From Zhongshania aliphaticivorans (GTDB lineage: Bacteria > Pseudomonadota > Gammaproteobacteria > Pseudomonadales > Spongiibacteraceae): a stretch of DNA of 64,000 nt. Positions 1 to 64,000 of the stretch are shown one piece after another. The notes under the pieces are model-generated. The model searched no databases and was not told where the DNA came from. It worked only from the letters and a program-made list of their open reading frames with translations. Numbering within the stretch: the first letter of the stretch is position 1; every line of letters starts with the position of its first letter. The stretch spans positions 1,333,501 through 1,397,500 of the forward strand of contig NZ_CP014544.1 of assembly GCF_001586255.1 (NCBI RefSeq), read 5' to 3'. The position numbers and the translations under genes were made by a program.

Positions 1-1253
1 TAGGCTTCATGGGCCTGTAATTCGTCGTGTAAATCGGCGTCGAGGTTCAATTCGACTTGCTCTAATTTTAGTTGTCGGCTGAGGCCTGGTTTTTTATTAA
101 CCTTATACAGGGTGATATTTTCCTCGGGCTGTAGGCGAATCACCAGTTTGTTGGGCAGATCATTGGGGTCGCCTTCAAATAAGCTGAAGGGGTGCTTTTT
201 TAGTTCAACAATAATTTCGGAAAACCGTCTGCTCAGGCGTTTTCCGGTCCGCAAGTAAAAGGGCGTGCCCTCCCAGCGCCAATTGTGTACATCGGCCTGT
301 AAGGCGACAAAGGTTTCAGTATTTTCGCTGTCTTCAAAGCCGGTTTCGTCAAGAAATGCGGCGACTGGTGCCGATTTGACCGCGCCTGCAATATATTGGC
401 CGCGCACCGTTTTGGCTTTGACATTGGTGGCGGTAATTGGCCGCAGCGCTTGCAGTACCTTTACCTTTTCGTCGCGAATAGTATCGGCGCGGAGGTTGGC
501 GGGGGGCTCCATTGCGACCAAGCATAAAAGCTGTAACAGATGGTTTTGCACCATGTCGCGCAGGGCGCCGGTTTTGGCGTAGAAGTCACCGCGACCTTCG
601 ACGCCAATATCTTCGGCCACGGTGATCTGAATATTATCAATATACTGACTATTCCACAGTGGGCCGAACAGGGCGTTGCCAAAACGTAATACCAATAAAT
701 TCTGAACGGTTTCTTTGCCAAGATAGTGGTCAATGCGAAAGATGTTTTTTTCCGGAAACACCTGTAACACTTCGTGGTTGATCTCGGTGCAGCTAGCCAA
801 ATCATGGCCAAGGGGTTTCTCAAGGACTACCCGGGACTGGGCATTGACGACGCCAATACTGTTTAAGTTTCGGCAAATGCTGGTGTACAAGGTGGAGTGC
901 GTGGCCAGGTAAAAAACAGTGGTGGCGGCACTGTGATGCTGAACGGCGTCGCTGAGGCGGTGGTAATCTTTGAGTGAGTTTACGTCTAAGCTCACAAAGC
1001 TGAGTTTGGCGGCAAAATTTTGCCAGTGTTGTTCATCCCAGAAGTGCGCGGGGAGGAATTCCTGCATCTTGGTCTTTACTAAGTCTCGGTATGTGTCATC
1101 GCTTGTCTGGGCGCGACCCAATGCGATGATGGCGCATACATCCTCTAAAAAGCCCTCGCGTTGCAATTTGTACAATGCCGGTTGCAACTTGCGCAAGGCG
1201 AGGTCACCGGTACCGCCGAAAATAACAAGTTGTGTCGCTTTGTTTTGGGTCAT
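1..1253 (-). CDS. zwf: Glucose-6-phosphate 1-dehydrogenase, 3'-truncated by window edge
   Basis: This enzyme oxidises glucose-6-phosphate to 6-phosphogluconolactone with NAD(P)+, the entry step of the oxidative pentose phosphate and Entner-Doudoroff routes, in the cytoplasm. Reading the minus strand from the ATG at 1253 gives an uninterrupted frame of about 417 codons to the window edge, against a family length near 490. The dinucleotide-binding motif GGTGDLA lies at residues 13-19. The substrate-binding and catalytic signature RIDHYLGKE lies near residues 170-180, and further family blocks (FGNALFGPLWN, GRGDFYAKTGALRDM) follow. The C-terminal part lies outside the window, so nothing can be said about what follows it. 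No convincing regulator site was found in the 270 bp before the start. Confidence 0.95.
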   Translation of the reverse strand, partial: MTQNKATQLVIFGGTGDLALRKLQPALYKLQREGFLEDVCAIIALGRAQTSDDTYRDLVKTKMQEFLPAHFWDEQHWQNFAAKLSFVSLDVNSLKDYHRLSDAVQHHSAATTVFYLATHSTLYTSICRNLNSIGVVNAQSRVVLEKPLGHDLASCTEINHEVLQVFPEKNIFRIDHYLGKETVQNLLVLRFGNALFGPLWNSQYIDNIQITVAEDIGVEGRGDFYAKTGALRDMVQNHLLQLLCLVAMEPPANLRADTIRDEKVKVLQALRPITATNVKAKTVRGQYIAGAVKSAPVAAFLDETGFEDSENTETFVALQADVHNWRWEGTPFYLRTGKRLSRRFSEIIVELKKHPFSLFEGDPNDLPNKLVIRLQPEENITLYKVNKKPGLSRQLKLEQVELNLDADLHDELQAHEA

Positions 1254-1526
1254 CGCTACACTCTTCAATTAGGTTCACGTGCATTAGTGACGGCTTTAAT
1301 GAAACGACTGCTTGATGCGGCTCAGCGCATTTTCCTGACTGGCCATTATAAATGGTGGCAGTATTGTCGGAAAACGTGTCGGAGCGCGGTGTATCTTGAG
1401 TTTTAGCATAGAGTGTTTGAGTGGTCATGCATACCACTGGCGCGTCATAAAGCCGTATCACACACTTGTAGTATGGTAGAAAAAAGCGAGTTCGCTATGC
1501 TATGTTGACTAAAATCGAGGTGGCAA

Positions 1527-2120
1527 ATGGCGATAAGGGCAGCGCAAGAGCAAGACAGTGCGGCAGCGGCAGAGTTGGTGTTTTCATCGGGGCCGGTGGC
1601 CTTTGAGCACATTTTTAATTCCGCTCACGGGCCCGATATACGTGACTTTTTAGCGCTTGAGTTTGCTAAATCGGGGACCATGTTTAGCCACCGCCATCAT
1701 TTTGTTTACGAACAAGATGGTCGGCTGATTGCCACCATAGGCGGTTTTGACAAAGCCAGCCACGACGCGACCTTTATGGACAATGCCAAGGCCATTTTTA
1801 CCCAGTACGGATGGCGGGGAATCGTAAAAGGCCTGCTGTTTGAATTGCGGCTAGTTAAACCGCCACGCAAAGGCTGCTATTACCTTTGTCATATTGCGGT
1901 TGACCCACAGTGGCGAGGTAAGGGTATTGCGGCGCAGCTCATTAATTTTATGGCAGCTCGGGCCCATGAACTCGGCTATTCAACCTTGAGTTTAGACGTA
2001 GCAGAGTTAAATATTGGCGCCCTGCGCTTGTATCAGCAGCTGGGTTTTAAGGTCATCAAACGCAATAAAAGCTATAACGGTGTTTTAGATAACCACCTTT
2101 ATATGGAAATGGCGTTGTAA
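1527..2120 (+). CDS. GNAT family N-acetyltransferase
   Basis: This 197-residue protein has a GNAT fold and is expected to transfer an acetyl group from acetyl-CoA to an unknown amine. The acetyl-CoA pyrophosphate-binding motif A is visible around residues 121-137 as HIAVDPQWRGKGIAAQL, containing the R-G-K-G-I-A loop. It is followed by the usual motif B region (DVAELNIGALRLYQQLGF). No secretion signal or membrane segment is present. It stands alone between divergent zwf and convergent flgN, so context gives no substrate. The start is the ATG after a weak AGGTGG sequence. The fold is secure; the function is not. Confidence 0.88.
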   Translation: MAIRAAQEQDSAAAAELVFSSGPVAFEHIFNSAHGPDIRDFLALEFAKSGTMFSHRHHFVYEQDGRLIATIGGFDKASHDATFMDNAKAIFTQYGWRGIVKGLLFELRLVKPPRKGCYYLCHIAVDPQWRGKGIAAQLINFMAARAHELGYSTLSLDVAELNIGALRLYQQLGFKVIKRNKSYNGVLDNHLYMEMAL

Positions 2121-2165
2121 GCGGCTATGCAGCAATAGGCTAAGAAGGGGGCAAGGATGTCGGGC

Positions 2166-2582
2166 TTAAGCTTTGCCTAACTGCTGACCACCAAGCGGGC
2201 CTAGGGTTTCGCCACCGGCGCTGTAAATCGGTGTGTCATTATTACTTGCACCAAGAATTTCTAATGCGCGTTTGCCGTAGCGCGCCTGGGTGCTGATGTC
2301 GGCGCCCGCTTGGGCATTCAGGGCTTGGCAGCGACTGAGAATAGTGAGGCTTGCCTGCCACAGCACGTCGTCGTCCTTATTCGTCGCGCTGGCCAATTGG
2401 CGACGGCGTATTTCGAGGAGCTCGAGATGCTGAACCAAGTCCATTTTCTGTTGAACCACCGCCTCCAATTGATCAGCATCTCGCGCTGATTTTAAAATCA
2501 GCGCCTCTTCGCCCAGCAGCGCTTCTAAGCGTTGAGCTTCGAGGTGGATCGTGTGCAGTACATCGCTCAGTTCATCGCTCAT
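2166..2582 (-). CDS. flgN: Flagellar export chaperone FlgN
   Basis: FlgN is a small cytoplasmic chaperone that holds the hook-filament junction proteins FlgK and FlgL and delivers them to the flagellar export apparatus. The 138-residue product is largely helical and charged, with heptad-like stretches in residues 1-60, as expected for the family. Its overall sequence identity to the family is weak, so the call leans on position: the start lies only 2 bp after the flgM stop, the usual flgM-flgN pair. Transcription is probably from the sigma28-type promoter before flgM. Both of its clients, flgK and flgL, are in this window. Confidence 0.82.
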   Translation of the reverse strand: MSDELSDVLHTIHLEAQRLEALLGEEALILKSARDADQLEAVVQQKMDLVQHLELLEIRRRQLASATNKDDDVLWQASLTILSRCQALNAQAGADISTQARYGKRALEILGASNNDTPIYSAGGETLGPLGGQQLGKA

Positions 2583-2584
2583 AT

Positions 2585-2884
2585 TTAGCTGCCGCTTAGG
2601 GCTTCCATATTAACCAATGCAGCCGCCACTTTATTGGCGTCGATAGTAAACTCGCCATTGCGAATAGCGGTTTTGATTGCTTCAACCTTTTGCCGGTCAA
2701 TGCCATCGCTACTATTTACCTGAGAACGGGTGCGCTCCAATAGCGGGGTTTCCACCTGTGCTGCTTTTGCCGTGTCGGTCGCAGCTGGGCTCGTGACCGT
2801 GCTGTCTGATTTGCTGGCACCGGTACGGCCGCTGTCGAGCTTGCGGGCCTGACTCAGCGATGAGCCATCGATACGGTCAACCAT
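2585..2884 (-). CDS. flgM: Anti-sigma-28 factor FlgM
   Basis: FlgM binds sigma28 (FliA) and blocks late flagellar transcription until the hook is complete and FlgM is exported. The protein has 99 residues, the family's usual size. The low-complexity, Ser/Thr/Ala-rich N-terminal half is typical of this intrinsically disordered protein. The C-terminal sigma-binding part is visible at about residues 55-98 (IDRQKVEAIKTAIRNGEFTI, followed by NKVAAALVNMEAL). Its target, fliA, lies at 18913. It is co-directional with flgN downstream and preceded by a sigma28-type promoter, giving the known feedback arrangement. Confidence 0.93.
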   Translation of the reverse strand: MVDRIDGSSLSQARKLDSGRTGASKSDSTVTSPAATDTAKAAQVETPLLERTRSQVNSSDGIDRQKVEAIKTAIRNGEFTIDANKVAAALVNMEALSGS

Positions 2885-2917
2885 TGTTAAATCCTCTTTA
2901 AATAGCTTTCGCCTGAT

Positions 2918-2944
2918 ATATCGACACTATTAACCAAAACTTTA
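2918..2944 (-). promoter_or_regulatory. Sigma28 (FliA)-type promoter for flgM-flgN
   Basis: On the minus strand the sequence reads TAAAGTTT, 11 bases, then GTCGATAT. The enteric FliA consensus is TAAAGTTT-N11-GCCGATAA. The -35 box (2937-2944) matches in all 8 positions and the -10 box (2918-2925) in 6 of 8, with the exact 11-bp spacer. It lies 34 bp before the flgM ATG at 2884. Confidence 0.85.
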
Positions 2945-3002
2945 GCACGAATTTCACTGTGCTGAGCATATGGGCTTGTCCCGTGCTTGGCAGCGCCAGC
3001 GC

Positions 3003-3725
3003 TCAATTGAGCACAACACTGTTTTCGGACGCGACGACTCCCTCTAGCTGTTTGCCGGAATTGAGGTTTTTAACCAGAATTCGCTTGCCCAAGGCGCCAT
3101 TTTGCAAGGCGACGCCCATCATACTCACGCTAACCGGGCCATCATTGCTATTAAGCTGAACGCGCTGGCCCTTACTAATAATACTGCTCGCAGTGACCAT
3201 ATTAGGCGTGAGCACCGCGCCCTGGGCAATACTCTGGCGGCTTTGATAGCCGCCGTTATCGCCTAAAGACTGTAAATAGCCGTAGCCGAGGCTAGTGATA
3301 TCGCGCTTCCCCCAGCTTACATCGCCAGCGCTAATGCGACTGCCCGGCGCAATTGGATGACGGGCCACCATCACCTTGGCATAGGCCTCTACGGTGACGG
3401 GCAGATAAATCTTCCAGGGTTTGGCGCCTGCGGTACAACGAACGCCGACCGTTGTTCGGCGTTTTATTTTGGCACCGTTAGATAAAAAGGCCTCGAGCTT
3501 ACCCGGGCAACTACTGAGTTTAGTGCGGGGGTCGAGTTTTTGAACAGTGATCGTCGTACTGAGTTGCTGCCATGGGTGGCGGGCGGCGATATAGGCTTTG
3601 GCGGTAGCCGCAATGCGGTTGTGGCTTTCGGTAGACGCGGCAGTGCTGGCGCCGCTGAACAGACAAAGTGCCGTGCTCAGTAGCAGAATTTTACTTAAGG
3701 CTGTCGATCCGCGCATAGCCATCAC
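3003..3725 (-). CDS. flgA: Flagellar P-ring assembly chaperone FlgA
   Basis: FlgA is a periplasmic chaperone needed to assemble FlgI into the P-ring around the flagellar rod. The 240-residue product begins with a Sec signal peptide (hydrophobic stretch about residues 10-28, cleavage near Ala-Ser-Thr). The C-terminal SAF-type domain is recognisable from about residue 115 (VMVARHPIAPGSRISAGDV, then QRVQLNSNDGPVSVSMMGVA). Length is within the family range. It is divergent from the flgB operon across a 319-bp spacer, and its client flgI is at 9144. A sigma54 or sigma28 box for flgA itself was not found. Confidence 0.93.
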   Translation of the reverse strand: MMAMRGSTALSKILLLSTALCLFSGASTAASTESHNRIAATAKAYIAARHPWQQLSTTITVQKLDPRTKLSSCPGKLEAFLSNGAKIKRRTTVGVRCTAGAKPWKIYLPVTVEAYAKVMVARHPIAPGSRISAGDVSWGKRDITSLGYGYLQSLGDNGGYQSRQSIAQGAVLTPNMVTASSIISKGQRVQLNSNDGPVSVSMMGVALQNGALGKRILVKNLNSGKQLEGVVASENSVVLN

Positions 3726-3936
3726 TCACGTCAAAGATTTGTCGGTAAGGTAGTGACTGCAATGCTTGTGCCAGTCTGTAAGGGTGAATTTCTAAAATGT
3801 CTCAGGACGCAAGGCCAGGATAAAGGCGGATAGCCCGTGCCGGATTTTTGCCGATTAGCGGCAAAGCTTTGCCGTTATTTTGGCGATTGTGCGGGGGAGG
3901 GTTTTTAAGCTATTGAAAAATAAAGGCTAAATTATA

Positions 3937-3951
3937 TGGCACGGCCTTTGC
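3937..3951 (+). promoter_or_regulatory. Sigma54 (RpoN) promoter for the flgB operon
   Basis: TGGCACG, four bases, then TTGC matches the -24/-12 consensus TGGCACG-N4-TTGC at every conserved position, with GG at 3938-3939 and GC at 3950-3951. It lies 94 bp before the flgB ATG in the flgA-flgB spacer (3726-4044), leaving room for a leader. RpoN plus an FleQ/FlrC-type activator is the known control of middle flagellar genes in polarly flagellated gammaproteobacteria; the activator gene is not in this window. Nothing else definite was seen in the spacer. Confidence 0.88.
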
Positions 3952-4044
3952 CTTGATCCATTGCAAACACGGTACACAGCAAAAATTATGGCGTTAACCG
4001 ATTAACGGCAACAAGCCGCATAACTTTAGCGAAATGGTAAGAAA

Positions 4045-4461
4045 ATGGCGATTAATTTTGACAAAGCCCTAGGCATTCACGAACAAGCCCTGTTATTGCG
4101 GAATAAGCGCAATGAAGTCTTGGCCGCGAATATTGCCAATGCCGATACTCCTGGCTACAAGGCTCAAGATATTGATTTCCGCACGGCCTTATCGAATTCC
4201 GCCGCTGCTGGGGATCAGCCAATGCTGTCGCTTAAGGTGACTAATGCAGCTCACCAGCGCCGCGCCGATGGCAGTGCAGATGCCTTGGCGGCGTCGTTAA
4301 AGTATCGACAGCCTTATCAGCCGTCGCTCGATGGTAATACCGTCGAGACCCATATCGAACAAGCCGAATTTGCTGATAACGCTATGCGTTATCAGGCCAC
4401 CTTACAGTTTCTCGGCAACCGTTTTAGCGGGCTTAAATCCATACTCCAGGGAGGCCGATAA
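4045..4461 (+). CDS. flgB: Flagellar proximal rod protein FlgB
   Basis: FlgB is a structural subunit of the proximal rod crossing the periplasm. The 138-residue product has the family's normal length. The rod/hook N-terminal signature is visible at about residues 28-40 (LAANIANADTPGYKAQDIDF), and the C-terminal helical segment typical of axial proteins closes it. It is the first gene of the flgBCDEFGHIJKL run, 3 bp before flgC. It is probably transcribed from the sigma54 promoter at 3937-3951. Confidence 0.96.
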   Translation: MAINFDKALGIHEQALLLRNKRNEVLAANIANADTPGYKAQDIDFRTALSNSAAAGDQPMLSLKVTNAAHQRRADGSADALAASLKYRQPYQPSLDGNTVETHIEQAEFADNAMRYQATLQFLGNRFSGLKSILQGGR

Positions 4462-4464
4462 ACC

Positions 4465-4866
4465 ATGGCTAATCCACTTGATATCGCCGCGTCAGCAATG
4501 AATGCGCAAATGATGCGTCTCAATACCGTGGCTAGCAATATGGCCAATGCCGATTCAGTGGCGGGCAGCGAGGCCGATGCCTATCGTTCGCGGCAAACGG
4601 TATTTGCCACGGTGCTGGATCAACAGCGCGAAGTAGCGGGGGTAGCCGTGACTGGCGTCGTTGAAAGTAGTGCGCCAGTAATGAAACGTTATGAGCCAGG
4701 TCATCCAGAGGCAGATGTAGACGGTTATGTGTACGCCTCCAACGTTAATACCATGGAAGAGATGGCTAATATGATGTCGGCGTCGCGCTCGTTTCAGAAT
4801 AACGCCGAAGTTTTTTCTACCACCAAAACCCTGATGCTGCGCACCTTGCAGCTTGGCCAGCAGTAG
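4465..4866 (+). CDS. flgC: Flagellar proximal rod protein FlgC
   Basis: FlgC is another proximal rod subunit. The 133-residue sequence shows the axial-protein N-terminal motif (MNAQMMRLNTVASNMANADS, near residues 12-31). The C-terminal conserved block (YASNVNTMEEMANMMSASRS) lies near residues 91-110. Length and motif placement are normal. It follows flgB by 3 bp and precedes flgD by 11 bp, so translation is probably coupled. Confidence 0.96.
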   Translation: MANPLDIAASAMNAQMMRLNTVASNMANADSVAGSEADAYRSRQTVFATVLDQQREVAGVAVTGVVESSAPVMKRYEPGHPEADVDGYVYASNVNTMEEMANMMSASRSFQNNAEVFSTTKTLMLRTLQLGQQ

Positions 4867-4877
4867 GAGTCTGAGTA

Positions 4878-5543
4878 ATGGAAGTGCGCACCCTAGAACA
4901 GCTGCAAATGCAGAACGCGACCAGTAAGGCGAAGAAAGACGCGTCGTCCTTAGATCAGAACGATTTTATGAAATTAATGCTGCAGCAGTTAAAAAGTCAG
5001 GACCCCTTTAAACCCACCGACAATACCGAATTTATTAGCCAAATGGCCCAACTGACCTCGGTGAGTGGCATCAGCGAAATGAACGAAAATCTCAGCGCGC
5101 TGACCGGCTCGCTTTATTCCGCTCAGCTCCTCGATTCCTCGTCATTGATTGGTAAAGACGTATTGGTTGAGTCGGGCGTTGCCGCGTTACCCAGCGGCGG
5201 CAGTGTGCGTGGTCAAGTTGAATTACCCACCAGCACCACGGCCTTAGATATCGAAATTTTGGCGCCCAGTGGCGAGGTTATTGGCAAGGTGCCAATGGGC
5301 CCGCAAGCGGCTGGCACCAGCCGCTTTGAATGGAACGGCATTGGTTTGACTGGCGAGCGTATGCCGCCGGGAAATTACCAAATTCGGGCCAATTATTTAA
5401 ACGGCAACAAAGTTGAGGCACTGACTACCGAAATGCGCAGTGCGGTCATTAGCGTCAGTGTGCCCGCAGGCGGTGGCAGTCCCCAGGTACAAATCCAAGG
5501 ACTGGGTACGGTCAGCCTGTCACAAATAAAAGAGATTAGCTGA
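4878..5543 (+). CDS. flgD: Flagellar hook cap / assembly protein FlgD
   Basis: FlgD forms the temporary cap on which hook subunits polymerise. The 221-residue protein has the conserved N-terminal block at about residues 25-60 (LDQNDFMKLMLQQLKSQDPF, followed by a PTDNTEFISQMAQ stretch). The C-terminal FLG/Ig-like region has the motif TSRFEWNGIGLTGERMPPG near residues 146-164. Length is normal. The start ATG follows a GGAG sequence 11 bp after flgC. Confidence 0.96.
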   Translation: MEVRTLEQLQMQNATSKAKKDASSLDQNDFMKLMLQQLKSQDPFKPTDNTEFISQMAQLTSVSGISEMNENLSALTGSLYSAQLLDSSSLIGKDVLVESGVAALPSGGSVRGQVELPTSTTALDIEILAPSGEVIGKVPMGPQAAGTSRFEWNGIGLTGERMPPGNYQIRANYLNGNKVEALTTEMRSAVISVSVPAGGGSPQVQIQGLGTVSLSQIKEIS

Positions 5544-5600
5544 GTTGCGATTGCGCTATTCAGACAATGACAACACTACATCCTTCGCAGGAGTTACAAA

Positions 5601-6818
5601 ATGAGCTTTCGTATCGCACTTAGTGGTTTAAACGCAGCGCAATCGCATTTGGATGTGACCGCGCACAATATTGCCAACGTGAATACAACCGGCTTTAAGG
5701 GTTCGCGCGCGGCCTTTGCCGACGTGTATGCCACGGCCAATAATGATGTGACCAAAACCACGCCCGGCGCCGGTGCACGTTTGGCCACCATTACCCAGCA
5801 GTTCTCCCAGGGTAACGTCGATTTTACCGACAATAACTTAGACCTTGCGGTGAGTGGCGAGGGCTTCTTTACCATGAAGGGTTCTGGCGGGGTGACTTAC
5901 ACCCGCGCGGGCGCGTTTAGCGTTGATCGCGACGGCTTTGTGGTGAACAATAATCTTGAGCGCTTGCAGGTGTTTCCACCCACGGGCAACGGTGGTTTCT
6001 CAACGGGTTCTCTGAGCGATTTGCAATTAGAGGTAAATGAAAATGCGCCCAAGCAAACCGCCCGCGGAGACATTGGTGTAAACCTGCCCGCTAACGCGCC
6101 AGTGCCGTCGGTTGCGCCTTTTGACCCCACCCTGCCCGGCAGCTACAACCACGCAACATCCATGACCGTGTATGACTCACTCGGTACACAGCACACCGCG
6201 ACCCTGTATTTTGTGCGCGATGCGGCGGCTAATTCCTGGAATCAGCAACTCTATGTCGACAATAACCCGGTAGGTGGCGCTAATACCCTAACGTTTAGTA
6301 ATGCTGGCGTTTTACAGGTGCCCGCCAATGGTTTAGTGACTTACCCAGCATACGATCCCGGCACGGGCTCGGCCGACATGAACTTGTCGTTTAACTTTAA
6401 TGCCAGTACTCAGTACGGCCAAGAGTTTGGCGTTAACAATCTTCAGCAAGACGGTTTCACCACTGGTCGCTTAACCGGAATTGAGGTGGCTTCTACTGGT
6501 GTTGTGTCTGCACGTTACACCAATGGCCAGTCTACTCAGCTGGGCAAAATAGCCATGGCCAGTTTCACTAATCCCAACGGCTTACAGCAGCAGGGTGACA
6601 CCTCTTGGGCGGAGACCTTTTCGTCAGGTAGTCCACGGGTTGGCGAAGCGGGTACCTCTAATTTTGGTTTGCTGCAATCCGGCGCCCTAGAGAGCTCTAA
6701 CGTAGATTTAACCGAGCAGTTGGTTGAGATGATTACGGCTCAGCGCAACTTCCAAGCCAACACCCAGATGATCTCTACCGCCGATGCGGTAACCCAAGCG
6801 ATCATCAATATCCGTTAA
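5601..6818 (+). CDS. flgE: Flagellar hook protein FlgE
   Basis: FlgE polymerises into the hook, the universal joint between rod and filament. The 405-residue protein starts with the axial signature LSGLNAAQSHLDVTAHNIAN (residues 7-26) followed by NVNTTGFK. It ends with the conserved C-terminal helix (NVDLTEQLVEMITAQRNFQA, then NTQMISTADAV). The middle carries the variable surface domains (about residues 150-330). A good ribosome site (AGGAG) lies just before the ATG. Length is within the normal 400-residue class. Confidence 0.97.
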   Translation: MSFRIALSGLNAAQSHLDVTAHNIANVNTTGFKGSRAAFADVYATANNDVTKTTPGAGARLATITQQFSQGNVDFTDNNLDLAVSGEGFFTMKGSGGVTYTRAGAFSVDRDGFVVNNNLERLQVFPPTGNGGFSTGSLSDLQLEVNENAPKQTARGDIGVNLPANAPVPSVAPFDPTLPGSYNHATSMTVYDSLGTQHTATLYFVRDAAANSWNQQLYVDNNPVGGANTLTFSNAGVLQVPANGLVTYPAYDPGTGSADMNLSFNFNASTQYGQEFGVNNLQQDGFTTGRLTGIEVASTGVVSARYTNGQSTQLGKIAMASFTNPNGLQQQGDTSWAETFSSGSPRVGEAGTSNFGLLQSGALESSNVDLTEQLVEMITAQRNFQANTQMISTADAVTQAIINIR

Positions 6819-6856
6819 TTGAGGGCGGTTTAGACCGCCATTAATCGGGAGTTTAT

Positions 6857-7600
6857 ATGGACAGATTACTGTATATCGGCATGACAGCGGCAAAGAATAC
6901 GCAGCTGGCCCAAACCACGAATGCCAATAATTTGGCGAACGTGAGCACGGCGGGTTTTCGTGGCGATTTTCAGAATGTTCTGTCTAAGCAAGTTGAAGGC
7001 CCGGGTATGGCCACCCGGTTTAACTCGGTGTATCAGGGCGAAACCTCAGATTTTTCAGTGGGCTCTATTATGGCCACTGGCCGTCAGTTGGATGTTGCTA
7101 TTCGCGGCGACAAGGGCTGGTTTGTGGTTACGGCCCCTGACGGCAGCGAAGCCTATAGCCGCCGTGGTGATTTTCATATTACCAGCGACGGCATGCTGCT
7201 CAACGGCGCCGGTCAACCAGTGATGGGTGACGGCGGTCCGGTGGCGATTCCTGAACACGAGAGCTTGATGATTGGCGAAGACGGCACGGTATCAATTGTG
7301 CCGCTGGGGCAGGGTTCGGAATCACTGTCGACGGTAGATCGAATTCGCCTCGTCGATGCTGCGCCAAATCAGTTGCAGAAAGGCGAGGACGGTTTGATGC
7401 GCATGCGCGATGGTGGCACTGCGCCAACCTCAGCCGATATCCGCATCAGTTCGGGCAATTTAGAAGCATCAAATGTAAATAGCGTCGACGCCATGGTGAA
7501 TATGATTTCACTGGCGCGGCAATTTGAAATGCAGGTCAAGGCCATGAGCACCGCAGAAACGGTTGCTGAAACCGGCAGCCGCTTAATGCGTATGGAATAA
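6857..7600 (+). CDS. flgF: Flagellar distal rod protein FlgF
   Basis: FlgF forms part of the rod between the proximal segment and FlgG. The 247-residue product carries an axial N-terminal region ([20 protein letters not shown], near residues 19-38) and the C-terminal ending [20 protein letters not shown] near residues 206-225. Length matches the family. It lies 38 bp after flgE and 14 bp before flgG. Its similarity to FlgG is expected, but the gene order and shorter length separate the two. Confidence 0.95.
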
Positions 7601-7614
7601 ACAAGGGGTTATTT

Positions 7615-8400
7615 ATGAATTCATCATTATGGGTCGCTAAAACGGGTCTCGATGCCCAACAAACCCGGATGCAAGTAACCAGTAACAACTTGGCGAACGC
7701 CAATACTACCGGCTTTAAGCGGGATCGAGCGTCTTTTGAAGACTTGCTCTACCAAAATATGCGTCAAGTGGGCGGCCAGACTTCTCAGCAAACTCGCTCA
7801 CCAAGCGGTATGCATATTGGTACTGGGGTGCGCGTTGTGTCTACCGAAAAAATTCACCAGCAGGGCACCTTGAATCAGACCAATAACTCATTGGATGTTG
7901 CTATTGAAGGTAAGGGTTTTTTCCAAGTACAAATGCCTGACGGCAGTATTGCCTACACCCGCGACGGTTCTTTTCAGCTCGACGACCAGGGCCAGATTGT
8001 GACCAATACCGGTAACGTGGTTGATCCGGGTATGACCGTACCCCAGGGCACTTTAAGCATCACCATTGGTTCCGATGGCGTAGTCAGCGCGGTATTGGCT
8101 GGTGGCGCTGCGCCAGTGCAGGTGGGTAGCTTTCAGCTCGCCGACTTTGTGAATCCATCGGGCCTGCAAGCCCGCGGCGAAAACTTGTATATGGAGTCGG
8201 CTTCTAGCGGCTCGCCACAAACCGGCACGCCGGGTTTGAGCGGGCTGGGCAGTATTCAGCAAGGCGCCCTTGAAGGTTCTAACGTCAACGTAGTGGAAGA
8301 ACTGGTGAATATGATCGAAACCCAGCGCGCCTACGAGATGAACTCCAAGGCCATCGCCACCAGCGACCAGATGATGCAGTACGTGAATAATAATCTTTAA
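7615..8400 (+). CDS. flgG: Flagellar distal rod protein FlgG
   Basis: FlgG builds the distal rod that passes through the P and L rings. The 261-residue product has exactly the family length. It opens with [20 protein letters not shown] and the [20 protein letters not shown] signature (residues 23-42). It ends with the C-terminal block ([20 protein letters not shown]). An AAGGGG ribosome site precedes the ATG. It is among the best conserved genes in the window. Confidence 0.97.
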
Positions 8401-8427
8401 TTCACGATTTAGAGCAGGATAGTGCTT

Positions 8428-9132
8428 ATGAATATTCAACAGACACAAGGTCGTCATCGTTTGGGTACTGCCATTGCGGTATTGATGGTGGCATTGCTGT
8501 CGGCGTGTTCATCGGCGCCTGCCAAAGACAGCTCTGCTGATTACGAATCGGCAGCGCCCTCGGTGGCGCCAGACGATGACCAAAATTTGGGTTCTATTTA
8601 CCGCTCAGGTTACGGCATGACCTTATTTGTTGACCGTCGAGCCCGTCAGGTTGGCGATATTATTACCGTCACCTTAGAAGAGAAAACCGACGCCAGTAAG
8701 TCATCCAGCACTGCCACCGGCAAAGAGAGCAATATCTCAGTGCCAACCGTGACCTTGTTTGGTCGCGGCGTAACGAGTGATGGCGTGCCGATATTAACCA
8801 CTGGGGTGTCGTCGGATCAGGACTTTTCAGGCAAGGGCAGTAGTACTCAGAGCAATAGCTTAACCGGCAGTATTACCGTCACCGTGTCAGAAGTACTGCG
8901 CAACGGCAGTTTGCGGGTGCGGGGCGAGAAGTGGGTCACCATCAATCAAGGTGAAGAGTTTATTCGCATAAAAGGCATTATCCGTCCCGAAGACATCGGC
9001 GCAGATAATGCCATACCGTCTTACAAGGTCGCCGATGCGCGCATTACCTATAGCGGCAAAGGTGCGTTGGCCGACGCAAATTCCATGGGTTGGCTGGGAC
9101 GTTTGTTCCAGTCTGTGTTGTCACCCTTTTGA
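8428..9132 (+). CDS. flgH: Flagellar L-ring lipoprotein FlgH
   Basis: FlgH forms the outer-membrane L-ring bushing. The product has a lipoprotein signal, with hydrophobic stretch [12 protein letters not shown] and the lipidated cysteine in the LSAC lipobox. The family core follows, including [20 protein letters not shown] and [20 protein letters not shown]. The ATG at 8428 is chosen over an in-frame GTG at 8422 because the AGGA sequence at 8415-8418 is about 9 bp before it, whereas the GTG would be only 3 bp away. Length (234 residues) is normal. Confidence 0.95.
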
Positions 9133-9143
9133 GGACGGCTGCA

Positions 9144-10274
9144 ATGTCAGTATTTAAATCAAATTCATGCTTGCGCAAAATCGCCGCTGTTTGCAGCATT
9201 GCGCTGTTCGCTATCGCGCCGCTGGCCCAAGCTGAGCGCGTAAAAGACCTTGTTAACGTCGCTGGTGTACGTGACAACCAATTGGTCGGCTATGGCTTGG
9301 TGGTTGGCCTAAGTGGCACGGGTGATCAAACCAGCCAGGCGCAATTCACCATTCAAAGTATTCGCAATATGCTCACCGGCTTTGGTGTGCGTATTCCCGA
9401 CAATGTGAATCCCCAACTTAAGAACGTGGCGGCGGTTACCGTGCACGCCAGTTTGCCGGCGTTTGCCAAACCGGGCCAAACCTTGGATGTCACCGTATCG
9501 TCCATTGGTAATTCCGCCAGTCTGCGCGGTGGTAGTTTGTTGATGGCGCCGATGATGGGCGCAGACGGTCAAGTGTACGCAGTGGCACAAGGCAGTTTAC
9601 TGGTTGGCGGTTTGGGCGTATCGGGCAGCGATGGCTCTAGAGTCACGGTGAATATTCCCAGTGCAGGCCGCATACCAAACGGCGCGATTATCGAGCGGGC
9701 GGCGCCGAGCGCGATGTCATCTAACGGTGAAATTATGCTGAATTTAAAGAAAGCTGATTTCACCACCGCTCACCGCTTGGTAGAAGAAATTAACGCTAAA
9801 TTTGGTGCCGGCACCGCCAGTGCCATGGATTCCGCCACTGTTAAAGTACTCGGCCCTAGCAATGCCGACCGCAGTGTTACCTTTATTTCGATGTTGGAGA
9901 CCTTGGAAATTACGCCCGCCGAGACGATTGCGAGGGTGGTGGTTAACTCCCGCACGGGCACCATTGTTATTGGTGGCAATGTGCGGGTTATGCCTGCGGC
10001 GGTGACTCACGGATCGTTAACAGTATCGATTACCGAGCGGGTTGATATTAGCCAGCCCGGCGCCTTTAGTGGCGGTCAAACCGTGGCGGCGCAAGAGTCG
10101 AGTATCGACGTGCAGGAAACTGGCTCGAGAATGTTTTTACTGGATGCCGGGGTGACCCTAGAAGAAATTGTTAAAGCCATTAATAAAGTGGGTGCGGCGC
10201 CCAGCGACTTGGTGGCCATTCTTGAAGCCCTAGACCAAGCCGGTGCCTTGCGCGCCGAGCTGTTAGTGATTTAA
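9144..10274 (+). CDS. flgI: Flagellar P-ring protein FlgI
   Basis: FlgI forms the periplasmic P-ring. The frame is open upstream to 9090, but that part overlaps flgH. The ATG at 9144 follows GAGGA at 9131-9135 and leads directly into a Sec signal peptide (hydrophobic residues about 12-27, cleavage after AQA). The mature protein begins [20 protein letters not shown], the canonical start. The total of 376 residues is family-typical. Conserved blocks GLSGTGDQT and [20 protein letters not shown] are present. The chaperone flgA lies at 3003. Confidence 0.96.
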
Positions 10275-10287
10275 AGGAAGCACGGCA

Positions 10288-10731
10288 ATGGACGTTAAAG
10301 CCAGTAGCAATTACCACGACTTTTCAGGTTTGGCCTCCTTGCGTAAAGACGCCACCGAAAATGCCGAAGAGGCGATTGCCCCTGTTGCCAAGCAATTTGA
10401 AGCGCTGTTTTTGCAAATGATGTTAAAAAGCATGCGCGCTGGTGTGCCTGAGGGCGGCTTGTTCTCTGATGAAAGCACCAAAATGTATGAAGAAATGCTC
10501 GACAGCCAGTTGTCGGTCACCCTTGCTGAGCAGGGCGGGATTGGCATGGCCGACTCAATTTCGGCGCAGTTACGGGGGCCGACTGCCGCTACTAACGCAA
10601 AGAGCGCAGATAGTGGCGGGTCGGGTATGAGTGGCGAGGGCGCAGCCTTGCGCAGCAAGCTGCAACAGCTTAGCAAGCAAAGCCACAATAGCAGTATTCA
10701 AGATTTCAGTTTGTCTGCCGATAAACTGTAA
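10288..10731 (+). CDS. flgJ: Short FlgJ: rod-binding domain only
   Basis: FlgJ is the rod scaffold or cap protein. The N-terminal rod-binding region is clear at about residues 35-90 (AKQFEALFLQMMLKSMRAG, GLFSDESTKMYEEMLDSQLS). The protein ends at 147 residues after a Ser/Gly/Ala-rich tail. FlgJ of most enterics and pseudomonads is about 300-400 residues and has a C-terminal beta-N-acetylglucosaminidase domain that opens the peptidoglycan; that domain is absent here. The stop is followed directly by flgK and no out-of-frame remnant lies between them, so this is a complete single-domain form, not a recent truncation. Confidence 0.92.
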   Translation: MDVKASSNYHDFSGLASLRKDATENAEEAIAPVAKQFEALFLQMMLKSMRAGVPEGGLFSDESTKMYEEMLDSQLSVTLAEQGGIGMADSISAQLRGPTAATNAKSADSGGSGMSGEGAALRSKLQQLSKQSHNSSIQDFSLSADKL

Positions 10732-10750
10732 ATGAATTAAGGGGTAACAC

Positions 10751-12640
10751 ATGGGTGACATGCTAGGTAATGCCCTGTCGGCACTGGTGTCGTATCAGCG
10801 CGCGCTGGCCACCACCAGTCACAATATTGCCAATGCTGACACTGAGGGTTATAGCCGTCAGCGGGTTGATTTTGCCACGCGAGTACCGCAACAGCTGGGT
10901 AACACCACGATTGGTTCCGGGGTAAAAGTGTCCTCGGTAAGCCGGGTATACGATAATTTCACCGCAGGCCAGTTACGCAGTGCGCAGGCGGCGTTCTCGG
11001 CGGTGAATAATAGCTATCAGCTGGCTTCGCAATTAGATAACGCTTTGGCCGATCCCAATTTGGGTTTGGGCGCGTCCTTGTCGCGCTATTACAACAGTAT
11101 TCAAGGCGTGGCCGACGACCCATCCTCTATCTCATCTCGGCAACTGATGTTGGCCGAGGCCCAGGGCCTCGGCGACCGCTTCGCTGATTTGTCGGCCCAG
11201 CTCGACAGCCTTGGTCGCGAAGTGAATGTGCGTATTAGTACCTCAGTAAGCGATATCAATGATTTGGCCACTCAAATTGCCGATATTAATTTGCTCATCA
11301 GCGAATCCAGAGGCAAGTTCGGCACTACCCCAAATGATTTGTTAGACCAGCGGGATCAGGCGCTGTTGTCACTCAATGAATTAATTGGCATTAAATCGGT
11401 TGAGCAAAACGACGGCACGGTAAGTGTGTTTGTTGGCAATGGCGAAGCACTGGTACTAGGTGAGCGCACCATAAAAATGAATGCGGTGTCGAATGTCTTT
11501 GAACCCGGCCGAATTGAAGTCGCCATGGACATGGGTGGTGGTCAGGCGGTGATTAGCAGCAGTCTCAGTGGCGGCAGTTTGGGCGGCAGTTTGAACTTCC
11601 GTGACGGCCTGCTGAATGAAACTCGCAATGAACTGGGTCGTATTAGCTTGGCAGTAGCCAGCTCCATGAACGAGCAAAACCGCGCGGGTATTGATTTACG
11701 GGGTAACCAGGGCGGCGATCTGTTCTCGGTGCCGGATCCGGTCGTACATCGCAGCCTAAACAATACCAGCGCCACGCAAATGACGGCGCAAATCTCCGAC
11801 CTGTCCCAGGTGACTGGCAATAATGTATTAATGCGTTTTAACGGCACAAACTGGTCGTTTTTTGATGAGGCCAATGGCGCGCAGCTTAGCAGTGTAACGG
11901 GCACTGGCAGTGTCGCTGACCCATTTGAATATAAAGGCGTGCAATTTAGCTTAAATGGTCCCGCGGCGGCGGGTGACCAATTTGTATTGCGGCCCACTGA
12001 GGGCGCTGCCGCCGGATTAAAACTTGCGCTAACCGACCCTGCTGCCATCGCGGCGGCGGCTGCCACCCGCAGTTTAAGCGGTAGCAATAATATTGGTTCA
12101 GGCAGTATTAGTCAGACCAATATCGTTGACAGTGGCAATCCCAATTTGTTGGATAATGTTGATATTGAATTTTTGACGGCCACCACGTATCAAATTAATG
12201 GCAGCGGTAGCTTTAGTTATACGCCGGGCGCTGAGCTGAATATTAACGGCAATCAATTTGTGCTTAATGGCAGCCCCGTTGCGGGCGACCAATTTTTTAT
12301 CGGTGCCAATACCAATGCCGTGGGCGACAACCGCAATATTCTAAAACTGGCGGGTGCTGAAAACCTCAAGCTTCTTAATGGCGGCACGGTTAGTGTACAA
12401 GACGCAGTTAATGGTTTGGTTGGCGATATCGCAGTGGCTACGCGTAGTGCGCAGATTAATAAGCAATCCCAAGAAAACTTGCTGAGTCAAACCCGAGCGC
12501 GCTACGAGAGTGTGTCAGGGGTGAATTTAGACGAAGAGGCCGCCAACCTCCTTAAATTTCAGCAGGCCTATCAAGCCGCTGCTCAGGCCACCAGCATTGC
12601 CAATGATTTATTTCAGAACCTGATGAGTGCGTTTCGTTAA
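10751..12640 (+). CDS. flgK: Flagellar hook-filament junction protein FlgK (HAP1)
   Basis: FlgK is the first junction protein between hook and filament. The 629-residue protein opens with LGNALSALVSYQRALATTSH and NIANADTEGYSRQRVDF, the axial signature. It ends with the coiled C-terminal block (NLDEEAANLLKFQQAYQAAA, then QATSIANDLFQNLM). The central part (about residues 300-520) is long and rich in Asn, Gly and Ser, and probably forms exposed domains. It follows flgJ by 19 bp. It is a client of FlgN encoded at 2166. Confidence 0.96.
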   Translation: MGDMLGNALSALVSYQRALATTSHNIANADTEGYSRQRVDFATRVPQQLGNTTIGSGVKVSSVSRVYDNFTAGQLRSAQAAFSAVNNSYQLASQLDNALADPNLGLGASLSRYYNSIQGVADDPSSISSRQLMLAEAQGLGDRFADLSAQLDSLGREVNVRISTSVSDINDLATQIADINLLISESRGKFGTTPNDLLDQRDQALLSLNELIGIKSVEQNDGTVSVFVGNGEALVLGERTIKMNAVSNVFEPGRIEVAMDMGGGQAVISSSLSGGSLGGSLNFRDGLLNETRNELGRISLAVASSMNEQNRAGIDLRGNQGGDLFSVPDPVVHRSLNNTSATQMTAQISDLSQVTGNNVLMRFNGTNWSFFDEANGAQLSSVTGTGSVADPFEYKGVQFSLNGPAAAGDQFVLRPTEGAAAGLKLALTDPAAIAAAAATRSLSGSNNIGSGSISQTNIVDSGNPNLLDNVDIEFLTATTYQINGSGSFSYTPGAELNINGNQFVLNGSPVAGDQFFIGANTNAVGDNRNILKLAGAENLKLLNGGTVSVQDAVNGLVGDIAVATRSAQINKQSQENLLSQTRARYESVSGVNLDEEAANLLKFQQAYQAAAQATSIANDLFQNLMSAFR

Positions 12641-12653
12641 ATAAGGCGCTAAT

Positions 12654-12670
12654 GCCTCACTAAATGAGGC
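12654..12670 (+). repeat. Small hairpin between flgK and flgL
   Basis: GCCTCA (12654-12659), a five-base loop and TGAGGC (12665-12670) form a perfect 6-bp stem in the 69-bp flgK-flgL spacer. No T-run follows, so it is not a typical intrinsic terminator. It may be an mRNA-stabilising or processing structure that adjusts flgL level, which is inference. Confidence 0.4.
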
Positions 12671-12709
12671 CAGACGCAGTGTAGCGGATATGACACAGAG
12701 AGTAGACGT

Positions 12710-13903
12710 ATGAGAATCTCCACCAGTCAGCTATATGCCAATGGGGTTAATAGCATGTTGAGCCAGCAGGCCAAACTGTCTAAAACCCAGTTGCAGGTTG
12801 CCACCGGCCAAAAAATTCTCACCCCCTCCGACGACCCCGTTGGTAGCGTGCGCAGTCTTGAGTTGACCCGGGCCAAAGAAAAAACCGAACAATACGAGCG
12901 CAATGGCAACCTCCTCGACAGTAGGCTGCGTTTAGAAGAGAGTATTGTGAGTAATAGTGTCGACGTTTTGCAGCGGGTGCGGGAGTTGTCGGTGCAAGCC
13001 AATAACGCCACTCAGAGCAATGAGTCGCGTCAGTCCATTGCCTTTGAACTGCGTCAACAGCTCGATAATTTACTCAGCTATGCCAACACTAAAGACAGCA
13101 GCGGTCATTTTATCTTCGCCGGCTACCAAGAGGGTAGTTCACCCTTTTCCAAAACGGCGGGAGGTTATGTGTATAACGGCGACGATGGTCAGCGTCAATT
13201 GCAAGTTGGCCCCGCGCGCAGTCTGCCAGATGGCGACCCCGGCTCAGAAGTGTTTATGAATATCCTTAATGGCAATGGCAAATTTCAAACCGGAAGTAAC
13301 CCTGCCAATACAGGGAGCGCAGTGATTGACGCTGGTAGCGTCACCGACCTGGGGCAGTTTAATCGCGAAACCTTTACCGTTCGTTTTACCAGCTCAAGTC
13401 AATACGAGGTGCTTAATGCTGGCGGCGCCGTGGTCAGCAGTGCGGCCTACCAAGATGGTGGTGATATTAGCGTAGGCGGGATGTCGGTTAAAATTAAAGG
13501 ACCTGCGGCTGCCGGTGACGAATTCACCATCGCGCCCGCCCAGCGCCAAGATTTGTTTTCCATGGTCGAGGCGCTGGCAGTCTCTCTAGAAACACCGCGC
13601 AATAGCAATAGTGGTCGCGCCTTGCAAAACAGTGAAATTAATACCGCGATTAGCAATATCGATCAGGCGATGGATCACTTGATTAACAAGCAAACCGGCA
13701 TAGGCTCGCGCCTGCAGTCACTCGAGCGGCAAACCGATATTAATGCTGGCGCCAGCCTGCAAATCGCCGAGAATCTAAGCTTAGTGAATGACCTAGACTA
13801 TGCGGAAGCTATTTCACGCTTCAGCCAGCAGCAAGCGGCATTGCAGGCCGCCCAGCAAGCGTTTAGTAAGGTACAGGGCTTGTCCTTGTTTAATTACTTG
13901 TAG
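12710..13903 (+). CDS. flgL: Flagellar hook-filament junction protein FlgL (HAP3)
   Basis: FlgL is the second junction protein, related to flagellin. The 397-residue product starts MRISTSQLYANGVNSMLSQQ and has flagellin-like N-terminal helices (LQVATGQKILTPSDDPVGSV, near residues 29-48). It ends with the flagellin-like C-terminal helix (LDYAEAISRFSQQQAALQAA). Length is normal for marine gammaproteobacteria. It is the last gene of the flgB-flgL run. No flagellin gene follows; the spacer to flhA carries tandem repeats instead. Confidence 0.95.
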   Translation: MRISTSQLYANGVNSMLSQQAKLSKTQLQVATGQKILTPSDDPVGSVRSLELTRAKEKTEQYERNGNLLDSRLRLEESIVSNSVDVLQRVRELSVQANNATQSNESRQSIAFELRQQLDNLLSYANTKDSSGHFIFAGYQEGSSPFSKTAGGYVYNGDDGQRQLQVGPARSLPDGDPGSEVFMNILNGNGKFQTGSNPANTGSAVIDAGSVTDLGQFNRETFTVRFTSSSQYEVLNAGGAVVSSAAYQDGGDISVGGMSVKIKGPAAAGDEFTIAPAQRQDLFSMVEALAVSLETPRNSNSGRALQNSEINTAISNIDQAMDHLINKQTGIGSRLQSLERQTDINAGASLQIAENLSLVNDLDYAEAISRFSQQQAALQAAQQAFSKVQGLSLFNYL

Positions 13904-14040
13904 AGGCTAACGGTCAGCATCCCGGTCGAGATGTTTGAAGGACGACGCTAAGTAGGGTCTGGCCAATACTGCTTTTGGAATTATATCTGCGTTCGCTAGC
14001 ATTAATACGTAAGTGACAGGTCTGCCCCTGCTGAGATGGA

Positions 14041-14275
14041 CCCTTGCCTTCGCAGGGGTGACCGGTTTCGTTGTGGCTGCCTAGGCGAGAATTCGTCGCA
14101 ATGGGCGTGACCTTCACTCTGTTACTTGACTGGACCCCAGCTTTCGCAGGGTGACCGGTTTTGTTGTGGCTGCCTAGGCGAGAATTCGTCGCAATGGGCG
14201 CGACCTTCACTCTGTTACTTGACTGGGCTCCAGCTTTTGCAGGGGTGACCGGTTTAGTCGTGGCTGTCTGGGAGC
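14041..14275. repeat. Approximately 94-bp tandem repeat of the PAKAGVQ type
   Basis: The segment starting ACCGGTTT recurs at 14061, 14154 and 14248, giving periods of 93 and 94 bp. Two nearly identical full units are followed by a third that decays after about 30 bp. The units differ by a few substitutions and one G missing in a G-run. Each junction carries the CACCCCTGCGAAAGCTGGGG-type motif (seen on the minus strand), whose translation reads TPAKAGVQ or similar. This motif is familiar as a dispersed non-coding repeat in many proteobacteria. The 518-bp flgL-flhA spacer (13904-14421) otherwise shows no gene. Confidence 0.85.
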
Positions 14276-14421
14276 GGCTTTCACGCTGTTGTTTGAATAT
14301 ACTGCTTAGTAGCGCTTTTCCTCCTATATCGCAAGTTGGCCCTGTTGTTGCAATTACTCCCGGTAACGACGAAATTTTGGCGCTTTTGCGCGCTGAGAAA
14401 TCCATCTTAAAGAGAGTGGGT

Positions 14422-16536
14422 ATGGCAGCAGCGACACAAACTATTGCAAGGAATGGCTGGCTGGAGAAAGTTGCCAGTAGTGGCGTTGGCGTGCTCGTCA
14501 TGCTTATTGCGTGCCTCGGGATGCTGGTTATCCCAATGCCGCCATTTCTGCTCGATTTACTGTTTACCTTCAATATTGCCCTGTCGCTCGTCATTATTCT
14601 GGCGGTGATTTACGTCGAACGGCCCATTGATTTTTCGGTATTCCCGACGGTATTGCTGCTCGCGACCTTGTTGCGCTTGTCACTGAATGTCGCCTCAACT
14701 CGAGTGGTATTGCTCGAAGGCCACACTGGTCCCGGCGCGGCGGGTAAAGTAATTGAGTCCTTTGGTGAATTTGTTATTGGCGGCAATTATGTTGTCGGTA
14801 TTGTCGTTTTCATTATCTTGGTTGTTATTAATTTTGTGGTGGTCACCAAGGGCGCGGGCCGTGTGTCAGAAGTCACCGCCAGATTTACCCTAGACGCGAT
14901 GCCCGGTAAGCAAATGGCTATCGACTCGGATTTAAATGCGGGGCTATTAAATCAGGAAGAGGCTAGTCGGCGTCGGGAAGAAGTGCGCACTGAAGCGGAT
15001 TTCTACGGCTCTATGGACGGTGCCAGCAAGTTTGTGCGCGGCGACGCCGTTGCTGGCATTATGATTCTGTTCATCAATGTTATCGGTGGCCTGGGTGTGG
15101 GCATGAGCCAGCATGGTCTGAGCTTTGATCAGGCCATGCATAATTATACCTTGTTGACGATTGGTGACGGTTTGGTGGCGCAGCTACCGTCCTTGCTGCT
15201 GTCGACCGCCGTGGCGATTATTGTTACTCGTATTTCGCGTCCCCAGAATATGGGCGAGCAGATGGCTAGCCAGATGTTTGCCAATCCCAATGTCTTGTAT
15301 TTGTCGGCGACCTTAATGGCCTTAATTGGCGTTATTCCCGGTATGCCTAATTTGGTGTTTTTAATGCTCGCTGCAGCTTGTGGTGGCAGCGGCTGGTGGC
15401 TGCAAAATAAGAAGAAAAATGCCCAGGAATTTGTAGCCGACGAGGAGTCGGGTGAAGACGTGGCAGCGGCGCCCCGCGAACCCAGCGAATTGAGCTGGGA
15501 TGAAGTGACGCATATGGACGTGGTGAGCCTGGAAGTGGGCTATCGCCTAATTCCCTTGGTAGACCGCAATCAAGGCGGGGAATTAATCGGCCGGATTACT
15601 GGGGTACGTAAAAAACTCTCTAAGGATTTGGGCTTTCTGATTCAACCGGTTCACATCCGCGATAATTTGGAGCTGTCACCAGGAAGTTACCGCATTCAGC
15701 TATTGGGCGACACCATTGCCCAGGGCGATATTCAGGTTGGCAAAGACTTGGCAATTAATCCCGGCGGCGCTCAGCCCGGCTTACGGGGCGCGACCACGAA
15801 AGACCCGGCCTTTGGTATGGAGGCAATTTGGATTGACTCTAGTCAGCGCGATCAGGCGCAAACCATGGGTTATACGGTGGTTGATCCCTGTACGGTTATC
15901 GCTACTCATCTCAGTCAAGTGATTAAACAGCACGCGCACGAATTATTGGGGCATGAAGAGGTGCAACAGCTCTTAGATAGATTAGCCAAAACGGATCCTC
16001 GCTTGGTAGAGAATGTAGTGCCCAAACAATTGCCGCTCAGTATTGTGGTTAGGGTTCTGCAGAACTTGCTAAAAGAGGGGGTTTCGATCCGCAGTATACG
16101 AATGATCGCCGAAAGTTTGGCGGAGCAGGCACCGCGTAGCAAGAACCCTGACGAATTATTGGAGGGTGTTCGAGTGGCTTTGGGGCGAATGATTGTTCAA
16201 GAAATCAATGGCTTAGATGATGAATTGCCGGTTTCTGCGCTGGATGCTGATCTGGAACAGTTGTTGCAAGATATGCTCAGAGGCAGTTCTGGTGCGGTTG
16301 GTTTGGAGCCCGGTATTGCGGAGCGATTACAAAATGAATTGGCCGATTTCAGCCATCGTCAGGAGTTATCAGGTCAGCCTGCGGTAGTGCTGGTGTCACC
16401 GTCGATACGGGCTTGGTTATCGCGCTTTACCCGGCGTAGTGTTCCTGGCTTATCGGTGTTGTCGTATAACGAGGTACCAGATAGCAAGCAGGTGCGTTTG
16501 CTGTCTACCATTGGGCAACAGGCGCGCTTAGCGTAA
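14422..16536 (+). CDS. flhA: Flagellar biosynthesis protein FlhA
   Basis: FlhA is the major inner-membrane component of the flagellar type III export gate; its cytoplasmic domain docks export chaperones. The frame is open back to 14161, but that extension is translated repeat DNA. The ATG at 14422 follows AGAGAGTGGG and gives 704 residues, the family length. Eight membrane segments occupy about residues 20-330. The FHIPEP-family signature is visible (ERPIDFSVFPTVLLLATLLR, then LSLNVASTR), as is the conserved loop GAGRVSEVTARFTLDAMPGK. flhB, often next to flhA, is not in this window. The gene starts an flhA-flhF-fleN-fliA run. Confidence 0.97.
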   Translation: MAAATQTIARNGWLEKVASSGVGVLVMLIACLGMLVIPMPPFLLDLLFTFNIALSLVIILAVIYVERPIDFSVFPTVLLLATLLRLSLNVASTRVVLLEGHTGPGAAGKVIESFGEFVIGGNYVVGIVVFIILVVINFVVVTKGAGRVSEVTARFTLDAMPGKQMAIDSDLNAGLLNQEEASRRREEVRTEADFYGSMDGASKFVRGDAVAGIMILFINVIGGLGVGMSQHGLSFDQAMHNYTLLTIGDGLVAQLPSLLLSTAVAIIVTRISRPQNMGEQMASQMFANPNVLYLSATLMALIGVIPGMPNLVFLMLAAACGGSGWWLQNKKKNAQEFVADEESGEDVAAAPREPSELSWDEVTHMDVVSLEVGYRLIPLVDRNQGGELIGRITGVRKKLSKDLGFLIQPVHIRDNLELSPGSYRIQLLGDTIAQGDIQVGKDLAINPGGAQPGLRGATTKDPAFGMEAIWIDSSQRDQAQTMGYTVVDPCTVIATHLSQVIKQHAHELLGHEEVQQLLDRLAKTDPRLVENVVPKQLPLSIVVRVLQNLLKEGVSIRSIRMIAESLAEQAPRSKNPDELLEGVRVALGRMIVQEINGLDDELPVSALDADLEQLLQDMLRGSSGAVGLEPGIAERLQNELADFSHRQELSGQPAVVLVSPSIRAWLSRFTRRSVPGLSVLSYNEVPDSKQVRLLSTIGQQARLA

Positions 16537-16560
16537 AACGCGGCTTGTAGGAGAATGAGT

Positions 16561-17958
16561 ATGCAAGTAAAGAAATATCGTGCTGCCGACAGCCAGCAAG
16601 CCATGCGCTTAGTGCGAGCTGCCCACGGCCCAGATGCGGTTATTCTGGATTTTCATACTATAGATGGCGGGGTCGAGGTGGTTGTAAGCCTTGATGACAG
16701 CAGCGATTCTATGATGGCGCCGTCGCAAAATATGCCGACTGAAACTGCCGCGCAGCAGATGGCCAGACAAATTACCCAACAGTTTGCACCGGCGCAGGCC
16801 CCAGCGCCACGCCGAGAGCGCACGGCGCTCGATGCCTTATTTGATCGCCAAAAGAAGGCGACAGCATCGGCCGAGCTGCCGATGGCTGAACGCCAAAATC
16901 TTGGCGTGAGTGCACCCCAGCATCACCAAAGTGAGACCACTGCGCCGCAAGCGAGTCAGAGTCCCCAGCTGGCGTGGTCGCAAAAAGATGAATTACTTAC
17001 CCTTAAACAAGAATTGTCGTCGATGAAATCCATGCTGATGGATCAGCTCAAGGGTCACAATTGGCAGCAAGCCAGTTATAAGGCGCCAGAGCAGCGTGAG
17101 TTGAACACTTATTTGGCCAGTTTGGATTTAGACCCCAGCTTAGGGCGTCGCTTATGCGCAGAGATACCGGGGGACGAGAGCGATGCGCTACAGCGTGAAA
17201 TTCTCAAAATGCTGCTAATCAAACAGCTGCCAACCATGACGCCAGCCAGCGCCGGTGCAGTGTGCCTGGTAGGCCCCCAAGGCGCAGGTAAAACCACAAC
17301 CATCGCTAAAATAGCCGCCCAGCACGTCTTAACTCATGGTCGCGACGGCATTGCGATATTGACGACGGATGTCGCTAGAGTGGGCGCCCAGGAGCAGCTT
17401 CGAGCCTATGGTCGTATTTTGCAAATTCCAGTGCATACGGCAGTCGACCTCGAAGAGGCGGTTAAAACCTATCGCATTTTGCGCAAGAAAAAATTGGTTT
17501 TGATCGATACCGCCGGCATGTCCTTTCGCGACAGCCGAGGTATAAATGAATTGCAGCAATTGACTGGGGCTATGCAAGATGTGCAAGTGTTTGTCACCGT
17601 GCCAGCCGACGCAGAGGCCTATGTGCAAAGCGAGATAATTGATGCCTATGCGCCACTGGCACCACTGGGCGCAATTGTGACGCGCATCGATGAGGCTATG
17701 CGCTTGGGGGGGGTGATTTCAAACTTGATTCAACATCGCCTGCCGGTGGCGTGGTGTGCCAATGGCCCCAAAGTTCCACAAAATCTGTCTGCGGCGGATG
17801 GTGCTAAACTTGTGAACATGGCGGTGCGCATGGCGCGGGCCTTTGAGCTAAAGCGCGGGCCAGAAATTGAGCATCAACCTGCGCTCGCTGAGGCTGCTCA
17901 GCAAAACGCAAATATTGCGCCAATGGCTGTGCGGGGTGGTTTGAGTTTACGGGTGTAA
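16561..17958 (+). CDS. flhF: Flagellar biosynthesis GTPase FlhF
   Basis: FlhF is an SRP-family GTPase that places the new flagellum at the cell pole. The AGGAG at 16549-16553 is 7 bp before the ATG at 16561 but only 1 bp before the in-frame ATG at 16555, so 16561 is chosen, giving 465 residues. Domains are an N-terminal B region (residues 1-40, VKKYRAADSQQAMRLVRAAH), a long low-complexity linker, an N domain and the G domain. GTPase motifs are GPQGAGKTTTIAKIAA (G1), DTAGM (G3) and TRIDEA (G4, usually TKxD in the family). It works with FleN encoded downstream. Confidence 0.96.
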   Translation: MQVKKYRAADSQQAMRLVRAAHGPDAVILDFHTIDGGVEVVVSLDDSSDSMMAPSQNMPTETAAQQMARQITQQFAPAQAPAPRRERTALDALFDRQKKATASAELPMAERQNLGVSAPQHHQSETTAPQASQSPQLAWSQKDELLTLKQELSSMKSMLMDQLKGHNWQQASYKAPEQRELNTYLASLDLDPSLGRRLCAEIPGDESDALQREILKMLLIKQLPTMTPASAGAVCLVGPQGAGKTTTIAKIAAQHVLTHGRDGIAILTTDVARVGAQEQLRAYGRILQIPVHTAVDLEEAVKTYRILRKKKLVLIDTAGMSFRDSRGINELQQLTGAMQDVQVFVTVPADAEAYVQSEIIDAYAPLAPLGAIVTRIDEAMRLGGVISNLIQHRLPVAWCANGPKVPQNLSAADGAKLVNMAVRMARAFELKRGPEIEHQPALAEAAQQNANIAPMAVRGGLSLRV

Positions 17959-18076
17959 CGGCGCCCGACAGATGTGCTTGGAAATTCAGGTTTAGTGCGG
18001 GCTTATGCGTAGAGTATTTTTGCCGGTACGGGCCTAAAATAAGCTGCGATGTTGTTTACGGGAGAATGATAATTAG

Positions 18077-18916
18077 ATGAGCGCAGTAAAAGTAATAGCG
18101 GTAAGCAGTGGTAAGGGTGGGGTGGGTAAAACCAATGTTTCGGTTAATCTAGCCTGTCAATTAGCGCGTCGTGGCCGCCGTGTACTGTTGATGGACGCAG
18201 ACCTAGGTTTGGCAAACGTCGATATCATGCTGGGTTTGCGTCCGAAATGGAATTTGTCTCATGTGTTGGATGGCCAATGTGCAATTCAAGATATTCTCGT
18301 TCCAGGACCAGTGGGTATTACGATTATTCCGGCTGCGTCGGGAGTCAAGAAAATGGCAGATTTGGGTACCGACCAACACGCCGCCATTGTTCGTTCGCTC
18401 AGTGAATTAAAGGACGATTACGACGTATTAATCGTCGATACTGCCGCTGGTATTTCCGATAGCGTAGTGACTTTTTGTCGCGCCAGCCAATATGTCATGG
18501 TGGTTGTTACTGATGAGCTAACGTCCATGGCCGACGCCTACGCGCTGATTAAAGTTATGAATCGTGACGCGGGTATTCGGCGGTTTAAAGTATTGCGCAA
18601 TATGGTGGACAGTCATGATCAAGCCCGCGATGGCTTTGAGCGACTTAACGAAGTGGCACGGCGTTTTTTAGACGTTAGTCTAGAGTTTGCCGGGTTTATT
18701 CCTCGCGACCCCTATTTAATAAAGGCCGACTCACGGCAACAGGCCGTGAGTGACTTGTATCCTGGTGCTGAATCTTCACTCGCCTTTCGCAAGTTGGCGG
18801 AGACCGTCGATAAGTGGGAGGGGCCCGCCGGACCGAGTGGCAATATTGAATTTTTTGTTGACCGAATGTTTGGTAATGCAAGTACTGCAGAGTCTACGGC
18901 GGGAGTGCCAATGTGA
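18077..18916 (+). CDS. fleN: Flagellar number regulator FleN/FlhG (MinD-like ATPase)
   Basis: FleN/FlhG is a MinD/ParA-type ATPase that limits flagellar number by restraining the RpoN-dependent flagellar activator and by opposing FlhF. The 279-residue protein has the deviant Walker A motif SSGKGGVGKTNVSVNLA at residues 10-26. Switch I region DADLGLANVDIMLGL and Walker B region VLIVDTAAGISDSVV follow. A 118-bp gap separates it from flhF; a GGGAG sequence is about 12 bp before the ATG. Its last bases overlap the fliA start by 4 bp. The name flhG is equally valid. Confidence 0.95.
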   Translation: MSAVKVIAVSSGKGGVGKTNVSVNLACQLARRGRRVLLMDADLGLANVDIMLGLRPKWNLSHVLDGQCAIQDILVPGPVGITIIPAASGVKKMADLGTDQHAAIVRSLSELKDDYDVLIVDTAAGISDSVVTFCRASQYVMVVVTDELTSMADAYALIKVMNRDAGIRRFKVLRNMVDSHDQARDGFERLNEVARRFLDVSLEFAGFIPRDPYLIKADSRQQAVSDLYPGAESSLAFRKLAETVDKWEGPAGPSGNIEFFVDRMFGNASTAESTAGVPM

Positions 18917-19644
18917 ACGGTCACGCCGCTTACCTCGATGTTCAAAACGGCAGTCGCGAAGACCTCGTTAGCCGACATGCGCCTTTGGTAAAGCGGATTG
19001 CCTATCATTTGGTTAGCCGTCTGCCCGCCAGTGTTGAGGTAGACGATTTGATTCAGGCCGGGATGATCGGTTTACTCGAGGCGGGTAGCCACTATCAGGC
19101 CGATAAAGGCGCGAGTTTCGAAACCTACGCCAGTATTCGTATTCGCGGTGCCATGATTGACCAAATGCGCCAGAGCGGCTGGGCGCCGCGCTCAGTAACT
19201 CGCCAGTTGCGCGAAATGACCGAGGCGGTGCGCCGCACCGAGGCTCGTCTAGGGCGCGAAGCGGGAAGCGCAGATATTGCTGCAGAAATGGGGGTTTCCC
19301 TCAATGAATACCATGAACTGTTACGCGATACCAGCTCAGTACGCTTATTTAGTTTGGAGCAAGTTGGCGAAGGCGAGCAGGAACCCGCTGACATCGGCGG
19401 CGGTGACGATCGCTACGCCCCACTAGAAAATGTATTAGAAGATGATTTTCAGAAGGCCCTCGCGACCCATATTAATAGCCTGCCCGAGCGCGAAAAGCTG
19501 GTCATGGCGCTGTATTACGACAGTGGTTTAAACCTCAAAGAAGTCGGTGAGGTTATGGACGTTAGCGAGTCACGGGTATGTCAGATTCATAGCCAAGCGA
19601 TAGTGCGCTTAAAAAGTCGACTTACCGACTGGACGGCAAGCTAG
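18913..19644 (+). CDS. fliA: RNA polymerase sigma factor FliA (sigma28)
   Basis: FliA directs transcription of late flagellar and chemotaxis genes and is held by FlgM until hook completion. The 243-residue protein has region 2 (VDDLIQAGMIGLLEAGSHYQ, then FETYASIRIRGAMIDQMRQS). Region 3 is near residues 85-140 and the region 4 helix-turn-helix near residues 205-235 (NLKEVGEVMDVSESRVCQIH). It starts with GTG at 18913 inside the fleN stop (GTGA overlap), so the two are translationally coupled. A matching target promoter lies before flgM. Confidence 0.97.
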   Translation: MNGHAAYLDVQNGSREDLVSRHAPLVKRIAYHLVSRLPASVEVDDLIQAGMIGLLEAGSHYQADKGASFETYASIRIRGAMIDQMRQSGWAPRSVTRQLREMTEAVRRTEARLGREAGSADIAAEMGVSLNEYHELLRDTSSVRLFSLEQVGEGEQEPADIGGGDDRYAPLENVLEDDFQKALATHINSLPEREKLVMALYYDSGLNLKEVGEVMDVSESRVCQIHSQAIVRLKSRLTDWTAS

Positions 19645-19662
19645 CCTTGCGGAGTGAATATT

Positions 19663-20103
19663 ATGGATACGAATCATCAGTTTTCCGCTTTAATTGGTAA
19701 TTGGTTTGGTAGCTTGGGCGAGGCGTCGCTGCTCGGCTTGCTGCTGAGTGTCGTCGGTGTGGGTTTATTATTATTTGCACTGAAATCTCGGCGAACCAGC
19801 ACCGAAGACGGCCCGCAAGCGCCGACGGCGGATGATAAAATTGCCCAGCTTGAGAAAAAAATTGAGTTTCAAAACTCTGCGATGAGCCTATTGGGTGAGC
19901 GCGTTACCGCGCTAGAGGAATACCTGGAAATGATCGGCTCTCGTCAACAGCGTCAAGATGCTGACAAAAAAGATGTACGCTTTTACCAGCAGGCCATTGG
20001 CCTTGCGGATACAGGCCTTAGCGCCCAAGAACTTGCTCAGCGCTGCGGTATTTCTGCGTCAGAAGCGGATTTGATTACGATGCTGTATCAGAAGGCGCAT
20101 TGA
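19663..20103 (+). CDS. DUF2802 protein of the flagellar locus
   Basis: Its function is unknown. The protein has one N-terminal membrane segment (about residues 20-40, SLLGLLLSVVGVGLLLFALK), a coiled-coil region (about 55-95) and a C-terminal helix-turn-helix-like DUF2802 domain (GLSAQELAQRCGISASEADL). The ATG at 19663 is preferred over the GTG at 19654 because GGAG at 19651 gives good spacing to it. DUF2802 genes are recurrent neighbours of flagellar and chemotaxis genes in gammaproteobacteria, so a motility role is plausible. It is the last gene of the flhA-fliA run, 18 bp after fliA, and faces leuA across a large inverted repeat. Confidence 0.85.
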   Translation: MDTNHQFSALIGNWFGSLGEASLLGLLLSVVGVGLLLFALKSRRTSTEDGPQAPTADDKIAQLEKKIEFQNSAMSLLGERVTALEEYLEMIGSRQQRQDADKKDVRFYQQAIGLADTGLSAQELAQRCGISASEADLITMLYQKAH

Positions 20104-20112
20104 GTTTGTGAG

Positions 20113-20216
20113 TCGGACGTCTGGCGTCGGAAGTCTGACGCTAAAAAGGCAATTCACTTCCATCATACTTCAATTTTTTGACTTTCGTCCGACGTCAGAC
20201 GCCGGACATCCGACCC
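20113..20216. repeat. 30-bp imperfect inverted repeat between convergent genes
   Basis: Two 30-base arms flank the fliA-operon end and the leuA end: about 20113-20142 (GTCGGACGTCTGGCGTCGGA and on) and about 20186-20215. The right arm, reverse-complemented, matches the left at 24 of 30 positions, and several mismatches are G:U-tolerant. Each arm itself contains repeated GTCnGAC-like heptamers. Placement between two converging stops suggests a two-way transcription barrier, though the approximately 43-base loop and short T-tract are not classical for an intrinsic terminator. Confidence 0.65.
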
Positions 20217-20220
20217 GCTT

Positions 20221-21897
20221 TTAAGCGGCTTTTGCTTGCTCCACTGCCTGACTCGCTGCACTTAGCACTGCCTGCAATGACGCGGTAACCACATCGCGGT
20301 GCATGGCGACGCCAATGTAGCGCTGATTATTGATCGACAGATGTACATAGGCTACAGCCTGAGAGGCGGTGCCGGTGTCTAGTGCGTGTTCGCGGTAGTC
20401 GAGCACTTCTACTTTGTCGCCAAATTCCTGCTGCCAGGCGTTGACCAGCGCGCTGATCGCGCCATCGCCGTGGCCTTGTAATGCGATTTCTTTGCCTTGG
20501 TATTTAAAGCTCAGGCTCAATTGATCTTGGCCGTGGTTTTCGGCATTGTTTTGGCTAATGGCGAAATGACTTAATTCGGTGTCGCGCGCTGTTTGCAGAT
20601 AGTGTTCGTCGAACAGTTCCCATATTTGCTTGGCGCTAACTTCACCGGCAATTTCCTCGGCCTTAGCCTGTACTGCCCGACTGGCGTCGATTTGCAGCCA
20701 GCGCGGTAGTTGCAGTCCATAGTCGTTTTCCAGTACCCAGCTCACGCCGCCTTTACCTGATTGACTGTTAATGCGAATCACGGCTTCGTAGCTGCGCCCA
20801 AGGTCAGCGGGGTCTATTGGTAAATACGCGACTTGCCAGGGTTCGTTTTCGCTCTGCTTGCCTAGGCACTTGCGAATGGCATCTTGATGGCTACCTGAAA
20901 ACGCAGTAAATACCAGCTCACCGGCATAGGGGTGGCGAGGGTGCAGGGGTATCGTTGTACAGTGCTCAACAACGGCAATGATCTCGTCCATGTCGGCTAA
21001 GTTCAGTTTTGGGTCTACGCCTTGGCTGTAAAGGTTCATGGCCATGGTGACAATATCCATATTGCCGGTGCGCTCGCCATTACCCAGTAGGGTGCCTTCA
21101 ACTCGGTCGGCACCGGCCATGACCGCAAGCTCGCCGGCAGCAACGCCACAGCCGCGATCATTGTGGGTGTGAACCGACACGGTAATGTCTTTGCGATACT
21201 GCGTGTGGCGGCAAAACCATTCCACTTGGTCGGCAAATACGTTGGGGCTGGCGCACTCGACGGTGGCGGGCAGATTAATAATGATTGGCGCGCCGGTGTC
21301 ACGCCACTCGGCGATAACCGCGTCACTGATTTCAACCGCAAAATCGACTTCGGTGCTGCTGAAGCTTTCTGGCGAGTATTGAAACGACCACTTTGTTTCG
21401 GGATTGCGCGCTGCATATTCTTTTACCCAGCGCGCGCCTTGTACGGCAATCGCCGTTATCCCGTCGCGTTCCAAGCCAAATACCCGCTCGCGCTGCACCG
21501 GGCTGGTGGAATTGTAAACGTGAATAATGGCTTGCTTTGCGCCTTTAAGAGCCTCGTAGCTGCGGGCGATTAATTCTTCCCTTGCCTGGGTTAAGACTTG
21601 AACCGTGACATTATCCGGAATGCGATCACCGTCAATTAGGGCGCGAACAAAGTCAAAATCGGGCTGAGAGGCGGCGGGAAAACCCACTTCAATTTGGGTG
21701 AAGCCGAGTTTGACCAGCAAATCCCACATCCGCAATTTTTGCTGTACCGTCATGGGTTCAACCAAGGCCTGGTTACCGTCACGAAGGTCCACAGAGCACC
21801 ACTGGGGCGCTTGGCTGATGGTGTTGTTGGGCCACTGGCGGTCAGTCATGACAATTGCCGGTGTCGCGCGGTATTTGCGGTGGTTAAAGTCGGCCAT
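20221..21897 (-). CDS. leuA: 2-isopropylmalate synthase, long form
   Basis: LeuA condenses acetyl-CoA with 2-oxoisovalerate, the committed step of leucine synthesis. The 558-residue protein is of the long class. The active-site motif DLRDGNQALVEPM is at residues 38-50. The metal-binding motif HTHNDRGC and the loop GNGERTGNMDI follow in the TIM barrel. The C-terminal regulatory LeuA dimer domain occupies about residues 430-550 (SLSFKYQGKEIALQGHGDGA). The gene stands alone, convergent to the flagellar operon. A hairpin and a possible short upstream frame precede it at 21907-21987. Confidence 0.96.
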   Translation of the reverse strand: MADFNHRKYRATPAIVMTDRQWPNNTISQAPQWCSVDLRDGNQALVEPMTVQQKLRMWDLLVKLGFTQIEVGFPAASQPDFDFVRALIDGDRIPDNVTVQVLTQAREELIARSYEALKGAKQAIIHVYNSTSPVQRERVFGLERDGITAIAVQGARWVKEYAARNPETKWSFQYSPESFSSTEVDFAVEISDAVIAEWRDTGAPIIINLPATVECASPNVFADQVEWFCRHTQYRKDITVSVHTHNDRGCGVAAGELAVMAGADRVEGTLLGNGERTGNMDIVTMAMNLYSQGVDPKLNLADMDEIIAVVEHCTTIPLHPRHPYAGELVFTAFSGSHQDAIRKCLGKQSENEPWQVAYLPIDPADLGRSYEAVIRINSQSGKGGVSWVLENDYGLQLPRWLQIDASRAVQAKAEEIAGEVSAKQIWELFDEHYLQTARDTELSHFAISQNNAENHGQDQLSLSFKYQGKEIALQGHGDGAISALVNAWQQEFGDKVEVLDYREHALDTGTASQAVAYVHLSINNQRYIGVAMHRDVVTASLQAVLSAASQAVEQAKAA

Positions 21898-21962
21898 GAT
21901 GGATCTCTATTCCTTTAAGTAAGCGCGTGCGAAGATTTGGCTGCGAATGTTTTGGTATTGAA

Positions 21963-21984
21963 GCCCGGCGAGGCCGGGCGTTTT
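21963..21984. promoter_or_regulatory. GC hairpin in the leuA leader
   Basis: GCCCGGC, a GAG loop and GCCGGGC (21963-21979) form a perfect 7-bp stem, followed on the plus strand by G and TTTT. On the minus strand it lies 66 bp before the leuA ATG, with the A-rich side upstream. As drawn it resembles a terminator for plus-strand transcription, but no plus-strand gene ends here. An alternative is a leuA leader structure. A 26-codon minus-strand frame (21907-21987, product MKTPGLAGLQYQNIRSQIFA and six more residues) covers it, with only three leucines. Confidence 0.45.
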
Positions 21985-22054
21985 CATTCACTCTTGTGGT
22001 GTAAGAGCTTGGTCGCGTGTTCAGTTTGCGGGGTGTTGCAAGCTGGCTGGCGAT

Positions 22055-22080
22055 AACTGTGAAGGGGTAACTTCACGGTT
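22055..22080. repeat. Inverted repeat in the leuA/Lrp intergenic region
   Basis: AACTGTGAAG and CTTCACGGTT form a 10-bp near-perfect inverted repeat (one wobble pair) around the six bases GGGTAA. It lies between leuA and the divergent Lrp/AsnC-type gene, where an operator is plausible. A separate perfect 11-bp palindrome, GCATATTATGC, is at 22176-22186, just before the Lrp-type gene. Neither has been matched to a known binding consensus. Confidence 0.4.
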
Positions 22081-22214
22081 CCCAGTATAGAGATAGCGGC
22101 GCAGCAGGTGATTGCGAACTTAGTGTTAAAAAGACGTTTAATGTGCTAATAATTGCTGAGTTTTAATTTTTATTGGCATATTATGCTCATAAATACGGAT
22201 GTGGTGATTTTATT

Positions 22215-22679
22215 GTGAAGTTAGACGCCTATGATAAGCGGATTTTAGAAGCCCTACAGGCCGATGGCCGACTCAGCAACCAAGAGCTAGCAGATCGCAT
22301 TGGTTTGTCGCCGTCACCCTGTTTGCGACGGGTGCGTAGGCTAGAGGAGAGCGGGGTGCTGGCCGGTTATCGGGCCCTGCTCAATGCGCGAGCGCTCGGT
22401 CTGAATCTCATGGCGTTTATTCATATCAGTATGGACAGGCACACCCCTGAACGGTTTGAAAATTTTGAGCGCCATGTGGCCGCGTGTGCCGAGGTTTTAG
22501 AGTGCCATTTAATCACTGGCCAGGCGGCCGATTACCTGCTCAAAGTCATTGTGGCGGATATGGATGGCTTTCAGGCCTTGCTATTAAATAAGATTACTCG
22601 AATTGATGGTGTCACCGGCGTACACTCCAGTTTTGTTATGAAGTCGCCAGTGAGTAAGACTGCCTTACCCTTGCTGTAA
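22215..22679 (+). CDS. Lrp/AsnC family transcriptional regulator
   Basis: This is a DNA-binding feast/famine regulator. The 154-residue protein has an N-terminal helix-turn-helix (LDAYDKRILEALQADGRLSN, then QELADRIGLSPSPCLRRVRR) and a C-terminal RAM ligand-binding domain (about residues 70-145). The frame extends upstream to 22173, but the family usually starts a few residues before LDAYDKRIL. The GTG at 22215 has GGTGA 7 bp upstream and is chosen. The divergent position to leuA makes amino-acid-linked control of leuA or of itself a reasonable inference. The effector is unknown. Confidence 0.9.
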   Translation: MKLDAYDKRILEALQADGRLSNQELADRIGLSPSPCLRRVRRLEESGVLAGYRALLNARALGLNLMAFIHISMDRHTPERFENFERHVAACAEVLECHLITGQAADYLLKVIVADMDGFQALLLNKITRIDGVTGVHSSFVMKSPVSKTALPLL

Positions 22680-22784
22680 TGACGATTAACTCCGCCTGGG
22701 GCCTGTTTGCTGGCTATATAAGATAAGGCTGAAGGCGGCGCTGGGGTTGAACATACTGTTTGATTAATTCTAAGGAGCACAGAA

Positions 22785-23150
22785 ATGGAACGAATTTTTG
22801 CAGCAAATCTTGATGAGATCGAAGAGGGCGCCTTCTTAAACAAAACCTTGGGCGGCGCCAAAGTATTGTTAACCAAAGTGAATGGCCAGATCTGCGCGGT
22901 AGAAAACCGCTGTCCACACCTTGGCTTGCCCTTGGGCAAAGGTAAAATTTGCGATGGCGCGGTGACCTGTCCGTTTCATGGTTCTAGCTTTAATTTACTA
23001 ACAGGCGAAAATATCGACTGGACAAATGCCTTCATCGGCATGCCCATGCCGGGCTGGACGCATAAGTTAATCGCCCTTGGTAAAGCCCCAAAAGCCCTCA
23101 ATACCTTTAAAGTAGAGTGCGAAGGCGAACAAGTTTTTGTGAATGTGTGA
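22785..23150 (+). CDS. Rieske [2Fe-2S] ferredoxin-like protein
   Basis: This small cytoplasmic electron carrier has 121 residues and binds one Rieske cluster. The ligands are visible as Cys43-Pro-His45 (RCPHLGLPLG) and Cys62-x2-His65 (TCPFHGSSFN). Stand-alone Rieske proteins of this size serve as oxygenase ferredoxins or nitrite-reductase small subunits; no oxygenase is adjacent. An AAGGAG ribosome site precedes the ATG. The gene is co-directional with the DUF2721 gene 30 bp downstream. Confidence 0.92.
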   Translation: MERIFAANLDEIEEGAFLNKTLGGAKVLLTKVNGQICAVENRCPHLGLPLGKGKICDGAVTCPFHGSSFNLLTGENIDWTNAFIGMPMPGWTHKLIALGKAPKALNTFKVECEGEQVFVNV

Positions 23151-23180
23151 ATTTCTTTAAGCGTGTAATTAAGGTCCTTC

Positions 23181-23618
23181 ATGGCAGTAGAAATTGAAGT
23201 AGTCACCATCGCCCATGCGATTCAACAATCGGTTGCCCCGGTTTTTTTACTCGCGGGTATCGGCGGTATTCTCAATGTACTCACTAATCGTTTAGCGCGA
23301 ATTATTGATCGCAGCCGTTCTTTGCATCATCGCCTGGAGTCACTTAGCGTTGAGCGCGGTGTGGCGGTGAACGAAGAATTAGCCATGCTAACGCGGCGCG
23401 CTCGCGTGGTACATCGCTCTATTGGCTTTAGTACCACCAGTGCTTTGTTGGTTTGTGTGGTCATTGCCATGTTGTTTATTAGCGCGGTAATGGAGTGGAA
23501 TAGCAGCTTGGTGGTTGCGGCGCTATTCGTGTTTGCCATGGTATTTTTGATATTTGCGTTAACGGGATTTTTGCGCGAAATTCAGTTGGCAACACGGATT
23601 ATGCTTAACGGGCCGTAA
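23181..23618 (+). CDS. DUF2721 membrane protein
   Basis: The function is unknown. The 145-residue protein has three likely membrane segments: about residues 16-36 (VAPVFLLAGIGGILNVLTNR), 79-100 and 106-130. A basic, charged cytoplasmic loop with the family-typical RLARIIDRSRSLHHRLE stretch lies between segments 1 and 2. Length and topology match DUF2721. It follows the Rieske gene closely and may share its transcript. No catalytic motif was seen. Confidence 0.85.
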   Translation: MAVEIEVVTIAHAIQQSVAPVFLLAGIGGILNVLTNRLARIIDRSRSLHHRLESLSVERGVAVNEELAMLTRRARVVHRSIGFSTTSALLVCVVIAMLFISAVMEWNSSLVVAALFVFAMVFLIFALTGFLREIQLATRIMLNGP

Positions 23619-23657
23619 AGGGTAATACACCATGGTGTTTTAGGGAGGATAATCGCG

Positions 23658-24368
23658 GTGATTACATTATATGGATTTAAGCAAGCATTTGGCCTAGTCG
23701 ATGCGAGCCCTTTTGTACTTAAGGTAGACGCCTTTTTAAGAATGGCGCAATTGCCCTATAAGCTGACATCATCAGTGGCTTATCTGCGCAAATCGCCCAA
23801 GGGCAAGTTGCCGTTTATTGAAGACGGCAATGCAAAAATTGGAGATTCGAGTTTTATCTTCGAGTACTTAAATCAAAAGCCTGAAGTGACCCTGAATGAC
23901 TGGCTTAGCGCCGAGCAGCGCGCACAAGCCTACCTTATTGGCAAGTCGCTAGACGAAAACTTCTATTGGTGCTTGCTGTATTCCCGCTGGATATGTGACG
24001 ACAATTGGCCGAAAACACGGCAAGTATTTTTTGGCCATTTGCCCTTTCCATTCAGCTCGATTGTACCGTTTGCGGTGCGCCGGGCAACGCGTTCAGCGCT
24101 TTATAAACAGGGTATGGGTAGGCACAGCGCCGCAGAAATTGAACATATTTTTAATCGTTCACTTGCAAGCTTATCGACCCTCTTAGGCGATAAGCGTTAT
24201 ATAATGGGCGAGCGGGTCTGCGAGCTCGATGCCACGGTATTTGGGATGCTAGCGCAGTTTATCTTGGCTGATGTTGATAGCCGCTTTAATACCATTGCAC
24301 GTGGTTACCCTAATTTGCAGCGCTACTGCGACAACTTTGCCCAGCGCTATTATGGCGCTGCGGCGTAA
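23658..24368 (+). CDS. Glutathione S-transferase family protein (metaxin/FAX-like)
   Basis: The 236-residue protein has an N-terminal thioredoxin-like domain (about residues 1-75, with SPKGKLPFIEDGNAKIGDSS as the glutathione-binding region). The helical C-terminal domain contains a motif typical of metaxin/failed-axon-connection-like GSTs (YIMGERVCELDATVFGMLAQ). The GTG start at 23658 is used because AGGGAGG at 23642-23648 is well spaced. The physiological substrate cannot be inferred. It sits among unrelated single genes. Confidence 0.88.
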   Translation: MITLYGFKQAFGLVDASPFVLKVDAFLRMAQLPYKLTSSVAYLRKSPKGKLPFIEDGNAKIGDSSFIFEYLNQKPEVTLNDWLSAEQRAQAYLIGKSLDENFYWCLLYSRWICDDNWPKTRQVFFGHLPFPFSSIVPFAVRRATRSALYKQGMGRHSAAEIEHIFNRSLASLSTLLGDKRYIMGERVCELDATVFGMLAQFILADVDSRFNTIARGYPNLQRYCDNFAQRYYGAAA

Positions 24369-24429
24369 TCGCTTTTGTAAGCTCGGTTTTAAAGCCCCAT
24401 CTTTGATCTAAATGTGTGCGAGCAATCTC

Positions 24430-25011
24430 ATGAATATCGGTATCTATGTATACCCGAATGCCGAAGTATTGGATTTTGCCGGTCCCTTTGAAGTGTTTTC
24501 AACGGCCAATCGACTGGCTGAACGCAAAGACGCGATTAATGTCTTTTTAGTGAGTGAAAAGCCGGGCCTATTACTTGCAAGAGGTGGCTTGCAGATTACT
24601 CCCCATTACAGTTTTGCCGATCATCCCGATATCGATGTTTTGCTTGTTGTGGGTGGTGTTCACGACGAGGAGATGAGCAAGGCGCCGGTGTTGGCGTGGA
24701 TTGCCGCCCAGTCGGCGAGTAGCAAAATTACTGCCTCGGTGTGCACCGGGGTATTTTTATTGGCGGGTGCGGGGGTGGTCACCGACCAACGAGTGACCAC
24801 CCACTGGCAAGATATTGCCGATTTAAAAATGCAGTTTCCCGCCCTGCAGGTATGTGAGGGTGTGCGCTGGGTAGACTGTGGCGCGGTGGTAAGTTCGGCG
24901 GGTATTTCTGCGGGAATCGACATGAGCTTACACCTAGTGGCGCGATTGCGCAGCCTCGACCTAGCGCGGCAAACCGCAAAGCAGATGGAATTTGATTGGT
25001 CCGCAACCTAG
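24430..25011 (+). CDS. DJ-1/PfpI family protein (isonitrile hydratase-like)
   Basis: This is a class I glutamine-amidotransferase-fold protein of about 193 residues. The nucleophile-elbow cysteine lies in SVCTGVFLLAGAG (Cys105 counting from the ATG at 24430). The opening MNIGIYVYPNAEVLDFAGPF is typical of the branch containing isonitrile hydratase and the N-terminal domain of GlxA-type AraC regulators. No AraC domain follows, so it is the free-standing form. An alternative in-frame ATG is at 24412; neither start has a clear ribosome site. The exact reaction is not determinable from sequence. Confidence 0.85.
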   Translation: MNIGIYVYPNAEVLDFAGPFEVFSTANRLAERKDAINVFLVSEKPGLLLARGGLQITPHYSFADHPDIDVLLVVGGVHDEEMSKAPVLAWIAAQSASSKITASVCTGVFLLAGAGVVTDQRVTTHWQDIADLKMQFPALQVCEGVRWVDCGAVVSSAGISAGIDMSLHLVARLRSLDLARQTAKQMEFDWSAT

Positions 25012-25061
25012 CTAAATGACGGCCAGTCGACAAGGTTTTAAAATATCTTTTGGAGGTAAGC

Positions 25062-26342
25062 GTGGTAGCAAAAATAGTGGTTGTTGGCGGTGGTGCAGGT
25101 GGCTTGCCGCTGGTCACAAAATTAGGCCGCAGCTTGGGTAAACCCGGCAAAGCTGAAATTACCCTGGTCGACTGCGGCGCGAGTCATATCTGGAAGCCGC
25201 GTTTTCATGAGGTTGCCACCGGTGCAATAGACTCTGATCTCGATGCGGTGGATTATCGTGCCCACGCCTATCAAAACCATTATCACTTCGCGATGGGGCG
25301 GGTTATTGGTCTTGACCGGGAGCACAAAGAACTGATTTTAGATGAAATAGTCGGGCCGAGTGGTCGTGAGGTGCTGCCTGAACGGCGCATAAGCTACGAT
25401 TATTTGGTGATCGCGGTTGGCAGTCTAGGCAATGACTTTAATACCCTTGGAGTGCGGGAACATTGTTTGTTCTTAGATACTCGCGTTCAGGCCGATCGTT
25501 TTCACGAGCGGTTTTTAAACCATTGCATGACCGCCAATTTTAATAATAGTGCTTTGTCTATCGCCATTGTCGGGGGCGGGGCGACTGGCGTTGAACTGGC
25601 CGCAGAAATTCACCATGCGGTGGCGCTGCTAAAGCTTTATGGTCATGAACAATTGGATCGCAGTCGCTTACAGGTACATGTTATTGAAGCAGGGCCGCGC
25701 ATACTGCCCGCGCTCAAAGAAGAGATTGCCACCGCCGCGCAAACTGAGCTGGAAAAAATGGGGGTGAAAGTTCATACCAATACCAAGGTGAAAGCAGCGG
25801 ATGCCAGCGGATTTGTTACCAGCGATGACAGCCGTATTGATGCCGATATTTTGGTGTGGGCTGCGGGTATTAAAGCGCCGGATATCCTCAGCACTTTAGA
25901 ACTTGACGCTAATCGCATAAATCAATTGGTGGTAAATGAGCAGTTGCAAACTGCCGATCCGGCTGTTTTTGCGATAGGCGATTGCTGCGCCTGCGAACTC
26001 AGCCCAGGTAAAAATATTCCACCTAGAGCCCAGTCTGCTCAGCAGATGGCAATGCACATGGCCGCGAATCTAAAACGCACATTGGCCGGCCAGCCCTTGC
26101 AGGCATTTAAGTATCGCGATCACGGTTCGCTGGTGTCGCTGTCGAAGTATTCTGCGCTGGGAAATTTAATGGGGGGCGTGCGCGGCGGCAACTTCTTTAT
26201 TGAGGGTTGGTTGGCGCGGATGATGTATATCAGTTTGTATCGTCTGCACCAAGCGGCCATATACGGTTGGGCGCGCACCTTAATGTTATTGTTGGCCGGT
26301 CGATTTAATCGCTTATTGCGGCCTCGGCTGAAACTGCATTGA
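25062..26342 (+). CDS. ndh: Type II NADH dehydrogenase (NDH-2)
   Basis: NDH-2 is a single-subunit membrane-associated flavoprotein that passes electrons from NADH to quinone without pumping protons. The product has 426 residues. The FAD motif VVVGGGAGGLPLVTKLG is at the N-terminus. The NADH-binding motif SIAIVGGGATGVELAAEI is near residues 170-188, and the second FAD contact is FAIGDC near residue 308. The C-terminal amphipathic part (about residues 370-426) fits membrane attachment. The GTG at 25062 is chosen because GGAGG at 25052-25056 is 5 bp upstream. Confidence 0.93.
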   Translation: MVAKIVVVGGGAGGLPLVTKLGRSLGKPGKAEITLVDCGASHIWKPRFHEVATGAIDSDLDAVDYRAHAYQNHYHFAMGRVIGLDREHKELILDEIVGPSGREVLPERRISYDYLVIAVGSLGNDFNTLGVREHCLFLDTRVQADRFHERFLNHCMTANFNNSALSIAIVGGGATGVELAAEIHHAVALLKLYGHEQLDRSRLQVHVIEAGPRILPALKEEIATAAQTELEKMGVKVHTNTKVKAADASGFVTSDDSRIDADILVWAAGIKAPDILSTLELDANRINQLVVNEQLQTADPAVFAIGDCCACELSPGKNIPPRAQSAQQMAMHMAANLKRTLAGQPLQAFKYRDHGSLVSLSKYSALGNLMGGVRGGNFFIEGWLARMMYISLYRLHQAAIYGWARTLMLLLAGRFNRLLRPRLKLH

Positions 26343-26361
26343 GCAAAACCTAAGCTCAGAC

Positions 26362-26410
26362 ACGGCTGCAACTTTTCAGTATAGATTTGAAGAGTCGCAG
26401 CCGTTTTATA
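26362..26410. terminator. Bidirectional terminator between ndh and the OYE gene
   Basis: ACGGCTGC (26362-26369) pairs perfectly with GCAGCCGT (26397-26404), followed by TTTATA on the plus strand. It lies between two convergent stops (26342 plus, 26411 minus). The 27-base loop is large, so it is a moderate rather than strong candidate. Confidence 0.6.
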
Positions 26411-27682
26411 TTATTCTCGCAGCAGTTTTGCCCGTCTTTTTGCCATTCTTCTTTCTGAATACATGTGTTTCATCATGACTCGCAGCAAACCTTTGTGGGT
26501 TGTGGGCTCGCGACCCTCCGCTAAATCGATAATTTGACGGTAGTACCATTGGGTGGCGGCGCCAAAGTTGAGCGTGCGAATTTTCTGGTTGCTACTTTTA
26601 GGGCCAAGCCAACCGGCGCCAAGCTGCAGTACAGCCTCCCAGTTTGGTAGACTGCTTTGTTCGCCCGCCAGCAGTGGCCTGATGTCTGCTTGGGAACACA
26701 GTGGCCGACCTACGCCGATAACATCGAGCGCGCCGCTGTCCAGCGATTGTTGCATGGCATCTCTACTACGAAAACCACCGGTAATGGCGAGGGGGATTTG
26801 GGTAACATTGCGAATTCCCTGAGCATATTTTAAAAAGTAGGCTTCGCGATGGCGGCTGGTGTCTGGCGCGTCTTCATCGCCTTGGTCTCCCATTAGCGCT
26901 AGCTTCTCGTAAGTCCCACCGGATACTTCTAATAAATCAATGCGCGCCTCCGAAAGCCATTGGGCGACGCGTAGGCTGTCTTCGTGGCTAAATCCGCCCT
27001 TGGAAAAATCGGCGGAGTTAAGTTTAACGGAAATGGCAAAGCGCGGACCAACTGCCGCGCGCACCGCAGCAACGGTCTCAAGAAGAAAGCGAGCGCGGTT
27101 TTCAAGTGAACCACCCCACTGGTCGTCTCGGGTATTGGCGATAGGCGATAGAAACTGGCTGATGAGGTAGCCGTGCGCTGCGTGTATTTGGACCCCGGTG
27201 AAGCCAGCGGCTTTTGCGCTAGCGGCAACATTCGCGTAGCGCTGAATGGTGTCGCGAATATCGGCCTCGGTCATGGGTTTGGGTCGGCCAAACATGCCAA
27301 TCAGATCAATGCCAACGTCAGACGGCGCCAGCGGCTGGGCGGATACTTGGCGTTGGCACTGGCGACCGGGATGATTGATTTGCATCCACAGCTGATTGTT
27401 TGCCGAGGTACCGGCTGCCGCCCAATCCTGCAGGGCTGCTTCGCCGCCGTTGCCGTCGATAACCACATTGCCAGGGCGCTCAAGAAAGCGACGGTCGACC
27501 ATGACATTGCCGGTGACGAGTGTGCCGGTACCGCCTTCAGCCCACCGCTTGTACAAGGCTGCGAGCCTTGGTGTAGATTGATCTTTACTATTCGCCAGGC
27601 CCTCGGTCATGGCCGATTTTAATAAGCGATTTGGGAGTATCACTCCACAGGGTAGTTCGAGCGGGTCGTTGAGTGCCGGCAT
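26411..27682 (-). CDS. NADH:flavin oxidoreductase, Old Yellow Enzyme family
   Basis: This FMN-dependent oxidoreductase of 423 residues reduces alpha,beta-unsaturated carbonyl or related compounds. The TIM-barrel start LPNRLLKSAMTEGLA (about residues 16-30) is typical. The active-site region QIHAAHGYLISQFLSPIANT carries the substrate-binding histidine pair, followed by RDDQWGGSLENRARF. The C-terminal phosphate-binding segment is near residues 305-340 (TGGFRSRDAMQQSL, DVIGVGRPL). There is no C-terminal FeS/FAD module, so it is the short class rather than the 2,4-dienoyl-CoA reductase class. The substrate is unknown. Confidence 0.92.
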   Translation of the reverse strand: MPALNDPLELPCGVILPNRLLKSAMTEGLANSKDQSTPRLAALYKRWAEGGTGTLVTGNVMVDRRFLERPGNVVIDGNGGEAALQDWAAAGTSANNQLWMQINHPGRQCQRQVSAQPLAPSDVGIDLIGMFGRPKPMTEADIRDTIQRYANVAASAKAAGFTGVQIHAAHGYLISQFLSPIANTRDDQWGGSLENRARFLLETVAAVRAAVGPRFAISVKLNSADFSKGGFSHEDSLRVAQWLSEARIDLLEVSGGTYEKLALMGDQGDEDAPDTSRHREAYFLKYAQGIRNVTQIPLAITGGFRSRDAMQQSLDSGALDVIGVGRPLCSQADIRPLLAGEQSSLPNWEAVLQLGAGWLGPKSSNQKIRTLNFGAATQWYYRQIIDLAEGREPTTHKGLLRVMMKHMYSERRMAKRRAKLLRE

Positions 27683-27956
27683 AGTTTGGGTTGATCCTAA
27701 TGTCGTTTTCGGTTCAATTTCGCGCGACGGAGGCGCTATTCATTGTCGTATTATCGCGATACCCTACATAGGCTCTGGCCACTATTATTGACTTACTGCG
27801 CCATTCTTTACTCATGGCGCCGCTATTTTTATATTTGAGCCAAGTGGCATTGAATTAGGGTATTTGATTTTCGCTGTTCGGTGGTCCTGACCAGCGCTTG
27901 GGCAGCTAAATTAGGTTTTGCTAAAGTGAAATAAAACAGTTTTGACGTGGAGAAGT

Positions 27957-30119
27957 ATGCAAAGACCTGAAGGCAGCGATGTCGAATTACTTCAAGCGCG
28001 CTACGCTGCGTGCATAGACGCCATTATTGCGCGCGTAGGAAAGAACCTTGTGCTCGCTTTGCCACTGGGCTTGGGTAAACCCATCGAGCTGGTTAACGCC
28101 ATTTATGCGCGTGCCTGCCAAGACACGAGTATTACGTTAACAATTTTAACGGCGCTCACCTTGGAGCGGCCCCGCGAGACGCACCCCATTAGAGGGCGAT
28201 TATTAAATCCGGTATTTGATCGTCTCTACGCCAATTATACCGAACCGAGTTATGCACAAGCGGTTCGAGAAAATGCCCTGCCAGCCAATATTGCAGTTCG
28301 CGAATTTTATTTTAAACCGGGCAGTCGCCTGGGCAATGCCAGTGCCCAGCAAAATTATATTAGCTCTAATTACACCCATGCTGCGCGAGATGTGGCGGCC
28401 CAGGGTTGCAATGTGGTGATGCAGTTGGTGGCACAAGATCCACAAGACGCTCAGCGTTTGAGTATGAGCTGTAACCCAGATACCTCTGCCGACGTTGTAC
28501 AGCGACTTGTCGCGCTTGGCCGAGACTTTGTGAGTGTGGCGGTGGTGCACCCCGATTTGCCGTATATGGTTGGCGACGCGGAAGTCAGTGCCGATCAATA
28601 CGACTTCGTTCTCGACACCAATGCCAGTGAACACGGCTTATTTGTTATGCCGAAATTGCCGCCGGTATCGCCTAGCGATTATGCCATTGGTTTGCACGCC
28701 AGCTGCCTAATTGCCGATGGCGGTACACTGCAGCTTGGCATTGGCGCAATGAGCGATGCCATCGTACATGGTGTTCAGCTCCGTCACAGCCGGAATGACG
28801 ACTATCAGGCCTTGCTGAGCCGCTTTAAGATCGATGGTCGCTGGGGTGATTTAATCGCCGCCTACGGTGGTAGCGATCCCTTTGTTGAGGGCTTGTACGG
28901 CGCTACCGAAATGTTTGTAGAGGGCTTTTGGCAACTTTTTGGCAGCGGCATTTTAAAGCGCGAGGTCTATGATTTTTGGGCTTTACAGCTATTGGTGAAT
29001 GAAGGTTTTTGCCAGCCACAGGCAATTAGTGCCGATACGAATACGGCGATGGCCGACCTTGGTGTTCGGGAGTTGCGCGGCAAAGACTTTGCGGTGCTGC
29101 AATACCACGGTTATTTTAATGAGCAGTGCCAGTATTGCGACGGCTATATTATTGCCGCTGACGGTGAGTCCGTCGCGGCGAATATGGCCAATCCTGTTAG
29201 TCAGCGCTTTATGGCTGAAAAATGTTTGGGAACGGCGCTGCGCAATGGCAAGGTTCTTCACGGCGGTTTCTTTTTGGGCAGTGAGGCGTTTTATCGCGGT
29301 TTGCGTGAACTCAAGGCCGAGGCGCGTGGTAAACTGGCGATGTGTGGCGTTGAAAAAATCAATCAGCTGGATTTTAATCCACGTTTATATCAGGCGCAGC
29401 GTCGCCGCGCACGTTTCATTAATACCGGTCTAAATGTCAGTCTGCAGGGCGCTGTCGCCTCCGATACCCTCGAGTCAGGTCAGGTGGTATCTGGCGTGGG
29501 TGGTCAATATAATTTTGTGGCGATGGCCCATCAACTGAGCGACGGTCGCTCGATATTGATGATTCGTTCCACGCGAATGGAGAAGGGTAAGGCGCGCTCG
29601 AATATCGTCGACAATTTTGCCAGCTGCACTATTCCCCGCCATTTGCGGGACATTGTTATTACGGAATACGGCATTGCTGATTTGCGTTCTAAAACCGACG
29701 AAGAGGTGGTTAAAGCGCTGATTAATATTGCCGACTCGCGATTTCAGTCGGACCTACTGCGCAGTGCAAAGGCGGCGGGCAAGCTTGCTGCCGATTACCA
29801 AATACCGGCTGCTTATCGCGAAAACTCAGCTGCGCGGATTCAGCGGGATGTCGCGTGGGCGCAAAGTCGCAAGATGATGCCAAGTTACCCATTCGGCTGT
29901 GATTTTAGTGACGATGAATTACGTGCAGCAAAGGCGCTGAAAACCCTCGCAAGCCTACCATGGTGGCAAACTATACTGCTGGCGCTTAAACCAGAGCACC
30001 GCAGTGACGCGGCGCGTAAAGTATTGCTCAGCTTAGGCTTGAATACGGTTTCGGGGCTTAAGGATAGGCTGCTGCAGCGGCTTATTTCAGCCGTTATAAA
30101 GCGTGAATCTATACTTTAG
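27957..30119 (+). CDS. Acetyl-CoA hydrolase/transferase family protein, large form
   Basis: This protein belongs to the CoA-transferase family I branch that includes acetyl-CoA hydrolases and succinate/propionate CoA-transferases. It has 720 residues. The C-terminal half carries the family landmarks SGVGGQYNFVAMAHQLSDGR and ITEYGIADLRSKTDEEVVKA. At about 720 residues it is longer than the usual approximately 500-residue enzymes, and the N-terminal third is diverged. The ATG at 27957 is used, with GGAG 4 bp upstream. It could recycle CoA during fatty or isoprenoid acid breakdown; the acyl substrate is not known. Confidence 0.85.
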   Translation: MQRPEGSDVELLQARYAACIDAIIARVGKNLVLALPLGLGKPIELVNAIYARACQDTSITLTILTALTLERPRETHPIRGRLLNPVFDRLYANYTEPSYAQAVRENALPANIAVREFYFKPGSRLGNASAQQNYISSNYTHAARDVAAQGCNVVMQLVAQDPQDAQRLSMSCNPDTSADVVQRLVALGRDFVSVAVVHPDLPYMVGDAEVSADQYDFVLDTNASEHGLFVMPKLPPVSPSDYAIGLHASCLIADGGTLQLGIGAMSDAIVHGVQLRHSRNDDYQALLSRFKIDGRWGDLIAAYGGSDPFVEGLYGATEMFVEGFWQLFGSGILKREVYDFWALQLLVNEGFCQPQAISADTNTAMADLGVRELRGKDFAVLQYHGYFNEQCQYCDGYIIAADGESVAANMANPVSQRFMAEKCLGTALRNGKVLHGGFFLGSEAFYRGLRELKAEARGKLAMCGVEKINQLDFNPRLYQAQRRRARFINTGLNVSLQGAVASDTLESGQVVSGVGGQYNFVAMAHQLSDGRSILMIRSTRMEKGKARSNIVDNFASCTIPRHLRDIVITEYGIADLRSKTDEEVVKALINIADSRFQSDLLRSAKAAGKLAADYQIPAAYRENSAARIQRDVAWAQSRKMMPSYPFGCDFSDDELRAAKALKTLASLPWWQTILLALKPEHRSDAARKVLLSLGLNTVSGLKDRLLQRLISAVIKRESIL

Positions 30120-30372
30120 TCATCTAACGAGTAAGTTTATTTGCGATGTGAGTCACAAATCTGGCGCATTTATAGTGGTTCTAGCAGTCTTTTAAATTTC
30201 ACTAAGGCGATGATTTTGCTAGGTATTCTTCTCGTGATTTGGCGATCCTAAGCGGAAATACGCACTGCCAATTGCCGCAATTATTAACTATTGTACACCT
30301 TAGGATCACTACTGCTGTTGTAGGGAGTACATAGCCAAACGGTAGTAAGGTAAACATAGAAGCGAGCAAATC

Positions 30373-30729
30373 ATGAATAAAATTTTACTTCCTAGCCTTT
30401 TATCCTGCTTATTATCTACCACGGCGCTGGCGGTAAATGCCGAGCCGGAAAATTGCTTAGACTGGGATGTGCAAAGCTTTCCTGCAAGTTCAGAACAATC
30501 GAGCTGCGCCTATTTTAATCACGATAAGGTATCGACGCGCTTTGTGGTTAGAAATAGTTGCAGTACTAAAATCAGGGGCGTATTCAGCTACTACAAAGAT
30601 GATATCGCTAAAAAGTCGGTGATGAGCGTGCAGTCATTTAGCGTTGACCCGGGCCAGAGTGAAGAAGTGGCAAACCCCTGTGACATTCATAGTAATAGCG
30701 CTTATCAAGTTTCACAGGTCAGTTTTTAA
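30373..30729 (+). CDS. Small secreted protein with four cysteines
   Basis: I do not recognise this gene. It encodes 118 residues with a clear Sec signal peptide (hydrophobic residues 5-20, cleavage near Ala-Val-Asn-Ala). The mature part of about 95 residues has cysteines at 28, 45, 63 and 103, enough for two disulfides, and predicted beta structure (TRFVVRNSCSTKIRGVFSYY). A periplasmic or secreted location is likely. It stands alone, 253 bp after the CoA-transferase gene, and is followed by a strong terminator. Confidence rests on the signal peptide plus terminator. Confidence 0.75.
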   Translation: MNKILLPSLLSCLLSTTALAVNAEPENCLDWDVQSFPASSEQSSCAYFNHDKVSTRFVVRNSCSTKIRGVFSYYKDDIAKKSVMSVQSFSVDPGQSEEVANPCDIHSNSAYQVSQVSF

Positions 30730-30774
30730 CTGATTTAGACGACTGAACAGCGTGTGAGCAGTGCTAAAACGCAA

Positions 30775-30807
30775 AATCCCCGCAGTGTGAGCTGCGGGGA
30801 TTTTTTT
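30775..30807. terminator. Strong intrinsic terminator
   Basis: AATCCCCGCAG (30775-30785), a 6-base loop and CTGCGGGGATT (30792-30802) form a perfect 11-bp stem followed by a run of T to 30807. It ends the small secreted-protein gene (plus) and, with A-rich sequence on the other side, can also serve the convergent acyl-CoA dehydrogenase gene. Confidence 0.95.
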
Positions 30808-30837
30808 ATGCTTACTGCGTATTTGACGTGAGTCAGA

Positions 30838-32640
30838 TTAGCGAACGGTAAAGCGCTCTAAATCCATACCCATGACACTTTCAGTGCTGCTACCCATTGA
30901 ACCACCATGTGCTTTGGCACGCGGCAGTAAACGAGAGAAGTAGAACTCAGCCGTTTCTAACTTAGCTTGGTAGAAGGCGGCATCGCCTTCGCCGCTAGCC
31001 AGTTTAGTGGCAGCTACTTCGGCCATTCTTGCCCAGTAGTAAGCCATTGACAAATAGCCGCTGTACATCAGGAAGTCGTAAGACGCTGCACCAACCGCAT
31101 CGCGGTTTTTAGAGGCGCGGGCAACCATCTTAACGGTGTGCCAATTCCACGCTAAGGTGTAGCCGATAAGCTTCGCTGAATAGCCACGGCGCTTGCCGCC
31201 AAGCAGATTTTTAAAGCCAAATTTATACAGCTTTTTGCAGAAACCGCCGTAGAGTTTGAATCCGTCCAGTACAACTTTACGGCCGATCAGGTCCATGGCT
31301 TGAATACCGGTAGTGCCTTCGTACAAAGTGGCAATACGGGCATCGCGATAAATCTGTTCCATACCGTGTTCTTTAATATAGCCGTGACCACCAAAGACCT
31401 GCATGGCATTGCTGGCAGATTCAAGACCGGTTTCAGTCAAGAACGCTTTCAAAATTGGTGTTAAAAAGCCCAGTTCGTTCTCAGCCGCATCGCGCTCAGC
31501 TTGTGTTTCAGCCTGCACCATGTGATCTGAATATTTGGCGGCGTCATAAATCATTGCGCGGCCACCTTCAGCAAAGGCCTTGGCGGTGAGCAGCATACGG
31601 CGCACGTCGGGGTGATGAATAATCGCATCGCCCGGTTTGTCTGGGTTTTTAGTACCAGACAATGAACGCATGGAGTAGCGATCCATGGCGTAGGGCAGGG
31701 CATTTTGGTAGGCCAATTCAGAGGCAGCCAAACCTTGTATTGCGGTGCCGATACGGGCGGTGTTCATAAAGGTGAACATCGCGTTCAAGCCTTCATTTTC
31801 CTTGCCCAGCAAATAGCCAGTCGCGTCGTCAAAGTTGATGACGCAAGTGGAGTTACCGTGAATACCCATTTTGTGCTCAATACTGCCGCACTTAACGCTA
31901 TTGCGCTCACCTAAGCTACCGTCGGCGTTAACGTTAACTTTAGGCACAATAAATAAGGAAATACCTTTGGTGCCTTCTGGGGCGCCGGGGGTACGGGCCA
32001 ATACAATGTGAATAATGTTTTCGGTCAGGTCGTGCTCGCCGGCAGAGATAAAGATTTTGCTGCCAGTGAGTTTGTAGCTGCCGTCTTCCTGTAGCTCGGC
32101 CTTGCTTTTCATTTGGCCAAGGTCAGAACCGCAGTGGGCTTCGGTTAAGCACATGGTGCCAGTCCAAGTGCCTTCGCAGAGCTTGGGCATATATTGGGCT
32201 TTTTGCTCTTCGGTACCGTGAACGATAAGCGTGTTCATTGCACCTAAGCTTAGGCCGGGGTACATGCCCCAAGACCAGTTAGCGGTGCCAATAAGCTCTG
32301 ATTTAATCAGTCCCATAGACATTGGCAGACCTTGGCCGCCGTATTCGGTGGGGTGAGACAAACCCTGCCAGCCACCGTCAATCCACATTTGATAGGCTTC
32401 TTTGAAACCGGTGGGGGTGGTTACTTCGCTGTCATTCCAGGTGCAGCCTTCTTCATCGCCGACTTTATTAAGAGGCGAGAGCACTTCTTCAGCGAATTTC
32501 GCTGCTTCTGCGGTGATAGCTTCTACCATGTCTGGCGTAGCTTCGGCGCCAGCGGCAATCGTTTTGTAGTGGGCCTGGTAGTCTAAGACTTCATTAAGGA
32601 CGAAGTCGATGTCTCTAACTGGCGCTTTAAATGTGGTCAT
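30838..32640 (-). CDS. Large acyl-CoA dehydrogenase, DmdC-like class
   Basis: This FAD enzyme of 600 residues introduces a trans-2 double bond into an acyl-CoA. The domains are an N-terminal helical domain, a middle beta domain (CLTEAHCGSDLGQMKSKAEL) and a C-terminal helical domain with the catalytic-base segment LYEGTTGIQAMDLIGRK. An extra C-terminal approximately 120-residue domain is characteristic of the large class containing 3-methylmercaptopropionyl-CoA dehydrogenase DmdC. Substrate cannot be assigned: the class also handles ordinary fatty acyl-CoAs. It is divergent from the HIBCH-like gene across 309 bp in which I see no definite site. Confidence 0.93.
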   Translation of the reverse strand: MTTFKAPVRDIDFVLNEVLDYQAHYKTIAAGAEATPDMVEAITAEAAKFAEEVLSPLNKVGDEEGCTWNDSEVTTPTGFKEAYQMWIDGGWQGLSHPTEYGGQGLPMSMGLIKSELIGTANWSWGMYPGLSLGAMNTLIVHGTEEQKAQYMPKLCEGTWTGTMCLTEAHCGSDLGQMKSKAELQEDGSYKLTGSKIFISAGEHDLTENIIHIVLARTPGAPEGTKGISLFIVPKVNVNADGSLGERNSVKCGSIEHKMGIHGNSTCVINFDDATGYLLGKENEGLNAMFTFMNTARIGTAIQGLAASELAYQNALPYAMDRYSMRSLSGTKNPDKPGDAIIHHPDVRRMLLTAKAFAEGGRAMIYDAAKYSDHMVQAETQAERDAAENELGFLTPILKAFLTETGLESASNAMQVFGGHGYIKEHGMEQIYRDARIATLYEGTTGIQAMDLIGRKVVLDGFKLYGGFCKKLYKFGFKNLLGGKRRGYSAKLIGYTLAWNWHTVKMVARASKNRDAVGAASYDFLMYSGYLSMAYYWARMAEVAATKLASGEGDAAFYQAKLETAEFYFSRLLPRAKAHGGSMGSSTESVMGMDLERFTVR

Positions 32641-32949
32641 ATGGAGCCTCTGTACTTATTCCCAGGATGCGGGGGTATGTCAACGCGAGGGAGCATAACG
32701 GAAGCGAGCAGGCGGGCAATTGGCCGCTTTCAGCAGGGGGTGTGACGCTGCGGTCAATTTGGCCGGTAGCGGCATAGCGCGCGGTTGCTGGGGTTTTGCC
32801 TAGGTAATTACCCTTATATAGCTGAATTTAGCCTTATGGGGCGGGCAGAGTGGTCTAGGTCTTGAGCCGACGCAAGTCTGGGGGGATACTGCTACATTAC
32901 ATACTCTGGCCCTTGGCGTAAGCCCCAAGGTTTGTGTGGAGACGTAATA

Positions 32950-34071
32950 ATGCAAGTTGAATACGCTGTTTGTCTTGAGCGCCACCCATTACCGGCGGGG
33001 GGGTATCTGGCGCAACTCACTTTGAATGCGCCCGCGCGAATGAACGCTTTAACCTTAGAAATGGTGACCTTGCTTCGTCGTCTACTTGTGGAATTGCGCG
33101 ACGATACCGAGGCGGTGGCGGTCTTTCTTGACGGTGCTGGCAGTCGCGGTTTTTGTGTGGGTGCAGATGCGTTGCGCATGCGCGCCTCGGCGCTGGCCAA
33201 TCCCGGCGGCGCTGCAGTAGAAGCCGAGGCATTTTTTGCCCAAGAGTACGCGGCGGCCTATCTTATTCACACCTTTCCAAAGCCGATAATTTGTTGGGGT
33301 AGCGGCATTGTGATGGGCGCGGGTTTGGGCTTAATGGTGGGGGCGAGTCATCGTATAGTGACTGACGCAAGTCGCTTGGCAATGCCAGAAATTAGCATTG
33401 GATTATTCCCTAATGTTGGCGCGAGCTGGTTTTTAGGGCAAATGCCGGGGCGCTGTGGTTTGTTTTCGGCTTTAACGGGGGTGGAGTTGTCAGCCGCAGA
33501 TGCGCTTTATGCCGGACTTGCCGACTACTGCCTTACTGACAGCAGTAAAAATCAGGTACTGCGTAAATTACTTTTATTAGAGTGGTGCGATGATCCCAAG
33601 TGGAACGCCCAGTGCCTTACTGAGTGTTTAACGGATATCGAGGCTGAGCAGGGCGCCGAACTCGGCGCAGCCTCATTAAAAGATTGTCGTGGCTGGATTG
33701 ATGATGTCTGCAGTCAACCAGTAGTTGGGAGTATCAGTAATAAACTACGCGAGTATCGCGGTGCTGATCGCTGGTTGAGCAGTGCCGCGCAAGGTCATGC
33801 GCGCGGCGCGGCGAGCACCGCTAAGCTCATTTTTAGGCAATTAGAGGCCGGGCGCAATTTGGGCTTGCTCGAGATATTTCGCATGGAGTTGGTGATGTCG
33901 GCAAACCGGGTGCGCGACCCTGAGTTTGCAGAGGGTGTTCGGGCGCGATTAATAGACCGCGACCGCGATCCTCGCTGGTGTTACCGCAGTATTGACGAGG
34001 TGCCAGAGCTGGAAATAGAAGCCATGTTTAAGTCGCCGTGGTCTAAAAATCCTCTAGATGAATTAATTTGA
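32950..34071 (+). CDS. 3-hydroxyisobutyryl-CoA hydrolase-like crotonase
   Basis: This crotonase-fold protein of 373 residues has the length and layout of the HIBCH group (enoyl-CoA hydratase/isomerase, ECH_2). The oxyanion-hole blocks are FCVGADA (residues 68-74) and GIVMGAGLGLMVGASHRI. The HIBCH block is MPEISIGLFPNVGASWF. The glutamate (Glu147) equivalent to the HIBCH catalytic Glu is present. The position eight residues on, Asp in HIBCH, is Asn155 here. It may therefore be a hydratase or a slower hydrolase. The ATG at 32950 follows GGAG by 8 bp; the upstream frame start at 32932 has no ribosome site. Confidence 0.9.
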   Translation: MQVEYAVCLERHPLPAGGYLAQLTLNAPARMNALTLEMVTLLRRLLVELRDDTEAVAVFLDGAGSRGFCVGADALRMRASALANPGGAAVEAEAFFAQEYAAAYLIHTFPKPIICWGSGIVMGAGLGLMVGASHRIVTDASRLAMPEISIGLFPNVGASWFLGQMPGRCGLFSALTGVELSAADALYAGLADYCLTDSSKNQVLRKLLLLEWCDDPKWNAQCLTECLTDIEAEQGAELGAASLKDCRGWIDDVCSQPVVGSISNKLREYRGADRWLSSAAQGHARGAASTAKLIFRQLEAGRNLGLLEIFRMELVMSANRVRDPEFAEGVRARLIDRDRDPRWCYRSIDEVPELEIEAMFKSPWSKNPLDELI

Positions 34072-34099
34072 GATATCGCATATCAGTGGTACCGGCGAT

Positions 34100-34732
34100 T
34101 TAGAGCAGACTGTCGATAAATGGATCTAAGTCGGGATGCTGGTGCTGCACTTGGGCAACCCCACGCGCCAAAATATTATCGGCACGCACTGGCCCTAAGT
34201 TTTCGCACAGCAAGACATAATATTGGTTGAGCAGCTTTTGCAGAAGCGCCGGCGGCGCATTATTGAGTTTTAAGGGCTGCCGCGTTCCCAGCCAATTCTG
34301 GAGTGCTTCAAGAATAGCTAGCGGCAGTTGACGCTGACGCAGCGCTGCAAAAAGTTCTATACGCAGCTTGTGCTGCAATGATTCATCAACTTGACCCATC
34401 ATTGCTAACATTAACATGCCATAAGTTACGCTCGCCGATGCCGTTTCTGCGGTGTTTGACGTGGCCGCCTCAGGGCCACGGGGGTCGGCGAGCAACTCGT
34501 CGCTATCTTGTGCCATGGCGTGTAATAAACTGCGCAGAATACTGGCGCGCTTATCTTTTAATGCAGGGTTTTGGCATATGTCGGCTACATAGCGCTGCAG
34601 GGCAAGACTGGGTTGGTCGGCGTAGCGATTTTCCCAGTGGGTTACGGCTTGCATTAAACTCGCATCGTCAAAAAACGGTTTTAGGCCAGTGTAAATCGCG
34701 CGGCGGCGATCACTGAGGCTGCGCTTGTTCAT
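34100..34732 (-). CDS. Unrecognised cytoplasmic protein co-encoded with amtB
   Basis: I do not recognise this 210-residue protein. It is predicted all-helical and soluble, with no signal peptide, membrane segment or known catalytic motif. There is a low-complexity insert at about residues 78-100 (Ala/Ser/Thr-rich). The gene overlaps the end of amtB by 4 bp (its ATG lies within the amtB stop, ATGA-type), so it is very likely co-translated. Ammonium transporters are usually paired with the PII protein GlnK; this is not GlnK, as the length and the absence of the PII T-loop region show. A role linked to the transporter is inference from overlap only. Confidence 0.8.
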   Translation of the reverse strand: MNKRSLSDRRRAIYTGLKPFFDDASLMQAVTHWENRYADQPSLALQRYVADICQNPALKDKRASILRSLLHAMAQDSDELLADPRGPEAATSNTAETASASVTYGMLMLAMMGQVDESLQHKLRIELFAALRQRQLPLAILEALQNWLGTRQPLKLNNAPPALLQKLLNQYYVLLCENLGPVRADNILARGVAQVQHQHPDLDPFIDSLL

Positions 34733-36033
34733 GAGCGCAGACCCATATTGTTAGCGCGGTCGGCCGTATAGGCGATGTTGCCAGAATTAAATTCTGGATA
34801 GCCTATTTCAGCGTGCTCGCTTAAATCTAAACCGCGCTGTTCGTGTTGGCTGGGTGCGCGTAAGCCCATCACAAGATCAATGGCAAAGTACATGATTAAG
34901 GCGCAGCAAAAGGTCCAGATGAAGCAGGCGGCAATGCCAATCAATTGCACTGTAATAAGGTGGGTGTCGAAGAGGTTGCCTTTGTAAAACATACCCGCCG
35001 CGAGGGTTCCCCAAGCGCCCGCAAAACCGTGGGCAGACACCGCGCCAACAACATCGTCGAGTTGCATGCGCAATAAAAGTTGACTGCCTAACACACAGAC
35101 AATTCCGCCAATGGCACCCGTTAATACAGCGTAGGCCGGAAGCATTGTGGCGCAACCTGCGGTGATCGCAACCAAGCCGGCAATACTGCCGTTGACGGTT
35201 TCAGTGAGCAGTATGGGGCGGCGCATGGCCACAGCAAGCAACATGCTCGCCGCGGCGCCAGCCGCAGCGGCGAGCTGGGTGTTTAAATTAATGAGGCCAA
35301 TATCCACCGTGGCGCTAAGAGTCGATCCGCCATTAAAACCGAACCAGCCAAACCACAAAATAAAGCCGCCCAATGCCACATAGCTAAGATTGTGGCCGCG
35401 CAATTCCCGTGCCTTGCCGTGTTTGTCGAAACGGCCCAAACGAGGCCCCAAAATAATAATGCCCGCCAAGGCTGTCCACGCCCCAACGGAGTGAACAACC
35501 GTTGACCCGGCAAAATCAATAAAGCCCATTTGCGCTAACCAGCCGTCGGCGTTCCATACCCAGCTACCAAAAATGGGGTAGATCACGGCGGTAATGAATA
35601 GGGCACCCACTAAATAACCGTCAAAACGGGTGCGTTCAGCCATCGCGCCACTGGCTATGGTGACCGCGGTGGCGGCAAACATGGTTTGAAATAACAACAC
35701 ACCATAGCTGGCTGGGTCGCTGTCATTCATAAAAAATAAATCAGTCCCCATAAAACCACTGGGGTTGTTGCCGAACATTAGACCATAGCCAATAGCCCAG
35801 AAAATTAATGTGCCAAGGCAGACATCCATGTAATTTTTCATAACGACGTTGAGCGCGTTTTTGCTGCGCGACATGCCGCACTCCAGCAAGGCAAAGCCCG
35901 CTTGCATTAAAAATACCAGGGCGCTGGCGGTGACCAGCCACACCATATTGCTTGCTGGGCTAGCCTCATCGGCAAAGCAGAAAGAAGAGAACACGAGCAT
36001 GAGTAATGCAAAAAGATAGTGCATTTTTTTCAT
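34729..36033 (-). CDS. amtB: Ammonium transporter AmtB
   Basis: AmtB conducts ammonium across the inner membrane. The 434-residue product has a cleavable signal peptide (residues 1-21) and eleven membrane helices. The twin pore histidines are His181 (STVVHSVGAW) and His335 (AVSAHGFAGAWG). The Amt signature DFAGSTVVHSVGAWTALAG is intact, and the C-terminal tail ends in a polar segment. No glnK lies next to it. The 374-bp upstream region (36034-36407) has no convincing sigma54 or NtrC site, although a perfect 13-bp palindrome GCGCAATTTGCGC is at 36209-36221. Confidence 0.96.
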   Translation of the reverse strand: MKKMHYLFALLMLVFSSFCFADEASPASNMVWLVTASALVFLMQAGFALLECGMSRSKNALNVVMKNYMDVCLGTLIFWAIGYGLMFGNNPSGFMGTDLFFMNDSDPASYGVLLFQTMFAATAVTIASGAMAERTRFDGYLVGALFITAVIYPIFGSWVWNADGWLAQMGFIDFAGSTVVHSVGAWTALAGIIILGPRLGRFDKHGKARELRGHNLSYVALGGFILWFGWFGFNGGSTLSATVDIGLINLNTQLAAAAGAAASMLLAVAMRRPILLTETVNGSIAGLVAITAGCATMLPAYAVLTGAIGGIVCVLGSQLLLRMQLDDVVGAVSAHGFAGAWGTLAAGMFYKGNLFDTHLITVQLIGIAACFIWTFCCALIMYFAIDLVMGLRAPSQHEQRGLDLSEHAEIGYPEFNSGNIAYTADRANNMGLRS

Positions 36034-36407
36034 GGGTAGCCTTATTTTTTAAGGTGGCAACGCACTGAGTTGGCACTGCCCGTCGGAAGCATTACTGCAA
36101 CAGCTATGCCATTTTATTTCGGCTTAGTGTCGTTCCGATTTTTTACTGAATAGCGGGGCTGCGCTGAGACGACATGGTGAGAGCGATGTGTTGTGGCGTA
36201 ATTTTGGTGCGCAATTTGCGCGGAGGCGTGTAATTGGTGCGCCGCGGTGCGTGTCTATGGTGCTTGCTTGTTTATAGTATTTTGCTATCGTATCTATGTT
36301 TTTAATTTGTTTTTATTATGGCGTGGCTGCGGCTATGATGGCGTTATTAGTAATGAAATGCGCAGTTCAGAAACTGCGTTGGTGATTCGGTAGCTCGGGA
36401 GGCTGCA

Positions 36408-36626
36408 ATGAGAAAGACATTAAGTTTTGCCGCTATACACTTTGGTGTGGCCTTTTCTGTGGCATACGCATTTACCGGTAGCGTCTTGGTGGGCGGCGCG
36501 ATGGCGCTTGTCGAGCCCGCGATAAACACCGTGGTATTTTACTTTCACGACAAGGCCTGGGGGAAATGGGACCGGCCGTCACGGCGATTACTGGATGATG
36601 CGGGAAGCATGGTCGCCAATGCCTAG
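36408..36626 (+). CDS. DUF2061 small membrane protein
   Basis: This 72-residue protein has two short hydrophobic segments (about residues 7-24 and 26-46) and matches the DUF2061 pattern (KTLSFAAIHFGVAFSVAYAF, and ALVEPAINTVVFYFHDKAWG near the C-terminus). Function is unknown. A strong GGGAGG ribosome site is just upstream of the ATG. Transcribed towards, and convergent with, the thiolase gene 5 bp downstream. Confidence 0.88.
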   Translation: MRKTLSFAAIHFGVAFSVAYAFTGSVLVGGAMALVEPAINTVVFYFHDKAWGKWDRPSRRLLDDAGSMVANA

Positions 36627-36631
36627 CAAGC

Positions 36632-37873
36632 TTAGGCGTTTGTCTTGCCAACAATAAAACTCGCACAGGTGGTCGCGCTGCCCCCCAAATTAAATGTCAT
36701 CACATTTTTAGCGTTGTCGATTTGATAATTTCCCGCGGCGCCAGCAATTTGCTTGTAGCTGTCGAGCAGCATTCTCACGCCAGTAGCGCCAACCGGATGC
36801 CCTAATCCCATAAGGCCGCCACTCATATTAATGGGGAGTTTTCCCGTCTTGCTAATGTCACCATTTTCAATGGCCTTCCATGCGTCGCCGGGCGCGTATA
36901 GACCGCTGTGGTCCAAAATCATGTACTCGGTAATGTTGAAACAGTCGTGAACTTCTAAACCGTCAATGGCGCTTAAACCCTTCATACCCGCGCGCTTTAA
37001 TGTCTGTTGAAACAGGGTGTTTATATGGGGAAAGAGATAGCCTTCGGGCTCGCTCAGTTGCAACTTTTCTTTGAAGGAGATCGGCGCGTTAATATGGCCC
37101 CAGCCTTTAATGGTGGGAATTGAGTTTAAACTGATGTTGTGACGGGCAGCGTACTCGACGGCCTTGCTCTCTGTTGCCAGAAAGACGACCGCTGCGCCGT
37201 CGGTAATCTGGCCGCAATCTTGTTTGCGGATATTGCCGCTGACGACAGGGTTGGCGCTGTCGTCGTTGCTAAAGCTGTGTTCATTGAATTGCCACTGCCG
37301 AGTTTGCGCATTGGGGTTGCGACGCGCGCTGGCAAAGTTTTGCTGAGAAATTGCGTAGAGGTGGTCTTTGTTGAGTGAATAGCGTTCTTCATACAGTGAG
37401 AGCATATTGTTGAATGCGCAGGGCCAAACAAAATCAGTTTCGGTCCACTCTTGGCTCGCCCAAGCGGCGGGGCGCAGATTGGCGGCGGCCTTATCGCCAC
37501 TGACATTGCGCATAATTTCAATACCGAGCACGCAGGCTGTTTCGTAGCGACCGGCCTCAAGGTCGGCCATGGCGGCAAGAATAGCCATTGAGCCCGAGGC
37601 ACAGGCCGCCTCGTGGGAAGAGGCGGGCATATAGCGCATGGCCGGATCGACGTGACCGAAAAAACCGCCCAGCTGCGCCTGACCAGAGAAGAGCGACGAA
37701 ACGAAATTGCCAACGTGGCCGACCTCAATTTCGGCGGCGTCGAGTTTGCACGCCGTTAGACCTGAGCGCACGGTGTCGATAAACAACTCGGTAACACTTT
37801 GATCCGCGCGGGCGGCATTTTGGGCGAAGTCGCTTTGATGGCCGCCGAGTATATAAATTTTTTGTGGGCTCAT
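36632..37873 (-). CDS. Acetyl-CoA acetyltransferase-like thiolase, SCP-x class
   Basis: This thiolase-fold enzyme has 413 residues. The nucleophile Cys91 lies in SHEAACASGSMAI. The second block HDCFNITE and the third block GHPVGATGVRM are both intact, so cleavage of a 3-ketoacyl-CoA is likely. The SCP-x-like class (HDCF motif) typically acts on branched or cyclic acyl chains. It is downstream of, and co-directional with, another thiolase (37919) and a carotenoid-oxygenase-family gene (39151). The close spacing suggests one operon driven from about 40700. Confidence 0.92.
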   Translation of the reverse strand: MSPQKIYILGGHQSDFAQNAARADQSVTELFIDTVRSGLTACKLDAAEIEVGHVGNFVSSLFSGQAQLGGFFGHVDPAMRYMPASSHEAACASGSMAILAAMADLEAGRYETACVLGIEIMRNVSGDKAAANLRPAAWASQEWTETDFVWPCAFNNMLSLYEERYSLNKDHLYAISQQNFASARRNPNAQTRQWQFNEHSFSNDDSANPVVSGNIRKQDCGQITDGAAVVFLATESKAVEYAARHNISLNSIPTIKGWGHINAPISFKEKLQLSEPEGYLFPHINTLFQQTLKRAGMKGLSAIDGLEVHDCFNITEYMILDHSGLYAPGDAWKAIENGDISKTGKLPINMSGGLMGLGHPVGATGVRMLLDSYKQIAGAAGNYQIDNAKNVMTFNLGGSATTCASFIVGKTNA

Positions 37874-37918
37874 GATTTTTCCTGGTTTTATTTTTAGTCA
37901 GCAATAACAGTAACGCCT

Positions 37919-39118
37919 TTATAGGCGTTCAATCAGGGTGGCGACACCCACTCCGGCGCCGCCGCAAATTGCCACAATGCCGCGTTTTAGGTTTTGCCTT
38001 TCCATTTCGTCAAGCAGAGTTCCCATAAGATTGCCGCCGGTCGCGCCTAACGGGTGGCCAAGTGCAATGGCGCCGCCATTCACATTGAGTTGCTCATTCG
38101 CAATATTGAAATGTTGTTGAAAATACAAAACGCTGGCGGCGAAGGATTCATTGACCTCCCACAGATCAATGTCGTCAGTCTTTAGCCCCGTTGCCGCGAA
38201 GAGTTTTTCGGTAGCGCGCAAGTGGCCGGTAAGCATTCTAACGGGTTCATCGCTGGCATTGGCAAAATAGCGAATACGGGCGCGGGGCGTCAGTGACAGG
38301 CGGGTGCATGCGTCTTCGCTGGCCAGTAACAGTAATGAGGCACCGTCTACCAGTGCCGGAGAATTACCCGCAGTGTGCAATGGCATTAGGCGAGTGTCGG
38401 GGTAAACCTGGTCGACCAGTCGCTGTCCCTGTTCAACAAAGTCGGTAAAGCTACTGGGCAGCGCCGCCAATTGTTCGCGGCTTAATTGCGGCCTTAGGGC
38501 ATTATCACTTGCCAATAAAGGATGCGTATTCTGGTCGCGGACGGGAATGAGCGACGGCTTAAAGTAATCGTTTTGGACGGCGTGCGCGGCGCGCTGATGG
38601 GATTGCAGCGCGCAGGCGTCGAGCTGTGCCCGGCTAAAACCCTGCTGGCTGGCAATTAAGTCTGCGGACAGACCCATGTGCATAAAGCGCGTTGCCTTCA
38701 TTACCTTGGGGTCGCTAAACCACGGGCCACGATCAGCAAACATCGGAACAGCACTGAGTTGTTCAACACCGCCAGCAACTAATACCGACTCCATTCCAGA
38801 CATGATTTTGCTGGCGGCCAAATTAATAGCGTCTAATCCGGAGCAGCAAAAGCGGTTTAAAGTAACGCCGGAAACGCGGTCTGACCAGCCCGCATAGAGT
38901 GCGGCGATTTTGGCGATGTTTGCACCTTGGTCGCCGCTCTGGGTAGAGCAGCCCAGAAGCACATCTTCTACTTCTGCGCTGTCTAGGTGATTTCGCTCTG
39001 AAATCGCAGTGAATAAAGGCCGCAACAGATCAACCGGTTTCACTGCGGCGTAGGCTGCGTCGCCGCGGATGCTCGCGCGGGGGATTCTCACAGCATCGAC
39101 TATCATGGCGCTAGGCAT
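37919..39118 (-). CDS. Acetyl-CoA C-acyltransferase (FadA-like thiolase)
   Basis: This is a 399-residue classical degradative thiolase. The nucleophile is Cys91 (NRFCCSGLDAINLA), the histidine of GHPLGATGG is His355, and the second catalytic cysteine is in CGGAGVG near residue 385. All three catalytic positions are present. It releases acetyl-CoA or propionyl-CoA from 3-ketoacyl-CoA. It lies between a second thiolase and the carotenoid-oxygenase-family gene, both on the same strand with 30-50 bp spacing. Confidence 0.93.
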   Translation of the reverse strand: MPSAMIVDAVRIPRASIRGDAAYAAVKPVDLLRPLFTAISERNHLDSAEVEDVLLGCSTQSGDQGANIAKIAALYAGWSDRVSGVTLNRFCCSGLDAINLAASKIMSGMESVLVAGGVEQLSAVPMFADRGPWFSDPKVMKATRFMHMGLSADLIASQQGFSRAQLDACALQSHQRAAHAVQNDYFKPSLIPVRDQNTHPLLASDNALRPQLSREQLAALPSSFTDFVEQGQRLVDQVYPDTRLMPLHTAGNSPALVDGASLLLLASEDACTRLSLTPRARIRYFANASDEPVRMLTGHLRATEKLFAATGLKTDDIDLWEVNESFAASVLYFQQHFNIANEQLNVNGGAIALGHPLGATGGNLMGTLLDEMERQNLKRGIVAICGGAGVGVATLIERL

Positions 39119-39150
39119 GTGCTTTCCTTTTAGGCATTGATCTGCTGTTT

Positions 39151-40623
39151 TTATTTCTTTTCATAGCGACGAATACTTTCGCCACTTGCCCACGTGGCGT
39201 GGGTGCCACTGCAAATTCGGTGGGGAAGGATAATCCGGCAAACCGGCCCCGCTTCAATGTCTTTGGCATCAATGAGTACACATTCTGAGCGGTTCTCTTT
39301 CATGTCGGTGATAAAGCTCACAAGGTAGCCGTCGTCTTCGTCTTTGGCATTAATACGCGGCGCAAAGGGCGCTTCACTGCCAAAGCGCTGCTCACCAAAG
39401 GCGAGACTCCACGACTCGCCGGTGTCCAGGTCGTGCTTAACCATGCCGGAAAACATAAACCAATTCGGCTCTCCCCACACGGAGTAAATATAGCGATGCT
39501 TACGGCCTGCGTACTGTTGGTTAATGGTGCCAAATTCCAGTGCGCGATCATCCAAACGTTGTTCAATTACCGCGCCGGTCTTTAAATTAAAGCGCCAGCG
39601 ATGCAATTTAGATTGAAAGGAATGAATATCGATATTGGCCATCATTTTGCCAGCAGCCCGCGGTAAACCTGGCAGTGGCTCTGGGTCGGGGTTGTCTTGA
39701 AAATAGCCGTCTAACACGATTTCGTCGCCTTCCTCGTAGGCATTCATCCAGTGCAAAACAAAGGTGGCAGAGGCTTCAAACCATTGTATGTCTTCGGTGT
39801 TGCCGTAACGCGGAAGAATGGCAAATCGCGTTGGCATCTCGGGGTGGTAGCCTGCGTGATAGCGTCCTTCTTTTAATTGCTCTGGGTCCCAGAACATCGG
39901 CAAATCGGCGAGTATGGAATAGTTTTCTGAGAACGCCATGTCGTGGGGTAATCTTGGCCCCGGCAACGGTACGGGCGTGTAATGCACGAGTTTATTATTA
40001 CTGTCTACTACCCCGTAGTGCTGGTAGGGGGGGTGAGTTGAATAATTAAAGAACAGCATTTCGCCGGTGCGTTCATCGACTTTCGGGTGTGCTGAGATGC
40101 CGTCTATGGGCGTCCAGCTCTCTGTTCCTAATTGCTCAAGGGTATAAGGATCGAGGCGGTAGCCATCGCCGCATTGCCAAAAAGTGGAGACCACTTCGCC
40201 AGCATGAATGACCACATCAGTCGAGGAGGCGTCTTTCACTCCGCCTTGAGCGCCCCAGCCTGGGCGAACCGACATACTAGGTGGATTGGCAATACCGGCC
40301 CAAAGTGCGGCGCCGGCTTCTTGCTCGGCATTGAAGCCTTTGGTTCGCACAAAGCGGTTTCGGTATTCTGCCTTGCCGTCTTTAAAAGACATGCTGTGCA
40401 GCATGCCGTCGCCATCAAATGGGTGGTAGTGGCCAATGGGTTCTTGCACTGGGTTTTCGGTATTGCGGATGTAAACGCCGTCGATGTCATCGGGAATACG
40501 GCCAATGACCTCCATGTCGGTGGCGGTGTACTCGGTAAAGTTTGGTGTCCACGCGCCGTTTAGATAGGGGTGGTGGCTAGCTTTAAGGCTGGTTTTAACA
40601 ATGTTTTTGTAGGTGACGGCCAT
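39151..40623 (-). CDS. Carotenoid/stilbene cleavage oxygenase family protein
   Basis: This is a non-haem iron dioxygenase of the RPE65/carotenoid cleavage oxygenase family, 490 residues. It cleaves a double bond in a carotenoid, apocarotenoid or stilbene. The four iron-binding histidines fit His179 (ISAHPKVD), His227 (RLPHDMAFSENY), His291 (FVLHWMNAYEEGD) and His475 (GTHATW). The N-terminal block GVYIRNTENP is typical. The gene is first in a run with two thiolases and divergent from a double-HxlR regulator, so an inducible catabolic role is likely. The substrate cannot be read from sequence. Confidence 0.93.
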   Translation of the reverse strand: MAVTYKNIVKTSLKASHHPYLNGAWTPNFTEYTATDMEVIGRIPDDIDGVYIRNTENPVQEPIGHYHPFDGDGMLHSMSFKDGKAEYRNRFVRTKGFNAEQEAGAALWAGIANPPSMSVRPGWGAQGGVKDASSTDVVIHAGEVVSTFWQCGDGYRLDPYTLEQLGTESWTPIDGISAHPKVDERTGEMLFFNYSTHPPYQHYGVVDSNNKLVHYTPVPLPGPRLPHDMAFSENYSILADLPMFWDPEQLKEGRYHAGYHPEMPTRFAILPRYGNTEDIQWFEASATFVLHWMNAYEEGDEIVLDGYFQDNPDPEPLPGLPRAAGKMMANIDIHSFQSKLHRWRFNLKTGAVIEQRLDDRALEFGTINQQYAGRKHRYIYSVWGEPNWFMFSGMVKHDLDTGESWSLAFGEQRFGSEAPFAPRINAKDEDDGYLVSFITDMKENRSECVLIDAKDIEAGPVCRIILPHRICSGTHATWASGESIRRYEKK

Positions 40624-40672
40624 GATCGAGTCCTGGTTATGCGGTGAACGTTAGTAATTATTAGTTGCTTGC

Positions 40673-40700
40673 ATTATGAGACTAATATATATTTTGTCAA
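40673..40700 (-). promoter_or_regulatory. Sigma70-type promoter for the oxygenase-thiolase operon
   Basis: On the minus strand TTGACA (40695-40700) and CATAAT (40673-40678) are separated by 16 bp of A/T-rich sequence. The -35 box is perfect and the -10 matches 5 of 6. It lies 50 bp before the 40623 start and within the 100-bp space shared with the divergent HxlR-type gene, where that regulator could bind. Confidence 0.7.
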
Positions 40701-40723
40701 TATTGAAATGTCGGTAGAGGGAT

Positions 40724-41674
40724 ATGAGTAGCAATCATCTGGTCGTAAATAGCGCCATTGCCCAAGGCTTAGACGTGATTGGTGATCGCTGGTCGCTATT
40801 GATTTTGCGCGATGCCTTTATGGGACGCCGCCGGTTTGAAGAGTTCCGGCGCTATACCGGCGCCAGCAAAGCAACCCTGACACGACGTTTATCGGCCTTG
40901 ATTGAACAGGGGCTTATGGTAAAGCGCAGTACCTCGCCATCGTCAACGCGGCAAGAGTATTGTTTAAGTGCAAAGGGCGCGGGTTTGTTTCCGGTTTCCC
41001 TGCTGGCGTGGCGCTGGGAGCATGAATGGTTGGGTGACGTTTCAAACAGTTTACCCAATGAACTTATTCATCGCTGCTGCCAGCTACCAATCGCGCCACA
41101 GGCGGTGTGTGGTGAGTGTGAGCAGGCTTTTTCGCTTGACGAGATTCGGCTTTCGGCGGTGGCCGTGCAGAGTATTCAGCACATTGAAGAAATTAAATCC
41201 TTAAGCGGCCAGCGCCGCGTGAGATCGCCACACATTTCTGAACACGCAGATTTACGTTTGGCCGGTATAAGTGATTTGATCGGTGATCGCTGGACCTTGC
41301 TCATCTTGATCTCGGCATTTTTCGGTGCCAAGCGTTATGAGGCTTTTGCCAAACAACTGAATATTGCATCAAATATTCTGAGTTCCCGTTTAAATTTGCT
41401 GGTAGACAACGCGGTTTTGCAGCGTCACAGCTATCAAGAATCTCCTCCGCGCGATGAATACAAGCTCACCGCCAAGGGCTTGTCGCTTTTTCCTATCGTC
41501 ATCGCCATGCGCCAATGGGCGGTAGAGTGGGAGGCCGACGCAAATGCGGTGGCTGGTCTTGTGCACAGTGGCTGCGACGCCTTGCTCAGTATCAAGGTTA
41601 AGTGTGGCGGTTGTGGTGAGATCGTGGGTCGTCAGGATATTGAATATGTCCCACCGCGTGATAATGAAAAATAA
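40724..41674 (+). CDS. Duplicated HxlR-type regulator with two zinc-ribbon-like units
   Basis: This transcriptional regulator has 316 residues, about twice the normal HxlR size. It consists of two tandem copies: HxlR winged-helix domain 1 (about residues 10-105, VIGDRWSLLILRDAF) and domain 2 (about 180-272, LIGDRWTLLILISAFF). Each copy is followed by the same putative metal site HxxC-x9-CxxC: His116/Cys119/Cys129/Cys132 and His281/Cys284/Cys294/Cys297. The gene arose by internal duplication. It is divergent from the oxygenase-thiolase operon and is its likely regulator. The effector is unknown. Confidence 0.9.
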   Translation: MSSNHLVVNSAIAQGLDVIGDRWSLLILRDAFMGRRRFEEFRRYTGASKATLTRRLSALIEQGLMVKRSTSPSSTRQEYCLSAKGAGLFPVSLLAWRWEHEWLGDVSNSLPNELIHRCCQLPIAPQAVCGECEQAFSLDEIRLSAVAVQSIQHIEEIKSLSGQRRVRSPHISEHADLRLAGISDLIGDRWTLLILISAFFGAKRYEAFAKQLNIASNILSSRLNLLVDNAVLQRHSYQESPPRDEYKLTAKGLSLFPIVIAMRQWAVEWEADANAVAGLVHSGCDALLSIKVKCGGCGEIVGRQDIEYVPPRDNEK

Positions 41675-41803
41675 AAGGCAATACAGGCGAGTATAAACAG
41701 CTATACGCAAAGCAATTTGCTTAGGCTTGAGTAGCACGACAAATAAAAATGAACTATGCCTTATAAATATGCGTATAGGCAGCCGAAACGAGAGGGGAAG
41801 CAA

Positions 41804-42694
41804 ATGAAAAAAGTCATGATTTGCACAGCGCTAATTGTGCTCTGTATAGCAATTGCCACCGGCTTAGCCTATGCAGGGGGGCAGGGCGGTTTAAACTATG
41901 GTCCTTATCCGGCATTGCTGGTTTGCGCCGCTATTGCCTTTAGTGTTCAGTGGCTGGCGTTCATACCTGCCTACGCTTTTCAAACTGAGCATTATTACGA
42001 CCTCATTGGCAGTAGCACCTATGTGATTATTGTCTTGTTGGCGCTGTATCTTAGCTCGGGCTTAGGGCAGGGGCTTGATGATCGCGCCCTATTGCTTACT
42101 GCGCTTGTGGTGATTTGGGCCGCACGTCTGGGGCCATTTTTGTTCAGACGAGTAAAGCAAGCCGGTAAAGACGGTCGTTTCGACTTGATTAAAGTGTCGA
42201 TTCCTCGGTTTTTACTAACCTGGACACTACAGGGCCTATGGGTGTTTGTGACGCTGGTGGCGGCGCTTACGGCCATGACAAGCCAACACCGGGAACCATT
42301 GGGAATAGTCGCTGTTTTCGGCGCACTTGTTTGGTTGCTCGGCTTTGCCCTTGAAGTTGTTGCCGATGCCCAAAAGTCGGCCTTCAACAAACAGCCAGAA
42401 AATGCCGGTAAATTTATTAATATTGGTTTGTGGCGTTGGTCTCGGCACCCCAATTATTTTGGTGAAATTATGTTGTGGTGCGGCATTGCCCTCATTGCCG
42501 TGCCGGTATTGCAGGGCTGGCAGTGGCTGAGTTTGATCTCTCCCGTGTTTGTGATTTTCTTGCTTACCCGCGTGAGTGGCGTGCCCTTGCTAGAAAAACG
42601 TTCTGATGAAAAATGGGGTGGTAATGCAGATTATGAGCGTTATAAAACTGAGACCTCTGTTTTGATTCCGCTGCCTCCAAAGCGCGGTGTTTAA
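41804..42694 (+). CDS. DUF1295 / steroid 5-alpha-reductase-like membrane protein
   Basis: This integral membrane protein of 296 residues has about seven hydrophobic segments. The C-terminal DUF1295 signature is clear: GLWRWSRHPNYFGEIMLWCG near residues 222-241 and LLEKRSDEKWGGNADYERYK near the end. This fold includes steroid reductases and isoprenylcysteine methyltransferase-like enzymes that use NADPH or SAM at the C-terminal motif. The exact reaction is not known for DUF1295. The ATG at 41804 follows GAGGGGAAG; the frame extends to 41756 without a ribosome site. A TonB receptor gene follows 53 bp downstream. Confidence 0.9.
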   Translation: MKKVMICTALIVLCIAIATGLAYAGGQGGLNYGPYPALLVCAAIAFSVQWLAFIPAYAFQTEHYYDLIGSSTYVIIVLLALYLSSGLGQGLDDRALLLTALVVIWAARLGPFLFRRVKQAGKDGRFDLIKVSIPRFLLTWTLQGLWVFVTLVAALTAMTSQHREPLGIVAVFGALVWLLGFALEVVADAQKSAFNKQPENAGKFINIGLWRWSRHPNYFGEIMLWCGIALIAVPVLQGWQWLSLISPVFVIFLLTRVSGVPLLEKRSDEKWGGNADYERYKTETSVLIPLPPKRGV

Positions 42695-42747
42695 GCCGCG
42701 CGGCATGTAGCGCTAGCCCCTACTAAAATAAGTACAATGAGGTTTTT

Positions 42748-45009
42748 ATGATAAAGCGACTAGGTATTTTTGCCCTGATGTTGGCGGCGCAAGATGTATT
42801 TGCGCGGGGCACGCCAGTGCTAGAAGAAGTCATTATTACCGCGCAAAAGCGCGAAGAAAGTCTGCAAGATGTGCCGATTTCACTGGTGGCAATTAGCGCC
42901 CAGGCGATGCAGGACGCCAATATTGACGATATGGCTGATATTGCCAATTTTACGCCCAATTTGAGTGTGTTTAGTCATCCACCGCTGACCAGCTTGCGCA
43001 TTCGCGGCTTAGGTTCACCTTTTGATAAGGGCTTTGAACAGTCTGCGGGTCTGTTTTTAGACGGCGTGTATCTTGGCCGCTTGGCCTTTTTAGACGCGGC
43101 CTTTTTAGATGTTGCCTCGGTAGAGGTGCTCCGTGGTCCCCAGGGAACACTGTTTGGCAAAAACACCATCTCCGGCGCCATTAGTATTCGCTCGGTGCAA
43201 CCCTCTCAAGAACCCGAGTTATTGGCCGAAGGGGTGACTGGTGATGAAGACCTTGCTAAATATACCCTCACCGGCAATGTGCCTTTGAGTGACACCGTGG
43301 CCCTGCGCGCCTCGGCGCTGGTAAATAAGCGTGACGGCACGGTTTACAACACTACGCTAGATCGCGACGAGGGCGGTGTTGACTCGCGGGTAGGGCGGGT
43401 GCAATTGCGCTGGGATATTGCCGACTGGCTAGATGTTACGGTGGCGGCGGCAGATACCAATCAGGAATTCAGGCTCGGTAGTTTTCAGGTTCGTACAACA
43501 ACAGATGATCAGTTTGCGCTGATGCAGTTTTATGATCCGCAAGTTGAAAAAGACACCAGTAATAATCAAAGCGCCCAAGATTATCCGGCGATGACCTACC
43601 AAAATGGCAATAAATTTGATGTTCGTTTTAACGCATCGCTGTGGGGACATGAGTTCAGCTGGATTAACGCGTTGAGTTCAATCACCGAGGAGTCTTTAAC
43701 AGACTTAGACTTTTCGCCTATTCCGCTTTTGTTTTTTCTTAATGGTGAAGACTACGAACAGCTCAGTAGTGAATTGCGTATTGTTTCGCCATTAGGCATG
43801 TTCGGTGGAAAATTAGATTACGTTGCTGGCGGCTATGTCGCGCTGAGTGAAACCACCATTAAGGTCATTATCGATGCCGCGCCAACGCCTTCAACCCTAG
43901 CCTCAGGTCTGGCTCTGACCGGTGGCGGTCTAGGTGTGCTGGATGGCTTGTTGGGCGCTGCCACCGGCAATGAACCGGGCGAGCGCTTATTAATTGATGG
44001 CTATCAAGAGAGTGTTAGCTCGGCTGTTTACGCACAGGCAAGCTGGCACTTTAACGACGAATTAAGCTTAACCGGCGGTGTGCGTGTCTCTACCGAAACC
44101 AAGGAAGTGGATCAAACCCTGCAATTATTTACAGCGGGTACGGATGTCGATGGCCCGGTATTCACCCAGCTGGTGACCGCGCAAGAATATCGCCTACTCG
44201 ACAAACGGGTAGACCGCGATGTAAGTCCTAAGCTGTCGTTAAATTGGCTGCCTGATGACGATCTGACCTTTTACCTGAGCGCTGCGCAAGGCTTTAAAAG
44301 CGGTGGCTATAGTGGTTCTGCTGTACGTGCAGAAATTGCCGAGGTCGAGCCTGAATCGTCAACGACCTACGAGGCCGGAGCCAAAACACGCTTGTTTGGC
44401 GGCGCTGCAACGCTCAATGCCGCGACCTTTTACACCGAGTTTGAAGATTTGCAGTTAACCATCTTTGAGGGCAATGTCAGCCGTATCTCAAATGCGGCGG
44501 GTGCAATCTCTAAAGGTGCGGAACTTGATGCCGCATTTGTAACCCCCTGGGACGTATCGGGTAATTTTTCGCTGGCGTATTTGGACGCCACCTTTACCGA
44601 CTACGCCAACGGCCCTTGTCCCGCAGGTGAAGACACGCCCTGTGATTTGACCGGTAAACCACTGGCTTTCGCACCGCTGTGGAAAGCCACCTTCAGTATG
44701 AATTACTTCCACGACTTGTGGTCTGCACCGGTTAATCTCTTGTTTGGTTTTGACATGTTATACGAAGACGACAAACTGCTGCAATCGGATCAAGACCCTA
44801 TTGATGTGCAAGGTGAGTTTGCAACCCTGAACCTGCGTTTACGATTAGAGGACGACAATGAACGCTGGTCATTGCAGGCCTTTATCCGCAATGCCACAGA
44901 CGAGTTTGCCTTAGACGGCGGCGGCGATATTCCGACCTTGTCGGGCGCGCATTTTGGCCGTGCGATTGCCTCGCGACAATTGGATGTGGCACTACGAATA
45001 AAATTCTAG
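42748..45009 (+). CDS. TonB-dependent outer-membrane receptor
   Basis: This outer-membrane beta-barrel of 753 residues imports a large or scarce substrate using TonB energy. A signal peptide occupies residues 1-19, followed by a TonB-box-like stretch (EEVIITAQKREESLQDVPIS). The plug domain follows (about 45-160, SLRIRGLGSPFDKGFEQSAG, VLRGPQGTLFGKNTISGAIS). The barrel runs to the terminal aromatic residue (LDVALRIKF). The REESLQDVP opening is typical of receptors common in hydrocarbon, steroid and glycoside users; the ligand is not inferable. It is upstream of and co-directional with the SUMF1-type secreted protein. Confidence 0.94.
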   Translation: MIKRLGIFALMLAAQDVFARGTPVLEEVIITAQKREESLQDVPISLVAISAQAMQDANIDDMADIANFTPNLSVFSHPPLTSLRIRGLGSPFDKGFEQSAGLFLDGVYLGRLAFLDAAFLDVASVEVLRGPQGTLFGKNTISGAISIRSVQPSQEPELLAEGVTGDEDLAKYTLTGNVPLSDTVALRASALVNKRDGTVYNTTLDRDEGGVDSRVGRVQLRWDIADWLDVTVAAADTNQEFRLGSFQVRTTTDDQFALMQFYDPQVEKDTSNNQSAQDYPAMTYQNGNKFDVRFNASLWGHEFSWINALSSITEESLTDLDFSPIPLLFFLNGEDYEQLSSELRIVSPLGMFGGKLDYVAGGYVALSETTIKVIIDAAPTPSTLASGLALTGGGLGVLDGLLGAATGNEPGERLLIDGYQESVSSAVYAQASWHFNDELSLTGGVRVSTETKEVDQTLQLFTAGTDVDGPVFTQLVTAQEYRLLDKRVDRDVSPKLSLNWLPDDDLTFYLSAAQGFKSGGYSGSAVRAEIAEVEPESSTTYEAGAKTRLFGGAATLNAATFYTEFEDLQLTIFEGNVSRISNAAGAISKGAELDAAFVTPWDVSGNFSLAYLDATFTDYANGPCPAGEDTPCDLTGKPLAFAPLWKATFSMNYFHDLWSAPVNLLFGFDMLYEDDKLLQSDQDPIDVQGEFATLNLRLRLEDDNERWSLQAFIRNATDEFALDGGGDIPTLSGAHFGRAIASRQLDVALRIKF

Positions 45010-45121
45010 CTTAGTGCGTGTGGGCTACACCATGTTTACTGAATAGATCGTTACGAGCACAAAGTAATAATAAGAAACCGACAGATATTGATCTGTCATT
45101 AACGATGATTGGAGAACTACC

Positions 45122-46768
45122 ATGCTTTCTCGCATTTGGCTCACCGCAATGTTCTTTATGTTTGTAAGTGTCAGTCAGTTATCTGTCGCTTTGGATTCAC
45201 CATGTAATACTAGCCCAACCCAGGGCTTTGAAGCGCGTTCACTCATCGTCACTGAGGGTACTGACGCGCAGCCTCAGAATGGCTATTACCAACTCTATAT
45301 TCCCACCGAGCTTCCGTCTGGGGCAGTTCCCTTGCTTGTGATTGTCGATGACGGCGTATCTGCGCTAAGTGCTTCAGATGCAGTGCATCTTGAAAAAGCA
45401 GCAGAGGCGCGAAAGTATATTATTGCGTACCCCCAACGTCATGAGGCTTGGGATACCGGAGATAACACAGCCGACGTCGACTACATTAGAGCCGTGGTTG
45501 CCGATGTCGAGTCTAATCACTGTATTGATAAACGCCGAATATATAGCGCAGCATACGCCGGTGGCGGCGCTATGATCGCGCGTCTGGCCTGCGACGCTGC
45601 CGATATCTTTGCGGCAATAACATTGCCTGAGTCTGATTCGGTAGGGGATTATGGGCATTGTCTAGACCCCGTTGGGGCTATGGAAGAGGGCGCAACGGCT
45701 ACCCCTCTTGTTTTGAGTCTCGCGACATCGACTAGCCATGACGATGAGCCCTTGAATGCCCAGTCATTAGACTTTATGGCTGCCAATCCAAGGGCCGCTT
45801 CAGTAACGTCTTCTGGGCTCGTTGAGTTTGAATGGTTATTGGTTGGCAACCCCGGCAACGCTGCAGATATTTCCAGTGGTTTTGGCGCCGTTGACCATAG
45901 TTTTTTAATTGCAAAGTACGAAGTGACCAACGCCCAGTATGCGCAGTTCTTGAATGCCAAAGCGGTGAGTGATCCGCTCAATTTATACAATATCACCATG
46001 AGCGCGGGCGCGGGTGGCATAAGCCGTTCAGGGGTTCCTGGTAGTTACAGCTATAGCCCAATTCCTGGGCGCGAAAATAAGCCGGTTAATTGGGTGTCGT
46101 ACTACGACGTACTTCGTTTTACAAATTGGATGCACAATGGCCAAGGTGACGGCGATACCGAAACCGGCGCCTATACCTTAGAGGGCGGTTTGGCGGTTCC
46201 ATTTAATGCTGAAACCGTTCAGCGCAATGCCGACGCACGGGTGTTTTTGCCAACAGAAGATGAGTGGTATAAATCGGCCTACCACAACGCCAAAGGCCTG
46301 AAAGAAACCGATTATTTTCTATACCCATTTCGTAGCGATGAAGTAACAAGCTGCGTTCCGCCACGGGGTGGCGAGAATCACGCCAATTGCGCTCGCGCGG
46401 TAACCGATGTTGTGGACAAGGGCAGCTATCCAGAATCTATTGGCCCCTACGGCACCCTTGACCAAGGTGGCAACGTTTGGGAGTGGAATGTTGGACTGGT
46501 CGCTGGCGTGCTTCCTGTCATGCGCGGCGGCGGCTACTATATTGGGCCAGATTCACTCGCGTCCTCATGGCGAGACCAATGGGCAGCATCTGGTGAGTTC
46601 AGCTTTGCGGGCTTTCGCGTAGCTGCGCCTGCAACGGCGGATGCGCCCGCCGCAACGCCGAAGCCGGTCGCAAAATCCAGTTCTGGTGGCGGCTCATTTT
46701 CACCGCTGTTTTTGCTAATGGTATCGATACTGCTGGTGTTCAGTCGACGGACTGCTAAAACGCAGTAG
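45122..46768 (+). CDS. Secreted degenerate esterase-SUMF1 fusion with GlyGly-CTERM-like tail
   Basis: This 548-residue protein has a signal peptide (residues 1-23). An N-terminal domain (about 40-230) resembles PHB depolymerase/feruloyl esterase (LpqC-type): the block RRIYSAAYAGGGAM aligns with the nucleophile elbow RIYxTGxSxGG, but the serine is Ala146. It is therefore probably inactive. A SUMF1/formylglycine-generating-type domain (about 235-500) shows KYEVTNAQYAQFLNA, LPTEDEWYKSAYH and GGNVWEWN; I saw no paired active-site cysteines. The end (SSSGGGSFSPLFLLMVSILL and basic residues) matches the Gly-Gly / hydrophobic / Arg-Arg plan of GlyGly-CTERM, cut by rhombosortase. It follows the TonB receptor. 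Confidence 0.88.
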   Translation: MLSRIWLTAMFFMFVSVSQLSVALDSPCNTSPTQGFEARSLIVTEGTDAQPQNGYYQLYIPTELPSGAVPLLVIVDDGVSALSASDAVHLEKAAEARKYIIAYPQRHEAWDTGDNTADVDYIRAVVADVESNHCIDKRRIYSAAYAGGGAMIARLACDAADIFAAITLPESDSVGDYGHCLDPVGAMEEGATATPLVLSLATSTSHDDEPLNAQSLDFMAANPRAASVTSSGLVEFEWLLVGNPGNAADISSGFGAVDHSFLIAKYEVTNAQYAQFLNAKAVSDPLNLYNITMSAGAGGISRSGVPGSYSYSPIPGRENKPVNWVSYYDVLRFTNWMHNGQGDGDTETGAYTLEGGLAVPFNAETVQRNADARVFLPTEDEWYKSAYHNAKGLKETDYFLYPFRSDEVTSCVPPRGGENHANCARAVTDVVDKGSYPESIGPYGTLDQGGNVWEWNVGLVAGVLPVMRGGGYYIGPDSLASSWRDQWAASGEFSFAGFRVAAPATADAPAATPKPVAKSSSGGGSFSPLFLLMVSILLVFSRRTAKTQ

Positions 46769-46897
46769 TGGATGAACTGCCGATGCGGTGGGCTTTAATA
46801 ATCGATGGGGGCAATCCTCCCATTTACCATTAGGGCGTATCCGGCAGAGCTTGCGGCTTATGAATAAGGTAGCAGTGAAAGTACGGCGTATAGAAAA

Positions 46898-47545
46898 TTA
46901 GTGCTCTGTTACATCTCTTGATTTTGGTGTAGGAATCAGGCCGATAAACCTTGCCAAGCTTAGCAATGTCATGAAAAGGCCAATCATGGCTTGCCCTATT
47001 ACTAGCGAGTAGGCGAGCACCCCTAAGGGAGTTACATTGTAATAACCAAAGCTAGTCATAACCACAAAACTTGTATATATCGCACCAAAAACACTTTCAT
47101 GCGAGCCTTCTACAGCGAAGGAGAAGAGGTCGTTAAAGAAAATATATTGGGCTGCAAACCAAAATATTATTTCAAAATAGTTTTGCATAAGAAGAACAAC
47201 CATTCTTCTATAACCGTGAAGAGCGTATTCTTTTCCAGCCTTAGTAGCTCTGTACTCGTCAAACAACAAAACATTGGTTTGGTAAACGATTACCTCAAAA
47301 ACGCGTAATAACGCATACGCAGCAATAAATAAGCCTACGTAATAGTTTTGGATATATAAAACCGCAGGCACAGACAGAATAGATAGTAGCAAATGGCCAA
47401 GAGCCCACGCTTCGGAAAATAAGCCTGTTTTGGTGCTAGGGAATAGCACCCTTACAAGGTTGAAGAATGAAATTTCCCCCAATACCTTGAAAATAAAAGC
47501 CCAGAAATCAAGGATAAATGTTTTTTGTTTTTCCGAATTTTTCAT
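46898..47545 (-). CDS. Ion-channel-like membrane protein
   Basis: This membrane protein of 215 residues has about four hydrophobic segments (residues 50-68, 72-92, 118-138 and 178-205). Between the last two is a pore-loop-like region ending TSFGYYNVTP (near residues 164-173). It resembles the potassium-channel filter TxGYG but is changed, so selectivity may differ. There is no cytoplasmic ligand or TrkA domain. The gene is AT-richer than its neighbours and followed upstream by an AT-rich gap, which suggests acquired DNA. The ATG at 47545 is preferred over the GTG at 47551; the ribosome site is weak. Its role is not known. Confidence 0.72.
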   Translation of the reverse strand: MKNSEKQKTFILDFWAFIFKVLGEISFFNLVRVLFPSTKTGLFSEAWALGHLLLSILSVPAVLYIQNYYVGLFIAAYALLRVFEVIVYQTNVLLFDEYRATKAGKEYALHGYRRMVVLLMQNYFEIIFWFAAQYIFFNDLFSFAVEGSHESVFGAIYTSFVVMTSFGYYNVTPLGVLAYSLVIGQAMIGLFMTLLSLARFIGLIPTPKSRDVTEH

Positions 47546-48249
47546 GATCACATCAGTTCTTATAGCGCATTAAATAAGGGCGCACTTTAGTGCGCTTGGC
47601 CACAGGGTATTGTTGGTTTAACTTGTTACGCATGACTATTGTTTTATTCCTGATCGGTGTTTTTTTGAGCGCGATAATATTTACCTATCCCTGCGACCCG
47701 ATGATATGCATCAGTCGCATCGTTCTCTTTTTTACGATAAGGGTATGTAACGATGTAGTAACTGGAAAAAAATACTAAGATAGAGAGCAGTCAATTCTCC
47801 CATTTCATATGAGCTGACAATGCAGTCAGTCCCGACAGACACCAACCCAGATTTTCAGCCACACCAAGTTTTTGTAGTTCAATTTCTGCATTTTTCTCTA
47901 GTTCTTCTATTAGCGTCATATATTGCCTACATTTATTACCTAATAGCTAGTCCTTGAGACTCGTGATTCCCATCATTTTGTCCCTTAGCAACATTGGGGC
48001 GTCAGCATGAATTAAAAAATATTAGCAGGTTCAAAAGAGAAGGGGGCTTCGCTATTCGAAAGCGCCAGACAAGTGAAGATTTTCCCTGTGCTTCTGTTAA
48101 ACATTCCCTTCCCCTCGATCATATCGCGTTTTCTATAAATTTCAATGCGTTAGAAGAGCCGTTTAGTCGTTAAAAGGAAAGAAGCTATTGTTCACGAACC
48201 TTGAGGACTGGGGTGTAGTAAATATTGGGGGGCATTGGTTTGTAGAGAG
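47546..48249. other. AT-rich gene-poor gap
   Basis: Between the channel-like gene and the terminator of the lipoprotein gene there is no convincing gene. A 48-codon plus-strand frame from the ATG at 47632 (MTIVLFLIGVFLSAIIFTYP and on) could encode a small membrane protein but has no ribosome site and no known family. Base composition is AT-richer than the rest of the window, consistent with an old insertion or eroded genes. No insertion-sequence ends, tRNA or direct repeats were seen. Confidence 0.5.
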
Positions 48250-48280
48250 TGGAAAAACAGGCCTCGGTATTAAGAGGCCT
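48250..48280 (-). terminator. Intrinsic terminator of the beta-helix lipoprotein gene
   Basis: Read on the minus strand, AGGCCTC (48274-48280), an 8-base loop and GAGGCCT (48259-48265) form a perfect 7-bp stem followed by GTTTTTCC. It lies 86 bp after the lipoprotein stop at 48366. A second GC hairpin (CCCCCGC at 48308-48314 and GCGGGGG at 48331-48337) lies between them without a T-run. Confidence 0.8.
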
Positions 48281-48365
48281 GAGTTGTGCGTGACGCGTTC
48301 GGCAATTCCCCCGCGACGAATGCGCTGCATGCGGGGGAGTTTCCCTGTCATTGTTTGCCGGTTGC

Positions 48366-51300
48366 CTAGAAGGGCAGTGGCAGCGGATTGCCTCCGCCAT
48401 CCGCACAATTGGCGTTTTCATAACGGCTATCAATCACGGTATTTATCCAGGCATCGATGACATCTACGGCCTCGCCGTGTTTTACGCTGCGGGCGATAGG
48501 TGGCATTTGCACTGAGGTGTCTACCGAGTGCAGTCGGTAAGAGAGAATTGAGCCCTCTGAGCCGCTTGCGCCACCGGCGACACCGGGCAGTATGTCGTAG
48601 TCGCGTCCGCCGCCAGAGCTACCTGCGGTGATGGGTTCTTTGCACACGCCGTGGCTGAGGTTGACCTTGCGGAACACGTCAAAATACAAGCCGGTGCTTT
48701 GAGCTAAACCTTTGCGGTTGTGGCAGTGGGCGCAGTTGGTTTCTAGCCAGGCGCGGGCGCGGTATTCAAGATTGGCGTCGCTGCTGGCGGCCACGCGATC
48801 AGGCTCAGCGGTGGTGATTTTGTAACTGTCGCCGGGCACGTTAAAGCGCGGCAGGCGGCTGACATTGGTCGCGACCTGTTTATTGTCTAGCGTTAGATTT
48901 GGGGCGCCGCTGAGCTTGCCCATATCAATGAGGTGCTGCAATTGGTTTTCTGGGCCGTTGCCATAGTCAAAGGCGCGGTTCATATTGCGTACTTTGGGGC
49001 CGATTGGCGCATCACCGGCTTGGCGGTCTTCATTGTTGTGGCAGTTGCCACATTGGTTTGGGGTGGGAATGGCATAGCGATTGGTGCTGCCCTTGTAGGT
49101 GGCGCTCACATCGGGGTCGGCGTCGTCGAAGTCCCAGCTTACGGCTTTGGAGCCACCGGCTAGGGCAATGTCAGCGTCACTGCCATCTGCGCGCCAAACA
49201 TAGGCCATGCCTTCCCAGAATGAACTGCCGCCTTGACCTGCGCGGTGAATGAGTAGACGTGTTTCTACCACGTTTTCGTCAGCAGCGTTGCGGTCGCGAA
49301 AGGCGAAGGTTTTGGCGATAACGGTGCCCACGGGGAAGTCTAGCGTCGCGTTTGGCGAGCTGATATTACCCTCTACCCAGCTGGCTGATTCGTCCGGTGG
49401 CAAAAATAACACCCGGTATTTTACCGCGTAGTCTGAGAACAAGGGCGTGACCAAGTCGTAAAGTACACCGTCTTCGTTAAAGCCACTGCGGGGATCCGTT
49501 TGATCGGCGAATAAATTGTAATGCGACAATTTACTGCAGTTGTAGGCCAGCGCTTCGCGGTTAATCTCGCTGCCGGATGCGCTTTCACAAATAGCGGCAA
49601 TTTCTGCGGCTGAGGGCGGTTGTTCGGCGCTGCTGCCGGGAATATAGGGCTGCACAACAGCGGGGTTTAAGCGCGCTAATTGTCTGCCAAACTTTGTTGG
49701 GCAGTCGTGGTCGGCCAAATCGGTTTTGGGCGCGGTGTCGAGCTCCATGCCGTCAAAGTTCATGAAGGTGCGGCTGTCTGAGGAAAAGGTGTTGCCGAAC
49801 TCGTCACTTTGGTCAATACACAGCCAGTAATCGGGATGTTTACGCTTGGGGTCGCTGGCGTTGTCTGGCTCGGCAAATTTGTAGCGGTTGTAGCGGCAGC
49901 TGGGTTGGCTCTGGCCGTTGTAGTCGGGTTTGCCATCGGCATCCAGTGGCGCGCCGTCGACGTCGTTGCACTGCACGCCATCTTTGCTGTTGACGGTTTT
50001 GTCGTAGTAGCCATCCCAAACAATATGGGCGCCCTGGGCGACGTAGGGGTCTTGCGCTTGCAAGCTGCGAAGCTGCACGAGTACTGGCAGCAGGGAGTCG
50101 TGGCCGTCATCTATGCCCACGGGAATACAGGGCAGGCCGGTGTTGCCGCCAGTGCCGTCTTGGCAAATGAGCACGCCTTCTTCGGGTAATTGCGGCAGGG
50201 TGCCGTTGGTGGTGAATATATTGCTGTGGATATGGATACCTTCAGGGTAGAGGTCCATACGTTTATCTGAGTTATTGGTGTTGCCGTCTAACAGCTCATG
50301 GCTGGCGCCGACATAACCCAAGGTGCGGTTGAACTCGACGACATTATTAAAGAATTCAACTTTGTCATAACCCAGCTGCAGCAAGCCGGTACCCTGAGGC
50401 ACCGCGCTGACCACGCCACCGGGGGCAAAGTTGGCGAGGTTGTTGTAGCCCGCGTAGTTATTAAAAATTCGAGTCTGTTCGCCGTATTGGTTGAGGCCGG
50501 GTAAATCAAAAACCAAGAAACCGGCGGTATTACAGTGGGCAACGTTGTCGTGCATATCGGCGCGGTCGCTGTTTTCAATTTCATAGCCCGCTACGTTAAA
50601 CAGGGCTTCGCTGTTTTTGACGATGATGTCGTTGGACTGGCCAACATAGATACCGGCGTCGGAGGCGCCCAGCGACACCACATTGTCGAGCAAGACATTA
50701 TTAGACAGCACAGGGTAAATGGCGTAGCCGCCATTGGAGCTGTCTATGGTGTAGTTGCGGGTTTGGCCGCTGGCGTCGGTGTACAGGCCGGTGGCAAGGG
50801 GAAAGGCGATAGGTAAGCCATTCAGGCGCGGAGCGGGCACATTGGCTGGGCGCGCAAAGCTGTCTGGCCAAGGGTGTTCGCAGGTCACTTCTAAGCTTGC
50901 GGGCACTTTGGGGTCCATGCCGCCGCGATTGTCGCCGCCGCTAGACCACATGGCGCGTAAATTACGCAAGGTGACAAAATCAGAATGAGAAACCTTTACC
51001 GAGAAGCCGGGGGTGTCGAGCACGGTAAGGTCTTCTATGGTGATCCCCGTCATGTGGCTCATGGAGATGCCTTCGGGGGATTTTGATTGGGCAAAGTCAA
51101 AAATGGTTTTGGCCATGCCCTGACCTTTAATGGTAATTCCTTGTTTATGCGCCATGTCCAGGGTGGTAGTGAACTCAAAAACCCCGTCGCTAAATTCAAT
51201 GGTATCGCCAGCTTTAGCGGCAAATAAGGCCGTGAGGGTATCGACCTGCTCTTGGGTTTGATCTTCGTTAGGCGCTGGGGCAGGGTTGTTGTTGTCGGCG

Positions 51301-51932
51301 ATATACCAAATATCGCAGTCGCCATCGAAGCGGCCATCGCTAATGTCTTGGCTGCTGCAGGCCAGTTCAATTTCAGCGATGCGCCGTGGAATAAGGGCGC
51401 GGGTGTCGCCGTTGGCGGTGCGGGCAAAATCGGCCAGTTGCGAGGCGTCAAACTCGCCGTCGTTAAGGTCGAAGGCACTGGCCGGGATGGTCAGGCTGGC
51501 TGCCGCGTCGCGCACGGTTGCCGAGATTTGAATGCCGTTGTCTGCGTTTTTGTCTTCATCTAGGGTGAGCAAAAAGCGCGACAGATTGATTGCCGCTTGC
51601 TCGTTGGCTTGAATTTGTCTGGGGGTAATGAATTCAGCGGCGGTGGCTTGGCCTAGGTTAATACCACCGATGGCAAATTTAACAATATCACCGCTAAAGT
51701 ACTTAAACTCGCCATTGCCACTGGTGAGTAAAATACTGCTTTTGCCCTGGATGCTGTAGTGGGCACCGCCAATGGGGCCGTCGATGAAATAACCACTTAG
51801 CTCGCTTGGCGGCGGTGGCGTGGTATTGCCGCCAGACCCTGCGGGGGCCGAGGAAGAATTGCTATTACCGCAAGACGCGAGCATCGAGCAAAGTACGCTG
51901 GCAAGCAAATACGAGGGAAAAGTGTATTTCAC
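48366..51932 (-). CDS. Lipoprotein fusing a parallel beta-helix to a diheme cytochrome c domain
   Basis: This 1188-residue envelope lipoprotein has its lipobox cysteine at Cys21 (MLASC), then a Ser/Gly/Pro-rich linker. A small domain (about 45-240) is followed by a right-handed parallel beta-helix (about 245-620, NNVLLDNVVSLGASDAGIYV, DIIVKNSEALFNVAGYEIEN). The C-terminal part (about 780-1188) has two c-type heme motifs, CGNCH at 961 and CAHCH at 1067, and a possible axial Met in VQMPPI. It matches the family pair TIGR03805 (beta-helix) and TIGR03806 (SO2930-type cytochrome), usually adjacent genes. Function of the pair is unknown. Periplasmic or surface redox use is likely from the heme sites. 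Confidence 0.9.
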   Translation of the reverse strand: MKYTFPSYLLASVLCSMLASCGNSNSSSAPAGSGGNTTPPPPSELSGYFIDGPIGGAHYSIQGKSSILLTSGNGEFKYFSGDIVKFAIGGINLGQATAAEFITPRQIQANEQAAINLSRFLLTLDEDKNADNGIQISATVRDAAASLTIPASAFDLNDGEFDASQLADFARTANGDTRALIPRRIAEIELACSSQDISDGRFDGDCDIWYIADNNNPAPAPNEDQTQEQVDTLTALFAAKAGDTIEFSDGVFEFTTTLDMAHKQGITIKGQGMAKTIFDFAQSKSPEGISMSHMTGITIEDLTVLDTPGFSVKVSHSDFVTLRNLRAMWSSGGDNRGGMDPKVPASLEVTCEHPWPDSFARPANVPAPRLNGLPIAFPLATGLYTDASGQTRNYTIDSSNGGYAIYPVLSNNVLLDNVVSLGASDAGIYVGQSNDIIVKNSEALFNVAGYEIENSDRADMHDNVAHCNTAGFLVFDLPGLNQYGEQTRIFNNYAGYNNLANFAPGGVVSAVPQGTGLLQLGYDKVEFFNNVVEFNRTLGYVGASHELLDGNTNNSDKRMDLYPEGIHIHSNIFTTNGTLPQLPEEGVLICQDGTGGNTGLPCIPVGIDDGHDSLLPVLVQLRSLQAQDPYVAQGAHIVWDGYYDKTVNSKDGVQCNDVDGAPLDADGKPDYNGQSQPSCRYNRYKFAEPDNASDPKRKHPDYWLCIDQSDEFGNTFSSDSRTFMNFDGMELDTAPKTDLADHDCPTKFGRQLARLNPAVVQPYIPGSSAEQPPSAAEIAAICESASGSEINREALAYNCSKLSHYNLFADQTDPRSGFNEDGVLYDLVTPLFSDYAVKYRVLFLPPDESASWVEGNISSPNATLDFPVGTVIAKTFAFRDRNAADENVVETRLLIHRAGQGGSSFWEGMAYVWRADGSDADIALAGGSKAVSWDFDDADPDVSATYKGSTNRYAIPTPNQCGNCHNNEDRQAGDAPIGPKVRNMNRAFDYGNGPENQLQHLIDMGKLSGAPNLTLDNKQVATNVSRLPRFNVPGDSYKITTAEPDRVAASSDANLEYRARAWLETNCAHCHNRKGLAQSTGLYFDVFRKVNLSHGVCKEPITAGSSGGGRDYDILPGVAGGASGSEGSILSYRLHSVDTSVQMPPIARSVKHGEAVDVIDAWINTVIDSRYENANCADGGGNPLPLPF

Positions 51933-52066
51933 GCAGAAATCTCCAAATTGCAGTGGCCGATAGTATTGTTGCTTGCTATCAACTTGTTACGTTAGCCAGG
52001 GTTAGCCTAGCTTGGTTTTTTATTTATGCTTATAACGTGCCAATTAAGCTGAGTTGTGAAGCTCGC

Positions 52067-52246
52067 CTAGGATGTAAATGATTTAAACAGCGCCAGTGCC
52101 AGCGAAATACCGACTAAGGGTAAAATCCAGCGACTGAGCTTTGCCTGTTGTTCTGGGTTGGCCTTGGGGGCAAAGCGTTCAATAAGAGGAATGATAACGA
52201 TCAGGGCAAAAGCCAAAATCGCGAGTATGCTGAGCAAAGTAGTCAT
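52067..52246 (-). CDS. Small two-segment membrane protein, 59 residues
   Basis: A 59-codon minus-strand frame begins MTTLLSILAILAFALIVIIP and continues with a charged loop (LIERFAPKANPEQQAKLSRW) and a second hydrophobic segment (ILPLVGISLALALF). It has GGAG 4 bases before the ATG (minus strand) and good coding character, so it is probably real despite its size. No family is recognised. It lies between the lipoprotein gene and the thiolase-like gene, on the same strand as both. Confidence 0.72.
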   Translation of the reverse strand: MTTLLSILAILAFALIVIIPLIERFAPKANPEQQAKLSRWILPLVGISLALALFKSFTS

Positions 52247-52318
52247 AGGGCTCCGTCGTTGGTTTTGAGCCGCGTGCCATCAGTTGATAGCGGGCGCCGC
52301 TGGGGCGCCCGTCGGGCT

Positions 52319-53506
52319 TTATTTTTTCAGTATGACGGAGGAACCGTGGCCAAACAAACCTTGGTTTGCGGTAATGCCGACTTTGGCATTGGCGACTTGG
52401 CGCTCACCAGCCTGACCGCGTAGCTGCCAGGTTAACTCACACACTTGCGCAAGGGCTTGTGCTGGTACCGCCTCGCCGAAGCAGGCTAGACCGCCAGAGG
52501 CGTTTACCGGCAGGCGACCGCCAATTTTGGTAACGCCTTCGCGTACCATTTGCGCGGCTTCGCCGCGGGGGCAAAGCAGCAGGTCTTCATACCAATCTAG
52601 TTCCAGCGCCGAGGACAGGTCGTAGACTTCGGCCAAGCTGATGTCTTCTGGGCCGATACCTGCCTGTTCGTAGGCCTGTTTGGGCAGGGCTGCACGAAAA
52701 CTGTGCGCTTCTACACCGGCGGCGGCCGCAGAGTCGGTGGCAATATCTGGCATTTCTACCACTGCGCTGGCGAAGGTCGGCGTAACGGTAGATACCGCAG
52801 CCACTTTCACCGCGTCGGCTTTGCCCATGCGTTTTGCGTAATCCATGCTGGTTACAATCATGGCCGCGCCGCCGTCAGAGGTGGCGCAGATCTGCAATAG
52901 CCGCAGTGGGTCGGCAACCATGGCCGAATTGAGTATTTCTTCCATGGTAAATTTTTTCTTGTAGCGGGCATTGGGGTTGGTAAAGCCATGCTCGCTGTTT
53001 TTGATTTTAACCAGACCAAAATCTTCTTCGGTGTCACCGTATAAATCCATGCGACGACGGGCGTACAGAGCAAAATAGGTTGGATTAGTAATGCCTAGGT
53101 AAAAGCGCAGCCAATCTGGGTCTTCTGGGCGGTAGCCTTTGGCGGGGGCCAAAAAGCCTTTAGGGGTGGTGTCGGCGCCAACCACCAGGGCAACTTCACA
53201 TTCACCGGCCAGTATCTTGGCGCGGGCGGCGGCGAGGGCTTGGGAGCCTGAGGCGCAGGCCGCGTAAGAGGTGTTTACTTGGGCGCCTTGCCAGCCTAGG
53301 GCCTGGGCAATGGTGGCGCCGGCAACATAGCCGGGGTAGCCGCAGCGCATAGTTGCTGCGCCGGACACAAAGCCCACGTCTTGCCAGGGAATACCGGCAT
53401 CTTTAAGGGCGGCGCGAGCGGCGTATACACCGTATTCGCTAAAATTCTTGCCCCATTTACCCCAGGGGTGCATACCAACGCCCAATACTGCAATATCTTG
53501 ACTCAT
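52319..53506 (-). CDS. Thiolase-fold lipid-transfer / aldolase-like protein (Ltp2/Sal type)
   Basis: This 395-residue thiolase-fold protein keeps the nucleophile-position cysteine (Cys84, SYAACASGSQALAA). It lacks the usual second motifs: the HDCF block is VYDLSSALELDWYE, the GHPxGATG block is GLACFGEAVPAQA, and the last Cys block is FGHGSSVIL. That pattern is shared by lipid-transfer thiolase-like aldolases that cleave steroid side chains by retro-aldol reaction together with a DUF35 protein. A DUF35 gene is directly upstream with a 23-bp gap. The ATG at 53506 has AGGAG 9 bp upstream; the frame extends to 53548 without a ribosome site. Substrate identity is inference. Confidence 0.88.
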   Translation of the reverse strand: MSQDIAVLGVGMHPWGKWGKNFSEYGVYAARAALKDAGIPWQDVGFVSGAATMRCGYPGYVAGATIAQALGWQGAQVNTSYAACASGSQALAAARAKILAGECEVALVVGADTTPKGFLAPAKGYRPEDPDWLRFYLGITNPTYFALYARRRMDLYGDTEEDFGLVKIKNSEHGFTNPNARYKKKFTMEEILNSAMVADPLRLLQICATSDGGAAMIVTSMDYAKRMGKADAVKVAAVSTVTPTFASAVVEMPDIATDSAAAAGVEAHSFRAALPKQAYEQAGIGPEDISLAEVYDLSSALELDWYEDLLLCPRGEAAQMVREGVTKIGGRLPVNASGGLACFGEAVPAQALAQVCELTWQLRGQAGERQVANAKVGITANQGLFGHGSSVILKK

Positions 53507-53529
53507 TCTGTGCTTCTCCTTGGGCGCGC

Positions 53530-53964
53530 TTAGCGCACTGGCTGCCATTTCCAGGTGACTTTAATGGCGTCGTCGTCTTCGTGCAGGGTTTCGAGTACCA
53601 GCTCTGCAGACTGGCCCACTTTTAATTGATCCACATCAACGCCTTTTATTACTTGGCCGAGAATAATCATTTTCTCTTTTTCGAGCTCCACGGCGGCAAT
53701 GGCATACGGTACATAGGGGTCTTCGGCCACAAATGGCTCTGGCGGCTTGTAGCAGGCATTGGTGTAAGACCAAATTTTGCCGGTGCGGCTCAATTCAACC
53801 TCGCTAAACTCTGTGCTGTCGCAGGCTGGGTTCTTGCAAAAATTCAGGGTCTTAGGGAAGTAGTAGGTACCGCAATGGTCGCAGCAGGCGCCAATTAAAT
53901 GGGGGGTGTCCGTGTTAAGGGTAAACCAGCCGTCAATAGCGGCCTGCACCGGTTTGTTACTCAT
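53530..53964 (-). CDS. DUF35 OB-fold zinc-ribbon protein, partner of the thiolase-like gene
   Basis: This 144-residue protein of the DUF35 (rubredoxin-like zinc ribbon plus OB-fold) family usually binds a thiolase-fold partner to form the active complex. The zinc ribbon CDHCGTYYFP...CKNPACDS supplies four cysteines. The OB-fold follows (about residues 55-130). The ATG at 53964 follows GGAGA; an upstream frame to 53988 is ignored. It is encoded 23 bp before the Ltp2-like gene on the same strand, so a stable complex is expected. Confidence 0.92.
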   Translation of the reverse strand: MSNKPVQAAIDGWFTLNTDTPHLIGACCDHCGTYYFPKTLNFCKNPACDSTEFSEVELSRTGKIWSYTNACYKPPEPFVAEDPYVPYAIAAVELEKEKMIILGQVIKGVDVDQLKVGQSAELVLETLHEDDDAIKVTWKWQPVR

Positions 53965-54268
53965 GGTTTGTCTCCACTGGGTGGACAATTAATGACACGG
54001 TTAGGGGATCTCTGAGCTGTTCAGAGGGGCCTTAATAGATTCCCGTGTAAAGCGATCTCAATTTAACGCTGGAATCATCGCAAGTTCACTCTGCTGGGGC
54101 TATCGTCTAAATGGCTGAGAGTAGGGCGTTGCAATGTGGTGCAGGACTAAAAGCTTATGACTGCAATTGTCACTGCGGTGAGTGGTTTTGCAATTGTCGG
54201 GGTCTTGCTAAAGCTTATGATTGAAGAATAACAATGAAAACCACAAGCGGCGAATTAAGGGGCCAGTA

Positions 54269-55456
54269 ATGAAAGTTGAATTTACCGCAGCGCAGGATGC
54301 CCTGCGCAAAGAGTTGCGCAGCTATTTTGAGCAATTAATGACCCCAGAGTTAAGTGCCGAGTGTGACGAGGCAATGGGCGAGGGCGGCGGCCCGCTGTGG
54401 CGAGAAGCCCTGCGCCAAATGGGTAAAGACGGCTGGATTGGCGTGGGTTGGCCTAAAGAGCTGGGCGGCCGGGGAATGAGCCCTATTGAGCAGTTTATCT
54501 TTGTTGAAGAGGTAATGCGCGCGGGCTACCCCTTTCCGTTTTTAACCACGGAGTCGGTGGGGCCGCAACTGGCCGAGTTTGGCAACGAAAGCCAAAAGCG
54601 CGACATCGTTCCCAAGATCCTAGCTGGTGAGTGCCTTATTGCCATTGGTTACTCCGAGCCAGGTGCGGGTACCGACTTGGCCAGTTTGAAAACAAGTGCG
54701 GTGAAAGACGGCGATGAGTGGGTGATTAACGGCCAAAAAATGTGGACGAGTCTGGCCCATTTCTGTGACTACGTGTGGCTGGCCTGTCGCACTGACCCCG
54801 ACGCGGCCAAGCCCCATAAGGGCATTTCTATGTTTATGGTGCCTACCAATGATCCCGGTTGGAGTTGCAGCCCGGTGGTGACCTTGGGTGGGGTGCGCAC
54901 CAACGCGACCTTTTACGACAATATTAGAGTACCGGCCGATGCCATGGTGGGCGAGCTCAACGGCGGCTGGAAATTAATCACGAGTCAGCTTAACCGCGAG
55001 CGTCTCAGTCTTGTGAATTTTGGCCCCACCGCGGAAATGTTCAATAACGTGGTGCGCTGGGCGCAGCAAATGGAAATGCCCGCGGGCGGCAAATTGATTG
55101 ACGAGCCCTGGGTACAGATTAACTTAGCCAAGGTGCGTGCCGGTGTCGAAGCCCTAAAACTGGTGTGCTACAAGCAGGCTTGGGCAATGAGCGAAGGTAA
55201 GCTGGAAATGGCCGATGCCTCTGCGGCCAAGGTCTATGGCTCAGAATTCTTTATCGAAGTTTATCGCCTATTGGGCGAAATTATAGGTCAAGCAAGTTTG
55301 ATTAACCGCAAGACCGAGGGCGCCAATGCAATGGCCTCGCGAATTGAGCGTTTGTACCGCACCGCCTCCATCATCACCTTTGGCGGTGGCACCAACGAAA
55401 TTCAGCGCGACATTATTTCTGCCGCCGGTTTGTGGATGCCCCGCGCAACGCGCTAG
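54269..55456 (+). CDS. Acyl-CoA dehydrogenase, alpha-type subunit of a pair
   Basis: This 395-residue acyl-CoA dehydrogenase has a middle-domain block typical of the family (GYSEPGAGTDLASLKTSAVK). Its C-terminal FAD block is ITFGGGTNEIQRDIIS, with Gly at the position where many members have the catalytic Glu of YEGT. A second acyl-CoA dehydrogenase gene starts 20 bp downstream and is shorter and lacks this block, suggesting an alpha/beta heteromer such as those acting on steroid side chains. The ATG at 54269 follows AAGGGG; the frame to 54221 is ignored. The pair lies next to the Ltp2/DUF35 genes, divergent. Confidence 0.92.
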   Translation: MKVEFTAAQDALRKELRSYFEQLMTPELSAECDEAMGEGGGPLWREALRQMGKDGWIGVGWPKELGGRGMSPIEQFIFVEEVMRAGYPFPFLTTESVGPQLAEFGNESQKRDIVPKILAGECLIAIGYSEPGAGTDLASLKTSAVKDGDEWVINGQKMWTSLAHFCDYVWLACRTDPDAAKPHKGISMFMVPTNDPGWSCSPVVTLGGVRTNATFYDNIRVPADAMVGELNGGWKLITSQLNRERLSLVNFGPTAEMFNNVVRWAQQMEMPAGGKLIDEPWVQINLAKVRAGVEALKLVCYKQAWAMSEGKLEMADASAAKVYGSEFFIEVYRLLGEIIGQASLINRKTEGANAMASRIERLYRTASIITFGGGTNEIQRDIISAAGLWMPRATR

Positions 55457-55476
55457 CCCAATAATAGGAGTTAATC

Positions 55477-56613
55477 ATGGATTTTGGATTTTCTGAACAG
55501 CAGCGCGACGTACAAAACCTGGCGCGCCAGATTCTGGGTGACAATGTGAGCCCAGAAAGTTTGGCGCAGTACGACGGCTATAAAGCAGATCGCTTTGATA
55601 AGGCCCTGTGGGACAAACTGGCCGAGGCTGGCTTACTCGGTTTAGCCGTTGCCGAAGAGTACGGCGGTATGGGCTTTGGCTTTTTTGAGTTGGCTCTGCT
55701 TATTGAAGAAGCGGGCCGTAGCATTGCGCCAGTGCCACTAAGCGCACATTTGGTGTCGGCGGCACTACCTATTCAGCAATTTGGCAGCGCAGCGCAGAAA
55801 CAGCGCTATTTGCCCGGCGTGGCCAGCGGCCAAATAATGTTGAGCGCCGCGCTTACGGAACCCTATAACGAAGACCCCGCCCAGCCAATTCTAACGACCG
55901 CCACTGCCGATGGCACTGGCCTTCGAATTAGCGGTGATAAAACGGCAGTGCCGTTTGCCCACCTTGCCGACCGAATCGTGCTGTCGGCCAAAATGGGTGA
56001 CGGTGTTGTTGTGGTGTTGCTCGACCCAAAGGCAGCGGGCCTGAGCATGACGCCAATGCAGGTGACCACCTATGAGCCTCAGTTTGCCCTGAGCTTGGAC
56101 AATGTCAGCATTGCTGCAGAAGATATTTTGGCCAGCGCAGACAGCGGCCGTGAAGTAATGCAGTGGCTAACCGAGCGGACTTCGGTGGCACTGTGTGCCC
56201 ATCAATTGGGTGCCAGCGACAAAGCCATGCGCATGACCGCCTCATACACCGCTGAGCGCAAACAGTTCGGCGTGTTAATTTCCACCTTTCAAGCCGTTGG
56301 CCACCGCGCCGCCAATTGCTTTATTGATGTGGAGTGCTTGCGTTTGAACACCTATCAAGCAGTCAGCCGTTTAGATGGCGGTCTGGATGCTAGCAATGAA
56401 GTGCATATCGCCAAGATTTGGGCGGGTGATGTTGGTCATCGGGTCAGTTATGCCGCGCAGCATTTGCATGGTGGTACCGGCATTGATCGTGACTATCCGC
56501 TGTGGCGTTATTGCACGTGGCTGCGCTACAACGAAATGAGTTTGGGCAGCTCGGCCAAGAACTTGGCCAGTCTTGGCAAGCGCATTGCCGCTGGCGAGGC
56601 TTTTTGTCGCTAG
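55477..56613 (+). CDS. Acyl-CoA dehydrogenase, beta-type subunit of a pair
   Basis: This 378-residue acyl-CoA dehydrogenase-like protein has the usual three-domain layout. Its middle segment is diverged (SAALTEPYNEDPAQPILTTA), and its C-terminal end is RYNEMSLGSSAKNLASLGKR instead of the GGxxEIQR block. Heteromeric steroid acyl-CoA dehydrogenases pair one catalytic subunit with one such degenerate subunit. It is 20 bp after the alpha-type gene, so one transcript and one complex are likely. It is followed by a strong terminator. Confidence 0.92.
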   Translation: MDFGFSEQQRDVQNLARQILGDNVSPESLAQYDGYKADRFDKALWDKLAEAGLLGLAVAEEYGGMGFGFFELALLIEEAGRSIAPVPLSAHLVSAALPIQQFGSAAQKQRYLPGVASGQIMLSAALTEPYNEDPAQPILTTATADGTGLRISGDKTAVPFAHLADRIVLSAKMGDGVVVVLLDPKAAGLSMTPMQVTTYEPQFALSLDNVSIAAEDILASADSGREVMQWLTERTSVALCAHQLGASDKAMRMTASYTAERKQFGVLISTFQAVGHRAANCFIDVECLRLNTYQAVSRLDGGLDASNEVHIAKIWAGDVGHRVSYAAQHLHGGTGIDRDYPLWRYCTWLRYNEMSLGSSAKNLASLGKRIAAGEAFCR

Positions 56614-56640
56614 GGTTGTCCTGCTCTGCTCGAACCCTAT

Positions 56641-56668
56641 AAAAACCGCCGCTTTTGTGGCGGTTTTT
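56641..56668. terminator. Intrinsic terminator after the acyl-CoA dehydrogenase pair
   Basis: AAAAACCGCC (56641-56650), an 8-base loop and GGCGGTTTTT (56659-56668) form a perfect 10-bp stem with its own T-run. It ends the 54269-56613 operon. Symmetric A and T runs make it usable in both directions. Confidence 0.93.
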
Positions 56669-56794
56669 GCATTCTGTCGTATTAATGTGCCCAGCTGTGC
56701 TTTGCCGCGCGCTCTGTGGTCTAGAATCGAAGGTGTTATTCCCGTACCACAGTGGTAGCATCGAAGACTGCGCTACAATAACGAGGCAATAATA

Positions 56795-57211
56795 ATGAAG
56801 TGCACTACCGTGCGTAAAAAAGCTGGGCTGTTTGCTGTATTAATGGGCTTTATAACAAGTTCGTATGCTATTGAAAGTGGTGATATTGAAAGCCGTGTCG
56901 GCTTTATCGACGAAAGTACTGGGGCCAAAGTGGAGGCCATTGAGCGCGGTGAGCAATCTGGCGAGTATCGGGTGTTAATTTCCATTCCTGGCAAGGGCGA
57001 ATCGGCGGGTATGGAGATCGAAGAAGTGCTGGTTAGTGCGCCGAGCATTGCGCCTGACCTAGACGATAAACCGGCGCCGACCCGCTACGAATTTGTTAAT
57101 GATTACAGTGCCGACCGCTATGGTTTGTATATTTATATCGGCAAGAGCAAAGACTGGCCGTTTCGGATTTACTTCAAAGATCACGACAGTGAATTAATGG
57201 AGCAGCGCTAA
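56795..57211 (+). CDS. Small secreted protein of unknown function
   Basis: I do not recognise this 138-residue product. It has a Sec signal peptide (residues 1-25, hydrophobic GLFAVLMGFITSSYA, cleavage after SYA). The mature region is charged, with alternating beta-type residues (SRVGFIDESTGAKVEAIERG, YGLYIYIGKSKDWPFRIYFK). No cysteines or catalytic motifs stand out. Its stop overlaps the stop of the convergent AraC-type gene by 3 bp. It follows the terminator at 56641 and so has its own promoter, not identified. Confidence 0.72.
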   Translation: MKCTTVRKKAGLFAVLMGFITSSYAIESGDIESRVGFIDESTGAKVEAIERGEQSGEYRVLISIPGKGESAGMEIEEVLVSAPSIAPDLDDKPAPTRYEFVNDYSADRYGLYIYIGKSKDWPFRIYFKDHDSELMEQR

Positions 57212-58236
57212 TTCTCGCTGCTAATACTTAGTATTTCGCTAGAGTTATGTTCGCGGTACTGCTTGGGCGTCACACCGGTCCACTTTTTAAATGACCGGAT
57301 AAATGCGCTCGGTTCGGAGAAGCCCAGCAAATAGGAAATGGTTTTTACGTCTTTGCTGTCGTGTAATAAATAGCCAATAGCGGTGTCTCGAATCAGTTCA
57401 TTTTTAATTAGCCGGAAGTCGCAGCCTTCTTGCCTGAGTCTGCGGCGCAGGGTTTGCGGGGCGATGCCAAGGGAGTCGGCTAAATCCTCGTAATTGGGCA
57501 GCGTTGGCAGCGATTTTTTGATGAGCAGGCGTATTTGCTCGGTGTAACTGCTGGCGCGAGTGCTGCTGTGCAAAAATTCGTAGGGCACTTTTGTTAAATA
57601 GTCTTCTAGCTCTTGGCTGGAGCGTACTACCGGTAATTTAAGCAGCTTCTCGTCAAAAATAATTTCGCAGTAGGCCTGATTAAAGCGCGTATCGCTAAAG
57701 AATAAATAATGATATTCGCCGCTGTGAGTGGGTGTTGGGTAGTTCAGATTAACCCGGCTTAGCGGTATTGGGCTGCTGGTTAGCCAGCATAAAAACCGGT
57801 GGTTCACCATTAATAGTTGCTCGTACACCCAGTTGCTCAGTACCACGCCGTAGTCGGCTTCTACGCGATAATGCACGCTTTCACCGCGGCGAAGCAGGGT
57901 GAGCCTAAACCCGAAATCAAATAAATTATAAAAATGAACGTTGCGTTCTAAGGCTTGTTGCAAATCCTTAGCGGTTTGTAAATACCGTGCGAGCACGTTG
58001 AAGGTGCCGCGCTTTTGTGGGCGAAGATAGTGGCCCATACCTTCATCGCCAGTGGCTTCGGTTATCCATTTGTTGAGCTGGGATAATTGTGTTGGGCTTA
58101 CCCGTGCTTGGGCGCTGTTTATCGATTTTGGATCGACACCCGCGCGCAGCAAGAGCTGTTCGCAATAGTGTGTTGGCAGACCGCAACCAGACACCATATT
58201 GCGAATAAACGCGATGGAGATAGTTCTATTTTCCAT
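57208..58236 (-). CDS. AraC family transcriptional regulator
   Basis: This 342-residue regulator has an N-terminal sensing domain of the arabinose-binding-like class (about residues 10-230). Its C-terminal AraC DNA-binding domain has two helix-turn-helices (DLADSLGIAPQTLRRRLRQE, then ISYLLGFSEPSAFIRSFKKW). The ATG at 58236 is chosen (GGGAG 4 bp upstream); the frame runs to 58305 without a ribosome site. It is divergent from the acyl-CoA dehydrogenase gene at 58514 and is a candidate regulator of the flanking catabolic operons. Confidence 0.92.
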   Translation of the reverse strand: MENRTISIAFIRNMVSGCGLPTHYCEQLLLRAGVDPKSINSAQARVSPTQLSQLNKWITEATGDEGMGHYLRPQKRGTFNVLARYLQTAKDLQQALERNVHFYNLFDFGFRLTLLRRGESVHYRVEADYGVVLSNWVYEQLLMVNHRFLCWLTSSPIPLSRVNLNYPTPTHSGEYHYLFFSDTRFNQAYCEIIFDEKLLKLPVVRSSQELEDYLTKVPYEFLHSSTRASSYTEQIRLLIKKSLPTLPNYEDLADSLGIAPQTLRRRLRQEGCDFRLIKNELIRDTAIGYLLHDSKDVKTISYLLGFSEPSAFIRSFKKWTGVTPKQYREHNSSEILSISSEN

Positions 58237-58513
58237 GTTACTCCCGACTGTGAGGGGATATCGCCGGGCTTTTAGTCGGCTAAATGAAGCCGCCAGCGCG
58301 TTCACTGAGTTTACATTCAGTTTGTAACATAATGTCTATTGGATGTCATGGCTTGTCATTGCCTCGTCGTGCGATAAGGGCGACTCTTTACACCTAAAAT
58401 AATGGTAGGTCGTCGTCACGCATTTGTACTGCGCGCGGCAATGGCACGCTGCGGCGTATTGCTGCGCTGCTAGTTAAAAAATAACAGGCTAAATTTAAAA
58501 GAGGTTAAGCATT

Positions 58514-59680
58514 ATGTTGCCGCGTAATTTTACCGAAGAGCAAGTCATGTTTCGCACGGCTTACCGCAAGTTTCTTGAGCAGGAAATTGCGCCGAATACT
58601 GAACGGTGGCGAGAGCAGGGCATTGTTGACCGCGAGGCCTTTGTCCGCGCTGGCGAACAAGGCTTTTTAATGATTTGGCCCGACGAAGAATACGGCGGTA
58701 TGGGCGACCGCGACTTTCGTTTTGAACAAATTATTATTGAAGAAACCAGCCGTATTTACGCTGGAGATTGGGCTAATACATTGCACAGCCGCTTAGTAGG
58801 CCCTTATATAGACCGTTTTGGTAATGCCGAGCAGAAAGCGCGTTTTTTGCCTAAGTGTGTGAGTGGTGAAACCATATTGGCCATCGCCATGACAGAGCCT
58901 GATGCCGGTTCTGACTTGGCCGGAATGCGCGCACACGCCAAAGATATGGGGGATCACTGGTTACTCAACGGCACCAAGACTTATATTACCAACGGTATCA
59001 ATTCTGACGTTGTTATCGTTGCGGCTAAAACTGACCCAGAGAACAACCCCCACGCCGTTGGGCTGTTTTTGATAGAGCGCGGCATGGAAGGTTTTGAGCG
59101 CGGCCGTAATTTGAAAAAAATGGGCATGAAGGCTCAGGACACCGCTGAGCTATTTTTCACGGATGTGCGCGTGCCAAAAGAAAACGTGCTGGGTGACCCA
59201 AGCCACGGTTTTATTTATCTGATGCAGGGTTTAGCTGAAGAGCGATTAATTGGTGCCTGCGGCTTTTTGTCTGGCGCCCACAAAGCCTTCGAAGTGACCA
59301 GAGAGTTTACCCAGCAGCGCAAAGTGTTCGGTAAGCCCTTGTCTAAAATGCAGAATACCGAATTTAAAATGGCGGACTTGCGCACTGAATTAGATGTGGC
59401 ACAAGCCTATGTTGATCAGTGTGTGGCTGCTCATAATGCCGGGCTGCTAACCTCAGAAGACGCCGCAAAAGCCAAACTGTTTACCAGTGAGCTATTATGC
59501 AAAATGGTGGACGAAGGCGTGCAACTACATGGTGGCGCCGGTTATATGGACGAGTACCCCATTAGCCGTATGTACACTGATGCGCGGATTACCCGGATCT
59601 TTGCCGGTAGCTCAGAAATTATGAAATTGATCATTGGTCGCGATTTATATTCAGATAAATTTATCTCCTTTTTTGAATAA
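58514..59680 (+). CDS. Acyl-CoA dehydrogenase
   Basis: This 388-residue acyl-CoA dehydrogenase has the family blocks AMTEPDAGSDLAGMRAHAKD (middle domain), VFGKPLSKMQNTEF and GGAGYMDEYPISRMYTDARI. Its FAD-site ending is RIFAGSSEIMKLIIGRDL. It resembles the long-chain type that works as a homotetramer. It starts a co-directional run of four genes (two more dehydrogenases and a ligase, spacing 21-47 bp) that ends at 63642. The ribosome site is weak; a spacer of 277 bp separates it from the divergent AraC gene. Confidence 0.93.
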   Translation: MLPRNFTEEQVMFRTAYRKFLEQEIAPNTERWREQGIVDREAFVRAGEQGFLMIWPDEEYGGMGDRDFRFEQIIIEETSRIYAGDWANTLHSRLVGPYIDRFGNAEQKARFLPKCVSGETILAIAMTEPDAGSDLAGMRAHAKDMGDHWLLNGTKTYITNGINSDVVIVAAKTDPENNPHAVGLFLIERGMEGFERGRNLKKMGMKAQDTAELFFTDVRVPKENVLGDPSHGFIYLMQGLAEERLIGACGFLSGAHKAFEVTREFTQQRKVFGKPLSKMQNTEFKMADLRTELDVAQAYVDQCVAAHNAGLLTSEDAAKAKLFTSELLCKMVDEGVQLHGGAGYMDEYPISRMYTDARITRIFAGSSEIMKLIIGRDLYSDKFISFFE

Positions 59681-59717
59681 GGCCCGCTAATTCACCATTA
59701 ACTGTAAAGGACTCGCT

Positions 59718-60896
59718 ATGCACGCTAAATTCAGTGCCGACGAACTGGCATTTCAGAGCGAAGTGCGCAGTTTTATGCGCGACAATTACAGCGCCGACCT
59801 CGCGGCGCGTATTCATCATCCCGACACCTTTCGCGACGCCAGTGTTGAGTGGCAAAAATGCCTCGACAACAAAGGATGGGCGGCTCATGGCTGGCCTGTT
59901 GAGCATGGTGGCCAGCCTTGGAGTGCCACCCAGAAATACATCTATAGTACTGAACTGGCTGCGGCGGGCGCGCCGGACGTCGTGCCAATGGGTATCAAAA
60001 TGGTGGCGCCGGTGTTGTATAGCTACGGCTCAGAAGAACAAAAAGCGCGTTTTTTACCGGCCACTAAGGCCTCGGATATTTGGTGGTGCCAAGGTTATTC
60101 TGAACCGGGCGCGGGCTCAGATTTGGCGGCCCTGCAAACCAAGGCCGTGCGCGATGGTGACGACTATTTGGTTACTGGCACCAAAATTTGGACAACCTAC
60201 GCTCAATATGCCGATTGGATATTTTGCTTAGTGCGCACCAGTAATGAGGGCAAGCCTCAGCAAGGTATTAGTTTCTTGCTAATTGATATGAAAAGCCCGG
60301 GAGTGACGGTGTCGCCGATTATCTCCATTGACGATGAGCATCACCTTAACGAAGTGAGCTTTGACAATGTGCGGGTGCCAATGGCAAATCGGATTGGCGA
60401 AGAAAATCAAGGCTGGACGTATGCCAAAGCGCTGCTTACCTACGAGCGCACCGCATTGTCTGGCGTACCTTACTGTAAGCGCACCTTGGCCAATATTCGC
60501 GAAATGGCGGCGCAGAGTCAGAATCAATCCTTATCGCTATTGAGTTCTCCCGACTTTCAGGCGCGCTTGGCGGACGTTGAAATGGACGTAATGGCGTTAG
60601 AGTTTCTTGAATTGCGAGTGTTGAGCGCTATTGATAGCGGCGGGGCACCGGGTATGGAATCGTCGCTGCTGAAGCTAAAGGGTACCGAAATGCAACAGGC
60701 GGTGCAGAGCCTGCAATGGGACGTAGTGGCGAGCTTTGGCGGTGTGCTACCCGCTGAACATGGCGCGCAAGCCCTGTGGCAAAGTACTGCGAATATGGCG
60801 CGACGCAGTTATATGTTTGGTCGAGCCAGTACCATTTATGGCGGCAGTAATGAAGTACAGCGCAATATTATTGCTAAATTCGCATTGGGCTTATAA
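59718..60896 (+). CDS. Acyl-CoA dehydrogenase, alpha-type subunit of a second pair
   Basis: This 392-residue acyl-CoA dehydrogenase has the middle-domain block GYSEPGAGSDLAALQTKAVR and the C-terminal block STIYGGSNEVQRNIIAKFA. It is more similar in layout to the protein at 54269 than to that at 58514. It is followed 20 bp on by a degenerate dehydrogenase, giving the second alpha/beta arrangement of the window. A ribosome site (AAAGGA) lies just before the ATG. Confidence 0.93.
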   Translation: MHAKFSADELAFQSEVRSFMRDNYSADLAARIHHPDTFRDASVEWQKCLDNKGWAAHGWPVEHGGQPWSATQKYIYSTELAAAGAPDVVPMGIKMVAPVLYSYGSEEQKARFLPATKASDIWWCQGYSEPGAGSDLAALQTKAVRDGDDYLVTGTKIWTTYAQYADWIFCLVRTSNEGKPQQGISFLLIDMKSPGVTVSPIISIDDEHHLNEVSFDNVRVPMANRIGEENQGWTYAKALLTYERTALSGVPYCKRTLANIREMAAQSQNQSLSLLSSPDFQARLADVEMDVMALEFLELRVLSAIDSGGAPGMESSLLKLKGTEMQQAVQSLQWDVVASFGGVLPAEHGAQALWQSTANMARRSYMFGRASTIYGGSNEVQRNIIAKFALGL

Positions 60897-60916
60897 CACC
60901 ACGCAGGAGAGGCAGA

Positions 60917-62044
60917 ATGGATTTTTCATTAAATGAAGAGCAGCTTATGCTCAAAGACAGCGTGGCGAAATACTTGCTTGCTAATTACAGCCCTGAACAG
61001 CGCAGCGCGAATATAATGCAAAGCGGTGGCGTGAGTCATTGGACTCACTTTGCTGAGCTGGGTTGGCTCACTGTACCATTTACCGAAGAGGTGGGTGGCT
61101 TTGGTGGCAGTATTGTTGATACCTGTGTGCTTATGGAAGAGTTTGGCAAGGTCCTGGTGGTAGAACCCTATTGGCCGAGTATTGTGTTGGCGGGACAGCT
61201 GATCGCGCGCAGTAGTAATACGGCTTTGTGCGAGGGTATTTTGCCCCAGTTGATGGCCGGTGAATTACAGGCGAGTTTTGCTTGGTTAGAAGGCCAAGGT
61301 ACGTTTTGTCTGAGTCACGTGAGCGCTACTGCTAAGCTAGATGGCGACGACTATATTTTGAATGGTCAGAAGCAGCTAGTATTAAACGCTGCCGCAGATA
61401 TTATTCTATTGCCTGCGCGTACTCGCGGCGAAGTAAATAGTGAGCAGGGGATTAGTCTGTTCAAAATTGACGCCCAGGATCCCGCCATAGAGCGTGAAGA
61501 GGTGGTGTTGATGGACGGTCAGCGCGCAGTGAATATTCGCTTTACTAATTTGCGTGTGCCCGCAGAAAATATGCTGACTGCAGAGGGCGACGCGTATCCG
61601 CTGATTGCCGACGTCGTTGGGGAGGCGCTTATTGCGCTGTGTGCCGAGGCGGTGGGGGCTATGGAGTACTTGTATAAAGCCACTGCAGACTACGCCAATA
61701 CCCGCAAGCAATTCGGCACCGCTATTGGTAAATTTCAGGCCTTGCAACATCGTATGGTGGACATGTTCATGGCCACTGAATTGTGTCGGTCTTTACTAAT
61801 TAGGGCGCAGTGCTCGGTGCTTGACGGCAGCAGTGAGCGTCAGAAAGACATTGCCGCGCTTAAATCGATGGTCGGAAAATACGGTCGCCAAGTGGCTGAA
61901 GAGGCTGTGCAATTACATGGCGGTATGGGCGTGAGTAATGAAATGCCTATAGGTCATTATTTAAAACGTTTAATGATGATTGACAGCTATTTCGGTAGTG
62001 CCTTGCATCAACGTCGTGAATATTGTGAATTGAGTTACGCTTGA
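60917..62044 (+). CDS. Acyl-CoA dehydrogenase, beta-type subunit of a second pair
   Basis: This 375-residue protein has the acyl-CoA dehydrogenase layout but lacks the GGSNExQR block; its end is LMMIDSYFGSALHQRREYCE. Its catalytic positions are therefore probably supplied by the neighbour at 59718. The N-terminus MDFSLNEEQLMLKDSVAKYL is typical. GGAGAGG precedes the ATG. With the gene at 59718 it probably forms a heteromer for a bulky or branched acyl-CoA; that is inference from pairing. Confidence 0.92.
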   Translation: MDFSLNEEQLMLKDSVAKYLLANYSPEQRSANIMQSGGVSHWTHFAELGWLTVPFTEEVGGFGGSIVDTCVLMEEFGKVLVVEPYWPSIVLAGQLIARSSNTALCEGILPQLMAGELQASFAWLEGQGTFCLSHVSATAKLDGDDYILNGQKQLVLNAAADIILLPARTRGEVNSEQGISLFKIDAQDPAIEREEVVLMDGQRAVNIRFTNLRVPAENMLTAEGDAYPLIADVVGEALIALCAEAVGAMEYLYKATADYANTRKQFGTAIGKFQALQHRMVDMFMATELCRSLLIRAQCSVLDGSSERQKDIAALKSMVGKYGRQVAEEAVQLHGGMGVSNEMPIGHYLKRLMMIDSYFGSALHQRREYCELSYA

Positions 62045-62091
62045 TCATTGTGAATACGGAACGAATAAAATAACAATAATTTGGAGAAACC

Positions 62092-63642
62092 ATGAAAATT
62101 TTTAACAATATCAATGATCATACTGCATACCACGCCCAGCGTCGCAGTGACGTAATGATGGCCAGCGATAATATTAAATCGTTTAGCTATGCTCAGGCCT
62201 GGGCACACATCAATGCTATTGCTGCTCACCTTCAGCTTGAGGGAATTGGCAAGGGTGACCGTGTTGCGATACTGGCTAAAAACTCCGTTGATAACCTTTG
62301 TATCTTTCTGGGATGCGCGCGTATTGGCGCGGTGGCAGTAGGGCTTAATTACCGGCTAACGGCCGCTGAACTCGATTTTATTGCCGGTGACGCCGCTGTT
62401 AAATTTCTGTTTATGGATCAGGAATTTAATAGCCTGCGCGGTGATTATCTCAATAGTGTGCCGTGTGTGTGCATCGACAGTGATGAAAGCGCGAGGAGTT
62501 TGCCCGCCTGGTTGGCTAGTCCGGCCAGCTTGGTCGACGTCGATATCACGGGCGATGACATCTTGTTTCAAATGTACACCAGTGGCACTACCGGTTTGCC
62601 CAAGGGCGTGCTTATTAGCCACGCCAATGTCTTGGCTAACTCCTACCAAGCGCCAATGAGTACTGGGATTGGCTTTCGAGAAGGTGAACGTGGCCTGGTC
62701 ATTGCGCCCACCTTCCATGCCGTGGGTTTAGTGGGCGCATTGCTAGGGGTGATCTACGGCGGATCTATGATTATTCACCGGGATTACGATCCGGTGGGCA
62801 TGATCGAAACGCTAGCCAAAGAGCATATCAACACCGTTGCGGTTATTCCGGTGATGTTGCAGTTCTCGCTCGCGATGGTGCCGAATATTAAAGATTACGA
62901 TTTCTCGGAATTGCACACGATTAATTATGGTGCCTCGCCAATTTCTGAAACCTTGTTAAAAGAGTGTATCGACGCCTTTGCCTGCGACTTTGTGCAAGGC
63001 TACGGCCAAACTGAGGCGACCATGGCCTTGACCTTCTTAACTGCGGCGGATCACCGTAAAGCCTTGGCTGGCCGACCTGAATTGTTGCGCTCCTGTGGTC
63101 GAGCGGTGTTTGGCACCGAGATTAAGATTGTCGGTAAAGACGGCAGTGAGCTCCCGCTGGGTGAAATTGGTGAAATTGTCGCCAATGGGCCACAGATCAT
63201 GCAGGGGTACTGGAATAACCCTGAGGCCACTGCCAAAGCGGTAGTCGATGGCTGGTTGCACACTGGCGACGCTGGCCGGGTAGATGAAGAGGGCTATGTT
63301 TATATTCAAGATCGTGTGAAAGACATGATTATTTCAGGCGGCGAAAATATCTACCCTGCGGAAATTGAGAATATACTCGTTTCTCATCCACACATTCAGG
63401 ATGCCTCCGTTATTGGCGTACCTGATGCGAAGTGGGGAGAGGCTCCCCTCGCGGTGCTGGTTTCTGGCGGGCAGCCAGAATTAACCGCGGAAGAACTCAG
63501 CGAATTTTGTCGAGGCAAGTTAGCGGCGTATAAAATTCCGCGCAAGCTGGAGTACATCGCTGCCTTGCCGCGTAATCCCACGGGCAAGGTGCTGAAGAAA
63601 GACATTCGATCGATGATGGCAGAGAAGTATCCGGCAGTGTAA
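62092..63642 (+). CDS. Acyl-CoA synthetase (AMP-forming)
   Basis: This 516-residue ligase activates a carboxylic acid with ATP and CoA. The AMP-binding P-loop motif is QMYTSGTTGLPKGVLISH (about residues 160-177). Further motifs are GYGQTEATMALTF, DRVKDMIISGGENIYPAEIE and the C-terminal lysine in NPTGKVLKKDI. Size and motifs match fatty/aryl-CoA ligases such as FadD3-like steroid-side-chain or ring acid ligases. It is the last gene of the 58514-63642 run. GGAG precedes the ATG. The substrate is not defined. Confidence 0.94.
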   Translation: MKIFNNINDHTAYHAQRRSDVMMASDNIKSFSYAQAWAHINAIAAHLQLEGIGKGDRVAILAKNSVDNLCIFLGCARIGAVAVGLNYRLTAAELDFIAGDAAVKFLFMDQEFNSLRGDYLNSVPCVCIDSDESARSLPAWLASPASLVDVDITGDDILFQMYTSGTTGLPKGVLISHANVLANSYQAPMSTGIGFREGERGLVIAPTFHAVGLVGALLGVIYGGSMIIHRDYDPVGMIETLAKEHINTVAVIPVMLQFSLAMVPNIKDYDFSELHTINYGASPISETLLKECIDAFACDFVQGYGQTEATMALTFLTAADHRKALAGRPELLRSCGRAVFGTEIKIVGKDGSELPLGEIGEIVANGPQIMQGYWNNPEATAKAVVDGWLHTGDAGRVDEEGYVYIQDRVKDMIISGGENIYPAEIENILVSHPHIQDASVIGVPDAKWGEAPLAVLVSGGQPELTAEELSEFCRGKLAAYKIPRKLEYIAALPRNPTGKVLKKDIRSMMAEKYPAV

Positions 63643-63833
63643 TGAACGTCGATTAATGTGACCGTAAATAGCTTTTGAGGTGATTGTCAGTAGCCAGTAG
63701 AATCGGGGCATGTATACGCGGATGTCGCCCCGCTTGACCTTTGGTTTTAGTGTATTGGTGTTCTTTGGCAAGGCTGAAATCTTGCCCTTAGGCGCCGCTG
63801 GCGCAGCCCAATGTCTATTGATAAGGATGTGCC

Positions 63834-64000
63834 ATGAGACCTATATTCGTCGCGCTGTTACTGACGCTTACCCTGATGAGTCACGCCCAAGTTTGGGCGA
63901 GTGAAGAGCTGCCGCCTTTAAAAATTCAGCAGCTCACCGACAGTGTTTATTTGCATATCTCTCATAAAGTCGTCGATGGCTTTGGCCTGGTTGATTCAAA
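63834..64000 (+). CDS. Subclass B1-type metallo-beta-lactamase, N-terminal fragment at window edge
   Basis: The frame runs from the ATG at 63834 to the window end (55 codons and two bases). It begins with a signal peptide (MRPIFVALLLTLTLMSHAQV, cleavage near WAS). The mature start is LPPLKIQQLTDSVYLHISHK and VVDGFGLVDS. This follows the N-terminal plan of B1 beta-lactamases such as IMP (LPxLKIxxLxxxVYxHxSxx, then VNGWG). The zinc-binding HxHxD region lies beyond the window. AAGG is 7 bp before the start. Whether the enzyme is functional cannot be judged here. Confidence 0.8.
   Translation, partial: MRPIFVALLLTLTLMSHAQVWASEELPPLKIQQLTDSVYLHISHKVVDGFGLVDS

Follow-up and report, generated by a model that had tools for sequence, protein, structure and literature searches.

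A protein of Zhongshania combining an esterase-like half without catalytic residues, a SUMF1 domain and a GlyGly-CTERM-like tail

The closest described systems are the GlyGly-CTERM proteins and the rhombosortases with which they are paired. Haft et al. described the rhombosortase motifs WRxxS/T, SGMLH and AHxxGxxxG, admitted lower-scoring GlyGly-CTERM tails on the basis of architecture and extended homology, and noted for other families that sorting tags are exchanged among anchoring systems (PMC3237569). In Vibrio cholerae, surface delivery of VesB requires the GlyGly-CTERM, rhombosortase and the type II secretion system (T2SS), and the glycine exposed in VesB receives a group that contains glycerophosphoethanolamine (PMC6219818). 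In the same organism, a GlyGly-CTERM and its processing by rhombosortase are enough for membrane association, crossing of the outer membrane needing a further signal (PMC13393428).

Here we describe a gene from a 64,000-nucleotide stretch of the Zhongshania aliphaticivorans genome (contig NZ_CP014544.1, positions 1,333,501 to 1,397,500), which is the window referred to throughout. The gene, for which the original prediction had both position and strand right (45122-46768, plus strand), is an open reading frame with an ATG start that encodes 548 amino acids (aa). From the N- to the C-terminus the protein consists of a probable signal peptide, an esterase half, a SUMF1 half, an Ala/Pro linker and a GlyGly-type tail (Table 1), and it shares 92% identity with the ortholog from Z. 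antarctica DSM 25701. With moderate confidence, we take the protein to be secreted and probably on display at the cell envelope, with a role in binding or scaffolding instead of catalysis.

Table 1. Features of the fusion gene and the adjoining receptor gene, in window positions.
Feature	Position	Strand	Basis
Probable Sec signal peptide, aa 1-23 (MLSRIWLTAMFFMFVSVSQLSVA)	45122..45190	+	Inspection by eye: N-terminal Arg, hydrophobic core, S-V-A ahead of L24-D25
LpqC/PHB-depolymerase-like alpha/beta-hydrolase half, about aa 25-225, C-terminally shortened, dead	45194..45796	+	NF050058, PF10503, 8daj, own-family HMM, AlphaFold
Degenerate oxyanion position, D76-D77 replacing His-Gly	45347..45352	+	Family alignment
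Degenerate nucleophile elbow A143-A-Y-A146-G-G, Ala146 replacing the catalytic Ser	45548..45565	+	Alignments
SUMF1/FGE-like (C-type-lectin-like) domain, about aa 230-502	45809..46627	+	PF03781, relatives, AlphaFold, Foldseek
Ala/Pro-rich linker, aa 503-518	46628..46675	+	Sequence; pLDDT below 50 at aa 509-525
GlyGly-CTERM-like tail: SSSGGGS, hydrophobic helix, RR, aa 519-548	46676..46765	+	TIGR03501, model, tail alignment
TonB-dependent receptor, immediately upstream, outside the fusion	42748..45009	+	Open reading frame and profile match; orthologs elsewhere without the fusion

The esterase half and its active site

The esterase half has the alpha/beta-hydrolase sequence and fold of the LpqC/PHB depolymerases, and its descent from this family is indicated by profile matches and modelling alike. 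NF050058 matched aa 50-195 with 64.8 bits, corresponding to profile positions 4-161 of 276, and the score with PF10503 was 21.3 bits, slightly below the cut-off of 23 bits. The top PDB sequence match was the PHB depolymerase 8daj (phmmer E 1.4e-8), and an HMM built from 11 full-length esterase relatives matched with an E-value of 3e-28, the match being restricted to aa 56-167. In the full-length AlphaFold model the esterase half is uninterpretable, with a pLDDT below 50. A joint alignment of the relatives of both halves put the esterases onto the SUMF1 domain, so the two halves were modelled separately. When modelled alone, the esterase half reached a pTM of 0.78 and could be overlaid on 8daj (VIA; Z 18.5, rmsd 3.0, 180 residues aligned), an overlay that runs as far as the final helix of 8daj, a part in which the model is of low confidence.

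The sequence AAYAGG (A143-A-Y-A146-G-G) stands where the relatives have a GxSxGG elbow; it aligns with G-L-S-A-G-G of 8daj and, among LpqC-type relatives, with GxSNGG, which identifies Ala146 as the residue at the nucleophile position. This position is occupied by Val in the Z. antarctica ortholog and by Ser in 10 of the 11 esterase relatives. The elbow aligns free of gaps and carries no Ser, ruling out a triad Ser at a shifted position. In the family alignment, D76-D77 takes the place of the oxyanion His-Gly; the pairwise comparison with 8daj is off by one residue in register, pairing the His with D77 and retaining the Gly, so that the His is lost in both registers. Moreover, the C-terminal third, which in the relatives holds the loops with the triad Asp and His (eD..vP and GGHxWPG), was undetectable, the family HMM stopping at aa 167 and the alignment of aa 186-230 with the His region of esterases being no better than that of shuffled copies (p = 0.52). 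The structural overlay had offered H206, together with the last helix, as a relic of the catalytic His, a candidate that was dismissed for want of sequence support. The loss of esterase catalysis is well supported by three independent features, namely the Ser position, the oxyanion His-Gly and the undetected C-terminal third. The replacement of Ser by Ala146 in the AAYAGG elbow, the change of HG to DD and the loss of the triad had all been proposed from the sequence of the window and are borne out by these comparisons with 8daj and LpqC-type enzymes; that the esterase half is shortened as well had been missed.

The one relative with Asp at the nucleophile position (L098:1066-2016, minus strand, with the motif GFDNGG) is another possible pseudo-esterase.

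The SUMF1 half and its relatives

PF03781 matched aa 257-501 with 76.1 bits against a cut-off of 23.3, which assigns this half to the SUMF1/FGE-sulfatase fold that had been predicted to follow the esterase, and the AlphaFold pLDDT is mostly above 90 across aa 231-500. The top Foldseek matches were TvpA (2y3c) and formylglycine-generating enzymes, and the top PDB sequence match was EgtB. The FGE fold also houses the enzymes EgtB and PvdO. Given these enzymes, it is possible that the SUMF1 half has some other activity. More specifically, the high-confidence FGE-sulfatase fold and the match with EgtB could be taken to mean that this half is still an enzyme, either formylglycine-generating or an oxidase of the PvdO/EgtB type, with the dead esterase positioning its substrate. 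However, the Cys pair of the FGE active site near the C-terminus is absent: the protein has six cysteines, but C411 and C423 are the only ones in the SUMF1 half, both precede the GNVWEW motif, and no Cys follows it. The FGE cysteines are likewise absent in all 22 close relatives for which the C-terminal segment was compared. In addition, there is no iron motif of the HxxxHxE type among its histidines, and those positions that vary least in the family (Gly, Tyr, Trp and Asn) look structural. We therefore consider a catalytic SUMF1 half of this kind very improbable.

The closest relatives of the SUMF1 half, mostly 37-54% identical over aa 230-502, belong to Planctomycetota, Verrucomicrobiota, Myxococcota and other groups. 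At least 51 of the 85 relatives carry PEP-CTERM-like tails of the exosortase type, a count that is based on patterns and in which some open reading frames are cut by contig ends. An esterase half was found in none of the 78 loci of SUMF1 relatives that were scanned; the best match to it among the open reading frames of these loci had an E-value of 0.0019 and lies in a separate reading frame of L081, distant from the SUMF1 genes. No second SUMF1 protein was found in the Zhongshania genome.

The sorting tail and rhombosortase

The protein ends in the tail KSSSGGGSFSPLFLLMVSILLVFSRRTAKTQ, which Z. antarctica keeps as SSSGGGSFSPLFLLMVLLLLVFGRR. It has the tripartite form of a Gly/Ser motif, a helix (aa 528-541 in the model) and a basic cluster, it is the best match to TIGR03501 in the genome, and it aligns with the GlyGly tails of other Zhongshania genomes. 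Its TIGR03501 score was 13.6 bits in isolation and 12.5 bits in the genome scan, both below the 15.5-bit cut-off, and we regard it from its sequence as a GlyGly-CTERM candidate, not as a certified member. The genome encodes a rhombosortase (G000:C1:1808490-1808927) that scored 124.8 bits with TIGR03902, well over the cut-off of 84 bits, and 122.3 bits when the protein was searched. Its motifs WRLIT, SAVLH (with the His at +4) and SHWWGFVSG are intact and match those described by Haft et al. The gene for the fusion protein does not adjoin that of the rhombosortase. Canonical GlyGly-CTERM proteins are encoded upstream of the rhombosortase gene in Z. antarctica (L159:5548-8667, minus strand), away from it in the same species (L161) and beside the rhombosortase gene in a further genome (L160 in G020). 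The genome also encodes the type II secretin GspD (555.8 bits), while it gave no match to the exosortase profile PF09721, and the tail lacks a PEP motif, so the protein does not qualify as an exosortase substrate.

Other domains accompany the tails of the two Z. antarctica proteins. The one encoded at L159:5548-8667 contains an S15-type peptidase/alpha-beta hydrolase, TSP3 and PKD domains and has no counterpart beside the rhombosortase gene in the genome of the window, and that at L161:2780-4312 (plus strand) has a lysyl-oxidase-like domain (PF01186, 31.2 bits).

Under the reading that we favour, the signal peptide would direct the protein into the periplasm, and the GlyGly-type tail would keep it in the inner membrane until rhombosortase cleaves at SSSGGGS. 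The new C-terminus would then acquire a lipid-like anchor, by analogy with VesB, and the type II secretion system may move the protein on to the surface. Binding or scaffolding would be the task of two modules, the dead esterase half and a SUMF1 half with a fold like that of ligand-binding C-type-lectin-like domains. Since the tail and its processing suffice in V. cholerae for membrane association and not for crossing of the outer membrane, anchoring is likely by this analogy and surface exposure, which depends on a secretion signal that sequence does not reveal, less certain. The original prediction had described a tail with SSSGGGS, a hydrophobic stretch and RR, which is indeed present and conserved in Z. 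antarctica, and had made its sorting dependent on a rhombosortase, which the genome does have. It was right about the form of the tail, whereas the score stays under the threshold of the GlyGly-CTERM model. Likewise, a surface protein that binds rather than catalyzes had been suggested; the loss of esterase catalysis agrees with this suggestion, and binding is a reasonable inference.

Evolution, neighbourhood and comparison with known systems

The full fusion protein was found in 2 of the 390 genomes of the order, both of the genus Zhongshania. A single scan of genome contigs used mostly SUMF1 patterns, and the genome search with the esterase half covered 369 genomes of the class, so that an equivalent fusion may exist elsewhere. 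On plasmids, the esterase half gave a single weak match, to a PHB esterase of Roseateles without the fusion. Between the window genome and Z. antarctica, dN/dS was 0.24 for the esterase half, 0.09 for the SUMF1 half and 0.50 for the tail, values that come from one species pair and of which that for the tail, with few sites, is weak. The esterase half has 12 nonsynonymous and 15 synonymous changes, nonsynonymous sites being three times as many. Judged from these substitutions, both halves appear to be maintained, the esterase half less strictly.

The main rival to a binding or scaffold function treats the esterase half as a relic that is tolerated: part of an esterase gene would have been joined upstream of a SUMF1 gene in a recent, non-adaptive fusion and kept as a passive extension. 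The restriction to two genomes, the 78 SUMF1 loci free of an esterase half, the shortening of this half with its active-site position drifting between Ala and Val, and a dN/dS above that of the neighbouring TonB receptor (0.018) would all fit such a history. Against it speak a reading frame that is open in both species, nonsynonymous changes well below expectation and the compact fold predicted for the esterase half, and we regard it as rather unlikely.

From the tails of its relatives, the SUMF1 lineage of the fusion seems to have changed its sorting tag from exosortase to rhombosortase. Taken together with the pseudo-esterase, this could tentatively make the protein a novel kind of Zhongshania surface receptor, lipid-anchored and without catalysis, a proposal that we hold to be possible rather than probable. 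Between the two species, dS is 0.13 for the esterase half but 0.47 for the SUMF1 half (45821-46640 compared with L125), and this jump may reflect local recombination with a divergent copy. Base composition gave no signal of horizontal transfer (GC 0.526, compared with 0.517 for the window).

The gene for the TonB-dependent receptor lies 112 bp upstream on the same strand, an arrangement that is kept in both species, and the gap between the genes has no convincing terminator in a promoter and terminator scan that performed no better than on shuffled sequences. This closeness is what could make the fusion protein a partner of the receptor, capturing the same ligand for uptake, and a shared ligand had been proposed from the outset. 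Nevertheless, six further genomes have orthologs of the receptor (71-87% identity) without the fusion, and in the five of them whose neighbourhoods were read a DUF1295 gene precedes the receptor gene while differing, unrelated genes follow it. The two genes also evolve at strongly different rates, the receptor being 99.5% identical between the two species. The idea of a shared ligand thus finds weak support at best, the fusion following the conserved DUF1295 and TonB genes in only two close species, and we consider a partnership quite unlikely.

The pair formed by DUF1295 (steroid-reductase-like) and the TonB receptor (41756-45009, plus strand) is shared by Zhongshania and a sister genus as a conserved unit. 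The stretch from the fusion gene to the next conserved gene is unmatched in Z. antarctica, suggesting an insertion specific to the strain or species. Downstream of the fusion, a 217-aa ion-channel-like gene (46898-47551, minus strand; PF07885, 18.0 bits, below the cut-off) has a GC content of 0.39 against 0.517 for the window, and a gene at 48366-51932 (minus strand) encodes a protein of 1188 aa with a beta-helix region, weak cytochrome c matches and CxxCH motifs near its C-terminus.

Each component of the fusion protein is known, and it is their combination that is rare, an esterase relic, SUMF1 and a GlyGly-type tail occurring together nowhere else in the searches made. If the proposed history is true, tags can be swapped within a single domain family between unrelated anchoring machines, here from exosortase to rhombosortase, and a pseudoenzyme is found among the rhombosortase substrates; the impact would be modest. 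With the LpqC/PHB depolymerase esterases (NF050058, TIGR01840, PF10503; 8daj) the protein shares the N-terminal two thirds of the fold, including the strand-elbow-helix arrangement, at 20-27% identity, and it differs from their active members by the change of Ser to Ala or Val and of HG to DD, the undetected C-terminal third and the fused SUMF1 domain. With the PEP-CTERM-tagged SUMF1 proteins it shares the GNVWEW...RGG...GFRVA frame, whereas these have an exosortase-type tail and no esterase half. TvpA, the top structural match of the SUMF1 half, is a DGR variable protein, but here the differences between the orthologs are ordinary transitions, not adenine-specific, and a template-like copy is absent within the window. 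Finally, the tripartite SGGGS-helix-basic tail, the rhombosortase and the T2SS secretin are shared with the GlyGly-CTERM/rhombosortase systems (TIGR03501/TIGR03902; VesB), whose known members in V. cholerae are for the most part hydrolases (PMC13393428), whereas the Zhongshania protein is predicted to be non-catalytic and has a tail that scores below the model cut-off.
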